From positions 1 to 50,311 of IMG/VR virus record IMGVR_UViG_3300049739_000203: 50,311 nt of DNA, one strand, 5' to 3'. The notes beneath the pieces were generated by a model. It did not search any database. It was not told the DNA's origin and saw nothing but the letters and a program-made list of their open reading frames with translations. This document shows positions 1 through 50,311 of the stretch, piece by piece; positions within the stretch are counted from its first letter, which is position 1, and every line of letters starts with the position of its first letter. A program made the translations under genes and the position numbers. Source of the stretch: a virus.

Positions 1-4
1 AAAT

Positions 5-526
5 TCATAGAGTTTTAAATTGTTTATCACGAATAAAAAATTGTTGATGTTTAAATGTAACTTCAGCAGTAATGTATTCTACATCTGTCATTGTAGCATC
101 AAATTGTAACCCCGACAAACTGACAGGGAAGATATCTCTGTAGTCTATAACAAATGCTGGATTATATTGTGAGGTGACAATGTTAAGTTGTCCGTTGGTA
201 TAAATCTCTGACTCTTTTGTTGTGCGTTGCATTTGATCTGCGTTACCATTGTCTCTAATCCATTTGTAAATACTGTTGTAGTTTACAAGATCTTCGTCAA
301 CAATAAAACGCACAGAAAAATCCCCGAACGTTACACCACCGCTGGGAATGATAGGCAAGTTTCTAAAAGGACTTGCTACTTCCGTAACTGGCATTGAAAC
401 GTCGGGGATATTTGCTGTCTGACAGAAAAAGTCTACACCTTCAAATTTTTCTAATTTGAGTAGATAACCAATAGGGTTCAGGAAATTCCTATTAGTAGGT
501 TGTTCCTTATACCATTCAGCAGACAT
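5..526 (-). CDS. Tail-tube-fold virion protein (gene 3 or gp54-like slot)
   Basis: A 173-residue protein. The N-terminal part contains NPIGYLLKLEKFEGVDFFCQ followed by a TANIPDVSM segment, and the middle has FIVDEDLVNY and IYKWIRDNGN. This pattern (a hydrophobic ligand strand, an FFCQ-x-A-x-IP turn, then a VDED strand) is what tail-tube-like proteins of T4-type myoviruses look like. It is probably a tube, tube-initiator or tail-completion component of the virion. In cyanomyoviruses the gene after the capsid gene is often called gene 3 (tail completion), but I cannot confirm that name from sequence alone. A GATAAATA motif lies 21 nt upstream. Its TGA stop overlaps an ATG at 6-8, so another gene on the same strand probably begins at the window edge. 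Confidence is good for a tail structural protein and low for the exact T4 equivalent. Confidence 0.6.
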   Translation of the reverse strand: MSAEWYKEQPTNRNFLNPIGYLLKLEKFEGVDFFCQTANIPDVSMPVTEVASPFRNLPIIPSGGVTFGDFSVRFIVDEDLVNYNSIYKWIRDNGNADQMQRTTKESEIYTNGQLNIVTSQYNPAFVIDYRDIFPVSLSGLQFDATMTDVEYITAEVTFKHQQFFIRDKQFKTL

Positions 527-546
527 GTCAACTTCCCAAGCTGATA

Positions 547-684
547 CTATTTATCCTCGTTATACCAGAAGTCTTCCCAGTCTTTTTCATCTGCTTCATA
601 GATTGGACAAGGTTCTTCCATTAAAATATCAGTTTTTATTTTTAAATCCTTCATAGCAAGTTTTTTAAAATTTTTATCTTTCAT
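547..684 (-). CDS. Small acidic hypothetical protein, 45 aa
   Basis: A short open frame of 45 codons starting with ATG at 684. It begins MKDKNFKKLAMKDLKIKTD and ends in an acidic, aromatic tail (DEKDWEDFWYNEDK). The ATG overlaps the TAA stop of the upstream DUF6445 gene in a TAATG junction, the coupling used repeatedly elsewhere in this window, which supports it as a real gene. The stop codon touches the GATAAATA promoter-like motif of the next gene. The N-terminal half is basic and the C-terminal half strongly acidic. There is no membrane segment and no cysteine pair. I do not recognise a family. By its coupling it may act together with the oxygenase-fold protein upstream, but this is inference. 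Confidence 0.55.
   Translation of the reverse strand: MKDKNFKKLAMKDLKIKTDILMEEPCPIYEADEKDWEDFWYNEDK
548..555 (-). promoter_or_regulatory. Late-promoter-like motif GATAAATA
   Basis: Reads GATAAATA on the minus strand, 21 nt before the ATG of the tail-tube-fold gene. It matches the T4/cyanophage late consensus NATAAATA and overlaps the stop codon of the preceding 45-codon gene. Confidence 0.5.
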
Positions 685-1394
685 TAATCTAAGAAACAAT
701 TAAACGTTAAACGATCACTTTTCCATTTTGATGCAGTGTAATATGGGGAGTGCCATAAAGTACCTTCGTAAAAGATCATAGTATTATACGAATGTGGAAT
801 TACATGATACCTACTCCATCCATCGATAATAGCAATAGATGGATCACACTTAACATATTTAATTTTATCTATAGGATCTGCATCACGAAAGTAGTTTGCT
901 CTGTAGTTATAATCTCTTGACATATATTCTTCAGATGTACTATTTTTTCTCCATAGAGCAGTTCCATTATCTTTTCCACAATATTCATTATCTTTATTGA
1001 GGGAACATACACCAGCATATCTAATGTTATCTGTATGAGGAAATAAACTTACCTCTCTAACATTTTGATTTACTGCGTAATTTTGGAAAGTAAATTTATT
1101 TAAATAAGTAGAAGTTTCAAAACTTGCAAATTTACTTTTAATTATTTTTCTTATAGGTTTTGCAATCTCAGACAAATTTCCAATTGTGTAAACATAACCA
1201 GGAATATTACTTACTTGACCATCAATAGTATTTACATAAGCAACTGATTTAGCAAACTCTCTTACCTTATCTGGGTTTCTAAAAAATTTTTTAACTACTA
1301 AAATTCTATTATTTGAATTTCCAACATGATAAATGTTAACCCTCCAGTTAAGATCATCTAAAGCAAAAATTTCACATGGGTCAATAATTTTCAT
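684..1394 (-). CDS. DUF6445-type 2OG-Fe(II) oxygenase-fold protein
   Basis: A 236-residue protein with the signature of the DUF6445 group, a relative of the 2-oxoglutarate/Fe(II) oxygenases. A likely metal triad is visible: His120 and Asp122 in FPHTDN, and His215 in GTLWHSPYY. Arg228 in SDRLTFNCF is placed to bind the 2OG carboxylate. A GTALWR motif (residues 144-149) precedes the distal half, as in this family. It would act as a cytoplasmic hydroxylase or related oxidase during infection; the substrate is unknown. It sits between the major capsid gene and a tail gene, not with the other six oxygenases at 17.7-21.0 kb, and is distinct from all of them in sequence. It is coupled by TAATG to the 45-codon gene downstream. 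Fold assignment is fairly sure; enzymatic activity is not shown. Confidence 0.65.
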   Translation of the reverse strand: MKIIDPCEIFALDDLNWRVNIYHVGNSNNRILVVKKFFRNPDKVREFAKSVAYVNTIDGQVSNIPGYVYTIGNLSEIAKPIRKIIKSKFASFETSTYLNKFTFQNYAVNQNVREVSLFPHTDNIRYAGVCSLNKDNEYCGKDNGTALWRKNSTSEEYMSRDYNYRANYFRDADPIDKIKYVKCDPSIAIIDGWSRYHVIPHSYNTMIFYEGTLWHSPYYTASKWKSDRLTFNCFLD

Positions 1395-1402
1395 ATTATA
1401 TT

Positions 1403-1570
1403 TTACTGCGCGTATTCATTAATTATATCTAAGATCTTATCTAGAGAATCATGAGCTCCGTCATACCACTGACCTGTCATGCCAGGATTTGTTTCTTTAT
1501 CATACAATTCAGTTTTTAATCTATACACCTTTGCAAGCATATCTGTTTTGTGTAAGCGACCGCGAGGCAT
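1403..1570 (-). CDS. Conserved small hypothetical protein, 55 aa
   Basis: An open frame of 55 codons beginning MPRGRLHKTDMLAKVYRLK and ending in a helical DSLDKILDIINEYAQ segment. It lies between the capsid terminator and the DUF6445 gene and fills the gap between them almost exactly (stop at 1403, next ATG at 1394). The composition, basic at the N-terminus and amphipathic at the C-terminus, looks like a genuine small soluble protein rather than a chance frame. Function is unknown. No promoter-like motif is seen immediately upstream, so it may be expressed by read-through of the terminator after gp23. Confidence 0.55.
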   Translation of the reverse strand: MPRGRLHKTDMLAKVYRLKTELYDKETNPGMTGQWYDGAHDSLDKILDIINEYAQ

Positions 1571-1603
1571 AATGATAAAGTATTACTAGTTCTATTTAAG
1601 CAC

Positions 1604-1628
1604 AAAAAAAGGGACCCCGCAGGGTCCC
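1604..1628 (-). terminator. Intrinsic terminator after the capsid gene
   Basis: On the minus strand GGGACCC, loop TGCG and GGGTCCC form a perfect GC-rich 7-bp stem with a tetraloop, followed directly by seven T residues. It lies 26 nt after the gp23 stop, the expected place for ending the abundant capsid transcript. Confidence 0.9.
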
Positions 1629-1653
1629 TGTGTTGATTTCGTAATAACCGATA

Positions 1654-3069
1654 TCAGGCGAGGTTCGCAACGCGAACACGTCTGTAGTACTGGTTCTTAG
1701 AAGCAGTAAGTGCTTCAGCATCAGGAGTTCCTGCAGAAGACTCAACGAAAGGATTGCTGACCATGCCGTAGCGGGTCTTGAAACCAATCTTAGGTTGGAA
1801 GGTCTGAGGATCGATGCTGCGGAGCATCTGGAGGGGAACGTAGGGGCAGTAGAATAGTCCTGCGTCATAAGGGGAAGAACCCTTATAACCAACTACGTAG
1901 TAGTGGGTGTTAGAAACGTTAGCAGAGTAAGGATCAACATAGACCTTAATGCGACCGTTCATGGTGCCGACTAGAAGGTTTCCGGTGTCATCAACATCAC
2001 CGATGGAAGGACCACCAGCACCAGTTAGACCTGAGGAATAGTCGAGTGTGCCAGACATGGCAAGAGCAGAAGCAACGTCAGCAGAAGTGACGATGAAGTT
2101 GCCCTTTCCTCTACGAGTCTCTTGTGCGATAGCGTTAGCATCGCGCTCGATTTGGAACATAAGTCCTTTGAACTTCTCAACCGACCAACGACCGTTGCTG
2201 TCAACGTCGAGGTCAAATACACCAGCGTTAGCAACGTTGTTCTGAGCACCAGGCTTAGCAACGGTGTAAACGGTACGAACAACCTCACGGTTGATCTCAG
2301 CAAGGATTTCGCTAGACAATAGGTTAGCGAGTTCCTGCTCTGCATCAAGACCGTGGATTGCCTTAAGGTCTTGTGCCAATTCTAGAGTGTACTCAGCGCG
2401 AAGAGCTCTGGTCTTAGCAGTGACCGCAGTCTTCTCGATGCTGAAGTCCATTTCGTTGAACAAGGTCGAACCCGATCCAAGAACTTCTGCTGTTTCTCTA
2501 GCAATGTTGCCTGCTTGGCGCTCGTAGTTAGCAGCAGTTGTGCCGCCGCCAGTGGCGTCGTTAAGCAGACCAGGGTTAGCATCAGTCGTGCCGCCATCGC
2601 CAAGAGGAGATACGGGATCGTTGTATGCGCCAGGACCCTGTGTGTTTCCAGAGAAGTTGGTGTCAGGCTCGTTGTAGAGTGCCTCAGCGCCAGCTCTGGT
2701 GTTGTAGTGGCTCTTCATTGCGAAGATAAGTCCAGTAGGACCGCTCATGGGTTGAACGCCACAGATGTCGTAAGCAACCAAGTTAGGTGCTGCGCGACGG
2801 ATAAGGTTGATCATTACAGGATCGAAACCTGCAAGTCCACCAGTCTTGGTGGTTAGACCAGAACCACCTAGTGCTTGTCCACCAGCTGCGCTGATAGCTC
2901 CAACAGTACTAGCTTCGTTCATCATACCACGCTCTTCGCGTAGTTGATTTTCTGTGTTTTCTAACAGAACAGCGGTAACAGCCTTTCTATAGTTGTCTTT
3001 GATGGCACCAGCGCCTTCATGACTTAGAACAGGAGACCACTTTTCGGTTAGAGCTTTTGAATTAAACAT
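1654..3069 (-). CDS. 23: Major capsid protein gp23
   Basis: A 471-residue protein starting MFNSKALTEKWSPVLSHEG, the characteristic start of cyanophage gp23. It has the HK97-type capsid fold expected of the T4 family. It forms the hexamers of the prohead shell and is processed by the gp21 protease during maturation. Recognisable segments include the RRAAPNLVAYDICGVQPMSG stretch and MKSHYNTRAGAEA after it, the ARTRALRAEYTLELAQDLKA-like region, and a C-terminal part with GMVSNPFVESS. Its neighbours are scaffold gp22 upstream (37-nt gap) and a strong terminator downstream. The start is preceded by AAGAG, a weak Shine-Dalgarno. Transcription probably comes from the late promoter at 4292-4299 together with gp22. 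Length is close to other cyanophage gp23 proteins and somewhat shorter than T4's. Identification is very secure. Confidence 0.97.
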   Translation of the reverse strand: MFNSKALTEKWSPVLSHEGAGAIKDNYRKAVTAVLLENTENQLREERGMMNEASTVGAISAAGGQALGGSGLTTKTGGLAGFDPVMINLIRRAAPNLVAYDICGVQPMSGPTGLIFAMKSHYNTRAGAEALYNEPDTNFSGNTQGPGAYNDPVSPLGDGGTTDANPGLLNDATGGGTTAANYERQAGNIARETAEVLGSGSTLFNEMDFSIEKTAVTAKTRALRAEYTLELAQDLKAIHGLDAEQELANLLSSEILAEINREVVRTVYTVAKPGAQNNVANAGVFDLDVDSNGRWSVEKFKGLMFQIERDANAIAQETRRGKGNFIVTSADVASALAMSGTLDYSSGLTGAGGPSIGDVDDTGNLLVGTMNGRIKVYVDPYSANVSNTHYYVVGYKGSSPYDAGLFYCPYVPLQMLRSIDPQTFQPKIGFKTRYGMVSNPFVESSAGTPDAEALTASKNQYYRRVRVANLA

Positions 3070-3105
3070 TTGTTTGCTCTTATTTGAAAAATGTGGGGTT
3101 TATTA

Positions 3106-4248
3106 TTAGGACCAGCGATCAAGTGCTTTTAGATACTGCGCCATTACTGGGTTAGAATCATCTACACCTTCGACTGGGGATTCATCAACAACTTCCGTTG
3201 GGGTAGCGATTGACTCTTTGAAGTAAGACTCCTTGATGGTCGTAACCTTCTTGGAGAATGACTCTTCCGAGACAAACTCTAGACCCTCAGCAAGTGCTGC
3301 GAGTTTTTCTTTTTGAGTATCTGCGAGTCCTTCTGACACGGTGGAAAGAATATTGAGTTTGGCAGACTCATTAAGACGATTTTGTAATTTCACGTTTGCT
3401 TTGACCTGTTCGTCAAGGCGTGTTTCCATCTCACGAATAGATTCAGCCATACCTTCTACAACATCGACTTTCTCGTCGGGAATAGAAATGTAGTGCTCTT
3501 CAAAGAGACCCTTCAAACCTGCGATGAAGTCTGTAGTGATCTCATTTCTGATTCCACGGTCAATAGCAACTTGGTTTTGCTCCATCCATTGACCGATGGC
3601 ATAGGACACTGTGCCGTCTACTTCCTCGGAAAGTTCTGCCTTAGCAGATGATACGTGCTTATCGAGTTCAGCAGCAAAGTGCTCTACAAGTTTGTCATAC
3701 TCCTCAGAGATTTTCGCTTTGACAGCAGCCTCAAAAATGACTTTTGCTTTCTCAGCGAACTCTTCAGAGAGTTCTGTGCCTTCTACTAGAGCGGCAACAT
3801 CAGCGGAAACATCAAGTTCTTCAAAGGAAGGTTTGATGGGGTAAGTAACAGCAGGTCCAGTACTAGTTGCGTAGGCAACATCAGCACCAACAGTAGGCAT
3901 AGCGTCAGGACTACCGGCACGCTGTTGGGGATCGCCAGATACTTGCGAAATAGGTGCTGCCGCTTTAGCGCCAGGATTCTCTTCGCCGTCGTCATCATCC
4001 TCATTAGGAGCAGTGGAAGTTCCACCTAAATCTGCAGCAGCAGATTGTCCAGGAGCAACACCTGGTTGAACTGAAGGCATAGGATCCTTGCCGCCAGAAC
4101 CAGTCTGCGCGTCAGAAACCTGAGAGGGTTCACTACCAGCACCGGGGATAATATTAGCAGAAACTGTTGGCATAGGATCACCAGCTTCTACAATCACCTT
4201 TTGCTCGGTAACGAACTCCTCAAATTTTTCATTTAACATATCTGACAT
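3106..4248 (-). CDS. 22: Prohead core scaffolding protein gp22
   Basis: A 380-residue, strongly acidic and helical protein in the fixed T4 order between protease gp21 and capsid gp23. The first ~140 residues are low-complexity, rich in Pro, Gly, Ala and Ser, with three copies of a PMPTV/AMPTV-like motif. The remainder is long helices rich in Glu and Lys (for example EEFAEKAKVIFEAAVKAKIS and METRLDEQVKANVKLQNRL). It would form the inner scaffold around which gp23 assembles and then be degraded by gp21. T4 gp22 is shorter (about 270 aa); the extra length is the N-terminal Pro/Gly region. The start has a good Shine-Dalgarno (GAGGT about 9 nt upstream). A TATAAATA late motif lies 43 nt upstream. 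Confidence 0.92.
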   Translation of the reverse strand: MSDMLNEKFEEFVTEQKVIVEAGDPMPTVSANIIPGAGSEPSQVSDAQTGSGGKDPMPSVQPGVAPGQSAAADLGGTSTAPNEDDDDGEENPGAKAAAPISQVSGDPQQRAGSPDAMPTVGADVAYATSTGPAVTYPIKPSFEELDVSADVAALVEGTELSEEFAEKAKVIFEAAVKAKISEEYDKLVEHFAAELDKHVSSAKAELSEEVDGTVSYAIGQWMEQNQVAIDRGIRNEITTDFIAGLKGLFEEHYISIPDEKVDVVEGMAESIREMETRLDEQVKANVKLQNRLNESAKLNILSTVSEGLADTQKEKLAALAEGLEFVSEESFSKKVTTIKESYFKESIATPTEVVDESPVEGVDDSNPVMAQYLKALDRWS

Positions 4249-4291
4249 TTGAGATTACCTCGTAATTTTCCGTAAATAATTAATCTAAGTT

Positions 4292-4299
4292 TATTTATA
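4292..4299 (-). promoter_or_regulatory. Late promoter motif TATAAATA for gp22-gp23
   Basis: An exact copy of the T4 late promoter core TATAAATA on the minus strand, 43 nt before the gp22 ATG and just past the gp21 stop. It is well placed to drive scaffold and capsid genes. Confidence 0.65.
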
Positions 4300-4301
4300 A
4301 A

Positions 4302-4946
4302 TCAAAGTTTTCCGAGGAAATCCTCAAACACCTTGAGTGTTCTCTCTTCTAACTCACGACGCGGAGCGCCATTGATATAACGTTGGTATTTATCAACTTT
4401 TGATTCCTTGAGAATACCGTTGTCCCATACCCATTCTTTACCTTCCATGATGCCATTAACAAAAGCATCAGGTGCTGAAGGATCTGCTACAATATCAGCA
4501 GCAGTTGTAAGCATGAAGTCATCGCGAACTACTGAAGTATCTTCGCGCTTTTCGATGCTTCCCATACCACGGGATGAAACACCTAACTGAACTCCTTCGC
4601 CAAGTAAAGACTTAGCAATTTGTCCCATGGGTGTATCAAGAATTTGTGCCTTACCAATGAAGTTATTTCCTTCAGCGCGAAGACTTGTGATTCTGTGAGA
4701 TACTCTATCAAGATTGATAGTAGGACCATCGGGATGTCCGAGTTCACCTAGAGCACGCTTTGATTTCACATACTCTTCGTTGTATCTCTCAACTTCATTG
4801 TTGAGAACATCGAAAGGATACATGCGACCATTACGGTTCTTTAGTTCTGACTGTAAAAATACTCCTTCGATATAAAGAAGTTTCTTTCCGTCTCTTTCCT
4901 CAGTGAGGATTTTGACGTTTTCAATCGTTTCCGTTATCAGTTTCAT
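4302..4946 (-). CDS. 21: Prohead core protease gp21
   Basis: A 214-residue protein of the T4 gp21 (peptidase S77) type, starting MKLITETIENVKILTEE. The catalytic His is visible as His71 in GELGHPDG, and the serine lies in GVSSRGMGS (Ser124/125). It matures the prohead by cutting scaffold, core and capsid proteins after glutamate. The frame stays open 49 codons further upstream, but that part reads as an unrelated frame of the gp67-like gene. The ATG at 4946 matches the family N-terminus and gives a 26-nt overlap with that gene. Length equals the usual cyanophage form. Confidence 0.95.
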   Translation of the reverse strand: MKLITETIENVKILTEERDGKKLLYIEGVFLQSELKNRNGRMYPFDVLNNEVERYNEEYVKSKRALGELGHPDGPTINLDRVSHRITSLRAEGNNFIGKAQILDTPMGQIAKSLLGEGVQLGVSSRGMGSIEKREDTSVVRDDFMLTTAADIVADPSAPDAFVNGIMEGKEWVWDNGILKESKVDKYQRYINGAPRRELEERTLKVFEDFLGKL

Positions 4947-5133
4947 CGGGTTCTTCCGTTTCTGTGGGTTCATCAAAGAATGTATTCGCGGCAACCTGCT
5001 TGTATGTTGCCATAGCATCAGATGCTTTAGCAAAAAGTAGATCATGAATAGCATCAATAGCAGATGCCCTGTCGTTGTCGCTGATCTTATCAACGATATT
5101 TACCACGCCAGGTTCAGGGTTATGTTGTTCCAT
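4921..5133 (-). CDS. 67: Prohead core protein, gp67-like
   Basis: A 70-residue protein (MEQHNPEPGVVNIVDKIS at the start) with a helical middle (AIDAIHDLLFAKASDAM) and a very acidic tail (EPTETEEPDETDNGND). T4 has gene 67, an 80-residue prohead core protein with a similar acidic C-terminus, in the same place between portal gene 20 and protease gene 21. Position, size and charge pattern support a gp67-like minor core component that shapes the prohead; direct sequence similarity is weak. Its end overlaps gp21 by 26 nt. An AATAAATA late motif lies 20 nt before its ATG. Confidence 0.7.
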   Translation of the reverse strand: MEQHNPEPGVVNIVDKISDNDRASAIDAIHDLLFAKASDAMATYKQVAANTFFDEPTETEEPDETDNGND

Positions 5134-5152
5134 AATAAGTATTCTGTATAAT

Positions 5153-6856
5153 TTATTTATTATTTGTAGAAGGTGAAGGCATTTTCTTTGCCTTATCTAC
5201 TTCTCTTTCTGCCGCAGCGTCAGCAGAAATTGCCTCTCTTTCCGCTGCATCTTGTGCTTGCTGATCCTGAATTTCAGGAGCAAGGGCAGTGTTTGCTGCT
5301 GTCATTTGATCCATAGCATTTGTTTCTGCTGGATCAACAGAGATACCAGAAGCAATCTCCTTACGAATTTGCTTATCGATATCCTTATATTCTGTATCTT
5401 TCTGACCCAGAACATGACGACGGATATATTCAACAGAGAAATACTTACCAACAAAAGGATCCATTTGACTTACAGTCATCATCCTCTGGTTCATCATTTC
5501 AATTTCTTTTAATTCATTGAAATGATTATCAAAGAGATAGTCATACTGAATATGCTCCTTCATATCATCCCAGTCTTCAGGAGAAATTACTCCTTTAAGA
5601 ATGAGTTGAGTCTTGAGCATGTCGTGGAACATCTCAGAGAATCTCTTACGGAGACGACCAATGAACTTTGTAAACTTAAGTTCATCGCGAAGAACCTCAG
5701 TAGTTTTACCAAGATTAAATCCTTTGCTATCGTCAGTAAGACGTGAAGGTGGTAGGTTCAGTGAGTTGTATAGTTTCTTTTTGAAATACTCAACATCCTT
5801 GAGCTCACCTAGGTTCTGTCCTCCAGGCAACGTAGTAATTTCAGTACCACGTCCACCCTCTCTACGAGGCAACCAGAAATCTTCAAGCATACTCATGTGC
5901 TTTTTGTCATCACGCATCTCGCCAGTTTGTGCGTCATACACAAGCTTGTTGCGATAGCGAGACATAACATCACGCAAGTATTGTTCTGCTTTTACCTTAG
6001 GTAGATTGCCTACATCGATGTAGAAAATTCTACGCTCAGGTGCGCGTGATAATCTGTAGATAACAATTGAATCTTCAATCATTCTTAACTGATTGAGAGT
6101 CTTGATTGCCTTATGAAGGAAACCAAGAGTCATTCTTTTGTTTAAATCTTGTAGTCCAGAAGGACAGAATGTAATTGAATCAGTTGCCATCTTGACACCC
6201 TGAGACAAAGACATATCTCCAATCGGTCCTAGGACACCGCCTTTATAGAAACCTTTTGGATTGTAAAGATAGTAATCGACAAACGTTCCATATTCATACT
6301 CAAGCGCCGTGCCTTTGATTGCTGCTTTCGCTAGAGAATCTTTTGGAGTATTGTCAATTTTTTGACGAACTTTCTTGATCTTCATCGGATCAATATAACG
6401 AAGTTCTGTAATACCTTTTTTAGGATTATCTAAATCGATAACCTTATGATAAAATAAACGTCCATCAATATACCAAGTTCGGACAATCTCATGTGCTCGA
6501 TTGTCGAAGTTTAAAAGTCTTTTGAGATACTCAAACTCATTACGAATTTTAGTTTTTACTCCAGCACCAACACCTAGATTATCTAAGTTAATTTCTACAG
6601 GAGAATCGTAAGCATCACTTACGATAAACTCGTTAACAACTTCATCTACAGCACTATCCACCTCAGGATGAATTGCCATATCACGATAACGACGGATCAT
6701 CTCAAACTCATTACGAGCTTGATTATCCGTATCTACATACGTTCCATAATATCCACCTGCTGCTACTGCAACTGGATCTTCAGCAGAAGGAGGGACAGGA
6801 GATTGACCTCGCTGCCCCTCTTTTCTGTTAATTTGGAAGCCAAATAACTGACTCAT
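5153..6856 (-). CDS. 20: Portal vertex protein gp20
   Basis: A 567-residue portal protein of the T4 gp20 family. It starts MSQLFGFQINRKEGQRGQSP and contains family-typical stretches such as DSAVDEVVNEFIVSD, YIDPMKIKKVR, RLSRAPERRIFYIDVGNLP, MLEDFWLPRREGGRGTEI and LNLPPSRLTDD. Twelve copies form the ring at one head vertex through which terminase packs DNA and to which the neck attaches. The C-terminal ~60 residues are low-complexity and Ala/Gln/Glu-rich. T4 gp20 is about 524 aa, so this is slightly longer at the C-terminus. It stands between tube gp19 and the core genes. A GATAAATA motif lies 30 nt upstream. Confidence 0.97.
   Translation of the reverse strand: MSQLFGFQINRKEGQRGQSPVPPSAEDPVAVAAGGYYGTYVDTDNQARNEFEMIRRYRDMAIHPEVDSAVDEVVNEFIVSDAYDSPVEINLDNLGVGAGVKTKIRNEFEYLKRLLNFDNRAHEIVRTWYIDGRLFYHKVIDLDNPKKGITELRYIDPMKIKKVRQKIDNTPKDSLAKAAIKGTALEYEYGTFVDYYLYNPKGFYKGGVLGPIGDMSLSQGVKMATDSITFCPSGLQDLNKRMTLGFLHKAIKTLNQLRMIEDSIVIYRLSRAPERRIFYIDVGNLPKVKAEQYLRDVMSRYRNKLVYDAQTGEMRDDKKHMSMLEDFWLPRREGGRGTEITTLPGGQNLGELKDVEYFKKKLYNSLNLPPSRLTDDSKGFNLGKTTEVLRDELKFTKFIGRLRKRFSEMFHDMLKTQLILKGVISPEDWDDMKEHIQYDYLFDNHFNELKEIEMMNQRMMTVSQMDPFVGKYFSVEYIRRHVLGQKDTEYKDIDKQIRKEIASGISVDPAETNAMDQMTAANTALAPEIQDQQAQDAAEREAISADAAAEREVDKAKKMPSPSTNNK
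5154..5161 (-). promoter_or_regulatory. Late-promoter-like motif AATAAATA
   Basis: AATAAATA on the minus strand, 20 nt before the gp67-like start. It shares bases with the TAA stop of the portal gene and would drive the core protein and protease. Confidence 0.5.
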
Positions 6857-6886
6857 GATTATCTATTTAACTTGTGCGCTTCCAAC

Positions 6887-6894
6887 TATTTATC
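6887..6894 (-). promoter_or_regulatory. Late-promoter-like motif GATAAATA for gp20
   Basis: GATAAATA on the minus strand about 30 nt before the portal ATG. It overlaps the TGA stop of gp19. Confidence 0.5.
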
Positions 6895-7480
6895 AGACCA
6901 CGCCAATGCCAGAAACTCCATCTCTGGATCCTGCTTCAGCGGTGAAGTAAGAATACTGCCACTCAACAGTGAATTCTTCAATCTGATCATTGCTATCATA
7001 AGCAAGATCGATAGGAGAAACATTAGTTGGGAAGCAATACTTCAGAGTATATGCTCTGAGAATTGATCCTTCTTCGCTCGCATCTTTTTCAAGTTGCTTG
7101 ACAGAAAGATCTGCCATGTAACCAGAAGTTGTTGATGGAGTAAAGAGTGGGGATGTGTTTGCTTCGTGGGTGTTGATGTTGTTTGCCCACTCTTCAAAGA
7201 ATGCGCGAAGTTTGAAGTCCTTATCATTGAAGAAAGTAGCAGACCATGTATCGAAGGTGCGATCACCTGCGATTTTGACTGTTCTTCCTCTGAAAGGAAC
7301 TTCGATCACACCTAGATTTGAACCTGGTAGAGCAGCAGACTTACAAAGAATATTTGTAAGTTTCAGATCCTCACCGCCCTTTGAAAGAGCGTCAGGAAAC
7401 TTAACGTCCACCAGGAACATGTTGGGCTTAACGCCCTGACCGATAGTTTGTAAGAAACTAGAAACGTTTGACAGTGCCAT
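6893..7480 (-). CDS. 19: Tail tube protein gp19
   Basis: A 195-residue tail tube protein starting MALSNVSSFLQTIGQGVKPN. The tube fold shows in NMFLVDVKFPDALS, the CKSAALPGSNLGVIEVPFRG turn, and AGDRTFDTWSATFFNDKDF, which closely parallels the AGDRTFDDWTVTVMND segment of T4 gp19. The later KYCFPTNVSPIDLAYDSND matches the T4 WPTNVGELQLDWDSNN part. It stacks as hexamer rings to form the inner tube inside the gp18 sheath. It lies 38 nt after gp18 and just before gp20, as in T4. It is about 30 residues longer than T4 gp19. The upstream GATAAACA is at best a weak late motif, so co-transcription with gp18 is likely. Confidence 0.96.
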   Translation of the reverse strand: MALSNVSSFLQTIGQGVKPNMFLVDVKFPDALSKGGEDLKLTNILCKSAALPGSNLGVIEVPFRGRTVKIAGDRTFDTWSATFFNDKDFKLRAFFEEWANNINTHEANTSPLFTPSTTSGYMADLSVKQLEKDASEEGSILRAYTLKYCFPTNVSPIDLAYDSNDQIEEFTVEWQYSYFTAEAGSRDGVSGIGVV

Positions 7481-7518
7481 TGTTGTTTATCTCGTAATTT
7501 TTTCTCTATAATTAATTA

Positions 7519-9423
7519 TCATCTACCGATGACTTCAGCAAACGAAACGCCCGTCTTAGTAGCAGTTACTGTAACTGTTACATAATTGATGGAGCGTGTA
7601 GGCTTGAGGTAGAGTTCAGCGACAAACTCATTTCTGTCGATGATTTCTGGAGTATTGTTTGTGTCGTCACAAACAACCAAGAAATCTGTAACACCTCTAC
7701 GTGCTTGAACTTCAGCAAGATAAGAAGTCATTGAAGCAGCAAATGCTCCACGAGTTGTGCTGTCGTTTTGCTCAAAGAGTACGCTTTCTGCGAGTCCTCT
7801 TGCTCTCTTCTCAACGTTGAGGAATAAACGGCGAACGTTAATTCTGTCAAATGCGGAAGGAGAAGCAAGAGCAGTTTTATCTCCAAATAGAACAGGACCA
7901 GAACCGACCATTGAGACGATTGGGTTTACTCTATTTGTGTAAAGATCATCACGTTGTGCTTTGTTTGGATTGAAAGCAAGTTTTACAACATTCTGAATAC
8001 CACCACGATTTAGACCAGCAGGTGAGAACCAGTCATCAAGGATAGAAGAAGTTGAAACACATACACCAGCAACATCACCGTTACAACCTACGTAACGATA
8101 CTTGTCATTGAAACGATCGTATGTATACTTAACACCACTGTCTAGAACAACATATGAAGAAGAACTGATGTTATCAAAGAATGCTATTGTGTTTGATAGT
8201 TGTAGTGCTGGAGTCAAAGCACTGCCACCAGAAGTAGCTACTTGAGTACCAGTCCAAGGAGAAAGGAATGCGACACAATCTTTTCTGCTGTTAGCAATAG
8301 CAGCAACTGCTTGTGCTTTAGCAACAGTATCGTTTTCGTTAGCAGCATTTCCACCCATCAAAACGAAGTCAACAGTTGTTTGCTCTGTATCTAGGAACTC
8401 ATCATATGCTGCTTGGATTTCACCAGCAGTATATGCGTAGTCATCAGTACCACCAGTTAAAGCACCACCTGCAGTAGGCAGAATTCTTGCTAGTTCTAGT
8501 GGGGAAGCAGCAGTAGCACCATAAGATGCAGCAGCAGCACCGGGATCTTCTCCAACAGTTGTTACTTCAGCAGAACTAAGACCAACACCAGCATAGACAT
8601 ATCTGGAATACTGATTTACGTAATCCTTCCAATAAGATGAAGCACCTTCTGGAGTTTTGCCGTCAGTTAATTTTGTGAGATACGTTAGTCTCTCAACAAT
8701 AGTATTGGTTGCTGTATCAACAACAGCAACATGTACTTCGTCATTTGAAAGGAAACGCTCTGCAGCATATGCAGATGTGCCAGGACGAGGACCAATTGCT
8801 TTATAAGTTAAACCAGTTGAAGCGATTGTTTGTGAATTGTAATCCCAAGCAGTTGCTGTATCACCAGCAGCAGGAGTTGGAACAGCAGAACCTTTTACAA
8901 TAGAGAAACTATTAGCGTTAATAACTTCATACACTTCGTGTCCTACGGCAGCATCGTCTGTATATGTGCCACCAACTGCTAAACCATGACCAGTTTTTGC
9001 GATGACATAATCAGCGCCACGGTCAACGACTACGATGCTAAGGTTGTTACCTTCAGCACCAGCATAGCGAGCAGCAAACTTCTCGGAAGTTACGCCAGCA
9101 TCGAAAGCATCCTTATCACCGATAAGAACACCACTACCACTTTCGGTAGCATTTAAAACACTAGTTGTTGCTCTAACAACTGCGAGTTGTCCGCCGTAGC
9201 GGAGGAATTCTGAAGCAACCAACCAATCTCCAGCGTTAGCCTCGGATGGTGCGCCGAACACATCAATAAGTTCTCTTTCGGAACCAATGTTTACAATTTT
9301 GCCTACTGGACCAGTGCGGAATGAAGAAGCAATAGCACCGCGAATAGCGGTAGCTCCTACTACAACAGCATTGGAAAAATCACGTTCTCTAATAACAACA
9401 CCAGGCGAGACTTGACTTGCCAT
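7519..9423 (-). CDS. 18: Contractile tail sheath protein gp18
   Basis: A 634-residue sheath protein of the T4 gp18 family. It starts MASQVSPGVVIRERDFSNAV, the standard N-terminus of cyanophage gp18. The conserved C-terminal domain is clear: DRINVRRLFLNVEKRARG, then AESVLFEQND and RGAFAASMTSYLAEVQARRG, and a final strand-rich piece ending in FAEVIGR. The central region carries Ala/Gly/Thr-rich variable domains exposed on the sheath surface. It polymerises around the gp19 tube and contracts on infection. The ATG is preceded by AGAGGT at good spacing, one of the stronger ribosome sites here. A CTAAATAG motif in a palindrome lies 37 nt upstream. Confidence 0.97.
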   Translation of the reverse strand: MASQVSPGVVIRERDFSNAVVVGATAIRGAIASSFRTGPVGKIVNIGSERELIDVFGAPSEANAGDWLVASEFLRYGGQLAVVRATTSVLNATESGSGVLIGDKDAFDAGVTSEKFAARYAGAEGNNLSIVVVDRGADYVIAKTGHGLAVGGTYTDDAAVGHEVYEVINANSFSIVKGSAVPTPAAGDTATAWDYNSQTIASTGLTYKAIGPRPGTSAYAAERFLSNDEVHVAVVDTATNTIVERLTYLTKLTDGKTPEGASSYWKDYVNQYSRYVYAGVGLSSAEVTTVGEDPGAAAASYGATAASPLELARILPTAGGALTGGTDDYAYTAGEIQAAYDEFLDTEQTTVDFVLMGGNAANENDTVAKAQAVAAIANSRKDCVAFLSPWTGTQVATSGGSALTPALQLSNTIAFFDNISSSSYVVLDSGVKYTYDRFNDKYRYVGCNGDVAGVCVSTSSILDDWFSPAGLNRGGIQNVVKLAFNPNKAQRDDLYTNRVNPIVSMVGSGPVLFGDKTALASPSAFDRINVRRLFLNVEKRARGLAESVLFEQNDSTTRGAFAASMTSYLAEVQARRGVTDFLVVCDDTNNTPEIIDRNEFVAELYLKPTRSINYVTVTVTATKTGVSFAEVIGR

Positions 9424-9459
9424 GTTTTATACCTCTTTAGATATCAATTTTATCTAAAT

Positions 9460-9467
9460 CTATTTAG
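9460..9467 (-). promoter_or_regulatory. Late-promoter-like motif CTAAATAG inside a palindrome
   Basis: CTAAATAG on the minus strand, 37 nt before the gp18 ATG. It sits in a perfect AT-rich palindrome at 9452-9469 (two 8-nt arms around a 2-nt centre). The same CTAAATA core precedes gp17, gp13 and several fibre genes. Confidence 0.45.
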
Positions 9468-9505
9468 ATTTTTGAATGCTTCAGAGGTGGTGAACAATAC
9501 ATGAA

Positions 9506-9736
9506 CTACCAATCTGGATATCCCCAATCAGTAAATGGATCTCTCTTTTTTCTAGATTCCATAACCCTTTTGACAGTACACTCTTTACATTCGTAGGCGT
9601 ATGCTGATGGATGTCCTTTCTTAGTTTTTCGCGTAAGATAAAAATCTTCTATAAGATCTTTTTTAATCCCACATGATCTACATTTTCTTTCTTTGAATAG
9701 AATATGTTCTAATGAAAATTGGTCTTCAATGTTCAT
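9506..9736 (-). CDS. Small zinc-ribbon protein next to terminase, 76 aa
   Basis: A 76-residue protein starting MNIEDQFSLEHILFKERKC. Two Cys pairs, CRSC and CKEC, about 27 residues apart and separated by a basic stretch, form a probable zinc ribbon. This arrangement is common in the N-terminal part of phage endonuclease VII/HNH-type proteins, but no HNH motif follows, so it is at most a DNA-binding remnant or helper. The ATG overlaps the gp17 stop in TAATG. The frame is open 17 codons further upstream inside gp17, but the coupled ATG is the better start. In several phages small nucleic-acid-binding or HNH proteins next to the terminase help packaging; a similar role here is inference. Confidence 0.65.
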   Translation of the reverse strand: MNIEDQFSLEHILFKERKCRSCGIKKDLIEDFYLTRKTKKGHPSAYAYECKECTVKRVMESRKKRDPFTDWGYPDW

Positions 9737-11388
9737 TAGTAGTTCCACATGTATCCGACTTCTTCTTGCTTGTCTCCATATTCCCAAAGGTTTCCATCTC
9801 CATCAACAAAAGTATCATCACCCATACCATCATCAAGGAAACCAAATGGAGCCATGTCTTGTTCTATTTGATTACGTTGTTCGTCATAGATTCTTCTTCG
9901 GATATCCTGATCTGTCATCTCTTTAAAATACTCTTGCATGACTAACCATGCGAAGAGAACCATACACATTACAAGGTCATCATGGTATCCTTCATCTGCT
10001 TCCCATGCTTGTTTCTTTTGAACGAACGTGGTAAGTTCTTGGAAGATCTGGAAATCATTAAACAATAACTTGTCTTCTTCAATAATAGCTTTGAGATTAG
10101 AGCAACCGATCTTCTTCACGGTCACACTCATCTTGACACCTAGTTGTGTTTTTGATCCTGAGAATCCTTGACCCACAACTTGACCCGCTCTACCACGCAT
10201 TGCACACATAAGTACATTAGGATATTCAAGATCATAATTGAGAGTAGCAGCAATAGAATCTCCAATGTCATTTACTTCTACCAGAACGTATGGGTTATTA
10301 TATTCTTTGCAAACTTGAAAAATTACTGAGGGAAACAATACAGGTTTAATCTCATTATTTCTGTACTTCGCAACGATCTTATACGGCATCGTGGTGATAT
10401 CAAACACGAGGAAAGCAGAATAGTCGCCACCAATTCCCCTGGCAACATCGACAGTAATAATATATTCGTGATCCTTTTCGACTCTCTCATAGATATCAAG
10501 TCCAGCATTTGATTTAATCGGATCAGCGAATGGTATAGTTTGTAGTTTTGCTGGACTAATCAAAGTGTCAGCAGATCCAAGGAAGTCGCATTCAAACTCC
10601 TGCGCGAACTGTCTTGGGGATGTGTTCTTAATCGTCTCTTCTTTCCACTTAGCATCTCTGCCAGGAACTTGAGACCAGTGAACTTCGTTAGTAGTATAAT
10701 CATTTTTACCACGCCTAGCATCCTCCCACATCTTGTAGAAGTGATTCATGCCATTGGGCGTAGAGATAATAATTACTTTCGTTGATTTACCAGAAGTAAT
10801 AGTAGGATAAACAGAGGCAAAGAATTGCTCCGCAACATGGTTTGGAACGAATGCGAACTCATCGAGGAAGAGAATGTTAAACGACATGCCTCGGACAGCA
10901 CTTGCAGATGTAGAAGCTGCCAATATCTTACTGCCATTTTCTAACTCCACATTACCTTTGTTCCAGACTAACACACCATGCTGCATCCACTTTGGTAGAT
11001 TCTCGTAAGCAAGTTGTAATCTTCCTAGCAGTTCCCTAGCGGTAGATGCCTTGTTTGCAAGAATACCAATATTAACACTATCGTAAAAAATTGCGTAATA
11101 AAGAAGATAAGCGACAACCGTAGTAGACTTCCCTGTTTGTCTTGGGAGCTTTGCGATGTTGAATCTTGTCTCATGAAAATCACTCAAAATCTTTTTTTGA
11201 AAATCATACATCTCAAAAGGCACCAAACCTTCATCAAGAGAGATGATTTTTATATAGTTCATCGCAAAGTAGATGGGATCATTCTTACACTTGATCCACT
11301 CATCAATCTGCTTCTTTGTAAATTGTATTGGGGTCCCCGCCTTTTTCAGGTTGGGATTACCCAAATATACATCAGTACCAGTCGCCAA
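9736..11388 (-). CDS. 17: Large terminase subunit gp17
   Basis: A 550-residue packaging motor protein with both activities visible. The N-terminal ATPase has Walker A LPRQTGKST (residues 81-89), Walker B ILFLDEF with Asp176 and catalytic Glu177, and the coupling motif IIISTPNG (206-213). The C-terminal RNase H-fold nuclease has Asp314 in TVDVARG, Glu371 in VEVND and Asp470/471 in YHDDLVM. It docks on the portal gp20, drives DNA into the prohead and cuts the concatemer. The small subunit gp16 is encoded 3 kb away at 14313, separated by the accessory micro-operon; in T4 16 and 17 are adjacent. A CTAAATAC motif lies 24 nt before the start. Confidence 0.97.
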   Translation of the reverse strand: MATGTDVYLGNPNLKKAGTPIQFTKKQIDEWIKCKNDPIYFAMNYIKIISLDEGLVPFEMYDFQKKILSDFHETRFNIAKLPRQTGKSTTVVAYLLYYAIFYDSVNIGILANKASTARELLGRLQLAYENLPKWMQHGVLVWNKGNVELENGSKILAASTSASAVRGMSFNILFLDEFAFVPNHVAEQFFASVYPTITSGKSTKVIIISTPNGMNHFYKMWEDARRGKNDYTTNEVHWSQVPGRDAKWKEETIKNTSPRQFAQEFECDFLGSADTLISPAKLQTIPFADPIKSNAGLDIYERVEKDHEYIITVDVARGIGGDYSAFLVFDITTMPYKIVAKYRNNEIKPVLFPSVIFQVCKEYNNPYVLVEVNDIGDSIAATLNYDLEYPNVLMCAMRGRAGQVVGQGFSGSKTQLGVKMSVTVKKIGCSNLKAIIEEDKLLFNDFQIFQELTTFVQKKQAWEADEGYHDDLVMCMVLFAWLVMQEYFKEMTDQDIRRRIYDEQRNQIEQDMAPFGFLDDGMGDDTFVDGDGNLWEYGDKQEEVGYMWNY

Positions 11389-11411
11389 AACAAAAACCTA
11401 GTTCACCACTA

Positions 11412-11419
11412 GTATTTAG
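11412..11419 (-). promoter_or_regulatory. Late-promoter-like motif CTAAATAC for gp17
   Basis: CTAAATAC on the minus strand, 24 nt before the gp17 ATG. The TAA of the motif is also the stop codon of the preceding 99-codon gene. Confidence 0.45.
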
Positions 11420-11715
11420 AGATCTCCAAATTTATCATTTAATTCATTGATAGAATCTCTTTTTCCTTTGATCATACCATCAATATATCCTGCGCGATAT
11501 TCCCAAGTAGTTCCACCCTCTTTTCCTTTTGATGGGTTGATACAAGTATTATCTCCTAAGTTATTACAAACTAAACCAGCAAGGTCTAGTTCACTTCTAT
11601 CATATGATGCGGCAGTGCCACTGAAGATGTGTTTGCCGTTAATCCAAATAGCACCACATTTAGGACATTCTTTTCTCTCTAGTTTGAGATCCGACAGTTC
11701 CTTATCGTTGGTCAT
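11416..11715 (-). CDS. Four-cysteine hypothetical protein, 99 aa
   Basis: A 99-residue protein with four cysteines that could bind zinc: Cys17 and Cys20 in ECPKCG, Cys50 in LVCNN, and Cys58 in NTCIN. The first pair looks like a zinc knuckle; the second half of the site is less regular. The C-terminus is a charged helix (MIKGKRDSINELNDKF). It overlaps the upstream membrane-protein gene by 14 nt and ends inside the gp17 promoter-like motif. No family is recognised. With the zinc-ribbon protein after gp17 it makes a pair of likely zinc proteins flanking the terminase gene. Confidence 0.6.
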   Translation of the reverse strand: MTNDKELSDLKLERKECPKCGAIWINGKHIFSGTAASYDRSELDLAGLVCNNLGDNTCINPSKGKEGGTTWEYRAGYIDGMIKGKRDSINELNDKFGDL

Positions 11716-11923
11716 CTTTTAATTCCTTTATGAGTTTATTGTAATCAGGTAAATCCTTTATGAGTTGTTGTTCTAGTTTACGTCTCATCATAAACGTTCT
11801 AAATTTAATCCACTGATATCTAATCATAAGATCAATGTATGCGAAGAGACGCACTGTTTCTTCCATACCTGCATATGCTACAAGTAAAACGAAACCAGTA
11901 AGTAATACGTATATGCCAAGCAT
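11702..11923 (-). CDS. Small membrane protein with one N-terminal span, 73 aa
   Basis: A 73-residue protein. Residues 2-20 (LGIYVLLTGFVLLVAYAG) form a single hydrophobic span, followed by an amphipathic segment with aromatic residues and a long basic cytosolic tail (RRKLEQQLIKDLPDYNKLIK). An N-out/C-in orientation in the host membrane is likely from the positive charges. It is not a holin of a type I recognise and lacks a signal-peptidase site. It is separated from the SNase gene by an 86-nt gap with a dyad and a TATAAT-like box, so it may head a transcript covering itself, the four-Cys gene and perhaps gp17. Confidence 0.65.
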   Translation of the reverse strand: MLGIYVLLTGFVLLVAYAGMEETVRLFAYIDLMIRYQWIKFRTFMMRRKLEQQLIKDLPDYNKLIKELKDDQR

Positions 11924-11930
11924 GATAATA

Positions 11931-11964
11931 TTCCACTACAAACATTATAGTGTATGTAGTGGAA
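11931..11964 (-). promoter_or_regulatory. Inverted repeat with sigma70-like -10 box
   Basis: Perfect 10-nt arms TTCCACTACA and TGTAGTGGAA enclose a 14-nt loop. On the minus strand the loop contains TATAAT (11944-11949), an ideal -10 hexamer, 21 nt before the ATG of the 73-codon membrane protein. No good -35 (TTGACA) is visible at 16-18 nt. It could be an operator-like or host-type early promoter site. No T-tract follows, so it is not a terminator. Confidence 0.4.
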
Positions 11965-11991
11965 AAGAATGTATCGTTTAGCTACTTTTTT

Positions 11992-12013
11992 ATAAGTGTG
12001 GGTTTACACTTAT
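11992..12013. other. Stem-loop at the end of the nuclease gene
   Basis: An 8-bp perfect stem (ATAAGTGT / ACACTTAT) with a 6-nt loop overlaps the stop codon of the SNase-like gene. On the minus strand it is followed by A residues, not T, so it is not a canonical intrinsic terminator. It could protect the 3' end of a transcript. Confidence 0.4.
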
Positions 12014-12471
12014 TCTATTAACGTGCCATGTTCTCTACGAATCTCTCTTAGTTTTTCTAAGTTCATATCTTTAGTGCCTCCATCATAGGCATGAGCGTAC
12101 CCTTCAGTAATCATCTGCTCGTTCAATGATATTTCTGCGTCTCCAATATATAACCAACCAAGAAGGCGACCGTACTTACCCATACCGCCAACCAATTCAG
12201 TTCGGACAGAGAGTTCATCATCACCAGCAATAGCACCTTCTAGTTTTTCTTTCATCCAGTTGGTAGCATCTAGTCCCAGAGCTTTCTCTTCAAGGTTTCT
12301 AGTTCTCTTCTCTGGCGTATCAACTCCAGCAACTCTAACTCTTTCTTTCTTGTATAAATCAAACCCGAGGTCGATAGTAACATCAATAGTATCACCATCA
12401 AGGACACGATTGATCTCCGTCACTCGAAAGTTGTAGCAGCTCTTCCTGCTCGGTGGCGTCATTGCTCCCAT
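12010..12471 (-). CDS. Staphylococcal-nuclease-like (thermonuclease) protein
   Basis: A 153-residue SNase-family nuclease. The OB-fold active site is intact. Asp27 in LDGDTID matches the calcium-binding DGDT of SNase. Arg46, Asp51 and Glu54 in VRVAGVDTPE match SNase Arg35, Asp40 and Glu43. Arg102 in KYGRLLGW matches Arg87. There is no signal peptide, so it should act inside the host, probably degrading DNA or RNA during takeover. The chosen ATG at 12471 overlaps the upstream membrane-protein gene by 74 nt. A second ATG at 12462 and a GTG just before the conserved core are alternatives. A nuclease of this kind is familiar in cyanomyoviruses. Identification is secure; start and substrate are not. 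Confidence 0.88.
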   Translation of the reverse strand: MGAMTPPSRKSCYNFRVTEINRVLDGDTIDVTIDLGFDLYKKERVRVAGVDTPEKRTRNLEEKALGLDATNWMKEKLEGAIAGDDELSVRTELVGGMGKYGRLLGWLYIGDAEISLNEQMITEGYAHAYDGGTKDMNLEKLREIRREHGTLIE

Positions 12472-12607
12472 CTTCTAACTCTGCAAATGCTTGTCGTAGT
12501 ATGTATACGACTACGAACAATGCTCCGGCAACTGCTAGTATTACACATATAATTACCGACCATACAGGATCAGTAACATTATCAAGAGGGCGTAATAATA
12601 AATTCAT
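12398..12607 (-). CDS. Single-span membrane protein with acidic tail, 69 aa
   Basis: A 69-residue protein with an N-terminal polar segment (MNLLLRPLDNVTDPV), one strong hydrophobic span (residues ~15-38, WSVIICVILAVAGALFVVVY) and an acidic C-terminal tail (ELEDGSNDATEQEELLQL). Its ATG overlaps the stop of the 25-codon gene upstream (ATGA), and its 3' end overlaps the nuclease gene by 74 nt in another frame. That overlap is unusually long here, so either the nuclease starts later or the tail of this protein is dual-coded. Family unknown. Confidence 0.6.
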   Translation of the reverse strand: MNLLLRPLDNVTDPVWSVIICVILAVAGALFVVVYILRQAFAELEDGSNDATEQEELLQLSSDGDQSCP

Positions 12608-12681
12608 TTCTTAACAGGCCAAGTAAGTTCCATTCCTATAGTAAGTAGTATTACAAATCCAAATACAAATATAGCACTCAT
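12604..12681 (-). CDS. 25-residue single-span membrane microprotein
   Basis: Reading MSAIFVFGFVILLTIGMEL plus TWPVKK, a 25-codon frame that is almost entirely one membrane span with a short basic end. It is coupled by ATGA overlaps at both ends: its ATG shares bases with the TGA of the 63-codon gene, and its TGA with the ATG of the 69-codon gene. Two such junctions make a chance frame unlikely. The size and layout recall the one-helix small subunits of thylakoid complexes, but I see no diagnostic match to a named one. Confidence 0.6.
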   Translation of the reverse strand: MSAIFVFGFVILLTIGMELTWPVKK

Positions 12682-12869
12682 AGTTCATTAAATTTATAAT
12701 CTAACATCATTCGGAAAAGAGAATCTCTCATTACCCATAGGTGCTCTTGTTCTTCTGCTGGTCGAGCAGGAAATCCTTCCCACATTTCTAACCTCTTTAT
12801 CACACAATGGTGTAAGAGACGTATATCTTCTATTGTTAAATTGACAGTGTAGTCCGGTTCCTTATTCAT
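12678..12869 (-). CDS. Small soluble hypothetical protein, 63 aa
   Basis: A 63-residue protein starting MNKEPDYTVNLTIEDIRLLH, with His/Glu-rich helical content (HHCVIKRLEMWEGF, EEQEHLWVMRDSLFRMM). There is no membrane span. It overlaps the 52-codon gene upstream by 8 nt and the 25-codon gene downstream by ATGA. A CATAAATA motif lies at 12902-12909, 33 nt before its start, and could be an internal late promoter or chance. I do not recognise the family. Its placement between membrane microproteins suggests a soluble partner in the same process. Confidence 0.55.
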   Translation of the reverse strand: MNKEPDYTVNLTIEDIRLLHHCVIKRLEMWEGFPARPAEEQEHLWVMRDSLFRMMLDYKFNEL

Positions 12870-13020
12870 GTTTGTGGAAAGGTTCCCAGTGCTGCCAATC
12901 GTATTTATGAACTGCCCACATTCCTATGATGGGGACAAAGACTAAAATGGTTGAGAGAAATCCTAATCCGTATGGGTTGTTTAATACAACCCCACAGAAT
13001 CTAGCGAATTGTAACATCAT
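12862..13020 (-). CDS. 52-residue single-span membrane microprotein
   Basis: A 52-codon frame beginning MMLQFARFCGVVLNNPYG, with one hydrophobic span (residues ~18-36, LGFLSTILVFVPIIGMWAV) and a C-terminal tail rich in His, Trp and aromatics (HKYDWQHWEPFHKHE). Four histidines and two tryptophans in the last 15 residues could sit at a membrane surface or bind metal or pigment. It is coupled to the 27-codon gene by ATGA and overlaps the 63-codon gene by 8 nt. The family is unknown. It is too short for automatic calling but is supported by the coupling and by its clear membrane topology. Confidence 0.6.
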   Translation of the reverse strand: MMLQFARFCGVVLNNPYGLGFLSTILVFVPIIGMWAVHKYDWQHWEPFHKHE

Positions 13021-13100
13021 ACTGGATAAGCGTTGTTGATTCCCCAGATAACAAAAAAAGCAATGCTACCTAAAATTACTAACGATGGTATTACTTTCAT
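13017..13100 (-). CDS. 27-residue single-span membrane microprotein
   Basis: Reads MKVIPSLVILGSIAFFVIWG then INNAYPV. It is one membrane span with a short polar end. Its ATG overlaps the TGA of the 67-codon gene and its TGA overlaps the ATG of the 52-codon gene, both as ATGA. The size is like the one-helix subunits (PetN, PetG, PsbN class) of photosynthetic membranes, but there is no diagnostic residue match. Confidence 0.6.
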   Translation of the reverse strand: MKVIPSLVILGSIAFFVIWGINNAYPV

Positions 13101-13300
13101 ATCGTTTTTGCGTTTGTCCATAAGTCTCGGAAATAAAAATCGATACTAGTTAATGTTCCTTCTGGATGATTGTTATCAGAATCCGCCCATTGATAACTGA
13201 AGTGCATCATCTCCATTGTGATATGACTTGTACCATACATTCTTGAAAATGCTGATAAAGCAAAGTTATATCGTTTTTTTAATTCGGGAGACCAATTCAT
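13097..13300 (-). CDS. Small soluble hypothetical protein, 67 aa
   Basis: A 67-residue protein starting MNWSPELKKRYNFALSAFSR, with HITMEMMHFSYQWADSDN in the middle and an aromatic C-terminus (SIDFYFRDLWTNAKTI). It has no span and no metal motif beyond scattered His and Met. Its ATG is 9 nt after the plastocyanin stop, and its TGA overlaps the next ATG. It is probably translated as part of the petE operon. The family is not recognised. Confidence 0.55.
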   Translation of the reverse strand: MNWSPELKKRYNFALSAFSRMYGTSHITMEMMHFSYQWADSDNNHPEGTLTSIDFYFRDLWTNAKTI

Positions 13301-13309
13301 TATAGTCTC

Positions 13310-13633
13310 TCAATTTACGTGAACAACACCAGTCATACCTGCTCCCTGATGGGGACCACAGAAGAAGTTATAGTCTCCTGCGTCAGCAAATACAACGTCC
13401 TGTGTTTCTCCTGGAGCAAACAGTAATGATTCTCTAGAGAGATCAGGACGTGCTTCTACAATAATATTGTGTGGTGGTAGTGCTTCGTTGATAAAGTGAA
13501 CTGTGTCACCTGCCGAGATTGTGATCTCATTAGGTTCAAATACTAGGTTCCCACCAGAACCCATTACTACATCTACTGCCCATACTGGGGCAGCAAAAAA
13601 TAACACAACCAGAATCGTAATTAAAGATTTCAT
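13310..13633 (-). CDS. petE: Plastocyanin
   Basis: A 107-residue plastocyanin precursor. Residues 1-19 are a signal peptide ending in VWA (cut before VDVVMG), which would send the protein to the thylakoid lumen or periplasm. The type-1 copper ligands are all present: His55 in LPPHNIIVE, then Cys92, His95 and Met100 in FFCGPHQGAGM with the standard C-x2-H-x4-M spacing. It carries electrons from cytochrome b6f to photosystem I or an oxidase, so the phage version would keep electron flow going in the infected cell. petE is a known auxiliary gene of cyanophages. The mature part is about 88 residues, slightly shorter than host plastocyanins. It is coupled by ATGA to the 55-codon gene upstream. A candidate promoter lies beyond that gene. 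Confidence 0.93.
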   Translation of the reverse strand: MKSLITILVVLFFAAPVWAVDVVMGSGGNLVFEPNEITISAGDTVHFINEALPPHNIIVEARPDLSRESLLFAPGETQDVVFADAGDYNFFCGPHQGAGMTGVVHVN

Positions 13634-13797
13634 TTCGCTACAGAATGTTGTTCTTTGTAAGTGTTGAGTTTTTGAATTAAATCGTTATACTCGTCCCACA
13701 TGTATTCAGAACCCGTCTTCTCTTGGTAGAGTTGGCAAGCTTTGACTAAACGTGTGATGTCGCTGTCATTTAAACGCATTGTCATATCAGAACTCAT
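13630..13797 (-). CDS. Small soluble hypothetical protein, 55 aa
   Basis: A 55-codon frame beginning MSSDMTMRLNDSDITRLVKA, with a helical remainder (CQLYQEKTGSEYMWDEY, DLIQKLNTYKEQH). Its TGA overlaps the plastocyanin ATG as ATGA, so petE translation is likely coupled to it. It is the first gene after the candidate sigma70-type promoter at 13833-13862 and so probably heads the petE micro-operon. No family is recognised. Confidence 0.6.
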   Translation of the reverse strand: MSSDMTMRLNDSDITRLVKACQLYQEKTGSEYMWDEYNDLIQKLNTYKEQHSVAK

Positions 13798-13832
13798 AAT
13801 ATAATTATAGATTGTGTGAGTAAAATTGCTCT

Positions 13833-13862
13833 ATTTTAACATACTTTTAACAAGTATGTCAG
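13833..13862 (-). promoter_or_regulatory. Candidate sigma70-type promoter with dyad in the spacer
   Basis: On the minus strand CTGACA (13857-13862) and TAAAAT (13833-13838) are spaced by 18 nt, each one mismatch from the sigma70 consensus. The spacer is almost wholly a perfect 8-bp inverted repeat (13839-13859, ACATACTT / AAGTATGT, 5-nt centre), suited to a regulator-bound operator. It sits 35 nt before the first gene of the petE unit. No T-tract follows the dyad on this strand. Confidence 0.4.
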
Positions 13863-14284
13863 CAATTCCACTTACGTAGTGATTTGTTGATTCTGCTGTC
13901 CTTATCGTTAGCAGTTTTTTTGCTGGTTAGTTTCTTTTTCATGCCCTTCATTCGAGCGCAGAACGATGCCCTGCGGGGGTTTCCAACCTTTTTGCTTGGT
14001 GCCTTAAGGTCAGATCCTGGATTTTCCTTCTCATAAGATCTTCGTCCCTTTTCATTGAGACCTCCTTCTTTGTTTTTGCCTGCTTTTTTTGTCCAGGCTG
14101 CTTCTGTGGTGAGTTCAAAACTTTCTTTGGCAGTCCTCGCCGCCTTTTGAAAAGCATCCTTAGCGGGGTAGTCCTTACTACCTGACTTCGCTGGTGCTTC
14201 TCCTCGTTTTCGCTTTGCGTGGATATTTGCGTAGAGACCGCGCTTTGCTTCACAGAGTTCTTTTAATTCTTTATAATCTCTCAT
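13859..14284 (-). CDS. Basic DUF6321-like conserved phage protein, 141 aa
   Basis: A 141-residue, very basic protein. The second half has the conserved pattern of a phage family I associate with DUF6321: EAAWTKKAGKNKEGGLNEKG, then LKAPSKKVGNPRRASFCARM, KGMKKKLTSKKTANDKDSRI and NKSLRKWNC. The end with FCARMKGMK and the final W-x-C are the best markers. It probably binds nucleic acid through its Lys/Arg-rich surface; no enzymatic motif is visible. It lies after small terminase gp16 and before the petE unit. A CTAAATAA motif overlaps the gp16 stop 25 nt before this start. Confidence 0.7.
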   Translation of the reverse strand: MRDYKELKELCEAKRGLYANIHAKRKRGEAPAKSGSKDYPAKDAFQKAARTAKESFELTTEAAWTKKAGKNKEGGLNEKGRRSYEKENPGSDLKAPSKKVGNPRRASFCARMKGMKKKLTSKKTANDKDSRINKSLRKWNC

Positions 14285-14308
14285 GACAACCGACGAGGGT
14301 GTACGAGA

Positions 14309-14316
14309 TTATTTAG
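14309..14316 (-). promoter_or_regulatory. Late-promoter-like motif CTAAATAA
   Basis: CTAAATAA on the minus strand, 25 nt before the DUF6321-like gene. Its TAA is the stop codon of gp16. Confidence 0.45.
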
Positions 14317-14726
14317 CGTTTACCCCCACTCATATCCTTAAGCATCTTCTGAAGCTCTGCTGTAGATCCTACAAACATAGCATTGTTGGTAATTTTAGAT
14401 GGTCCTTTCTTATCCTCGTCAAGATCTTTCATCTTCTTATGAAGATCAGCAAGTTTGTCTGTCATGTCTGCGACGTGCTTCATTGCCGCTACAGCGACTT
14501 CATACGCTCTTGGGTGCCCTGACTCCTGAGCGACCTCTAATGCCCCGTTGACCGCCTCCTGACCCTTGTCTATGAGGGAGTATAATTCAGTACGTGTATA
14601 TCTGTAATCTTTTTCACGATCTTCAGCATCAACCTTAGGTGGTTGTGGTTTAGATGGTTTGGATTCCTCAACAGGTTCAGCACTAATGTTGAGGATTTCC
14701 TCCATGTTATCTTCTAGGTTACTCAT
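14313..14726 (-). CDS. 16: Small terminase subunit gp16
   Basis: A 137-residue protein with the layout of T4 gp16. It has a variable acidic/proline N-terminus, a helical core (YRYTRTELYSLIDKGQEAVN through VAVAAMKHVADMTDKLADLH) that should form the central coiled coil, and a C-terminal segment (NNAMFVGSTAELQKMLKDM) typical of cyanophage gp16. It oligomerises into rings, recognises viral DNA and regulates gp17. It directly follows gp15 with an ATGA overlap, completing the 13-14-15-16 block. The large subunit gene is 3 kb away, unlike in T4. Confidence 0.92.
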   Translation of the reverse strand: MSNLEDNMEEILNISAEPVEESKPSKPQPPKVDAEDREKDYRYTRTELYSLIDKGQEAVNGALEVAQESGHPRAYEVAVAAMKHVADMTDKLADLHKKMKDLDEDKKGPSKITNNAMFVGSTAELQKMLKDMSGGKR

Positions 14727-15523
14727 AAGAATTGAATCCCTTCATTAAATCCAAAGTCATCACCAGCATCAACTAAGGCATCATCGTTTACATCGATAAC
14801 TCCATCAGTATTGATATCTGTAATTGCTTTTGGTGTATATGTTCTTGTAATTGTTCTACGACCGACATCAAGATCGCCCAAAGTTTCATGGATAATTGCT
14901 TTCTTGATGACATCCGCAGTGTTGTATGGACCATACAGATACGATTTCATTGTAAACTGTAGTGTATAAGCAATATATCTACGCTCTAGAAAACTATCAT
15001 CCCACTCATCTTCTCCACTGATACCATTTAATATGATAGCAATATCACGTTTCTCATTCATGTCTGGTATCATGTTAAGAGTGATACTAAAAGATGGTTG
15101 AAAATATGGCAGAATTTGCTCTACAATCTGTAAAGCATCATCTTGAGATTTGGCAATAACTCCTAGTTCAAAATTTATATTATAAGGAACAGGAACATAT
15201 TGAACTCTAACTTCACCACCATTACCATCAATGATAGTTTTGTATTTTTGAATTGGTGATGTCTTACGGGAAGAATCGTAATCAATTCCTGTCATCTCAA
15301 AGTAAATACGTGGCAAAGTAATTGCCACTTTACTGCTGCTAGCATTCTCTCCAATACGAACCAAGAACTTTTGTTTTGGTCCGTAGGCAAGAGGAACTTT
15401 AATTTCCTCTAAAACTTCTCCTGTCTCAGGATCAGAACTCTTCATTGTGATATTATTGAAGAGTGTACCAAATGCAATAATGTTCTTGCGAACTATTTGG
15501 TTATAAAAATGTGATCCTAACAT
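14723..15523 (-). CDS. 15: Tail sheath stabiliser/completion protein gp15
   Basis: A 266-residue protein starting MLGSHFYNQIVRKNIIAFGT. T4 gp15 is 272 residues with a similar opening and the same neighbours. Conserved-looking parts include VRIGENASSSKVAITLPRIY, FEMTGIDYDSSRKTSPIQKY, the GVIAKSQDDALQIVEQILPY stretch and FTMKSYLYGP. It caps the finished tail as a ring that stabilises the sheath and joins it to the head-side neck proteins. It is TAATG-coupled to gp14 upstream and ATGA-coupled to gp16 downstream. Confidence 0.94.
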   Translation of the reverse strand: MLGSHFYNQIVRKNIIAFGTLFNNITMKSSDPETGEVLEEIKVPLAYGPKQKFLVRIGENASSSKVAITLPRIYFEMTGIDYDSSRKTSPIQKYKTIIDGNGGEVRVQYVPVPYNINFELGVIAKSQDDALQIVEQILPYFQPSFSITLNMIPDMNEKRDIAIILNGISGEDEWDDSFLERRYIAYTLQFTMKSYLYGPYNTADVIKKAIIHETLGDLDVGRRTITRTYTPKAITDINTDGVIDVNDDALVDAGDDFGFNEGIQFL

Positions 15524-16647
15524 TAGATGCTATCCGTAAAGTTGCCAAATTCACCGAATGGATTACCTTCAGTCCAGTCGATAATCTCATCACCAGAATC
15601 TTCGATCTGTCTATTCTGATCGTAGTTGCTGTTGGTATTATTTAGAGTGTCGAATGTCTCAGGACTCCACTTGGCACCTGAAGTTATACCAGTAATTACT
15701 TCAGCAGTAGTAAAGGTTCCTGTTCTATTGTAGACTTGGAGAGCTCTGGTTGCGCTATCCCAGGACTTAACTTCTGCTCTGTTATCTTTGGGTGAGTAAT
15801 CAATTGTGATAGTAGGCGCAGAACTATAACCGCTCCCGCCACTGGTGATAGCAATGCCGTTAACAATGCCAGTAGAGCTAACCGTTGTAGTAGCAGTTGC
15901 ACCTGTTCCACCTCCTCCAGAAATAGTTACGGATGGTGGTGTAGCAACTTTATAATGTGCTCCACCATCTGAAATTGTAATACCTGAAACAGCATCGCCT
16001 GTAATAGCAGATGTTGCTTTTGCTAAGAACTCATCACCAACAATCTCTTCTCCAACTATAAAGTCTCCAGAACCACCAGGGTCCATGAATAGTTTAATTG
16101 CTGGATCAAATAGTTCTTCCACATCATCAATCTCTTCAACGCCTGTCTCGAACGAATCACTACCAACCTCATAGATCTCAGCAGTGATAGCATAGAATTG
16201 GATCTTACCAAACTGGAAGAATGGTTCTTCCTTACCAACAAATTTAATCTCGTAGATATCTTTTGTTAGTGGGAAGTAGAGTAGATCTCCCTCGTTAGGT
16301 CTACTCTCAACAGTAATAGTAGGATTATGATCTGCTACTTCTTCGTCCCATCTTCTAGTAGATACTCGGAAGATAATCTCATCAGTAATCCTTAAACCAA
16401 ACTTGGAGATAAACTCAGCGTTGTCTCCAAATCCCATGACGTTTTGAAGCAACATCTCAATTTGAAAATGTTCTTGATACTTAGAGTATCTAACCTCATT
16501 AAGAGTGTTATCTTTTAGAGCTACTCTAGGAATATAGTATATGTCTGTTCCGAACAGTTTGATTTGTTCGTCCACAAGATCCTGTGCGAGACCTTGCTCG
16601 CCGCTATGACCTGCGTAGTAAGTTGGAAAATAGGGACTAGTAGGCAT
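15523..16647 (-). CDS. 14: Neck protein gp14 with Gly-rich repeat insertion
   Basis: A 374-residue neck protein. The N-terminal ~190 residues are typical of cyanophage gp14 (LAQDLVDEQIKLFGTDIYYI, YQEHFQIEMLLQNVMGFG, ESRPNEGDLLYFPLTKDIYE). Residues ~195-330 form an insertion made of beta-rich repeats: SDGGAHYKVATPPSVTISGG (227 on) and SGGSGYSSAPTITI (269 on). These match the repeats in the fibre proteins of this window. The C-terminal 45 residues return to the gp14 ending (WTEGNPFGEFGNFTDSI). T4 gp14 is only 256 residues, so the insertion explains the length. With gp13 it forms the collar joining head and tail. It lies 1 nt after gp13 and is TAATG-coupled to gp15. Confidence 0.93.
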   Translation of the reverse strand: MPTSPYFPTYYAGHSGEQGLAQDLVDEQIKLFGTDIYYIPRVALKDNTLNEVRYSKYQEHFQIEMLLQNVMGFGDNAEFISKFGLRITDEIIFRVSTRRWDEEVADHNPTITVESRPNEGDLLYFPLTKDIYEIKFVGKEEPFFQFGKIQFYAITAEIYEVGSDSFETGVEEIDDVEELFDPAIKLFMDPGGSGDFIVGEEIVGDEFLAKATSAITGDAVSGITISDGGAHYKVATPPSVTISGGGGTGATATTTVSSTGIVNGIAITSGGSGYSSAPTITIDYSPKDNRAEVKSWDSATRALQVYNRTGTFTTAEVITGITSGAKWSPETFDTLNNTNSNYDQNRQIEDSGDEIIDWTEGNPFGEFGNFTDSI

Positions 16648-16648
16648 C

Positions 16649-17449
16649 TTATCCGATCATATCCATAGGTGGGATGGCGTACTTACTGAGAACTTCGCTT
16701 TCGATTTTCTCAATCTCGCCTAATGCGTCTGTATACAATTCTCTACCATTAAGCGTGATACCGCCAGGTAGTTGAACGTTGTTATATTTAATCAAGTTTT
16801 GACCCCACTGTCTCTTCATAAGAGCAGTAGCATATTTCTTGACAAACATATCATTATTCATCTCTGTAGCATCTGTAGGATCAATCATCCTATGTGCCTC
16901 AATTACAAGATAAGTATCTTCTTTGAGGAATGCTTTATTGATGTCAAGATATAAACGATCACGACGCTGTGTATATCTGAACTGTTGGAACGAACCATTA
17001 TTCAGAATCATATCTAGAGTTTCTAGATACTGCTTATTCATAAAGTAGTTGACAATATCAAGAGATCCGAATGCATATAGATCATTCAGGAACATCTGAT
17101 ACTCAACACCAAAGAGATTAGATCTAATTGAGTTGCTGACTAAACCAAAAACTTTACTGACACCAACTACATGATCTGGAACAGGAATATAGTTAGTAGA
17201 CTCTTCCCAGTTTGTTGTTCCAGATGATGTTGTTGACTTACCATTGAAACGAGTTATGTCATCGGCAGTGATTTCATGCCTCATGAAACATCTTTCCATG
17301 CCGTTGTAGCAGTTCTCTTGGAAGAACTGATACGTGTCATCAATAACATTATTTACTTGTTCGTCATCAATGTTAACTTGTAATACAGGCTCACCAAGTT
17401 GCCTCTTACAATATGTGATAAGATCAGCTCTTGAATTTGGAGACGCCAT
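16649..17449 (-). CDS. 13: Neck protein gp13
   Basis: A 266-residue neck protein starting MASPNSRADLITYCKRQLGE, the standard cyanophage gp13 start. Other family segments are NVIDDTYQFFQENCYNG, YIPVPDHVVGVSKVFG, LDIVNYFMNKQYLETLDMIL and KKYATALMKRQWGQNLIKY. It binds the portal and, with gp14, completes the head so the tail can attach. The frame extends three codons to a TTG, but the ATG at 17449 matches the family. No clear Shine-Dalgarno precedes it. Transcription may begin from the CTAAATAG motif in the loop of the upstream terminator, 24 nt away, and run through gp14, gp15 and gp16. Confidence 0.95.
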   Translation of the reverse strand: MASPNSRADLITYCKRQLGEPVLQVNIDDEQVNNVIDDTYQFFQENCYNGMERCFMRHEITADDITRFNGKSTTSSGTTNWEESTNYIPVPDHVVGVSKVFGLVSNSIRSNLFGVEYQMFLNDLYAFGSLDIVNYFMNKQYLETLDMILNNGSFQQFRYTQRRDRLYLDINKAFLKEDTYLVIEAHRMIDPTDATEMNNDMFVKKYATALMKRQWGQNLIKYNNVQLPGGITLNGRELYTDALGEIEKIESEVLSKYAIPPMDMIG

Positions 17450-17456
17450 TACACAC

Positions 17457-17491
17457 AAAAATCCCTTCTTACCTATTTAGGAAGAAGGGAT
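17457..17491 (-). terminator. Intrinsic terminator before gp13
   Basis: On the minus strand ATCCCTTCTT and AAGAAGGGAT form a perfect 10-bp stem with an 11-nt loop. A five-base T run, counting the last base of the stem, then TGTGTG follow. It would end transcripts of the oxygenase block after the 65-codon gene. The loop contains the CTAAATAG promoter-like motif for gp13. Confidence 0.85.
17473..17480 (-). promoter_or_regulatory. Late-promoter-like motif CTAAATAG in terminator loop
   Basis: CTAAATAG on the minus strand, 24 nt before the gp13 ATG. It lies wholly in the loop of the terminator hairpin, so one element may end the upstream transcript and start the neck operon. Confidence 0.5.
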
Positions 17492-17498
17492 CTGAGAG

Positions 17499-17696
17499 TT
17501 ATTCTACTACTTCTGTGGGCGCTGCTTCTGCTGCTTCCTCAGGTTTCTCTTCTAGAAGACCTAGAGTTTCTAGACCGCCTTCCAATTTAATTTTATATTC
17601 TTTTGCTTTGACTAGATTTGTTTCGAGTTCAGCAATTTGCTTTTCGGTTGTAGCAATTTGCTCTTCAAAGTTTGTTTTAAGTTGTGCGGGATCCAT
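17499..17696 (-). CDS. Small coiled-coil protein, 65 aa
   Basis: A 65-residue protein starting MDPAQLKTNFEEQIATTEKQ. Residues ~5-45 follow a heptad pattern (IAELETNLVKAKEYKIKLEG) and should form a coiled coil. The last 17 residues are Glu/Ala-rich and disordered. Its gene lies 5 nt after the last oxygenase and directly before a terminator, so it closes that transcript. A TATAAATA sequence at 17818-17825 inside the oxygenase gene could provide a separate late promoter. Small coiled-coil genes at this place before gp13 look like a standing feature of cyanomyoviruses. The function is unknown, perhaps structural or a chaperone. Confidence 0.6.
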   Translation of the reverse strand: MDPAQLKTNFEEQIATTEKQIAELETNLVKAKEYKIKLEGGLETLGLLEEKPEEAAEAAPTEVVE

Positions 17697-17701
17697 AGTT
17701 A

Positions 17702-18244
17702 TCAGGGGATGAAATTGAAGTTAATTACAAATCGGGAATTGTGTGTGGGTTTACTGCTTGAGTGAAAACGTAAACCATCAAAGAAAACACACCGTCCCTT
17801 CTTTGGTGTGACATTGCTATTTATATCATATTCAGCAATCGGATCTCCGTACATTCTTTCACTAAAATACGTATCACCATCACTATCATTTACATAATAT
17901 AGACAGACCATATGTGGATCTGCTAAGTCAACATGCATAGAATCATATTCTTTATGTCTCACTCCAGGCGTCTGTAAAAAACATCTACCGCGAATGACAT
18001 TAGAAACACTGATTCCTGTATTATAACATGCCTCAAATAAGAGAGGCATAAACATTCCAGTATAACTGCTAGTAGATTTTCCGTCAAGTAAGAACATATG
18101 AGAAAATCCTGGTAGTTGACTCTCTCCATCTTCTGATAGATTGTCGTGGTAGACCCACCTAAAATCTGTATCAACTCTCAATGTTTCGTGAATAAAATTT
18201 TGATAGTTTGGATTGATACAGTTGTCTTTAATAATGTTCTTCAT
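17702..18244 (-). CDS. 2OG-Fe(II) oxygenase (first from left of six)
   Basis: A 180-residue prolyl-4-hydroxylase-like oxygenase. The metal triad is visible as His104 and Asp106 in MHVDLADPH and His161 in RFHSSSKP. Arg171 in NSRFVINFNF is placed to bind 2-oxoglutarate. Before the HxD motif there is a long strand-rich region with an SNVIRGRCFLQTPGV stretch. It would couple decarboxylation of 2OG to hydroxylation of an unknown substrate in the cytoplasm. It overlaps the next oxygenase by 17 nt. It is the last oxygenase of the block, followed by the coiled-coil gene and terminator. All catalytic residues look intact. Confidence 0.72.
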   Translation of the reverse strand: MKNIIKDNCINPNYQNFIHETLRVDTDFRWVYHDNLSEDGESQLPGFSHMFLLDGKSTSSYTGMFMPLLFEACYNTGISVSNVIRGRCFLQTPGVRHKEYDSMHVDLADPHMVCLYYVNDSDGDTYFSERMYGDPIAEYDINSNVTPKKGRCVFFDGLRFHSSSKPTHNSRFVINFNFIP

Positions 18245-18833
18245 CAGGACCCTCCACGTTCCAAGTTAAGTTTCCAGATACTGTCACTCTCTCAAGTATG
18301 GTAGATTTAAAAGGATAGACAGCATGTTTAGTTGTAGATGGAAACATTAGTATAACACCGTTCCAGGACTTATCCACAGGTAACACTTCTGCTTCTAGTT
18401 GGAACGCACCATTGCTTCTATGTGTGTTTCTCTCTTCTTCACCATATGGTATATCGACAAAGATAACAAAACTCACAATACCAGAATGTGTATGGATAGG
18501 ATTGTATTCATTTTGTCTCTGATAATTTACCCATAGGTTTCTTAGTTTGATATATGGTGTAACATTATTTGTCTGTTGAAAATCCCACGGACAGGTTTCA
18601 TATACCTCAGACCACAGTTGTGTCGAAAGATTAATAACATATTCTTCAAATTTAGGACACTCATACTTCCATTCAGATAAACTTGACTGCTGTGCCAAGG
18701 CACCAGCTAGTCGCCCATTATAATTCCAGGTTCTTTCTTGTCTACGTTTCTTTGTGTATGTGTATAGATCTTTGTATACATTATCTGGTATTTTCTCTGA
18801 TATAAATGAGAGGTTGCTTTGTTGATAAATCAT
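18228..18833 (-). CDS. 2OG-Fe(II) oxygenase, HxH variant (TIGR02466/2OG-FeII_Oxy_5 type)
   Basis: A 201-residue protein of the group that has NPIHTHSG in place of the usual HxD. His114 and His116 lie in that motif, the distal His170 in MFPSTTKHAVYPF, and Arg182 in ERVTVSGNL. The order of these motifs and the SGxVSFVIFVDIP strand fit the 2OG-FeII_Oxy_5 family, in which the middle ligand is often His or the site is degenerate. It is therefore a probable oxygenase or an oxygenase-fold binding protein; activity is less certain than for the HxD copies. It is coupled by ATGA to its upstream neighbour, a protein of the same subtype. Confidence 0.68.
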   Translation of the reverse strand: MIYQQSNLSFISEKIPDNVYKDLYTYTKKRRQERTWNYNGRLAGALAQQSSLSEWKYECPKFEEYVINLSTQLWSEVYETCPWDFQQTNNVTPYIKLRNLWVNYQRQNEYNPIHTHSGIVSFVIFVDIPYGEEERNTHRSNGAFQLEAEVLPVDKSWNGVILMFPSTTKHAVYPFKSTILERVTVSGNLTWNVEGPDEEHY

Positions 18834-19345
18834 GGATATAAATCAGCACTTATACTGTATCGTTTTTGATCTTCCACTCCTTTACCTGGTGTATGTGGTA
18901 GATTGGATGGAAATATAAACCACGTCAGTAATTTATTGGGCAAGTAATATGGTTCTCTTTTCGGTATAGGAAACATTGTAGTTCCAGATGTACCTAATTT
19001 TACATACATTATACCAGACAATGTAAAAGGATTCTCTGGATTATGTGAATGCATGTATGGTTCTATTGGATTGTTATTCCAATCTACATACACCCACGAA
19101 CTTATATTGTAATCAAATATATCCATACCCCAAAACCTGGAACATGCATCATAGAAAGACCATTTTAAATGTTTGATCATAGGTTCATCATGTTCTAAAA
19201 AATCATCCTTACCATCAGTAAAGGTAAGTTTAGATACATGATCCATATTTTTAGTAAGGGTATTATCTACAATAGAAGTATCAATAAATTTTATAAGTTT
19301 ATCTGCATCAATATCTACTGGATATCCCCTAATTGCTAATACCAT
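18830..19345 (-). CDS. 2OG-Fe(II) oxygenase-like protein, HxH variant
   Basis: A 171-residue relative of the neighbouring HxH protein. His99 and His101 occur in PYMHSHNPENP, followed by an LSGIMYVKLG strand. The distal His151 is in FPSNLPHTPGKG, and Arg162 in KRYSISADLY. The family pattern (HxH, SGxxYV, FPSxLxH, RxSIS) is the TIGR02466/2OG-FeII_Oxy_5 one. Sequence identity with the next gene looks low by eye, so this is not a recent duplication. Its start overlaps the upstream oxygenase by 10 nt and its end is ATGA-coupled. Whether it hydroxylates anything, and what, cannot be told. Confidence 0.65.
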   Translation of the reverse strand: MVLAIRGYPVDIDADKLIKFIDTSIVDNTLTKNMDHVSKLTFTDGKDDFLEHDEPMIKHLKWSFYDACSRFWGMDIFDYNISSWVYVDWNNNPIEPYMHSHNPENPFTLSGIMYVKLGTSGTTMFPIPKREPYYLPNKLLTWFIFPSNLPHTPGKGVEDQKRYSISADLYP

Positions 19346-19917
19346 TTTCTTGTAGTTTGTGAAATAATATGTTCATGTATATCAGGATCACAGAAAGAAA
19401 AAGCAATCGTTGTCCTGATTTCATTTCCAATTAAACTATTGGGTGGTTGACCTTTGTGTAACCAGTTTGACGGGATGAATACTCCTGTATTAGGAACATA
19501 AGGTGTGAAATGATATTCATCATCAGGTGTCTGACATACAAATTCACCACCCCACTCTACATCCCAGTGTGGTTGATTAAAATAAATGAACGTCCACACA
19601 CCATGCTCTTCCCAATCTTTATGGAAGATGGTATTCTGTCCTGCAGTTTGACCATTGACATGTATCTTACATAGTTTTATATCTCTACGTAGATACTTCA
19701 TCATTTTTAATCTTACCGTAGTAGCACACTTAGTAAAGATAAGATCAGTTCTTAGTGGATGCTGCCAAGACACAGGATCACCTTGACCATATGAAGCATT
19801 GTTGAATGTCCACGTAGCTAAACTATTCATGGATGGAGATCTGCGATTAAAATAATCCCAGAGAGTAATACACTCTGATTCTGGTAATACATTTTTAATA
19901 ACAATAGGTTTATTCAT
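19336..19917 (-). CDS. 2OG-Fe(II) oxygenase, HxD type
   Basis: A 193-residue protein starting MNKPIVIKNVLPESECITLW. The triad is His99 and Asp101 in IFHKDWEEHG and His154 in IPSNWLHKGQPPN, with Arg168 for 2OG in NEIRTTIAFSF. A WGGEFVCQTP strand between them is the expected position for the G-G-E/F turn of prolyl hydroxylase-like folds. The start at 19917 is chosen over one 5 codons upstream because it makes an ATGA junction with the preceding gene. It ends 10 nt inside the next oxygenase. Subtype and substrate are unknown, with some resemblance to enzymes acting on small metabolites or peptides. Confidence 0.7.
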   Translation of the reverse strand: MNKPIVIKNVLPESECITLWDYFNRRSPSMNSLATWTFNNASYGQGDPVSWQHPLRTDLIFTKCATTVRLKMMKYLRRDIKLCKIHVNGQTAGQNTIFHKDWEEHGVWTFIYFNQPHWDVEWGGEFVCQTPDDEYHFTPYVPNTGVFIPSNWLHKGQPPNSLIGNEIRTTIAFSFCDPDIHEHIISQTTRKWY

Positions 19918-20477
19918 GTCCACCAAATCCAACCAGTAATAATATATTTTTCTTGTGTCTCTGATATCTGTCCTCTATGCTTGTGAGTAAGACCTGCTGG
20001 AAAGATAACAGTTTTACCTTTCTCTGCTTTGACAGTGTAATCTTGGTAGTAAAATTCTGTACCACCATCAGGGACATCATTAAGATACGTGATATAGACA
20101 AACGCTCTATCACAACCTTCAAGACCAGATGCATCTACATGCCATGTATAGAATCCATCCCCAGGTTTGTAGTATTGAATCTGAGGTAATTGTTTCGCAA
20201 CAAAAGATAAATTATCAATCTTTAGTGACTGCAAATATTCTTTTATAAAACTATCAACCTGGTTTTTATACAAATCAAATTTATAGTCCTTTGCAGATCC
20301 ACATGGAGCAGCCTCTTCAATAAAAAAATCTTTACTCTTTTTTATTTCAGGGACAATACTTCCCCCACCTACACGACCAGCATAGGTTAACTCTTTCTCG
20401 TCAGCAACATGGAACAGGTCTATTAACTTATCACAAATAGATAAATCGTTTAATTTATACTCTTTAATAAATTTCAT
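19914..20477 (-). CDS. 2OG-Fe(II) oxygenase, P4H-like
   Basis: A 187-residue prolyl-4-hydroxylase-like enzyme starting MKFIKEYKLNDLSICDKLID. His113 and Asp115 lie in YTWHVDASG, then the strand FVYITYLNDVPDGGTEFYYQ, and the distal His165 or His167 in FPAGLTHKHRG. The 2OG-binding basic residue appears to be Lys177 in EKYIITGW rather than Arg, as in some hydroxylases. The frame can be extended 8 codons to a TTG, but the ATG at 20477 overlaps the TGA of the previous gene (ATGA) and is preferred. This is the clearest P4H-type member of the block, together with its upstream neighbour. Confidence 0.78.
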   Translation of the reverse strand: MKFIKEYKLNDLSICDKLIDLFHVADEKELTYAGRVGGGSIVPEIKKSKDFFIEEAAPCGSAKDYKFDLYKNQVDSFIKEYLQSLKIDNLSFVAKQLPQIQYYKPGDGFYTWHVDASGLEGCDRAFVYITYLNDVPDGGTEFYYQDYTVKAEKGKTVIFPAGLTHKHRGQISETQEKYIITGWIWWT

Positions 20478-21043
20478 TTGTATGCTGGTCCTTGTATCCA
20501 ACCCACCAAAGAATGTCTAACACCTGATGTAATTGGTTTTACTCTATGTGGAGTGTCTGCTTGAAATAATATAATATCTCTCTTTTTCAATTCTATCACA
20601 TTTTTTTCTGATGTACGAATTTCAAATTCACCACCCTCAAACTCATCGTTTAATAAAACAGTAAAACTTATTTTACGAATTCTATTCTCTGGTCTTTTAT
20701 CAGGACTCCAGTTTGATTCGTCAATGTGCCAATCATAAAAATCATTAACATCATACTTTGTTAGTTGAAATGGTTCCATAAAATTTACATCTAGATTCCA
20801 CTCACATTTTGAATTTGCAAACGCAACCAATCCATCCATTAATTCGTATACATTACTATCATCTACCCAACAAACTTTAGAGCTTCTATATGGATGATCT
20901 TCACTACTAGTATACGTATCACCATCCCATATATCAGTTTTACCTTGATTGTATTTGTTATATGGTTTTAGTGCTTTTTCTAATAAAGGAAAAAAATCAT
21001 CGTCAAGATGAACGATCATATATTGATGTTTAAATGAGTTCAT
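20474..21043 (-). CDS. 2OG-Fe(II) oxygenase, PKHD/P4H-like
   Basis: A 189-residue oxygenase. His106 and Asp108 occur in FYDWHIDESNW, then KISFTVLLNDEFEGGEFEI, the distal His166 in FQADTPHRVKPI, and Arg176 in SGVRHSLVGW. The LLND-x-FEGGEFEI and FQ-x-DTPHRV-x-PI-x-SGVRHSLVGW patterns are those of PKHD-type hydroxylases. I use the ATG at 21043, which overlaps the U32-methyltransferase gene by 14 nt; a second ATG at 21019 is possible. It is the first of the six oxygenases in transcription order. All catalytic residues are present. Confidence 0.8.
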   Translation of the reverse strand: MNSFKHQYMIVHLDDDFFPLLEKALKPYNKYNQGKTDIWDGDTYTSSEDHPYRSSKVCWVDDSNVYELMDGLVAFANSKCEWNLDVNFMEPFQLTKYDVNDFYDWHIDESNWSPDKRPENRIRKISFTVLLNDEFEGGEFEIRTSEKNVIELKKRDIILFQADTPHRVKPITSGVRHSLVGWIQGPAYK

Positions 21044-22721
21044 TTTTTGTAAGTACCATAACATGAATACCGTTCCACCATCCATTAGGATCTTCTGGAA
21101 TTTTGGTTAGAATCTTTCTCTCAAACAAAAGATTTAAGTTGTTCTCTTTTACAAAGAACTCTGCTGCCTGCACAACACCCATAAAATTTGCATCGTCAAT
21201 AACAAGAATAAACTTGTCCGCAAATGCGGGAATCAAAAATGTTAGATTATCATACTGAGATTGTGGATCATGATCAGCATCATAAAAAATAACATTAGGT
21301 TGTTTGTGTATATTTTTTGGTGTCAAATCTTGAATTGATTTGGGACAGAAGTATTGTTTCTCTCTCAACCCATTAAAGAATATTTTCTTTGGGTTATCAA
21401 TCTCTACATTTACTTCATCTCTAAACGGAGAAATATCTTCTTCTGAATAATCATCAACAGCAAATGCTTCCACATCTCTATTCATGGTAGCAGCAAAAAA
21501 TGTACTACCAGCATGAACACCAAGTTCCATGTAGATAGCATCAGGTTTAGACAAAAGGTTGTTTAAGAAATGCCTTACGATATTGGAAGACAATCCTGGA
21601 TACTTATATCCTTCTTCTACAAACTCACTATCACATCTTGCTGCTTTTTCAATCGATGTTAGAACTAGTTCTATATCATCATCAAAATGTCTATCACTAC
21701 GTTTCATTCTGGACTGGACAACTGAATCACAATAATTACATTTCCAACAATCAAAACCACATGTCTTGATCTTCTCTCTCCAGATGTCAATTGGTTTCTC
21801 TTCTAGAGCTACATCTTCAATGTAGTCATTAAACTGTGGGTGTAGTATCTCCTCGTCTGCCGCCCATCGTTTGATAATATCCATGCTTTCCATGAGACGC
21901 ATTGCATTCTCTCTGCCATGCATCTTGAATACATCAATACCTAGATCAAGAAACTCTTCCCAATCTTTTTTCCAGGGTGGGATAGTTGCTGCTTTCAGTG
22001 ATGCTGCAGGATCTCTTTCATCCCATGAAGAACAAGACACCCTACTTAAACTAGTATTAAAATACTGAGGGTCATCTTTTTCTCTCACCATATTGTAATG
22101 GTAATGTTCGGGCATGATAGGACAACCACCCCAACACCATTCATTGGCAAGTAAGGAAATTTTTACTGGTTTACCAATGTCAGCACAGTATTCTTTTGCT
22201 TCTTTAATCTTAAGTAGAGTATCTCTGTCACGCATAAGATCTCTGTCTAGATTGACATAGTGAAACCCTGCTTTTGCTAGGTTCACAATCTCATTAGGTC
22301 TTGTGACTTCTCTTAGTATAGTATTTTTAATAAACAGTTCAGGAAACTCTTTCTGCAACTGTCCTGTCAAGACCCATGATGTATGGGGTAGAGTTACAAT
22401 ACGAACTCCTGCATCATATAGAAATCTAAAATTTTCAATAAAAATATCTAAGTTTTCTTGAGTAGGAGGAACTTGAATATTATTAAATGTAGCAGACAAG
22501 GGAATGCCTGTCTCTTGGGAAACAAATAAAGCATTGAGAGAGGTATCTCTCATATCCCCATCAACAACATCACCCATCGCATCTTGCACGAAAGGTGGCA
22601 TACGACAGGTGAAATAGATATCATAAATGTAATCTTTGTATTCTTTAAGAAAAGGAATCAAAGTATTAACTACAAAATCTTCTGGTAATTTGGTGTTAAG
22701 AGGGAGAGAAAATTTTGCCAT
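21030..22721 (-). CDS. Two-domain protein: U32-like Fe-S TIM barrel fused to SAM methyltransferase
   Basis: A 563-residue protein with two parts. Residues 1-~335 look like a TIM barrel of the peptidase-U32/UbiU-UbiV type. Repeated strands (GIPLSATFNNIQV, GVRIVTLPH, GFHYVNLDRDL, KPVKISLLANEW) are followed by cysteines at 196, 200 and 230 and a cluster C-x3-C-x2-C-x2-C at 321-331, which could hold an Fe-S cluster. Residues ~390-563 are a class I methyltransferase (Methyltransf_24-like). The SAM loop is YMELGVHAGSTFFAAT, an acidic residue lies in AVDDYS, and FYDADHDPQSQYDNL and VIDDANF follow. U32 relatives take part in RNA or quinone hydroxylation, so the protein may hydroxylate and methylate one substrate. 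It heads the oxygenase series, overlapping both neighbours. The methyltransferase part is secure; the U32 part is less so. Confidence 0.65.
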   Translation of the reverse strand: MAKFSLPLNTKLPEDFVVNTLIPFLKEYKDYIYDIYFTCRMPPFVQDAMGDVVDGDMRDTSLNALFVSQETGIPLSATFNNIQVPPTQENLDIFIENFRFLYDAGVRIVTLPHTSWVLTGQLQKEFPELFIKNTILREVTRPNEIVNLAKAGFHYVNLDRDLMRDRDTLLKIKEAKEYCADIGKPVKISLLANEWCWGGCPIMPEHYHYNMVREKDDPQYFNTSLSRVSCSSWDERDPAASLKAATIPPWKKDWEEFLDLGIDVFKMHGRENAMRLMESMDIIKRWAADEEILHPQFNDYIEDVALEEKPIDIWREKIKTCGFDCWKCNYCDSVVQSRMKRSDRHFDDDIELVLTSIEKAARCDSEFVEEGYKYPGLSSNIVRHFLNNLLSKPDAIYMELGVHAGSTFFAATMNRDVEAFAVDDYSEEDISPFRDEVNVEIDNPKKIFFNGLREKQYFCPKSIQDLTPKNIHKQPNVIFYDADHDPQSQYDNLTFLIPAFADKFILVIDDANFMGVVQAAEFFVKENNLNLLFERKILTKIPEDPNGWWNGIHVMVLTKNELI

Positions 22722-22911
22722 AATCTACAATCACTTTTTCCATATACATGTGTTCTGCTTCTGGGTTTGTGTCCAGAATATACTTATTACTTTCCGCTAA
22801 CTCCAAGAGTTTTTCGCGGTTAAGATCTTTTGTTTGGTCTACCCATTCATATCTACGAAGAATAGAGTGATGGATTACAGGAACCAATTCAAGGTGTCTT
22901 TGACTCGACAT
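22696..22911 (-). CDS. Small hypothetical protein heading the oxygenase block, 71 aa
   Basis: A 71-residue protein starting MSSQRHLELVPVIHHSILRR. The rest is charged and helical (LNREKLLELAESNKYILDTN, EAEHMYMEKVIVDYG). It has no metal motif and no span. It overlaps the 280-residue gene upstream by 23 nt and the U32-methyltransferase gene downstream by 26 nt. It is the first gene after a CATAAATA motif (33 nt upstream), so it probably leads the oxygenase transcript. No family is recognised. Confidence 0.6.
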   Translation of the reverse strand: MSSQRHLELVPVIHHSILRRYEWVDQTKDLNREKLLELAESNKYILDTNPEAEHMYMEKVIVDYGKIFSPS

Positions 22912-23731
22912 TGTTAGTTTGCTCTATTTGTAGTTGTCCTGAGTATTTATGTTGCTGTAGTTTAGGAAGCGCAATACCATCTTCCTGTAACTGTGCTTGG
23001 ATCTGTGGTGCGATCATTTTATTAAGTTTATCAATACCACCACCAATCATACCAGAATATTTAACAGCAACACCAAGTGCTTCCACTTGATCTTCTTCTG
23101 GCATGTCCATGATTGTTGTCATGTTACCAGCACCAATTCTACCATACGATACAATATCCATTGCTGCTTGCTTACCCATACGAGCAACCCAATAAGTTCT
23201 TACTTCATGTGGTTGTTCTTCACAGTAATATTCAATGGGATTGTCCTCGTCAACATACTTGTCAATAATATTTAAAAAATATTTTAACTCTAGTTCAGAT
23301 TGTCTGAGTTTTCTTTTCCAAATACCAACATCATAATCATTTTTCTCCATGTCAATTTGCATCAACTCTTTATCGAGTTCATCAGGAACTAACTCCATGT
23401 CCCTAATTAATCTCTTTCTTAAAATTTCTGCTTTTCTTAAACTGTTTCTATTTTCCATGTAGGCATGATACCTAGTTTCAAGTTCCATCAGTGCTTGACG
23501 GACTTTTCTCCATGGAGTCAATTGAGGGTCAGCAACAAAGTGCTCACACTCATACTCTGTCATGCCACTATTAAAGCGCATACTAGCAGACAGGATATCA
23601 AAATCTTTATTGGTTAGACCAAATTCATTTACGAAAGATTTTGATAAATGGATTTCGTTAGTATCAGAACTAACAATGTTTCTTACATCTGAAACAATAT
23701 CAGATAAATTAGCGTCAGAATTTAAAGACAT
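22889..23731 (-). CDS. Conserved hypothetical protein, 280 aa, charged and helical
   Basis: A 280-residue protein starting MSLNSDANLSDIVSDVRNIV. The middle is a long charged helical region (ALMELETRYHAYMENRNSLR, ILRKRLIRDMELVPDELDKE, LRQSELELKYFLNIIDKY) likely to form coiled coils. The last ~60 residues are Gln-rich and loose. A tract with EEQPHEVRTYWVARMGKQAA precedes a GRIGAGNMTTIM segment. I do not recognise the family. The longer frame upstream overlaps the 269-residue gene more than needed; ATG 23731 gives a 17-nt overlap. Its setting between fibre genes and the oxygenase block allows either a tail-assembly or a host-takeover role. Confidence 0.6.
   Translation of the reverse strand: MSLNSDANLSDIVSDVRNIVSSDTNEIHLSKSFVNEFGLTNKDFDILSASMRFNSGMTEYECEHFVADPQLTPWRKVRQALMELETRYHAYMENRNSLRKAEILRKRLIRDMELVPDELDKELMQIDMEKNDYDVGIWKRKLRQSELELKYFLNIIDKYVDEDNPIEYYCEEQPHEVRTYWVARMGKQAAMDIVSYGRIGAGNMTTIMDMPEEDQVEALGVAVKYSGMIGGGIDKLNKMIAPQIQAQLQEDGIALPKLQQHKYSGQLQIEQTNNVESKTP
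22944..22951 (-). promoter_or_regulatory. Late-promoter-like motif CATAAATA for the oxygenase block
   Basis: CATAAATA on the minus strand, 33 nt before the 71-codon gene and inside the 3' end of the preceding gene. It fits NATAAATA and would put the oxygenase and methyltransferase genes under late control. Confidence 0.45.
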
Positions 23732-24524
23732 ATGCGTCACACTCATATTCAGGTTTGCGATCCCAATCAGTTTCAGAGACCGTTCTGCCCATTTCAATTG
23801 CTTGTTTTTGGGGCAAGAGGATACCGATGTAATCCTCGTATAATATATTTAGGTCCCATACAGAAGTGCAATCTTCAAATTTTTTCACTAATGATTGATA
23901 TGATACGAGCATAGTGGAAAGTTTATCTTCCCATTCTTCTGCTTTTACTAAAATTTTATTTGCTAATTCATCTTTATTAATGTGTCTTTCCATAGAAAGA
24001 TAATCTAGGAAAGGAGTTTTGTGTCCTTGTCCTCCTTTATATGTCAACCATTCTCTTGCTTCATGTTTTTGAATCTCCCAAGATGCAGATTCTAAATCTG
24101 TTGTGTTCTTGAGATTTCTAAATCTTGTATTGTACTCGTCTTCAATAATTTCTTTTGCAAAATCAACCATAAAATCCATAACATCTTTTAAAATGTTATC
24201 CGTTAATTCAATGGGCACTTTAAGAATTTCATTAGCAGGTGTCCAAGCAAATCCTGCTTCTCCTGTATTTACAGCAACCTTACCAAAAGGTCTGATCTCA
24301 GAGAAAAAGTTAGATCCGTTATAAGCTTGTTGTTTAGTAACTTCCTTATACTTGTGTTCCCACTCTTTGTAGATGACTTGATAAATTGTTTCGCTAACTT
24401 CTACACACGAGAAGTGCATCAACGAAAACATTTCGTTGTAATGTAAGCGAAGATCTCCAGTTGCCGATGAACTGACAAACTGCTCTTGCTTGATTTCCTT
24501 TTCGTTTATGATTAGATATCTCAT
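23715..24524 (-). CDS. Conserved hypothetical protein, 269 aa
   Basis: A 269-residue protein starting MRYLIINEKEIKQEQFVSSS. It has mixed alpha/beta character at the N-terminus and helices in the second half (ILKDVMDFMVDFAKEIIEDE, ELANKILVKAEEWEDKLSTM). Its single recognisable feature is a region NGSNFFSEIRPFGKVAVNTG. The start is chosen because it forms a TAATG overlap with the 428-residue fibre-like gene; the frame runs 15 codons further upstream without an ATG match. Two basic/acidic helical proteins in tandem after a fibre gene may be fibre chaperones or assembly factors, but this rests only on position. Confidence 0.6.
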   Translation of the reverse strand: MRYLIINEKEIKQEQFVSSSATGDLRLHYNEMFSLMHFSCVEVSETIYQVIYKEWEHKYKEVTKQQAYNGSNFFSEIRPFGKVAVNTGEAGFAWTPANEILKVPIELTDNILKDVMDFMVDFAKEIIEDEYNTRFRNLKNTTDLESASWEIQKHEAREWLTYKGGQGHKTPFLDYLSMERHINKDELANKILVKAEEWEDKLSTMLVSYQSLVKKFEDCTSVWDLNILYEDYIGILLPQKQAIEMGRTVSETDWDRKPEYECDAYVFKF

Positions 24525-25810
24525 TATTGTGCCTGAAGTGCGGTTACAGAAGCGGCACCAGAACAGCAACCGCCAGAAGATTGACCATAATGACCTTTGG
24601 GTCTTGTCGCAGCACCCATGTTGGTCTCAACGTCAGTAGTATAATCCCACTTGGTTGTGTGGTTGTTTTGTTGACCATCATATTGTCCCATCATATAACC
24701 CCAGTCCTGTCCCATCATGAAGTTTTCTTCACCGTAAGCACGGACTTTCGTTCCGTTTGCTAGACCAGCTCCACTTGAACCACTATACTTTGACCATGGT
24801 GATGTGACATTGTTTCCAGTACCAGCATAGAAATGACCGTACTTGGAAGGTAGGAACTTACAAACTCCATCAGGAGCAGCATTGGATGACCAACCAGACC
24901 AGGAATCATTTGAGTGATCTACAGAATATCTACTACCAGAGAAAGACGCCCAAGATTTTTCTTCATCTCCACATGCAGCAGTATGATCACTACCAGAAGG
25001 TGAACTACCTACCTGATACATAATCTCGGAAGGATAATGTAGTTTACCTACAGCAGCGTTACCGCCACCTAAGTTATAACCAAACTGTTGTTTTTGTGCG
25101 GTAGCACATGCATTCCTGTCTCTACTGACAGGCATGTTCCAACCACCAACAACAGTGTATCCCATGACGCCTCTAGGGTCGTCACCTTCCCAACCATATG
25201 GGGAAGTTGGAGAGTAAGTACCACCACCAGGATTACTTCCTGTAGTACCAAACATTCTCCTCATACCTGTGTGTAGGTTGATGGAATCAGTATGACTGGA
25301 TGCTCCCGTGAATGCATTAATGCAACCGTGAGCATAACCAAAGTAATCACTCCAGGTACAGTCAGCATAAGTTAGTGCTCTAGTTAACTGCTCACCACAA
25401 TAGAATGTAATATCATTTGCGTGCCATGTTTTATTAACAGTTCTCCAAGGATTAGATCCTTTATACCCCGCCACCAGAAAACCATGTGTTATCAAACTCC
25501 TATATCTGAATCCTGTAAGAGGAGCAGATGCAACAGTTTGACCAGGATACGCCCAGAAAACACCGTTTTCACCATCGGATACTAGATAAGATCCTCTAGT
25601 GATATTTGCAGGTTCGGGGATACCCCCACCAACCTCATCCCAGTCAGATCCATTCCAGATCTGTGCTTTGTTTTCATCGGTATTATAAATGATTTGACCG
25701 ACGTTTGGGGATGCTGGTCTTCCCGCGTTGTTAAAAGATGGTAGTTTTAAACCTTGAGTGGTTAAACTAGCATTTCCTGTAACAACTGTTCCAACAGTTA
25801 ACTGAGACAT
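24524..25810 (-). CDS. Tail-fibre-like structural protein, 428 aa
   Basis: A 428-residue protein with a fibre-type N-terminus. Residues ~38-62 hold GQIIYNTDENKAQIWNGSDW, a short module also found in the 1834-residue and 251-residue proteins. The rest is a single Trp/Tyr/Gly/Asn/Ser-rich domain (for example FRYRSLITHGFLVAGYKGSN, WSDYFGYAHGCINAF, MMGQDWGYMMGQYDGQQ) with about ten cysteines or pairs, ending in GGCCSGAASVTALQAQ. This composition suits a beta-propeller-like or globular adhesin at a fibre tip or virion surface. No enzymatic residues are seen. A CTAAATAC motif lies 23 nt upstream. Confidence 0.68.
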   Translation of the reverse strand: MSQLTVGTVVTGNASLTTQGLKLPSFNNAGRPASPNVGQIIYNTDENKAQIWNGSDWDEVGGGIPEPANITRGSYLVSDGENGVFWAYPGQTVASAPLTGFRYRSLITHGFLVAGYKGSNPWRTVNKTWHANDITFYCGEQLTRALTYADCTWSDYFGYAHGCINAFTGASSHTDSINLHTGMRRMFGTTGSNPGGGTYSPTSPYGWEGDDPRGVMGYTVVGGWNMPVSRDRNACATAQKQQFGYNLGGGNAAVGKLHYPSEIMYQVGSSPSGSDHTAACGDEEKSWASFSGSRYSVDHSNDSWSGWSSNAAPDGVCKFLPSKYGHFYAGTGNNVTSPWSKYSGSSGAGLANGTKVRAYGEENFMMGQDWGYMMGQYDGQQNNHTTKWDYTTDVETNMGAATRPKGHYGQSSGGCCSGAASVTALQAQ

Positions 25811-25833
25811 GGTTACGCTTCTGTCCTATAAAA

Positions 25834-25841
25834 GTATTTAG
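25834..25841 (-). promoter_or_regulatory. Late-promoter-like motif CTAAATAC
   Basis: CTAAATAC on the minus strand, 23 nt before the 428-codon fibre-like gene. Its TAA is the stop codon of the 117-codon gene. Confidence 0.45.
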
Positions 25842-26191
25842 GGTTTTGGATAGTTTTCTTTAACAAGTTTCACAGCAGCATACCAAGAGGAAGTATCTTT
25901 TCCTGGAACCAGACCACTTTCCATGTCATGAAATAACATATCTAATTGATCTGCAATTCCAGGATAGTCCATTCTTCTTGAAAGATCATATGAAGGGGGT
26001 TTCAAAACTACTCTCTGAATCTCCCTATCTTGGAAATTGTAGAAGTAATCAGCTTCAGTATCTTTTGGTTCTAATTCATATGGACCTTCGATCCACATAA
26101 AATCTTCATGAACTTCAAATCTTCCTTCAGTTCCAGTTTTTAAGAACTGACAAATATTTCCTGTTTCCTTATGAACTAATGATTGGTACAT
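25838..26191 (-). CDS. Fibre accessory/assembly-like protein, 117 aa
   Basis: A 117-residue protein starting MYQSLVHKETGNICQFLKTG. The C-terminal half has SYDLSRRMDYPGIADQLDML followed by FHDMESG and ends VKENYPKP. The R-x-x-YP-x-I-x-DQLD-x-L-x-HD pattern is common in short phage proteins encoded beside tail-fibre genes. It may be a fibre assembly or tip-associated protein. The frame is open far upstream, but that part is the shadow of the glycine-rich gene; ATG 26191 starts one base after that gene's stop. The next gene is the 428-residue fibre-like protein. Confidence 0.62.
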   Translation of the reverse strand: MYQSLVHKETGNICQFLKTGTEGRFEVHEDFMWIEGPYELEPKDTEADYFYNFQDREIQRVVLKPPSYDLSRRMDYPGIADQLDMLFHDMESGLVPGKDTSSWYAAVKLVKENYPKP

Positions 26192-26192
26192 A

Positions 26193-26948
26193 TCAAGTAT
26201 ACTCCCATACGATAACGCAACCAGCACCGCCGTTGCTATTGTTATAAGCAAAATCATTCTGTGAATAATAACCATAACCACCGCCAGAACCCCACTGTCC
26301 GTGAGTAATTTCTTCTTGGTTGTTATAGTAATGGTGAGACGATCCTGCTTTGTGCCAATAACTAGATCCGCCTGCACCTTCTCTGTTGGCATCGTGTGCC
26401 ATTTCTCCACCACCACCAGGGACGTTAATGTCTCCACCACTGGCATTTCCACCAGGACCACCTTGGTGAGGGTTGTCTGATTGTCCGCCTTGTCCACCAG
26501 TAGCAGTACAATAAGAACCAAAAGATGAAGTTCCTCCCGTTCCTGCTCTTCCGCCATTTCTTACATATGCACCACCGCCACCATACTGGTAAGTAACGCT
26601 AGCAACACCAGAGAGATCAATATATTTGATTGAAGTAGCGCCGCCACCTCCACCTGCACCACGGTAGCTGTTATCATTAATGCGTGCTCCACCTCCACCG
26701 CCAGTAACATATACTAAAACATGGTTGCAACCCGCAGGTTTTGTCCAAGTTCCAGATCCACCAGAAGTAGATTTAGCATTCCACGTACCATTTTGCGATG
26801 TATACACTTGAATGCCAAGTAAAGCACCAGGAGTGGTCATGTCAGAATAACCACTGCCATCCCAAATTTGTAATTTATCATTCTGCAGATCCATAATATT
26901 AACACCAGCGGTGTTTTGGATCTGGTCAACTTTTAAAATGCCTGCCAT
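26193..26948 (-). CDS. Glycine-rich fibre tip/adhesin-like protein, 251 aa
   Basis: A 251-residue protein. The N-terminus (MAGILKVDQIQNTAGVNIMD and KLQIWDGSGYSDM) is a fibre attachment-type module related to the start of other fibres here. Residues ~63-240 are glycine-rich, with repeated GGGGG runs (VTGGGGGARINDNSYRGAGG, YQYGGGGAYVRNGGRAGTGG, GGPGGNASGGDINVPGGGGE) and ending VIVWEYT. Gly-rich adhesins such as the T-even gp38 fold as polyglycine sandwiches at fibre tips and set host range. A similar role is plausible, supported by the giant fibre gene 6 nt upstream. The sequence should vary quickly between related phages. Not an enzyme. Confidence 0.65.
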   Translation of the reverse strand: MAGILKVDQIQNTAGVNIMDLQNDKLQIWDGSGYSDMTTPGALLGIQVYTSQNGTWNAKSTSGGSGTWTKPAGCNHVLVYVTGGGGGARINDNSYRGAGGGGGATSIKYIDLSGVASVTYQYGGGGAYVRNGGRAGTGGTSSFGSYCTATGGQGGQSDNPHQGGPGGNASGGDINVPGGGGEMAHDANREGAGGSSYWHKAGSSHHYYNNQEEITHGQWGSGGGYGYYSQNDFAYNNSNGGAGCVIVWEYT

Positions 26949-26954
26949 AATTTT

Positions 26955-29900
26955 TTATACGATAGCCCAGTTACCACCACTATTTATAGTTACAGTGTAA
27001 CCAGTAGCAATAGTAATAGGTCCAGCACTTACACAGTTAATATTTGCTGGAATAGTTACGTCCTCAGCAACTGTGTTACTATTAGATTTAAAGATACCAT
27101 ATGAGTCTATCCATTGCTTGACACCATTAGAATAAAGGGTTCCATTCGCAACTTGAATATCACCAGAAACATCTAGTTCATATACTGGATCTGTTTTATT
27201 GACACCAACTTTAGAAATTCTATAGATGTCTAAATTGTTAGTTGCTTCTGTCCATCTTGAAGTTACAAACTCCGCATTGTTCTGGAAGAACTGACCATTA
27301 ATGTTCATATCTCCCTGAACATTCAACTTATAATTTCTGGTTGTGTTAGATTCTGGATCTACACCAGATGTAGAAGTTGTGTTAATAGAGACAGCGTTGA
27401 CATCACCCTTAATGCTGATAGCAGGAGTTCCGTTCCAAGTTGTTCCACCGTTATTAGTGGATGCTTGGATTGTGAATAGATGGTTACCAACTAACTGGTT
27501 ACCAACTCTAAAGTTTCTATAGGAAGAAGCACCACGGAAACTAATTGGAGCACCACTATTATCATTTGCTTGGTCGATGGTTAGTCCATCATTAAAGCAT
27601 CCATTACCAGCAACTTCAAAGGTGAAGTTTGGTTCACGGGTGAGTCCAACACCCATTCTTCTTGTAGCAAGAATATCACCAGTAACTTGTAGTGCTAGTT
27701 TAGTTTCTGTTCCTTCAATAAAGAATGCTTCATTATATTGGGAGTTTGGTGTGTTACTATCAGAGTGATAATATTCAATTTTACCATTTTGAGCTGCTGA
27801 TCCTAGATCAGAGAATCTAATTTGAGCTCCAACACTATCAGTTGATGTGCGAACAAAAATACCAAGATCACCAACAACATCTAGATTAGCTACTGGATTT
27901 GTAGTATTAACACCAACTTCATTTGCCGATACATCTACAAATAGTACACCACTATCTACGTTAAAATCATCTGCGACATTAACAAAACTATTTAAGTTTG
28001 TGGTTCCGGATACTGTTAAGTTAGAACCAGATCCAGTAAGGACCAAAGGTCCGGTCATGGTATCGCCTGTCTTCAATACGTTAAGTGAAGAAGCACCAGT
28101 TACATCTGCAGTAATTGTTCCCGCAGAGAAATTGCCAGAAGCATCACGCTGTACCGCATAATTTGGAACGTTAGAACTACTAAACAGGATATTGCCAGCA
28201 TTCCAAATAACTTGATTGTTTATTGTAAAAGCATTAGCGTTTACAACAGAAACATTAAGAGCGCCAGAACCATCAGTTGCATTACCACCAGATGCTTCAA
28301 TTTTTGCATTAAAGTTTGCGGACAGTTGCGAAGAGTTGAATATAATTGAGGGTGAAGATGTATTGCCATCTTTTCTACCTAACTGTAGTTCTGCGACACC
28401 ACCATTACTTTGGAAGTTAGCAACTTCTACAGTATTACCATCTTCAATAGTAAAGTCGTCAAACTCTACTCTATTAGATGCAGTACCAATTGTTAAGGCA
28501 CCAACAAAATTACCGGAAGTTAATCTACCAATCAGAATTGTATAATCATTAAAGTTGTCAGTAAGGTCATCATTGGTTATAACATTGTCGAGGACAAAAC
28601 TACCAACACCTTGTGCGTTCGCATTATAAAGATTGATTGAAGGGTTAGTAGGATCGCCAGGAATAAATGGCGCAGTGTTTAAGATCTGACCGGAAACATA
28701 AATTCTATACTTAGGATCTCCACTGAATGACTTAATGGTAATTTTATCTCTAAATTTAGTTTCACTAATAAATCTAGGAAGGCGATTTTCAGATAGTGTG
28801 CCGTAGTTAATGTTTAGAGCATCCTGATACCAAGTTCCTTGTCTATTATCTAATCTGTCAGCATCTAGTCCAGAGTCAACACCATCATTTAGTGAACTCC
28901 ATACTCTAGCCCAAGAGTTCCAGGTTGTGACTCCGTTACCAGAACCACGAAGATACATGTTATCATCATTAGCAAACGCAAGTTGTCTTACGCCACCAAA
29001 TGATGCGTCGAAACCAGACGCACCGTTTCTTAGAGTTAGAACTAAGTGCTTAGTTGATGTGCCAGATCCAATACCAGTATTAACAGAAGGATAAGCAGAT
29101 CCCAATCCGTTGGAGCTATTAAATACTGTGTTTGAAATAGCACCTTCAACAAAACTGTTTGGATCTGGATTTGATGTTGGGTTGTTAGTACCAGTTTGTA
29201 ATCTGATAGTGTTGTTTGAAGATCCACTAACGTCAATATTGTAAGTACCATTTAATCTATCGGATGGAATTGTTCCAGAAAATAGATTGGATGCATTTGT
29301 ATAGTAATTACCTTGCTGACCATCTAGTAAGTCAGCGTCTAGACCACTATCTGGACCTGTCTTAAGTTCAACCGAACCATTACCAGCCTGACCGATATTG
29401 AACTGTGCTTTCTTATATCTAGAAACACCAATTGTTCCGTAAAGATCAGCGGAAATAGTTAGATCCGAAACTCTGGTGATATCAATAGCAACGTTTGCAT
29501 ACTGTCTATTAACAGTAGAAACTTTAGCATTCAATACAAGATTAGAACCAGCACCAATTTCTGTTGGAGAAACTGTGATAGCATAGTCAGCGTTGTATCC
29601 ACTACCACCATCGGTAACTGTCAGATCTGTAACTGCGTTGCCAGAAACAACAATATTTGCTTTAAGACCTGTGCCTGTGCCACCTTGTAGTTCAACATCA
29701 AAATACTGACCATTAGTATATCCACTACCACCATTGGCAACGATAACAGCATCAACAAATCCACCTAAAGTATAGGTAGATTCAAACGTCATTGGAGATT
29801 CGCCACGCTCAAATTCGATGATCGTGTTGATTGGAATATTTTGTGTTACTGGATTGTTTAGTGCTACAGTGGTTAAACCAGCAGCTGTGATAACACCAGT

Positions 29901-32900
29901 GATGTTTGTATTATTTTGAACACCGGCAACGTTGTTCTTAACTTCGTGTCCGATTAGAACATCAGAGTTGGTAGTAAACAACATCTGACTAGAACCAGAA
30001 TTACACTGTGCTGCTAGTAGAGCAAAGTATCTTCTCTCAGCACCCTTAATGGATTGCATGGCAAGAGCAAAGTTTTGGTCGCCACGTAAGAAAGTGAATG
30101 AGTTTGCAGCACCGCCAGATGCTAGTCTATCTGTTTCAATAACACCGGATGTAATATCGGATGCAGCAATCTGGTTGGAAGATAGAGATACCCAGTTATT
30201 AATATCGAATGAAGATGTATTAACACCTCTGTTAATGTTAATTGTATTTGGAGTAGGTGATGTACTATCGTTAATAGTATCGGTGTCTTCAATTTTAATA
30301 TTATTAACAATATTGCCATACAATCTGCTTTCAAGTAAAGCATTACCTTGTGCTTGTACACCAGCTCCAGGAGGAGCAGCGAATGTTATAGTAGGAGCAG
30401 TGGTATATCCAAAACCACCTTTATAACCATTGAAGTCGATGATTGTTACAGTAACTACTGTACCATTGGCAATAGTACAAGTTGCGGCAGCTGCGACTGC
30501 ACCTGCTTCTGGATTGCCACCAGCAAATGTAATTACCGGTGGGGTTACATATCCAGAACCACCGTTGTTGACATTAATTTGATATACAACACCCTTTCTG
30601 TATTCAGTTGATTGGATACGTCCAGTAGAAATGCTACCGGTAAATACATCACCAATAGTAAATGATAATGCTGGATCTACAGCAAACCCTAGGAACAAAC
30701 TAGAATTATCATTGTTTAGAATGAATGATGTGGATGTATCCTGTTGGATCGCAATATCACCAGCAAGTGCTCCTTCTAGTGAAGTTCTTTCTGCTTGGTT
30801 GGCAACAGTGAAGACACTAAATGGTCTAAGTGCTGGGATCTGGTCGATAGAAATTTTACCAGAATCAGTAAGTTCAACCAGTGCTCTAGGAACAGCATTC
30901 GTAGAGTATGGTTTGTTGATGTAAGGTCCAAGGTTGTTAGTGATATAATCTCTAACTGCCTTTTGTGTGGGTAGTTTAGAGTCGGTCGCAGTTGCGCCAC
31001 CAAGTGTGTTGGATGCGTCGAAACCAGTAACAACAACGTCGCCACCTTTCAGTTTCAAGAATTCAACTTCAGAAATTGTAACCGTACCAGTGAAAGTAAT
31101 ATTACCAGTTCTGTTTTCAATTCTAGCAAACGTACCAACTTTAAAGTCGCCAAGTTCGTCAGTACCAGAGACATATACACGTCCATACTGTTCGGAAACT
31201 TGTTCAAATGCTTCAATCTTAGTACCACCGTTCTCAGGTAGTGCTAAGTAATTAGTTCCCGAACCAGCAAATTCCCAAGTGTGGGAAGAAGAGTTAACAA
31301 TAGATGGTCTGTGTAGATTGATTGTCTTACCTAACAATGAACCAGTAGATACTGCCTGATTAGTTGCATTATCGGTTAGATCCATGGCACCACCTGTGCC
31401 ATCGTCAAATGTTAACTGAGCAGAGAAAGGAGGACCAACTGTAACTGCAGCAACAACATCAACAAAGTATTCGATGTCTGTATTAGTATTTCTATAACCA
31501 TCAATTTTAGCAACATAATGCTCTAGTGGTTCTCTTCCTAAACCAGTTACTGTTAGAATAGTTCTACCAGTAGGAGTAGAAGAAACGTTAGAGATTGTTG
31601 CAATATCAAATGTATATGGATCTTCTCTAAATCCAATACCTCTTAGAGCATACTGTCCGAAGTTAGTAGCGGAGTTGGTGATAGATGCATAACCACCAGA
31701 TTCACAAAGAACGCCATCAGCACAGAAGATAACAAAGACAGAAACTAACTGAGTATAACCATCGTTTATAACTTTATAACCTGTGCCACCAAAAGATACA
31801 ATCGTGAATGCCGCAGCAACCATCGACTTACCCTGATTAGGGAAGGATGCGGATCCATCTAGTTCAAGACCAGGGAAAGGACAGTTAGGTTGTTTGACCT
31901 TACTACCATCAATTAGAGCACCACCACCACCTAGGAAGGAGATAACAGATGCATTTTGAGTGTATGGTGATGCTTCGATGATAGGATTATCATCAAAGTC
32001 ACCCCGAATTGCCATTCTTACATTATTGGAATCATAGATAAAATTATCAGGATATGTTATTAGCAATGCTGGATCAAATAATGTTCCAAAAGTTTTAACT
32101 GTTGTTCCAGCAGAAATTGTCTCATCTAAAATATCTTCAAACAGATCCATTATTGTATTAATGGAAGTTGCGACATTCGCACATAGTGGTGTGGAATCCA
32201 ATAAGATATTCCAATCATCAAACCTAGGAATGGTGGAAGTTACTGTAGTCGGATTGAATATAATGATCGTTCCGTTTGTTTTTGCACTAACAAATGTATG
32301 AGCAATTCCTGCTGCAGTTCCTGCGTCTCCAACGTTCAATCCAATGGCAATCATTGTCGTTCCAGTTACAGAATTGATTTCGTAACTCTTTCCGTAGTTG
32401 GAATCAAATCTGTTTGGACTTGCGTGGTTAGCAGCGCCACCACCCATATCACAGGAGAAAGTGATAGCATCTTCTGTAAACGCAATTCTGTCTCCTACCT
32501 GTGGAATACCACCACCAGAAACAGGGTAAGTGATATTTAAATCACCTGTAGTAGAATTGTAAATGGCACCAACTGGTGTTACAGAATCGACTACACCATC
32601 AGACCAGTTACGCATTGTTTCCAATGCATATATTTTAACTCTCTGGAAAGCATATATCGTAGAAGGACGCTGCGCTTCGGCAATACCAGTTAACTGAACA
32701 CCAGTGAAGTATGATTCAGCAACAGTAACAATTCCATTATTGCCACCAAGTACCAAGTCTTTGATAAGACCATCAAGTACAATTCTAATATCTCTACGAC
32801 ATTTTCTTTGGTTGGTATCGCTAAGATTTAATGAAGGAAATTGTGCTTCCGTATCAATAAGTGCTTGATCAGCAATAAGATCTTTATTTCTAGAAATTAA

Positions 32901-35900
32901 ATACGCAGCATCTAGATATGTGCCGGACGCATTATTGGTAATGACATCAGACCAAAGGAATGATAAAGTATCAATAGCAGATGCTACGTTAGCACAAGCA
33001 GGTGTTCCTGCAGTTAATGTAATAATAGTATCATCAAAATATCTTGGTAAAGATGAATGTAGTGGTGTGTAGATGGGATCCGATGGAGCACCATTTTCGG
33101 TTCTCCAGTTCCTCATACAATAAATTGCTAGTTCTCTAGCATATTCAATAGCACGAGCATTTTGAATAATTTCATCTTCAATGTAAGTAATCTTACCATC
33201 TACAATATATTTTTGAGCTGCTTCAATTACATTATGATTAGATCCAAATTCTAAATCTCTAATGATTGCGTTAATAAAGTGAACAATATCTTCTTTACAC
33301 TGACTATCACCATCACTGCCAGTAGCACTTGGTGAACTATAAGATGGATAAACTTTTTGACCAGCATCACATTCTAGAGTCATTCCCTCTAGTTTGATGT
33401 GATCATCTTCATTCAAACCCGCAACAAGACTATCTGTTGTTACAGTTGCAACACCAGTTACAGCGTTACTGTAAACAAAGTTTAAAACGTTATAAGTAGT
33501 ACCACCAAACTTTACAGTACCACCAGAAACATATGTGTGAGATTGTTCTGCAAGACCTACAAAAATATCAAATGAGTTTCCGCTGATATTATATGCAGAG
33601 TAGAAGTATCTTGCAAATTGATCGTTAATTTTACCTACGACTTCATCAGCAATAAAATCTCTATTGTTACGCAGTAACGTACAGGCGTCTTGGAACCTCC
33701 TATCTACAGGAGAACTAATTGGGAATGTGTTTGGGGAGTTAAGTAGCGATAAGGTAATAGATTTTGTTGCTGTCTTAACAGTTGCAAATTGACCTGGATC
33801 AAATTCCGCATCAGTAAGAGCTGGCATTTTTTTAGGAATGACAAATCGTCTGCAACGACCATCAGCATCTTCTAATACTTTATAAATTCTCTGTCTGCCA
33901 TTTAACGCAGATAGATCAGGTGAAGAAGTTGGGAGACCTTCAATTAAGATCTCTTGACCTTCTTTAAAGTCATGTGTATTATTTCTGCCAACCAGAGCAT
34001 TTGTATAAAATACAATACCACCAAGATCTTCTGCATTCCCAAATTGGGTGCCTTGGAATCCACCAGTTGCAATACTGGTATCTCCTTGTAATGAGAAATC
34101 TAATCTGGAGATAGGCAAAAGTGATGTGTAATCTTCATCTACAGAAACAACTTCTCCCTCAGCACGAATTGATTTGAGAGCTGTAGTATTTAATGTTTCT
34201 ACCTGAGCATTTCCGGTAAATACTTCAATAGACGCAGTTTGAATTGCGGTCCATCCAGTAGATCCAAGAACAGGTAAGTAACTAACTTCCCATGAAGTTG
34301 GATTGTTGATATCATTTGGTTCAATTTGAGTTACTTCGTAGTAACCAGCAGAAGGAGTAAATATTGCATTACCATCATCACTTAAATATACGTATGTTCC
34401 AGCTGGGGTTATAGAAGTTGGATCAGTGCTAAATGTAATTTTGTTTGCAGAAGTTGTTCCGGTAGACGTTAATGCTAAGGGACTTCCTACGCTATAACTA
34501 ATAGAAGTTACAAAATTAAATTGTTCTCCCTCAACAAAAGAACCACTATCTAGTGTAATATCAAGAGTACCACTAATGTATGCACTAGGACCAGTAATAT
34601 CATCAAATACAACTTTTTGTATATTTGCTCTGGAACCAGTGTTAACACCAATTACGCTCAATCCAGTAATTAAAGTAGATAGACCAGTGTTATTTTGGAA
34701 TGTAACTCTGAACTGTTGTGGTCCAAAAATTTGATGACCGATTGGGAAACTAGTACCAAAATCTCCATTGACATCAGCATCAATTAAGATACGCTGTTTA
34801 TCGTCAAAGACCATTGCGAAATCCCAAGTCGCAACTGCATCGCCATTGGAATCAATCTTATCTCTGTAAGTGACACCAGTAACGTAGTTTTTATCACCAA
34901 ACTTGAAGATATGCTTGCCGGGGTTGGCAGGTCTGATAATTACGAGACGAAGGTTATCGCCAACAACTGATGCGTCAGGTGGCAGTGAAATTGGGTTATC
35001 TTCTACGTAGTCACCACCAGAAACAATAAGGGTCTCCTTAACACCAGGAGTCGCCCATGCAAGTTGTGCTGCTTTCTTGATAGAACGAACTGGGTTTACG
35101 GCAGAACGACCATCGTTTAAGTCAGAACCAATAGTTTGTGAAACGTAAATACGACCACCAACGTCATTCGTTGCTAGGTTGAGGACGTATTCTGTAGTAG
35201 CAATCTTGTCTGATCTATCTCCTAGTAAAGGAGTAATAGAACGAGGGAATACCCCAGATGCACCAGTTTCTGAATATCCAAAATCATTTTCGTCAACTAC
35301 ACGAAAACCAATATGTTTGAAATTAACTTCACCATTTAGTGCTTCGCCATCCGTATGAACAGGTGCGCTAGATCCAGTTTGTCCTGAGTTTAATGCTTGA
35401 TATACGTTCTGTCCAAAGTACCTGTACGCATTTTCCTGTAGAATAATATTCGAGGACCATAAAGTACCCGAATTATTAATATAAGTTTTTAGAGAGGGTG
35501 CTCTAAATGCTGCGTTTGGAGTAACGAAGTTGTCGATATCCAAGTTGAGGATTCTCGCCGTATCGGAAATGATAGACGTAGAGGTTCTAATAGCACCGTT
35601 GATGTCAAGTTCAAAATCAACAGTATCAAGTAATGCCTCAGCAGAAGCACCAACACCGCCACCAGCTTGAATGGTAACTGTAGGAGCTTGAGTATATCCA
35701 CTGCCGGGATCATTGACAGCAATAGATACAACCTGACCATTAAAGATAAATGCAGAACCCTGTGCTTGGACTCCACCCCCACCAATAGGTGCCGATATTG
35801 TTATAATTGGTGGCGAAATATATCCAGAACCACCAGTTAAAATTTTAACATCATTAACTCTCTGCCCCGTTCTATTAATACCAACACGGGGTAAACCCGT

Positions 35901-36038
35901 ATTAGCATCTAACTGCGTCCTTAGAATTTCTTTTTCTAATGAACCTGTACCGCCTCTAACAGTAAGTTCATTATCACCGACCAGCTTAGGTTTGGAACCC
36001 TGAAACTTTTCCTTATCGGAATTAATATGAATTGACAT
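26955..36038 (-). CDS. Giant tail fibre protein, 3027 aa
   Basis: A 3027-residue fibre-type virion protein. Layout: an N-terminal part with two GGSGYxxPP-type repeats (67-124); a pectin-lyase-like start at ~296-395 (RIYVSQTIGSDLNDGRSAVN, then SVVGDNLRLVIIRPANPGKH); and a helical repeat region 780-1300 with Cys-containing units. A TDSKLPTQKAVRDYI motif occurs at 1686-1700, further GGxGY repeats at 1826-2158, and two DSGLDADLLDG-like units at 2230 and 2388. Four VGVNxTxPxxxLDVxGD-type units lie between 2708 and 2963. The C-terminus is TVTINSGGNWAIV, with no S74 chaperone domain. It is probably a trimeric long fibre, with the glycine-rich protein next door as its tip. A CTAAATAC motif lies 39 nt upstream. 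Confidence 0.82.
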   Translation of the reverse strand: MSIHINSDKEKFQGSKPKLVGDNELTVRGGTGSLEKEILRTQLDANTGLPRVGINRTGQRVNDVKILTGGSGYISPPIITISAPIGGGGVQAQGSAFIFNGQVVSIAVNDPGSGYTQAPTVTIQAGGGVGASAEALLDTVDFELDINGAIRTSTSIISDTARILNLDIDNFVTPNAAFRAPSLKTYINNSGTLWSSNIILQENAYRYFGQNVYQALNSGQTGSSAPVHTDGEALNGEVNFKHIGFRVVDENDFGYSETGASGVFPRSITPLLGDRSDKIATTEYVLNLATNDVGGRIYVSQTIGSDLNDGRSAVNPVRSIKKAAQLAWATPGVKETLIVSGGDYVEDNPISLPPDASVVGDNLRLVIIRPANPGKHIFKFGDKNYVTGVTYRDKIDSNGDAVATWDFAMVFDDKQRILIDADVNGDFGTSFPIGHQIFGPQQFRVTFQNNTGLSTLITGLSVIGVNTGSRANIQKVVFDDITGPSAYISGTLDITLDSGSFVEGEQFNFVTSISYSVGSPLALTSTGTTSANKITFSTDPTSITPAGTYVYLSDDGNAIFTPSAGYYEVTQIEPNDINNPTSWEVSYLPVLGSTGWTAIQTASIEVFTGNAQVETLNTTALKSIRAEGEVVSVDEDYTSLLPISRLDFSLQGDTSIATGGFQGTQFGNAEDLGGIVFYTNALVGRNNTHDFKEGQEILIEGLPTSSPDLSALNGRQRIYKVLEDADGRCRRFVIPKKMPALTDAEFDPGQFATVKTATKSITLSLLNSPNTFPISSPVDRRFQDACTLLRNNRDFIADEVVGKINDQFARYFYSAYNISGNSFDIFVGLAEQSHTYVSGGTVKFGGTTYNVLNFVYSNAVTGVATVTTDSLVAGLNEDDHIKLEGMTLECDAGQKVYPSYSSPSATGSDGDSQCKEDIVHFINAIIRDLEFGSNHNVIEAAQKYIVDGKITYIEDEIIQNARAIEYARELAIYCMRNWRTENGAPSDPIYTPLHSSLPRYFDDTIITLTAGTPACANVASAIDTLSFLWSDVITNNASGTYLDAAYLISRNKDLIADQALIDTEAQFPSLNLSDTNQRKCRRDIRIVLDGLIKDLVLGGNNGIVTVAESYFTGVQLTGIAEAQRPSTIYAFQRVKIYALETMRNWSDGVVDSVTPVGAIYNSTTGDLNITYPVSGGGIPQVGDRIAFTEDAITFSCDMGGGAANHASPNRFDSNYGKSYEINSVTGTTMIAIGLNVGDAGTAAGIAHTFVSAKTNGTIIIFNPTTVTSTIPRFDDWNILLDSTPLCANVATSINTIMDLFEDILDETISAGTTVKTFGTLFDPALLITYPDNFIYDSNNVRMAIRGDFDDNPIIEASPYTQNASVISFLGGGGALIDGSKVKQPNCPFPGLELDGSASFPNQGKSMVAAAFTIVSFGGTGYKVINDGYTQLVSVFVIFCADGVLCESGGYASITNSATNFGQYALRGIGFREDPYTFDIATISNVSSTPTGRTILTVTGLGREPLEHYVAKIDGYRNTNTDIEYFVDVVAAVTVGPPFSAQLTFDDGTGGAMDLTDNATNQAVSTGSLLGKTINLHRPSIVNSSSHTWEFAGSGTNYLALPENGGTKIEAFEQVSEQYGRVYVSGTDELGDFKVGTFARIENRTGNITFTGTVTISEVEFLKLKGGDVVVTGFDASNTLGGATATDSKLPTQKAVRDYITNNLGPYINKPYSTNAVPRALVELTDSGKISIDQIPALRPFSVFTVANQAERTSLEGALAGDIAIQQDTSTSFILNNDNSSLFLGFAVDPALSFTIGDVFTGSISTGRIQSTEYRKGVVYQINVNNGGSGYVTPPVITFAGGNPEAGAVAAAATCTIANGTVVTVTIIDFNGYKGGFGYTTAPTITFAAPPGAGVQAQGNALLESRLYGNIVNNIKIEDTDTINDSTSPTPNTININRGVNTSSFDINNWVSLSSNQIAASDITSGVIETDRLASGGAANSFTFLRGDQNFALAMQSIKGAERRYFALLAAQCNSGSSQMLFTTNSDVLIGHEVKNNVAGVQNNTNITGVITAAGLTTVALNNPVTQNIPINTIIEFERGESPMTFESTYTLGGFVDAVIVANGGSGYTNGQYFDVELQGGTGTGLKANIVVSGNAVTDLTVTDGGSGYNADYAITVSPTEIGAGSNLVLNAKVSTVNRQYANVAIDITRVSDLTISADLYGTIGVSRYKKAQFNIGQAGNGSVELKTGPDSGLDADLLDGQQGNYYTNASNLFSGTIPSDRLNGTYNIDVSGSSNNTIRLQTGTNNPTSNPDPNSFVEGAISNTVFNSSNGLGSAYPSVNTGIGSGTSTKHLVLTLRNGASGFDASFGGVRQLAFANDDNMYLRGSGNGVTTWNSWARVWSSLNDGVDSGLDADRLDNRQGTWYQDALNINYGTLSENRLPRFISETKFRDKITIKSFSGDPKYRIYVSGQILNTAPFIPGDPTNPSINLYNANAQGVGSFVLDNVITNDDLTDNFNDYTILIGRLTSGNFVGALTIGTASNRVEFDDFTIEDGNTVEVANFQSNGGVAELQLGRKDGNTSSPSIIFNSSQLSANFNAKIEASGGNATDGSGALNVSVVNANAFTINNQVIWNAGNILFSSSNVPNYAVQRDASGNFSAGTITADVTGASSLNVLKTGDTMTGPLVLTGSGSNLTVSGTTNLNSFVNVADDFNVDSGVLFVDVSANEVGVNTTNPVANLDVVGDLGIFVRTSTDSVGAQIRFSDLGSAAQNGKIEYYHSDSNTPNSQYNEAFFIEGTETKLALQVTGDILATRRMGVGLTREPNFTFEVAGNGCFNDGLTIDQANDNSGAPISFRGASSYRNFRVGNQLVGNHLFTIQASTNNGGTTWNGTPAISIKGDVNAVSINTTSTSGVDPESNTTRNYKLNVQGDMNINGQFFQNNAEFVTSRWTEATNNLDIYRISKVGVNKTDPVYELDVSGDIQVANGTLYSNGVKQWIDSYGIFKSNSNTVAEDVTIPANINCVSAGPITIATGYTVTINSGGNWAIV
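27150..27917 (-). repeat. Degenerate repeats at the C-terminus of the giant fibre
   Basis: Within residues 2708-2963 the pattern VGV-x-x-T-x-P-x-x-x-L-x-V-x-G-D recurs: VGVNTTNPVANLDVVGDL, MGVGLTREPNFTFEVAG, and VGVNKTDPVYELDVSGDI, with a partial YKLNVQGD copy. Such units precede the end of many phage fibres. Confidence 0.6.
32139..33701 (-). repeat. Internal helical repeats in the giant fibre
   Basis: Residues 780-1300 contain recurring helices: TLLRNNRDFIADEV (787) and YLISRNKDLIADQA (1046); CKEDIVHFINAIIRDLEFGS (914) and CRRDIRIVLDGLIKDLVLGG (1080); TPACANVASAIDTL (1012) and TPLCANVATSINTI (1283). The spacing suggests two to three ancestral duplications. Confidence 0.65.
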
Positions 36039-36077
36039 GTCGCAGTCTAACTCCCAGAACCTGTATTATCCTCAGTT

Positions 36078-36085
36078 GTATTTAG
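36078..36085 (-). promoter_or_regulatory. Late-promoter-like motif CTAAATAC for the giant fibre
   Basis: CTAAATAC on the minus strand in the 52-nt gap before the 3027-codon gene, 39 nt from its ATG. This is one of the few copies that does not share bases with a stop codon. Confidence 0.45.
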
Positions 36086-36090
36086 CATTC

Positions 36091-36591
36091 TCATGCCCAC
36101 TCAAGTGTTGTAACTTGAGTTGATACTGCCCATTTAATAGTAGATGTTGTGCCTGCTCTAATAGTAGTATAAGAAAATCTATTAGTTGCTCCCACTGGAG
36201 TAATTGACCAAGTTTGACCCGCAGGAATATCATCTTTGATGATTGTTTCCATAGTTGACATTACAGTAACTGAACCTACTCCGTCGCAATACACCGCAGA
36301 TTCTAATTTACTTGTGAAGATAACACCAGAAGCATTTACTGCAATAATATGTCCAGTAATAAAATTCATGGTGCTATTAGCAATAGGAATTTGTGCTCCT
36401 ACGCCATCTAATTCTAGAGATGCTGTGTTGATACCTCTTAAAATATATGTGGTAGTATTACTATCTGCATAGTTAGAGTTTTTAATTTCTAAAGTATTCA
36501 GATCTTTACCATTTCGACTTTCATCGACAATCACAGTTTTTCCGATAGAAAAACCACCTGCGGAATCAAATTTTTCGATTGTAGTTGCCAT
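36091..36591 (-). CDS. Small virion structural protein, 166 aa
   Basis: A 166-residue beta-rich protein starting MATTIEKFDSAGGFSIGKTV. It contains DESRNGKDLNTLEIKNSNYA and ends STIKWAVSTQVTTLEWA. Alternating hydrophobic/polar strands, few charges and abundant Thr/Ser are typical of small phage surface or baseplate-associated proteins. It lies between the two giant fibre-type genes, one base after the 1834-codon gene stop, so it is likely co-translated with it. I have the impression that this type is common in cyanomyoviruses, but the exact structural role is not known to me. Confidence 0.62.
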   Translation of the reverse strand: MATTIEKFDSAGGFSIGKTVIVDESRNGKDLNTLEIKNSNYADSNTTTYILRGINTASLELDGVGAQIPIANSTMNFITGHIIAVNASGVIFTSKLESAVYCDGVGSVTVMSTMETIIKDDIPAGQTWSITPVGATNRFSYTTIRAGTTSTIKWAVSTQVTTLEWA

Positions 36592-36592
36592 T

Positions 36593-39500
36593 TTAGTTCT
36601 TGGTAATTGTGGATGAGAAAGTAATAACTACGGTATTTGTAGTAGGAACATCAGCTCCTAATGTAATATTTAACCTTGCTTCATTTCCAGAAGTAAATTC
36701 AAACTCTGGAACAATCAATTGGTATCCAGTTCTTAAGTTTCCATACTCTGTATGGAATATATCTGTACCATCATCTGTTACACCAAATTCAATAAATTCT
36801 TTAGAACCATCTGCTTGATTTTCTGCCACTACAACTACCTTTGCTCCTTTAGCAACAGTTGTATCATATATGTTGGAACCACCATTATTCGCAGAACCTT
36901 TAATCAAAGTTACTTTCTCAGATGAAATTTTAATATCTGCAAGTTCAAATTCTTTAAGATCTCCATCAAAGACCTTAACTCCATTATAGTTACCAGTGCC
37001 AAAACCAGTGTTTAGATATACATCACCTTGATCATCCAATCTAAGAATAGGATCTACATAGATGCCTGTGGAAACACCAAGATCAAAATATGGTTTTGAA
37101 GTATGTAGGAATGTCCTAGTTGTATCAGTATTATCAAATGTAGTTTCTGCATTATTAAATGTCATTAAGTTTGCAGTAATCTCAAACTGATTGCTTGATT
37201 GCGATCTGATTGTATCTACGGTATAGAAATCAAGTGCTGACGTGGTGAGTTGTAATGAGTTGTTTCCATCATTGTAGAAGTATAAAATATTTTCATTAGC
37301 ACCAGGAACGGTTTCCGGAATAATATAAGTGTTTTGATCAACGTCTTTGACACCACCAAGAGAACCCCAGTTGGTTCCATCATAACCTTCATATGTTAGA
37401 TTGGTTGTATTGTATCTAATAGAACCTTGCTCTGCTGTTCCTCTTTCGCCAGTAGATCCATTTGGAATTACAAGAGATGTTGCTGCATCAATAATAACTT
37501 TTTTGCCAGAGTTAGGTCTTAGAAGTAGATCACTAACATCAGTTGATACTACATTATCTGCTAATCTTAAATCGCCATTAATACTTAATGGCAAATCACC
37601 TAGAGGTCCAATTCTCAGTTCTTCAATATCCTCAAATGTTAGAGGAGCAACTGCGATTTGAGAGTATTCTAGTTGTGCAGAACCATTAGGTAGAGTGCCA
37701 CTTGTATGTGTTGGTTCACTACCACTTGTAGCAGTAGTACCAGCTCCACCACTAGGAACAAGATAAAGGTTATTCTTATACTTGAGATATTGCCCTTCCG
37801 TTACAGGAACGTTTGCTGCCCACTCTGTATATGCAGGAGCAGTCACATTCACAGAACGCATCTTCTTCATGTTGACAAATTCAAGATGATTTGGAGTGAA
37901 CCTAACCGTATTAATATTGTCGTTAATAAACCATAAAGTATTGTCGTTATTACCTACACTCTCTTCCGCTAAGATAAATGTATTTCCATCTAGATCTCTA
38001 ACACCACCTAATGACGCCCATGAAGAAGTTTGTGAACTATAACCTTCGTATTGATTTGTGTCTGTGTTAAATCTAATACAACCATCTTTTACGATACCAG
38101 CAACAGGTCTTTCTGATGTATTACCAGATGGAACAGCAATAGCAGTATTAGTTAAAACATCCGCAATTCTACCTGTATCAGGAACAAACTTAACATCAAA
38201 TCCACCAAGTGATCTGAACGAATTATCAACATTTTCAATTTTTAAGTAATCACCAATTCTTACTTCACTACCCTTGAGGATATTAGTAACAGTAAGATCA
38301 CCTGTTGTTGCCGCAAACTGAACCTTAGAACCTACGTTTAATGTAGCAGCAGTAACATTAACAATTCCAGTTAGAGGATCATCTACAGCAATGTCGATAT
38401 TTCCTGCTGCAGGACCAGAGAAATTACCACATGTAATTGCTGTAGATGTTAGTAATGTACTAATAGTCGCATTAGCAATCACAGCTTCAGTCGCTTCTGC
38501 TAATGGTGTTGTAAGTTTTTGAACTTCAAAGAAACCATCTTGTACAGTTCCTTTTACAACTTCCTCTACAATAACATCAGTTACAGATAATGAGAATCCA
38601 CTACCAAATGTCTTAGGATTATTTGTGCTAACTGTAATTTGTGCTTCATCGTTATCATCGCCACCTTCGTTTTGGTGATCAATATTTTCTGTAGAACAGA
38701 AATAATAAAGAGTAGGTGTTGTATCTGAAACTTTAATTGTTACATTTGTACCATCAACAGTAACACCATCCGTATATTGTGCACCAAAGATATTGATAAC
38801 AACTTCACCTGGTGTAGTTGGATTTGAACTCAGTGTCAATTGAGTCGCACTATCTACAGATACAACAGTTGTATTATCTCCAAGAATACCATCTCCAGAT
38901 ACTTTTTGTACAACCATACCAGCAGTAATTCCACTGGTTGAAGTGATGGTAATAATTTTACTAGTAGTTTCTAAAGTAGTACTAAGGTTTTCTCTCCTAC
39001 TAGGTGCCCAAATACCATCCCTAAATGTAGACAGAGCAAAATCATGACCGCCATTTGTTCCATCGCTAAGATCAAATACGTAACTGTTACCAGAATATAC
39101 AGTCCAAGATGGAGTCATTGTTGCTCCATTACCATCATTTAAATCAACAAAGTAACGATACTCTGTTTCGGCAGTATCAGTCTCATATCCTACTGTTGGA
39201 GCACTTGCATTTACAAGAATGTCTCCTGCAGAAAAACCGAATCTATCTACTATAATGTAATCAATGTTACCAGCAGAAGTTGCCACTTTACGAACAACTA
39301 CAGGATCACCAGCAGCATTGACAGAGTTAACTGTGATTGTCAGGTTATCGGCAGGTGTATTACCACCAATAGATGCGCCAGGAATTGTGATAGTATCATT
39401 ATCTGCGTAGAAAGATCCTTCAGATCCTGTAGTAATTACGGCGGACAGAATAGCACCAGTGTTGTCTCTTTGTATATCAAAGGTAGCACCAACGCCATTT

Positions 39501-42097
39501 CCAGATGTTGCACTCTGTACTACCCCACTGTATACACCATCATTAGCAGCTGCTACAACCGTAGAAACTGTTACTGTAGATGCTAGAATTGATCCACCAG
39601 CATCTCCTACTGTATCTCCTACGCTAAATGTGGCAGCAGGAATTACATTACTTACAAAACTAATCTTATCAACTTCTAAGTTAGTAACTGCATATACTTC
39701 TGGTTGGACAAGATCAAACGGACTAACTTCTAAAGTATCTCCAATGGTATATCCATTACCACCTTCTACAATACTTACCTCACTAACAAAACCTAATGTG
39801 CCAACTGTATATTGGAATCCAGTACCACCACCATATTCTGGTTCAAAGTTGACAACCATTGTGCCAGCAACTGATGGATTAATAGAAATTTTTAACGTAG
39901 TTGCATTAATGATTTCATTAACTGTTGTGCCAGAAACAAGTTCACCGTTACCACTTACTTTGGTAATTTCCATTCCAACAACAATACCTGTCGTGGAAGC
40001 AACTGTTAAATTATCTAAATTTGAGTTGACAATTTTAAGATCTGCACTACCAGGGATAGTTGGTCCCTCTGACATAGTGAACTGTGTTCCACTATCAACA
40101 CTAAGAACAGTTACACCACCAGGAATTTGTCCTGGGTTATTAATGTTTTGAACAATTTCAACACCATCACCAACTTCAATACCAGTAGTATCGGAAACTG
40201 TAATCTGAGGACTACCAGCATCAATTGTAGAAACACTAATAGCAAGATCATTACCACCAGATCCAGGTTGAACACCAGAAGTACCACCTAAGGTGTTACC
40301 CGCAATGTATAATGAATCTCCTGGTAAGTAACCAGTACCAGCTGTTACAATGGTTACAGATTCATAGAAAGAATTACCACCACCTTCCGAGATAACAACA
40401 TCAACAATTAATCCACTACCACCACTAGTGATATTTTGTACGGCAATACTATTATATGTTCTAGCACTACCAAAAGCATTACCTGTAAACTGAATTGCGG
40501 TAACACCTGCTGTAGATGTGAAGGTAATACCACTAAAGGTCAATTCTCCTCTAGCATAAGTGTTGACATTACTAACTGCACTTGCTAATGTAAGAATATC
40601 TCCAGTTTGATATCCATTACCAAAATCAGCGATCTGATCTAATGCTGAAATAGCACCAAAATTACCACCAAGAGTAATCTGCATACCAGAACCTAATGAT
40701 CCTGCATTGGCAGTGTCTACATCATATAAATCTGCTGCAGCAACAGAGATGACATCTCCTGCTTGGTAAAGACCATTTCCTGGAGCATTGACTATAAATT
40801 CTGTGACACTACCACCAACAGTTTCGATTTCCATTTGGAATCCACTTTGTTGTGGATTTGGATCTGAGTGAGTAATAGCACCACCCATTAATGGGTGAAC
40901 AGCACATCCATAATAAACAACAGCATTTGCTGGGTTTGCTGGTACTGCATATGTAATACTTCTAGTAGTAGCACCAAAATAACCTGAAACAAATCCTGAT
41001 CCAGTTACTGTAACTCCATCTAGAACATATGTAAAACCATCAGCAGCATCTAAAATAGTGTTCGCATCATCTTGTGTAGATGAAAAGAACATTGGGTGTG
41101 AACCATTTGTTGGATCAACAACTTCAAAAATATAAGTTTTACCTTTTAATAGATTAAAATCTCCTCCTTCAAATCCATCAAGGAAATATTTGTTACCTAA
41201 AGAAGATTTAACTACAAATGTTTGTGTTCCTGCAAGAGGAATAGTTCCTGTTACAACATCCCCTGCAGTGTACTGAGATGTAACAGATACGAATTCGCTG
41301 CTATCAACTCCACCAACAGGTTGTACACCACCATTTTGAACACTGAGATTCATCAGCATTCCTGTTCCATTACCACCCGTCATTGGGATGCTCTTAAACA
41401 CCCCGTTTGGATAGTTAGTTCCGCCAGTTACTGTGGCAGCAAACGCACTAATTGTGACATCAGCAGTCATCTGCTGACCACTACCACCAATTACTGCTAA
41501 GTTTGTATATGAACCAGTGGCATAGTTAATACCACCATTAGTAATAGCACCAGCAATTTCATCAACTGTGAAGTCGATAAGAGCACCAGTACCAGATCCG
41601 TTACTAAGAACTGGAATATTTAAATAAACTCCTGGTACATATGCGGAACCAGTAGATGTAACAGATCCACCAAATCCATCCACTTCGATACCAACAGTAG
41701 CAGAATCACCAGTACCACCAATTACTGCAATTCCCGAATAAGATCCAGCGTCATAATTACTACCAGTATTTAAAACAGCGATGCCGGTAGTATCGAGACT
41801 ATTTTTCTCAATTACAAAATCTCTGTAATACTTAACGTTTGCCGCTGACAGATCTGATAATTTTTTACTGTTACTGGCAAATCCTAATACACCTGCCCCA
41901 TTTCTATAGATGCCTAACGCAGCATCATTTACAAATGCCAAACTCGGAATAGATACTGAACCATCACCTAATTTTAAATTTCCTGTAGATAGATCAGATC
42001 CACCTGCAGTAACGTTAAAAATTTGAGCAGCGACTTCATTAATTTTTACCCTTTGTTTTTCAAAGGTATCAGTTCTAGCGACATTAATTGCTGGCAT
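36593..42097 (-). CDS. Repeat-rich virion protein with cupredoxin-like domains, 1834 aa
   Basis: An 1834-residue fibre-type protein. It starts MPAINVARTDTFEKQRVKIN, a typical cyanophage fibre N-terminus. Residues 100-250 carry Gly-rich repeats. Residues ~300-410 look like a cupredoxin domain with His334 in GSHPMFF and Cys398, His401, Met404 in YYGCAVHPLMGG. A second related segment (985-1160) keeps GGHDF and YYFCSTENIDH but lacks the Met. Three Ig-like units occur at 632-690, 697-752 and 1046-1105. Two 60-residue EGY-x-x-x-x-x-W-x-SLGGV units lie at 1330 and 1551. It ends in a beta-rich tail. The gene overlaps the 68-codon gene by 14 nt. The protein is probably a long fibre or baseplate-attached spike; its repeats suggest growth by recombination. 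Confidence 0.78.
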   Translation of the reverse strand: MPAINVARTDTFEKQRVKINEVAAQIFNVTAGGSDLSTGNLKLGDGSVSIPSLAFVNDAALGIYRNGAGVLGFASNSKKLSDLSAANVKYYRDFVIEKNSLDTTGIAVLNTGSNYDAGSYSGIAVIGGTGDSATVGIEVDGFGGSVTSTGSAYVPGVYLNIPVLSNGSGTGALIDFTVDEIAGAITNGGINYATGSYTNLAVIGGSGQQMTADVTISAFAATVTGGTNYPNGVFKSIPMTGGNGTGMLMNLSVQNGGVQPVGGVDSSEFVSVTSQYTAGDVVTGTIPLAGTQTFVVKSSLGNKYFLDGFEGGDFNLLKGKTYIFEVVDPTNGSHPMFFSSTQDDANTILDAADGFTYVLDGVTVTGSGFVSGYFGATTRSITYAVPANPANAVVYYGCAVHPLMGGAITHSDPNPQQSGFQMEIETVGGSVTEFIVNAPGNGLYQAGDVISVAAADLYDVDTANAGSLGSGMQITLGGNFGAISALDQIADFGNGYQTGDILTLASAVSNVNTYARGELTFSGITFTSTAGVTAIQFTGNAFGSARTYNSIAVQNITSGGSGLIVDVVISEGGGNSFYESVTIVTAGTGYLPGDSLYIAGNTLGGTSGVQPGSGGNDLAISVSTIDAGSPQITVSDTTGIEVGDGVEIVQNINNPGQIPGGVTVLSVDSGTQFTMSEGPTIPGSADLKIVNSNLDNLTVASTTGIVVGMEITKVSGNGELVSGTTVNEIINATTLKISINPSVAGTMVVNFEPEYGGGTGFQYTVGTLGFVSEVSIVEGGNGYTIGDTLEVSPFDLVQPEVYAVTNLEVDKISFVSNVIPAATFSVGDTVGDAGGSILASTVTVSTVVAAANDGVYSGVVQSATSGNGVGATFDIQRDNTGAILSAVITTGSEGSFYADNDTITIPGASIGGNTPADNLTITVNSVNAAGDPVVVRKVATSAGNIDYIIVDRFGFSAGDILVNASAPTVGYETDTAETEYRYFVDLNDGNGATMTPSWTVYSGNSYVFDLSDGTNGGHDFALSTFRDGIWAPSRRENLSTTLETTSKIITITSTSGITAGMVVQKVSGDGILGDNTTVVSVDSATQLTLSSNPTTPGEVVINIFGAQYTDGVTVDGTNVTIKVSDTTPTLYYFCSTENIDHQNEGGDDNDEAQITVSTNNPKTFGSGFSLSVTDVIVEEVVKGTVQDGFFEVQKLTTPLAEATEAVIANATISTLLTSTAITCGNFSGPAAGNIDIAVDDPLTGIVNVTAATLNVGSKVQFAATTGDLTVTNILKGSEVRIGDYLKIENVDNSFRSLGGFDVKFVPDTGRIADVLTNTAIAVPSGNTSERPVAGIVKDGCIRFNTDTNQYEGYSSQTSSWASLGGVRDLDGNTFILAEESVGNNDNTLWFINDNINTVRFTPNHLEFVNMKKMRSVNVTAPAYTEWAANVPVTEGQYLKYKNNLYLVPSGGAGTTATSGSEPTHTSGTLPNGSAQLEYSQIAVAPLTFEDIEELRIGPLGDLPLSINGDLRLADNVVSTDVSDLLLRPNSGKKVIIDAATSLVIPNGSTGERGTAEQGSIRYNTTNLTYEGYDGTNWGSLGGVKDVDQNTYIIPETVPGANENILYFYNDGNNSLQLTTSALDFYTVDTIRSQSSNQFEITANLMTFNNAETTFDNTDTTRTFLHTSKPYFDLGVSTGIYVDPILRLDDQGDVYLNTGFGTGNYNGVKVFDGDLKEFELADIKISSEKVTLIKGSANNGGSNIYDTTVAKGAKVVVVAENQADGSKEFIEFGVTDDGTDIFHTEYGNLRTGYQLIVPEFEFTSGNEARLNITLGADVPTTNTVVITFSSTITKN
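37268..38110 (-). repeat. Duplicated 60-residue fibre module
   Basis: Residues 1330-1393 (DGCIRFNTDTNQYEGYSS, WASLGGVRDLDGNTF) and 1551-1610 (QGSIRYNTTNLTYEGYDG, WGSLGGVKDVDQNTY) of the 1834-residue protein are clear copies. The G-x-I-x-Y-N-T core recurs in the 428-residue protein. Confidence 0.75.
38618..39145 (-). other. Second cupredoxin-like segment, probably without copper site
   Basis: Residues 985-1160 of the 1834-residue protein keep the fold-type motifs GNSYVFDLSDGTNGGHDFAL and YYFCSTENIDH. His1018, Cys1134 and His1141 are present, but no Met follows at the right distance, and a ~60-residue Ig-like unit is inserted between the halves. Confidence 0.45.
38783..40204 (-). repeat. Three-copy Ig-like repeat in the 1834-aa protein
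   Basis: Units at residues 632-690, 697-752 and 1046-1105 share TTGI-x-x-G-x-x-x, KVSG-x-G or a similar loop, TTV-x-SVDS-x-T-x-x-T, and a NPT-x-PG-x-x-x-I end. Examples are STTGIVVGMEITKVSGNGEL and TSGITAGMVVQKVSGDGIL. The third lies inside the second cupredoxin-like segment. Confidence 0.7.
40868..41200 (-). other. Cupredoxin-like domain inside the 1834-aa protein
   Basis: Residues ~300-410. His334 (GSHPMFF), Cys398, His401 and Met404 (YYGCAVHPLMGG) have the order of a type-1 copper site, H ... C-x2-H-x2-M, with the Met two residues closer than in plastocyanin. It is preceded by the strands FNLLKGKTYIFEVVDPTNG. Confidence 0.55.
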
Positions 42098-42290
42098 TTC
42101 TTACTAACTCTCTAAGTAGGGATTTGATTTCAGAGATTTCATCCTTCAACATATTTATGTCTTCTAACGCGGAACCAAGGTGTTTTGATTTGCGTCTAGA
42201 TTCTATAGCAGAATTGTCGAAATTGATGATAGCACCTGTGGTCTCGTCTCTAACGAGACCATCATGACCCTCTACTTTAATGTAACTCAT
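42084..42290 (-). CDS. Small coiled-coil protein, 68 aa
   Basis: A 68-residue protein starting MSYIKVEGHDGLVRDETTGA. The N-terminal half is short strands (IINFDNSAI). The C-terminal half is a predicted coiled coil (LEDINMLKDEISEIKSLLRE). It begins 9 nt after the DUF4815 gene and its end overlaps the 1834-codon gene by 14 nt, placing it between two giant fibre-type genes. Small proteins of this kind occur widely in T4-like phages at such positions and may help fibre assembly. The gene contains a perfect 8-bp inverted repeat at 42240-42260, within codons, of unknown meaning. Confidence 0.65.
   Translation of the reverse strand: MSYIKVEGHDGLVRDETTGAIINFDNSAIESRRKSKHLGSALEDINMLKDEISEIKSLLRELVRNASN
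42152..42159 (-). promoter_or_regulatory. Possible late motif CATAAATA
   Basis: CATAAATA on the minus strand inside the 68-codon gene, 55 nt before the 1834-codon gene. It fits NATAAATA but is farther from a start than most copies, so it is less certain. Confidence 0.3.
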
Positions 42291-42299
42291 ATGCGGAAA

Positions 42300-45200
42300 T
42301 TAGAATGCTGCTACTGCTCTGATGTCTTGAATTTTGGGAACAAATGCTGGATCAACTCCCTTCATAACAATCTTAACAGCAAATGATGAGAACTCTGGGA
42401 GATCAGACACACTATAAGTAATGTCTTGATACGAAGATTGTTTCTCTATAACAGAAGAAATTGTATTTTCTGCTGTAGCAATCTCTAGTGAATTTGGAGA
42501 TCCATCTTCATTAAAGTATATCCAGTTAATGTCTTCAAAGTTTTCTTGACTCGAAGATTTTTTAAATTTATAAAGAACTTGAACATCATTAATGTCTTTA
42601 GAATTTAATGTTATATGAACATCAACAGCAGTTGCCGGATTATTAATTACAACTTCTTTTGTAACATATTTTGCCACAGCAGAACTGTTTTTGGAAGTGT
42701 TGTCCGAAACATATGTTATTCCATTAGCATAAGTAATTTCTTTAATTTCTAAGAATCTTGCTTCCTCATCTACTTGATTTGGATACTTAAGAAAGTCTCC
42801 TACTCTAAAGATATCAGAAAGTTGATCATTTACAACAGAATTTCTATTGTATATTACATTGTCAATAATTCTTCCTGTGAAGTCATCTGCTAATGGTTGT
42901 GTATCATTCCTTACTTCCAATTCTTGGGTTTTATTGTTCCAAATAACCGCAGTTCCGGTAATGATGTTATCATATGATTCTAAAATATTAGATGGATTTC
43001 TGGCAACCATAGTTGCCGCATCAGGAATATCAAGGAATACTTCAATTGGGTTGGTATCAATAGTAGCAGCTGGTACAATTACACCATTAAGAGTCTCAAC
43101 TAACGTTGGCTGATTTCCTAATGTAACTCTTTCTCCTCTCTTAAAGAATTGACTTGTTTTAAGTCTCACATAAACTGTGGAACCATCAACTCTAGCAATA
43201 GTACCAACTGCTTTTGAAGTATATCCTTCGATAGCTTGGTTGTTTTGAATTTGACTACCGCTGGTATTTCCTATATTAAACTTATAGATTGGGTAGAACT
43301 TAATAACTTGATCTCTTCTTCCGTATCTGTCTTCTTGCCCAGTAGCAGATTCAATTCTATTAGATATAGTTTTGACACTTGCTGTGGAAAGATCAACTAC
43401 AGGGGAAAGATATGAAACAGTAGATGAAAGAGACAACTTATACATTAATGAAGTAACATTGTTTAATGTCTCATTAATATCAGAAGCAATGAATTTTTGA
43501 TTCGTGAAATAATGTGGTTCATTTAAAAATGTCTTTTCATAATCTGTCTGTGAGTATGATGTGTAATTATTAGTTGTTGAATCTACGGGAACAACATTTG
43601 TTGTTTTGATAGAAGAACTTAGTTTAGTTCCGGTAAATGATAAGTATTGAATTTGTGGATATAAAATTTCATATTTTCTGTTGTAAGTAGCATATACTAC
43701 TTCACCACCACCTTCAATGTTTCCGGAAGCAGCAACATCTGATACAATATTGTAGGTATCAATTCCACTATTTGTAATCTGGAATAATTTGCTGTTTAAA
43801 ACATCAGAAGTCACACCACCAGTCTCAACCGCTCCTTTGAAGAAAACATAAGAGGATCCAGAAGTTTCAAATCCATTATCTCTATGTGATACTTGAATGA
43901 TGTTGTTGTTGTTTCGGAAGAGTCTTGAAGTCGCGTTTGTATTAGCTGTAGCATTAGTATTGAATGGATTCTTAGATAATAACTCATAACCTAAAGATTC
44001 ATTTGTTAATACTAACTCTGCAGTTTTGGTGATATTAAATTCTGCTCTGTATAGAGTAAACTTGACATCCTCAAAATTATCTTCTGTCCAGTTGTCTACA
44101 TTTTGTGATCTGTATACTGAACCAAGAGAAGGTTGTGTCGTAATAACAGTACTTGTAGAAACATCAACTTCCCCAAGTCTAGATACCCAAATTTCATAGT
44201 CAGTTGAGTCTGTTTCAATTGCCATGGCATACTCTGTGTCATTCTGTAGATATACAGGATGTTCAAATTCAAAATGTGTTGGGACAGTGGAATCTGTGAG
44301 ACCACTCTGATCCACTGCTACACCCATTCTGACAGCCGGACTATCAATCTCTATCTCAGTCTCAATTATCGCTCCTCCAGCGCCGTTACCGATGCCTTTG
44401 ATGACGACCGATGGTGGTTCTGTATATCCAAATCCGTTCAAACTAATTTCTGTATTATAAAGTTTGCCGTCAGATACTTCCACACTAGCAGTAGCAACAG
44501 ATCCACCAGGAAGTTGTGGACTTTCAATAGTTAAAATTGCGTTAGTATAATTTTGACCTGTAGATGTAATTCTGATATTTGAAACTTTGCCACTATCTTT
44601 AGCAACAGTTAGAACTCCAAATTCTCCTTGTGTATTGTTTCTGAGAGTTACTGATGGAACTGAAAGTTGTTCGTTTTGATTAAACGAACGACCATTGTGG
44701 TTACTCAGAACAAGTGTATATACTTGCTCATTTGTTAGCAAGAACCTACCAGAAGAAGATGGAATTAAATCAACACCATTTTTATCAATAACCTTTTCAA
44801 TTGGACCACTTGCGGCAGAAGTAGTTCCCGTTACGTTTTCGCCTTTGGTAATATAAACATTTCCATTTGCCGAGAATTTAATATACGTAAATGGAGATAG
44901 GATTTTTTCTGTTCCAGGAATAATATTTTTGCCTGGTTTGTCCGACTCTACATTGGTTAAGTATACTTTGACGGGAACCTTATTACTCTTTTTGTTGAAG
45001 TAAAGATCAATACCAGTAGTAAATACTCCACCATCATAGTTTTCAACTTTAAATGTTTGAGCAAGTGGATTTGGTCTTACAGGATTATCTGTATTACTAT
45101 CGACAAATTGAACACCCTCGTTTGCTTTAAAGAAAGATGGTTTGGTTGAGATAATACTAACAGGATTTTCTGGTAAAATGCCTGTAGCATAATACTTAAC

Positions 45201-48200
45201 TTCAGCATATGTAGACACTGTTAGTTTATCAGCATCGCTATCGCTTGAAGTAAACCTGAAAGTCTTAACTCCAGATGTAATTCTTACTTCTTCGGAATCT
45301 GTATCATAATCAACAGTATCAACATCGCCACCCCATGTAGCATTTTGTCTAGGAGCAAAACCTGCAGGTAATAAGATCAGTCCACTAGCGTTGCCATCAT
45401 TGTCTGTAGTTATAGTGCCGTTAAAAGCTGATAGTGAATTACCAGCAACACCAGTAAATTTGAGATCTGGATTTACCCAACGACTAACATCTCGACCTTC
45501 TAAGAAGACTGAGATATTAGTATTTGGTTTTAGTCTACTAATTACAAACTTAACTGGTTGACTTCTAGCAAAGAATTGTAGTGAAGTAGATACAGAATTG
45601 CCTCTAACGATAGAAGATTGTACTCCTTTAGCAATATCATTATTTTGTGGACTGATATTTGAGGAACTTGAAACAGAAGCTTTACTTACAGAAGACTGGG
45701 ATTCTAAGGAATTGATTTGTCCTAGAGAATTGATAGATGTAAATGATGGAGAAGATCCAACCCAGTTTATGATAAAGGAATTATGTAAACTTGAAAAACT
45801 TTCTCTTACATCTTGCTTAGCAAGAAAAATCTTATATAGATCAGTATTTGTATCTACTACAAGAGGTTCTGTGGATTGATCATACCATTGATCGATACTT
45901 GGTGATATAGAAGCATCGCCAACATATTGTAAAACAACAAATGGATTTGGGTTTAATGTTTTTGAAGCAAAACTATTACCTAATAGATTTAAACTAGTGT
46001 AAGGTAGAGTGATAATGTTGCCAGATTTTTTATATCCAGAAACAAATCTTTGATCTTCCCTAGTATTGAGTTCTTCTAAGAATAGAGAATCTTCTTTAGA
46101 TTGGGGACGTAAAACTGATTGCTGAGAATCAACTGCACATTGGTAATCAAGAGATACTAGATTTCCAGATCTATGGGATTCAAAATTATCAACTAAGAAA
46201 CCTGATTTGAATCTATCCAAACCAATTTCGTCTTTGATCTGCATGTTTAAAGCTTGTTGCTCTAGGATGCTGAGTGTAGTGTAATACTCTAAACGTTCGA
46301 TACGCTTCTCTAGTTTGCCGATATCACGCATCGTGTAACGGCGATTATCGACTGATGTAATTCTTACATCTTTGCTGGTTTGAGTAAACGCAGGAATATA
46401 AGCATAGAATAAAGCAATCGCATCATCAATAGGATCTGGTTTAGTTGGATTTAATGAAGAGTTTCCTTCCTTAACGATAAAGTTTCCATTTTTATTCAAG
46501 AAAACTCCATCAATTCTATCAAGATATTGTACTTGACTAAAAGAGATTGTGTACTCTAGTCCAAGATCTGGTGCTGGTGTAGCAGCAATTACAGATCCTA
46601 CTCCGGCAAATTTACCTACACTATCTGCCAAAGAAGATTGATCTTGGAAACCAGCGATAGTTGATGCAGAATCAACCTTAGGTCTAAAGTCTAACAAATT
46701 TTTTAAATTTACAATTCCATAGACAGAAGAATTGAATGAGGGAATGAGGTCTTCGGTTACACCCGCTTCATGAATATAACTATCAATTGTACAGAAGTCT
46801 CCCTGAGACTGTTCAAAGTAATCAAAAGCAATTACAAGTTGACCTGTAGTTTGTTCTTTTCCAGGTTTTAATACAATACGAGAAACATCATATATGGTAT
46901 CTCTTTGTCCATTATCAAACGTAAATCTATCTGTTACATCTATTCCAGAAATTAACTGTCCTGAAGTATCAACAGTTGGTGGTTGTGTTGCGCTACCTTC
47001 ATAGACATATTTCAGTTTATAAGCATCTGAATATGAAATAGTTTCAACAACATCACTATCGTAATTAGTTCCTCTAAATGGGATTACACGATCTCCAGAA
47101 GAAGTGACAACAATCCTTCTGTTTTCAATAGAAGTTTTTAATCTAGGTTTGGCATTTGAAACTTCTAATGTTGCAGATAGTTTTAACTTGGGGAATGTGC
47201 CATTTACTGGAATAGTTCCAAAGTATGATGTTGGTAGATTGAGACTAATACTACCAGATGTTAGTCCACTTGCTGTATCAGTAGCAGAACTAATTTCTAC
47301 AGAGTCTACATCAACGTAAATGATATCACCCTTACTGATATTTGGAGCATCACCTGGATCTAATACAGTAATAACATAATTTTCTTCAGTAAAAGTAGCA
47401 AACCTTTGTGTACCAAATGGTAGTTGAGCAGCAAAAGTAATTGTACCACCAGACGTAGATGCTGTAGTTACAAAATCTCTACGGAAAAAATATTTGATAT
47501 TTGTTTCTTCGGGTGTATTAGAAACTTTTTTAATCTGATTGCTTCCTGTTGGGAATAATAAAGTTCCTAAGTTAGCATTATCTACTCTAGGACGTAATCT
47601 AACAATACTAGTATTGGTTACATTACCAGGAAGGACAGTATCCATGTATACTCTAGACTTAGAAGATCCTTGTCTTTGAGTAGCATATTGTACAACAGCA
47701 CGAACTAGTGTGTTGCTTTCATCTGAAAACTGAACAACATCTCCTTGCTGTAGCAAAATACTAGCATCAGCACTAAAACTAGTAGATTCTATAAAATTAT
47801 AACCTTTAGAACCAAAGAAAGTAAAATCAGTGACTGATTTAATTTCTGCATATGATTGATCATCTGTAACTAAATCTGCAGTAAAGATATTGGCATTGCC
47901 AGATCCATATTGTGCTGTTACAGATTTTACATTTTGTGGTGTGTAAGTTGTTACAGAATTTCTAGTTAGTACAGGTAAAATAACAGCACTAATGCTAGGA
48001 TTAGCAGCTCCATCTGGTTGTTTAATTGATACTGCTGGTGGTTGGGAATACTCAGTAGATAAAGCAGACTTGTTATTAATTTCAACTGTATAGAACGAAC
48101 CGTTTGTCAAGCGCATCAATTCTGCTGCTGCAGCATCGTATTCTACGCCATTGATAACAAGAGTAGAACCATCAGCATATCCAAGTCCACGATTAACTAC

Positions 48201-50311
48201 AATAAATTTAGAAATTGTATTGTCTTTAGCAATTTTATTTGTAACCCCATCTTCATCTCTAATGGATTCTCCAGAAGCAAATTTACCAGAAAGAGTTTTT
48301 ACAAATAGAATACTACCAATGGAATATGTTCCGGAAGGTGCTCCTTCAACAACTCCATAAGCACCACTAGTCAATCCAACAACATACTTACCAATTCCAA
48401 AACTATTATTTTGTGGGACAGTTTGTAGTAGTAATTTTGTGTAAAATTCAGGATCAAAATAAGAAAGACCAAAAATGGCATTGTATGTGTCGCCACCTGC
48501 TGCCAATCTTCCTTTAGATAAGATAATGTCAGAGTCCGAATTAAATCCAAGACCTCTATTCTTTAAGAAATAGTTGCTTGGTTTTGCTCTACCAACTAAA
48601 GGTGTGATAGTTTCACTATAATCAATGATATATCCTAATTCGTTGCTATCAGTAGAAGCATCTGCTTCTGATAAAAATATATTTCTTTGATAATTAGTAT
48701 CACCTGGATCGTATTCCAGCATCAATAATTCAATATCTTCTTTCTCTCCAACTACTGTTAATTCTAGGAATAGAACAGAGTCATTAGCATTGAGTAATGG
48801 TTTGTTTACTTTAGCAAAAGATAATGACTTTAATGTTCCTGTTGTAAGTGCATTACCAGCATCGTCTCTTGTTTTGATGAAATACAAATCTGCCAAATTA
48901 GCAAACGTACCATCTGTAATCGATGCCAATGTAGTGGTTGTGTTTGTTACATTAATAGTAACTGTTTTGATACCATCATTACTTGTTAATGTGGTTCCTC
49001 TTTTATTTAAAGTTTGTCTGTGGTCTGTAGATTCTTCTGATCCATTGAGACCAATAGATCCATCATTATAAGTAGCGAATAAATTAATATATGGATATGC
49101 AGTGAGATCTCCACCTTCTTTATTTAAAGGTACACTTCCATACGTGTTGGTAATATTAAAAGTGGGAAGTCCTTTAGTTTTCAGTGTAACATTATCACTT
49201 GAAAGAGATTCTCTTGCTTTATTAATTTCTAGAAATTTTGTCTCTTTGTTGACAATTTCGTATCCTCTAATATATGCTTTACCTGGTCCAATACCAGCAA
49301 GCATTTTTCTACTTGCTTCTGACTCTGTTAATCCATTATATGATCCAAATTCGTCAATCTTATAGACACCGCCATTCTTATCTTTTTGTGCATATTCTCT
49401 AACATCTACAGAGAAATTATTAACAATATAATCTCCACTTTCGTCGAAAGTTCTTCTAGCAAGAGTCTGCTCAATCAAACTATAGTTTGTAGGAGATACT
49501 TTTTTCTGTACCAATCCTTTGTATACTGTAATTAGTTGAATAAAATTCTTATCTGTCGCTTCAGATAGTTTAAATTTCTTAATTGTTAAACTAATCTTAA
49601 GTCTATGTGACCCAGGAGCAGAATAGTTTGCAGATCCAATAGAATTGTCATATAGAGATGCATCTTCTTCTGGAGTAACAACTTCTTCAACGATAGTAAA
49701 TCCAACCTTTGCCGATGGATTGTTGTAATAGTCGTCTATTACTAAAAGTTGTTTTTCATTTCTAACAAAATATCCATTTACGAAATAGATACCTTCTTCT
49801 ACTTTCACAGCAGAAGCATAACCCATAGCGGGACTTTCTAGTGGAGTAACTTCATCTGTATCTGGGTTTGTAATTTGGATACTAGTTGGAAGAACACTTC
49901 CATCAGTTCCAACAACTAGCAATGGACTATTAACTCCATCCACTACTTCAAGTGTTTCTCCTTGACGAAATGTCTCATCTAAGTTAGAATTTCCACTGCT
50001 TAAATAATTTACGTATACTGTATCAGCAGTAGAATCTGTTGCTAACTTTGTTTCTAGGACGGTAGCAATTACTCCAGAGCTCAGACCTCTAATTTGTAAT
50101 CCAATAAGTTGACTGATATCATATTTTTTATAAACGATATCAATACCATCTGATACAGCAACTTCTGATACAGAAGACAACTTCACATAATCTAGTTTAG
50201 TGTTAAGTCCAACTTCCCCAGGGACAACTAAGTCTCCTTGTTTGAAAGCATACTTACCAAAACTTTCAACCTGATTCTGTAGAATAGATTGTATTTGTGT
50301 TAATTCTCTAG
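42300..50311 (-). CDS. Giant DUF4815-containing virion protein, partial at window edge
   Basis: An open frame of more than 2660 codons that runs off the right edge; its true start lies beyond 50311. The visible N-terminal part (ELTQIQSILQNQVESFGKYA, PGEVGLNTKLDYV) and the next ~350 residues fit the DUF4815 domain of phage baseplate/fibre proteins: EGIYFVNGYFVRNEKQLLVI, YDNSIGSANYSAPGSHRLKI and GKAYIRGYEIVN. The long middle and C-terminal parts are beta-rich, with Gly-Tyr repeats (ISLNGFGYTEPPSVVIKG near 44400). A conserved terminal region of the type DVHITLNSKDINDVQVLYKF is followed by IQDIRAVAAF. It is probably a giant baseplate-linked fibre or spike. A GTG at 50186 is not the start, because the frame stays open upstream without a stop. 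Confidence 0.8.
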   Translation of the reverse strand, partial: RELTQIQSILQNQVESFGKYAFKQGDLVVPGEVGLNTKLDYVKLSSVSEVAVSDGIDIVYKKYDISQLIGLQIRGLSSGVIATVLETKLATDSTADTVYVNYLSSGNSNLDETFRQGETLEVVDGVNSPLLVVGTDGSVLPTSIQITNPDTDEVTPLESPAMGYASAVKVEEGIYFVNGYFVRNEKQLLVIDDYYNNPSAKVGFTIVEEVVTPEEDASLYDNSIGSANYSAPGSHRLKISLTIKKFKLSEATDKNFIQLITVYKGLVQKKVSPTNYSLIEQTLARRTFDESGDYIVNNFSVDVREYAQKDKNGGVYKIDEFGSYNGLTESEASRKMLAGIGPGKAYIRGYEIVNKETKFLEINKARESLSSDNVTLKTKGLPTFNITNTYGSVPLNKEGGDLTAYPYINLFATYNDGSIGLNGSEESTDHRQTLNKRGTTLTSNDGIKTVTINVTNTTTTLASITDGTFANLADLYFIKTRDDAGNALTTGTLKSLSFAKVNKPLLNANDSVLFLELTVVGEKEDIELLMLEYDPGDTNYQRNIFLSEADASTDSNELGYIIDYSETITPLVGRAKPSNYFLKNRGLGFNSDSDIILSKGRLAAGGDTYNAIFGLSYFDPEFYTKLLLQTVPQNNSFGIGKYVVGLTSGAYGVVEGAPSGTYSIGSILFVKTLSGKFASGESIRDEDGVTNKIAKDNTISKFIVVNRGLGYADGSTLVINGVEYDAAAAELMRLTNGSFYTVEINNKSALSTEYSQPPAVSIKQPDGAANPSISAVILPVLTRNSVTTYTPQNVKSVTAQYGSGNANIFTADLVTDDQSYAEIKSVTDFTFFGSKGYNFIESTSFSADASILLQQGDVVQFSDESNTLVRAVVQYATQRQGSSKSRVYMDTVLPGNVTNTSIVRLRPRVDNANLGTLLFPTGSNQIKKVSNTPEETNIKYFFRRDFVTTASTSGGTITFAAQLPFGTQRFATFTEENYVITVLDPGDAPNISKGDIIYVDVDSVEISSATDTASGLTSGSISLNLPTSYFGTIPVNGTFPKLKLSATLEVSNAKPRLKTSIENRRIVVTSSGDRVIPFRGTNYDSDVVETISYSDAYKLKYVYEGSATQPPTVDTSGQLISGIDVTDRFTFDNGQRDTIYDVSRIVLKPGKEQTTGQLVIAFDYFEQSQGDFCTIDSYIHEAGVTEDLIPSFNSSVYGIVNLKNLLDFRPKVDSASTIAGFQDQSSLADSVGKFAGVGSVIAATPAPDLGLEYTISFSQVQYLDRIDGVFLNKNGNFIVKEGNSSLNPTKPDPIDDAIALFYAYIPAFTQTSKDVRITSVDNRRYTMRDIGKLEKRIERLEYYTTLSILEQQALNMQIKDEIGLDRFKSGFLVDNFESHRSGNLVSLDYQCAVDSQQSVLRPQSKEDSLFLEELNTREDQRFVSGYKKSGNIITLPYTSLNLLGNSFASKTLNPNPFVVLQYVGDASISPSIDQWYDQSTEPLVVDTNTDLYKIFLAKQDVRESFSSLHNSFIINWVGSSPSFTSINSLGQINSLESQSSVSKASVSSSSNISPQNNDIAKGVQSSIVRGNSVSTSLQFFARSQPVKFVISRLKPNTNISVFLEGRDVSRWVNPDLKFTGVAGNSLSAFNGTITTDNDGNASGLILLPAGFAPRQNATWGGDVDTVDYDTDSEEVRITSGVKTFRFTSSDSDADKLTVSTYAEVKYYATGILPENPVSIISTKPSFFKANEGVQFVDSNTDNPVRPNPLAQTFKVENYDGGVFTTGIDLYFNKKSNKVPVKVYLTNVESDKPGKNIIPGTEKILSPFTYIKFSANGNVYITKGENVTGTTSAASGPIEKVIDKNGVDLIPSSSGRFLLTNEQVYTLVLSNHNGRSFNQNEQLSVPSVTLRNNTQGEFGVLTVAKDSGKVSNIRITSTGQNYTNAILTIESPQLPGGSVATASVEVSDGKLYNTEISLNGFGYTEPPSVVIKGIGNGAGGAIIETEIEIDSPAVRMGVAVDQSGLTDSTVPTHFEFEHPVYLQNDTEYAMAIETDSTDYEIWVSRLGEVDVSTSTVITTQPSLGSVYRSQNVDNWTEDNFEDVKFTLYRAEFNITKTAELVLTNESLGYELLSKNPFNTNATANTNATSRLFRNNNNIIQVSHRDNGFETSGSSYVFFKGAVETGGVTSDVLNSKLFQITNSGIDTYNIVSDVAASGNIEGGGEVVYATYNRKYEILYPQIQYLSFTGTKLSSSIKTTNVVPVDSTTNNYTSYSQTDYEKTFLNEPHYFTNQKFIASDINETLNNVTSLMYKLSLSSTVSYLSPVVDLSTASVKTISNRIESATGQEDRYGRRDQVIKFYPIYKFNIGNTSGSQIQNNQAIEGYTSKAVGTIARVDGSTVYVRLKTSQFFKRGERVTLGNQPTLVETLNGVIVPAATIDTNPIEVFLDIPDAATMVARNPSNILESYDNIITGTAVIWNNKTQELEVRNDTQPLADDFTGRIIDNVIYNRNSVVNDQLSDIFRVGDFLKYPNQVDEEARFLEIKEITYANGITYVSDNTSKNSSAVAKYVTKEVVINNPATAVDVHITLNSKDINDVQVLYKFKKSSSQENFEDINWIYFNEDGSPNSLEIATAENTISSVIEKQSSYQDITYSVSDLPEFSSFAVKIVMKGVDPAFVPKIQDIRAVAAF

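Follow-up and report, generated by a model that had tools for sequence, protein, structure and literature searches.

What would an ocean cyanophage do with six divergent 2-oxoglutarate (2OG)-Fe(II) oxygenases encoded side by side, between the genes of its tail fibre and those of its neck? The window analyzed here, the 50,311 nucleotides of the IMG/VR virus record IMGVR_UViG_3300049739_000203, raises this question with a compact minus-strand block that also encodes a methyltransferase. Cyanophages carry many 2OG oxygenases. The first-pass annotation of this DNA credited cyanophages with single oxygenase genes, which understates the record, since up to five per genome (Sullivan 2010, PMC3037559) and, in one genome, nine (PMC9146016) have been described. 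The answer that we favor, and to which we give about an even chance of being right, is that the block is a late cassette belonging to the tail-fibre module, whose enzymes would hydroxylate, and in some phages methylate or halogenate, the fibre-tip adhesin.

A late transcription unit between fibre and neck genes

The features of the locus, in the direction of transcription, are as follows.

p251, 26193..26948, minus strand: glycine-rich gp38-type tail-fibre adhesin/assembly protein (phrog_863, 2e-74; PF21722)
p428, 24524..25810, minus strand: putative fibre-tip protein, candidate substrate (phrog_1417)
p284, 23715..24533, minus strand: fibre-module accessory gene (phrog_1604)
p302, 22889..23740, minus strand: fibre-module accessory gene (phrog_1409)
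Late-type promoter motif ATAAATA, 22944..22950, minus strand: 33 nt before A71, within the 3' end of the preceding gene
A71, 22696..22911, minus strand: small variable protein of no known family, heads the unit
B, 21030..22721, minus strand: 563 aa, predicted N-terminal TIM-like barrel and C-terminal class I methyltransferase
C, 20474..21043, minus strand: predicted 2OG-Fe(II) oxygenase, HxD..H, PKHD/PiuC-like; triad H106/D108/H166, distal basic residue R176
D, 19914..20477, minus strand: predicted 2OG-Fe(II) oxygenase, HxD..H; triad H113/D115/H165, distal K177
E, 19336..19917, minus strand: predicted 2OG-Fe(II) oxygenase, HxD..H, phrog_274 type; triad H99/D101/H154, distal R168
F, 18830..19345, minus strand: oxygenase-like, HxH..H variant; triad H99/H101/H151, distal R162
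G, 18228..18833, minus strand: predicted 2OG-FeII_Oxy_5 family member, HxH..H variant; triad H114/H116/H170, distal R182
H, 17702..18244, minus strand: predicted 2OG-Fe(II) oxygenase, HxD..H, phrog_274 type; triad H104/D106/H161, distal R171
I65, 17499..17696, minus strand: 65-aa coiled-coil backbone protein adjoining gp13 (phrog_580)
Intrinsic terminator, 17456..17493, minus strand: between I65 and gp13

Judged from the sequence, A71 to H form what appears to be one late transcription unit. As the first-pass annotation had it, the 71-residue protein comes first, and all of the genes overlap at the given coordinates (A71/B by 26 bp, B/C by 14, C/D by 4, D/E by 4, E/F by 10, F/G by 4, and G/H by 17). 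The cyanophage late promoter motif is NATAAATA (PMC2984593), and all 10 copies of ATAAATA in the window lie on the coding strand. The late-type promoter recognized at the head of the unit is kept upstream of A71 in 33 of 33 relatives, while no copy precedes any of B to H in the same loci; it is of the class found before p428 and p251, the latter having its own late promoter in 21 of 21 cases. The terminator was rightly called strong (-20.8 kcal/mol, z -4.7, then UUUUU), and the block does sit between fibre and neck genes, with the fibre module upstream and I65-gp13 downstream. The end of the unit has to be redrawn. The coiled-coil gene that had been taken to close it, I65, lies beyond the 17702..22911 span assigned to the block and is a conserved neck backbone gene that also occurs without the array, being 95% identical in ACG-2014i, a phage with no array; I65 is thus outside the exchanged cassette.

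Six distinct oxygenases

C to H are probably six distinct oxygenases, and we infer from their sequences that they are active. Mutually divergent (19-29% identity), they all have a 2OG-Fe(II) oxygenase profile match, from Pfam for C, D, and G and from PHROG for E, F, and H. The matches of C (PF13640, 1.7e-15), D (PF13640, 3.4e-12), and G (PF13759, 7e-11; also phrog_81, 4e-21) exceed the Pfam cut-off; those of E (PF13640, 1.9e-4; phrog_274, 1e-17) and H (PF13640, 7e-5; phrog_274, 4e-35) fall just below it, and F, with a weak Pfam match (0.009), matches the 2OG oxygenase family phrog_81 across its full length (7e-7). The distal Arg or Lys of 2OG-Fe(II) oxygenases binds the 2OG carboxylate. Both this residue and the triads are invariant in the distinct orthologues (31 for C, 29 for D, 24 for E, 21 each for F and G, and 15 for H, at 47-100% identity to the window genes), the sole exception to triad invariance being a single C orthologue gapped at H166, and only 25-51% of all columns are invariant in the same alignments. 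The four HxD..H motifs (C, D, E, and H) and two HxH..H motifs (F and G) first read from the window are therefore borne out by 15 to 31 orthologues each, and rather than most metal sites being missing, all six triads are kept.

The carboxylate ligand of the HxD motif is not present in F and G, which have HxH instead in all 21 orthologues of each. Yet G matches PF13759, and we therefore regard both proteins as three-histidine variants of the family, with a putative 2OG dependence. An AlphaFold model of F built with 13 orthologues (pLDDT 55) was too poor for the fold to be read, and a comparison of F with G by hhalign gave no match, probably because both profiles are shallow. C resembles PKHD-type hydroxylases such as PiuC and YbiX (PDB 3dkq, 2e-5, and 9ghl, 7e-5; NCBIfam PRK05467, 1e-16, yet under the NCBIfam cut-off) but is shorter and lies in a phage operon.

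Genes B and A71

B belongs to phrog_1458 (E value of 3e-231), and its AlphaFold model (pLDDT 79.5) matches O-methyltransferases and the U32 peptidase 5d88 in the PDB. Its C-terminal domain (residues 399-510) is recognized as a class I SAM methyltransferase both by family profile, Methyltransf_24 being found in 30 of 31 members (best, 9e-9), and by its O-methyltransferase folds. In the U32-methyltransferase fusion proposed for B, the methyltransferase half thus holds; the U32 half comes down to fold similarity, with no match to PF01136 (U32) at E≤1 among the 31 members. The barrel aligns with 5d88 (E value of 4e-6, TM 0.64 by target) alongside other TIM barrels, which weakly suggests that it is U32-like. 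Profile comparison by hhalign with UbiU, UbiV, RlhA, and TrhP of E. coli gave a collinear match that was not significant, and we therefore do not claim U32 membership. B may share with these hydroxylases a barrel near that of 5d88, and it has conserved cysteines, but it differs from them in lacking a PF01136 match and in carrying a fused methyltransferase; its seven invariant cysteines (196, 200, 230, 321, 325, 328, and 331), candidates for a four-Cys [4Fe-4S] site of the U32 kind, fall in low-confidence loops of the model, with no equivalence to the U32 cysteines established. A genome scan for a cellular origin of B was uninformative, giving only two loci, on short MAG contigs with no telling context.

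A71 shows 29-69% identity in relatives, with only R5 and Y64 invariant. It has therefore no conserved core peptide, and a role as a RiPP-like precursor was ruled out.

The array is inherited with the fibre tip

Some 40 phage contigs of environmental origin share the gene order of the block, even where identity has fallen to 50-70%. The genes do co-occur in relatives, and the idea of six distinct oxygenases in one late unit is upheld by a block whose order, triads, and promoter are kept. Where a contig extends as far as I65 or gp13 (21 cases), the oxygenase runs number five, six, or seven, a seventh oxygenase being present in some relatives, and four loci (L063-L065 and L069) have a Trp halogenase in the same interval. 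The C-H set was not found in isolates, phage-collection searches with E and C giving only homologues of <60% identity.

The array is linked to the fibre tip: it shares the inheritance of the fibre-tip genes rather than that of the neighbouring head-neck genes. A71 aside, the nearest recognizable non-oxygenase gene upstream of B is p302 in 70 of the 70 loci that show one. In a partial Mantel test on nine non-redundant loci, oxygenase divergence tracked p428 given gp13 (r=0.82, p=0.0004) and did not track gp13 given p428 (r=-0.06). We prefer this test to a simple presence correlation over all loci because the latter scored missing tip genes as zero. ACG-2014j, whose gp13 and gp15 are 98% identical to those of the window, has none of C to H, its interval containing four different oxygenases instead. 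There and in S-CAM4, a p428-like gene, p284, p302, B, I65, and gp13 follow in the same order, but the oxygenases around B come from other families. Co-inheritance could instead reflect recombination breakpoints outside the block and not a functional link.

Comparable sets in isolate phages

Fibre-linked sets recur in cultured cyanophages. S-RSM4 (Kyanoviridae) has nine 2OG-type oxygenases between its tail fibre and I65-gp13 neck genes (SRSM4_132-142), although the set is a different one, lacks B, and includes an Fe-S-like protein. Syn9 has ten HxD/E/H..H genes directly after its fibre and fibre-assembly genes (gp41-gp54), but these come with two Trp halogenases and a JmjC_2 protein (gp49; PF08007, 1e-16) and without B, and the fibre does not adjoin gp13. 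Characterized JmjC_2 members hydroxylate proteins, in some relatives ribosomal proteins. Sf-FP1 has a halogenase and oxygenases in the corresponding fibre interval, and P-RSM6 has a different oxygenase set in the corresponding place. The proposal that six oxygenases and a methyltransferase form one multistep pathway finds no support here: B is absent from the largest isolate arrays, and the enzymes may act on separate sites. Other cyanophage 2OG oxygenases lie among the replication genes of P-SSM2, near uvsW, or, in RN05-S, near tRNA and sugar genes; the family is therefore not fibre-specific.

What the cassette may modify

Invariant catalytic residues, a single promoter at the head of the unit, and recurring fibre-linked sets in other phages speak for a cassette, A71 to H, that would be exchanged together with the tail-fibre module. 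The six oxygenases (five to seven in relatives) would most likely be posttranslational hydroxylases, each putting oxygen on a separate site of a coproduced fibre-tip adhesin, which would be p428, the glycine-rich p251, or both. The same adhesin may be methylated by B. Such modification could tune or diversify the binding of the tip to the host surface, or shield the tip. The earlier suggestion that virion proteins or fibres are modified thus gains from the co-inheritance with the tip and from the isolate sets in the same place; the substrate itself is what we infer. In the part of the literature covered, we found no link of oxygenases or halogenases to phage fibres and no hydroxylated fibres.

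Alternatively, the oxygenases and B might synthesize or alter a glycan or small molecule (a sugar carrying hydroxyl and methyl groups, for instance) with which the fibre or the host surface is decorated. The methyltransferase domain of B does resemble Methyltransf_24 and TylF-type O-methyltransferases, with macrocin O-methyltransferase fold matches; the RN05-S oxygenase lies beside sugar-nucleotide and glycosyltransferase genes; and in S-SSM7 the same interval carries heptose-pathway genes alongside Nol-like carbamoyltransferase genes, so that the target could be a glycan. We nevertheless consider this unlikely, as no glycosyltransferase or sugar-nucleotide gene was recognized in the window block, the array contigs, or the annotated S-RSM4, Syn9, and Sf-FP1 intervals. 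It is quite improbable that the enzymes modify late host targets, for which Syn9 gp49 and its ribosome-modifying relatives could be cited, or that they draw down 2-oxoglutarate and so alter nitrogen signaling, according to the 2OG/NtcA hypothesis (PMC3037559): bulk turnover would not be expected to need six to ten divergent, lineage-specific, tip-tied enzymes, and late expression is ill-timed for regulating host metabolism.

Cargo of a recombination hotspot without joint function would account for an interval that is hypervariable among relatives with near-identical gp13 and in which whole genes are gained and lost. However, the gene order, the catalytic residues, and a single promoter have persisted across deep divergence, and the genes gained are repeatedly of the same chemistry, so that we hold this to be very unlikely. 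Least credible to us is a role in DNA repair or base modification, proposed for cyanophage oxygenases by Weigele 2007, as cited in PMC3037559, and also in PMC9146016. Some homologues do adjoin uvsW or replication genes, but the array is late, is flanked by fibre and neck genes, and is co-inherited with fibre-tip genes, and the Pfam search gave no AlkB-type family match for any of C to H.

If the fibre tip is indeed the target, the array would add a new chemical level to host recognition in a group of viruses abundant in the ocean. More tentatively, at somewhat less than an even chance, exchangeable cassettes of late enzymes (oxygenases and partners such as a methyltransferase or tryptophan halogenase) may allow cyanophages to diversify the receptor-binding tip of the fibre chemically, recognition of the host then depending on tip sequence together with posttranslational chemistry tailored to the individual tip protein.

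Oxygenases under other names

Our results point a large subset of cyanophage 2OG oxygenases to the tail-fibre module and to late expression, a connection masked in several cases by wrong names. Several fibre-linked oxygenases of isolates are labeled DNA endonuclease V, ferrochelatase, or minor coat protein, and the S-RSM4 array is annotated piecemeal as ferrochelatase, DNA endonuclease V, and oxygenase. The identification of phrog_274 genes with the T4 DenV endonuclease V was rejected as one of name only: the denV product of Syn33 matches no PDB chain at E≤1, and it has an HxD..H..R motif and a sub-threshold match to PF13640 (1.5e-3).

Divergent oxygenase genes with invariant metal sites

The 50.3-kb virus record carries T4-like cyanophage structural genes, and our re-reading resolved ten minus-strand genes: A71 (71 aa), B (563 aa, a barrel plus a methyltransferase), the oxygenase genes C to H, I65 (a 65-aa coiled-coil protein) and the head-neck gene gp13. 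C to H overlap, with pairwise identities of 19-29%, and Pfam and PHROGs group all six with the 2OG-Fe(II) oxygenases (support strong for C, D and G, moderate for E and H, weak for F). The intact or near-intact motifs reported by the first-pass annotation hold across relatives: the metal triad and a distal basic residue are invariant in each protein (15-31 distinct orthologues per gene), in alignments with only 25-51% invariant columns overall. Every orthologue of F and G has HxH instead of HxD, so that HxH is a stable variant rather than decay.

Also present in the window are:

684-1394, minus strand: DUF6445 oxygenase-like gene, a seventh in the window (PF20043, 1.7e-10; phrog_1644 "minor coat protein")
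13310-13633, minus strand: plastocyanin-like gene between gp16 and gp17, annotated so in the relatives ACG-2014i/j

The DUF6445 gene adjoins the major capsid gene, and in other phages related genes are found within fibre-linked arrays.

A conserved late unit

Among 80 fetched IMG/VR loci of B, the block co-occurs in related phages, the order fibre, p251 (gp38-type adhesin/assembly protein), p123, p428 (putative fibre-tip protein), p284 and p302 (accessory genes), A71, B, C to H, I65, gp13 being kept in about 40 loci, including contigs that cover only part of it. In loci continuing through to I65 or gp13, the number of oxygenases following B is six (11 loci), seven (6 loci) or five (4 loci); the extra gene, inserted between D and E, likewise belongs to the oxygenases (PF13640, 6e-7), and F or H is wholly absent from a few loci. 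An S-adenosylmethionine decarboxylase (PF02675, 4e-31) is inserted between C and D in L030, L033 and L034, and a tryptophan halogenase (PF04820) lies beside oxygenases upstream of B in L063, L064, L065 and L069. Fe-S-like proteins with weak Fer4 matches (L068:9682-10533 and relatives; L099:5941-6642) adjoin B or sit within an oxygenase array.

As the first reading proposed, a late-type promoter and a strong terminator delimit the block. The cyanophage late promoter motif, NATAAATA (PMC2984593), lies 33 nt upstream of A71; the window contains ten copies of ATAAATA, every one of them on the coding strand. In relatives' loci the motif precedes A71 in 33/33 and p251 in 21/21, whereas none of the genes B to H is ever preceded by it. 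Its conservation before A71 could stem in part from the coding sequence of the preceding gene, which it overlaps, and many loci are close relatives of one another; the contrast with B to H is therefore the stronger point. A hairpin followed by a U-tract (-20.8 kcal/mol, z -4.7) closes the unit before gp13.

Gene B had been called a probable U32-methyltransferase fusion. The C-terminal half of that proposal stands, the domain being a class I methyltransferase (profile in 30/31 members, with agreeing fold matches). At the N-terminus lies a barrel domain in which seven cysteines are invariant, and the U32 peptidase 5d88 is one of its fold matches (TM 0.64 by target); no U32 profile matched B, however, and four E. 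coli U32 proteins compared with it gave no significant match. Homologues of B are also present on short contigs assigned to Dehalococcoidia and Euryarchaeota MAGs (L106, L107), probably misbinned phage contigs.

Co-inheritance with the fibre tip

Across nine non-redundant loci, once gp13 is controlled for, oxygenase divergence tracks p428 (partial Mantel r 0.82, p 0.0004); when p428 is controlled for instead, it does not track gp13 (-0.06, p 0.61). ACG-2014j has gp13 and gp15 98% identical to the window's, yet none of C to H (0/6), other oxygenases occupying the interval; ACG-2014i, with 92% protein identity in gp13, has neither B nor oxygenases there. I65, previously placed at the end of the block, does adjoin it before gp13 but remains with gp13, and the exchanged block therefore ends at H.

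Arrays in isolates and possible functions

A survey of 14 cyanophage genomes (PF13640, PF13759, phrog_274) gave approximate merged counts of 150 oxygenase-like places, 61 in clusters of at least three. In S-RSM4 the stretch from fibre to gp13 holds nine oxygenase genes, one of them recognised by weak matches alone. The fibre genes of Syn9 are followed by two tryptophan halogenases and ten triad-motif genes; eight of the ten have profile support (partly sub-threshold), and one of the ten is a JmjC_2 protein (PF08007, 1e-16). P-RSM6 and Sf-FP1 have similar arrays, and B is absent from all four phages.

L090:14051-14761 (Syn9) and L092:13713-14408 (Sf-FP1, judged by eye): JmjC_2-type genes inside arrays
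L090:7419-10524: tryptophan halogenases (PF04820) with oxygenases in the fibre-linked interval

The linkage, conservation and regulation documented here are best accommodated by a late, fibre-linked enzyme cassette whose substrate and enzyme activity, like the role of B, we infer: the enzymes would be expressed late and act on the fibre tip, chiefly by hydroxylation. Other gene neighbourhoods speak against a purely fibre-linked role: oxygenases of P-SSM2 are found among replication genes, others adjoin uvsW or sugar genes, and ahead of gp13 in S-SSM7 they are interspersed with genes for heptose and carbamoyl transfer. Glycan chemistry is the main rival to tip hydroxylation; DNA repair and 2OG drawdown, the published hypotheses for cyanophage oxygenases, fit this array less well. 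The S-SSM7 interval from fibre to gp13 (L102:22336-32380) mixes Nol-like carbamoyltransferases, heptose-pathway genes, a cysteine dioxygenase, a halogenase and oxygenases.

Many array oxygenase genes of isolates are named DNA endonuclease V, ferrochelatase or minor coat protein. A DenV relationship was sought for Syn33 denV and not found, and, judged by motif and profile, such names on the following oxygenase-like genes look like propagated misannotation:

L006:8698-9198, L007:8686-9195, L090:15352-17598, L099:4735-9209: oxygenase motif or profile under the names denV/DNA endonuclease V, DNA endonuclease, ferrochelatase and minor coat protein
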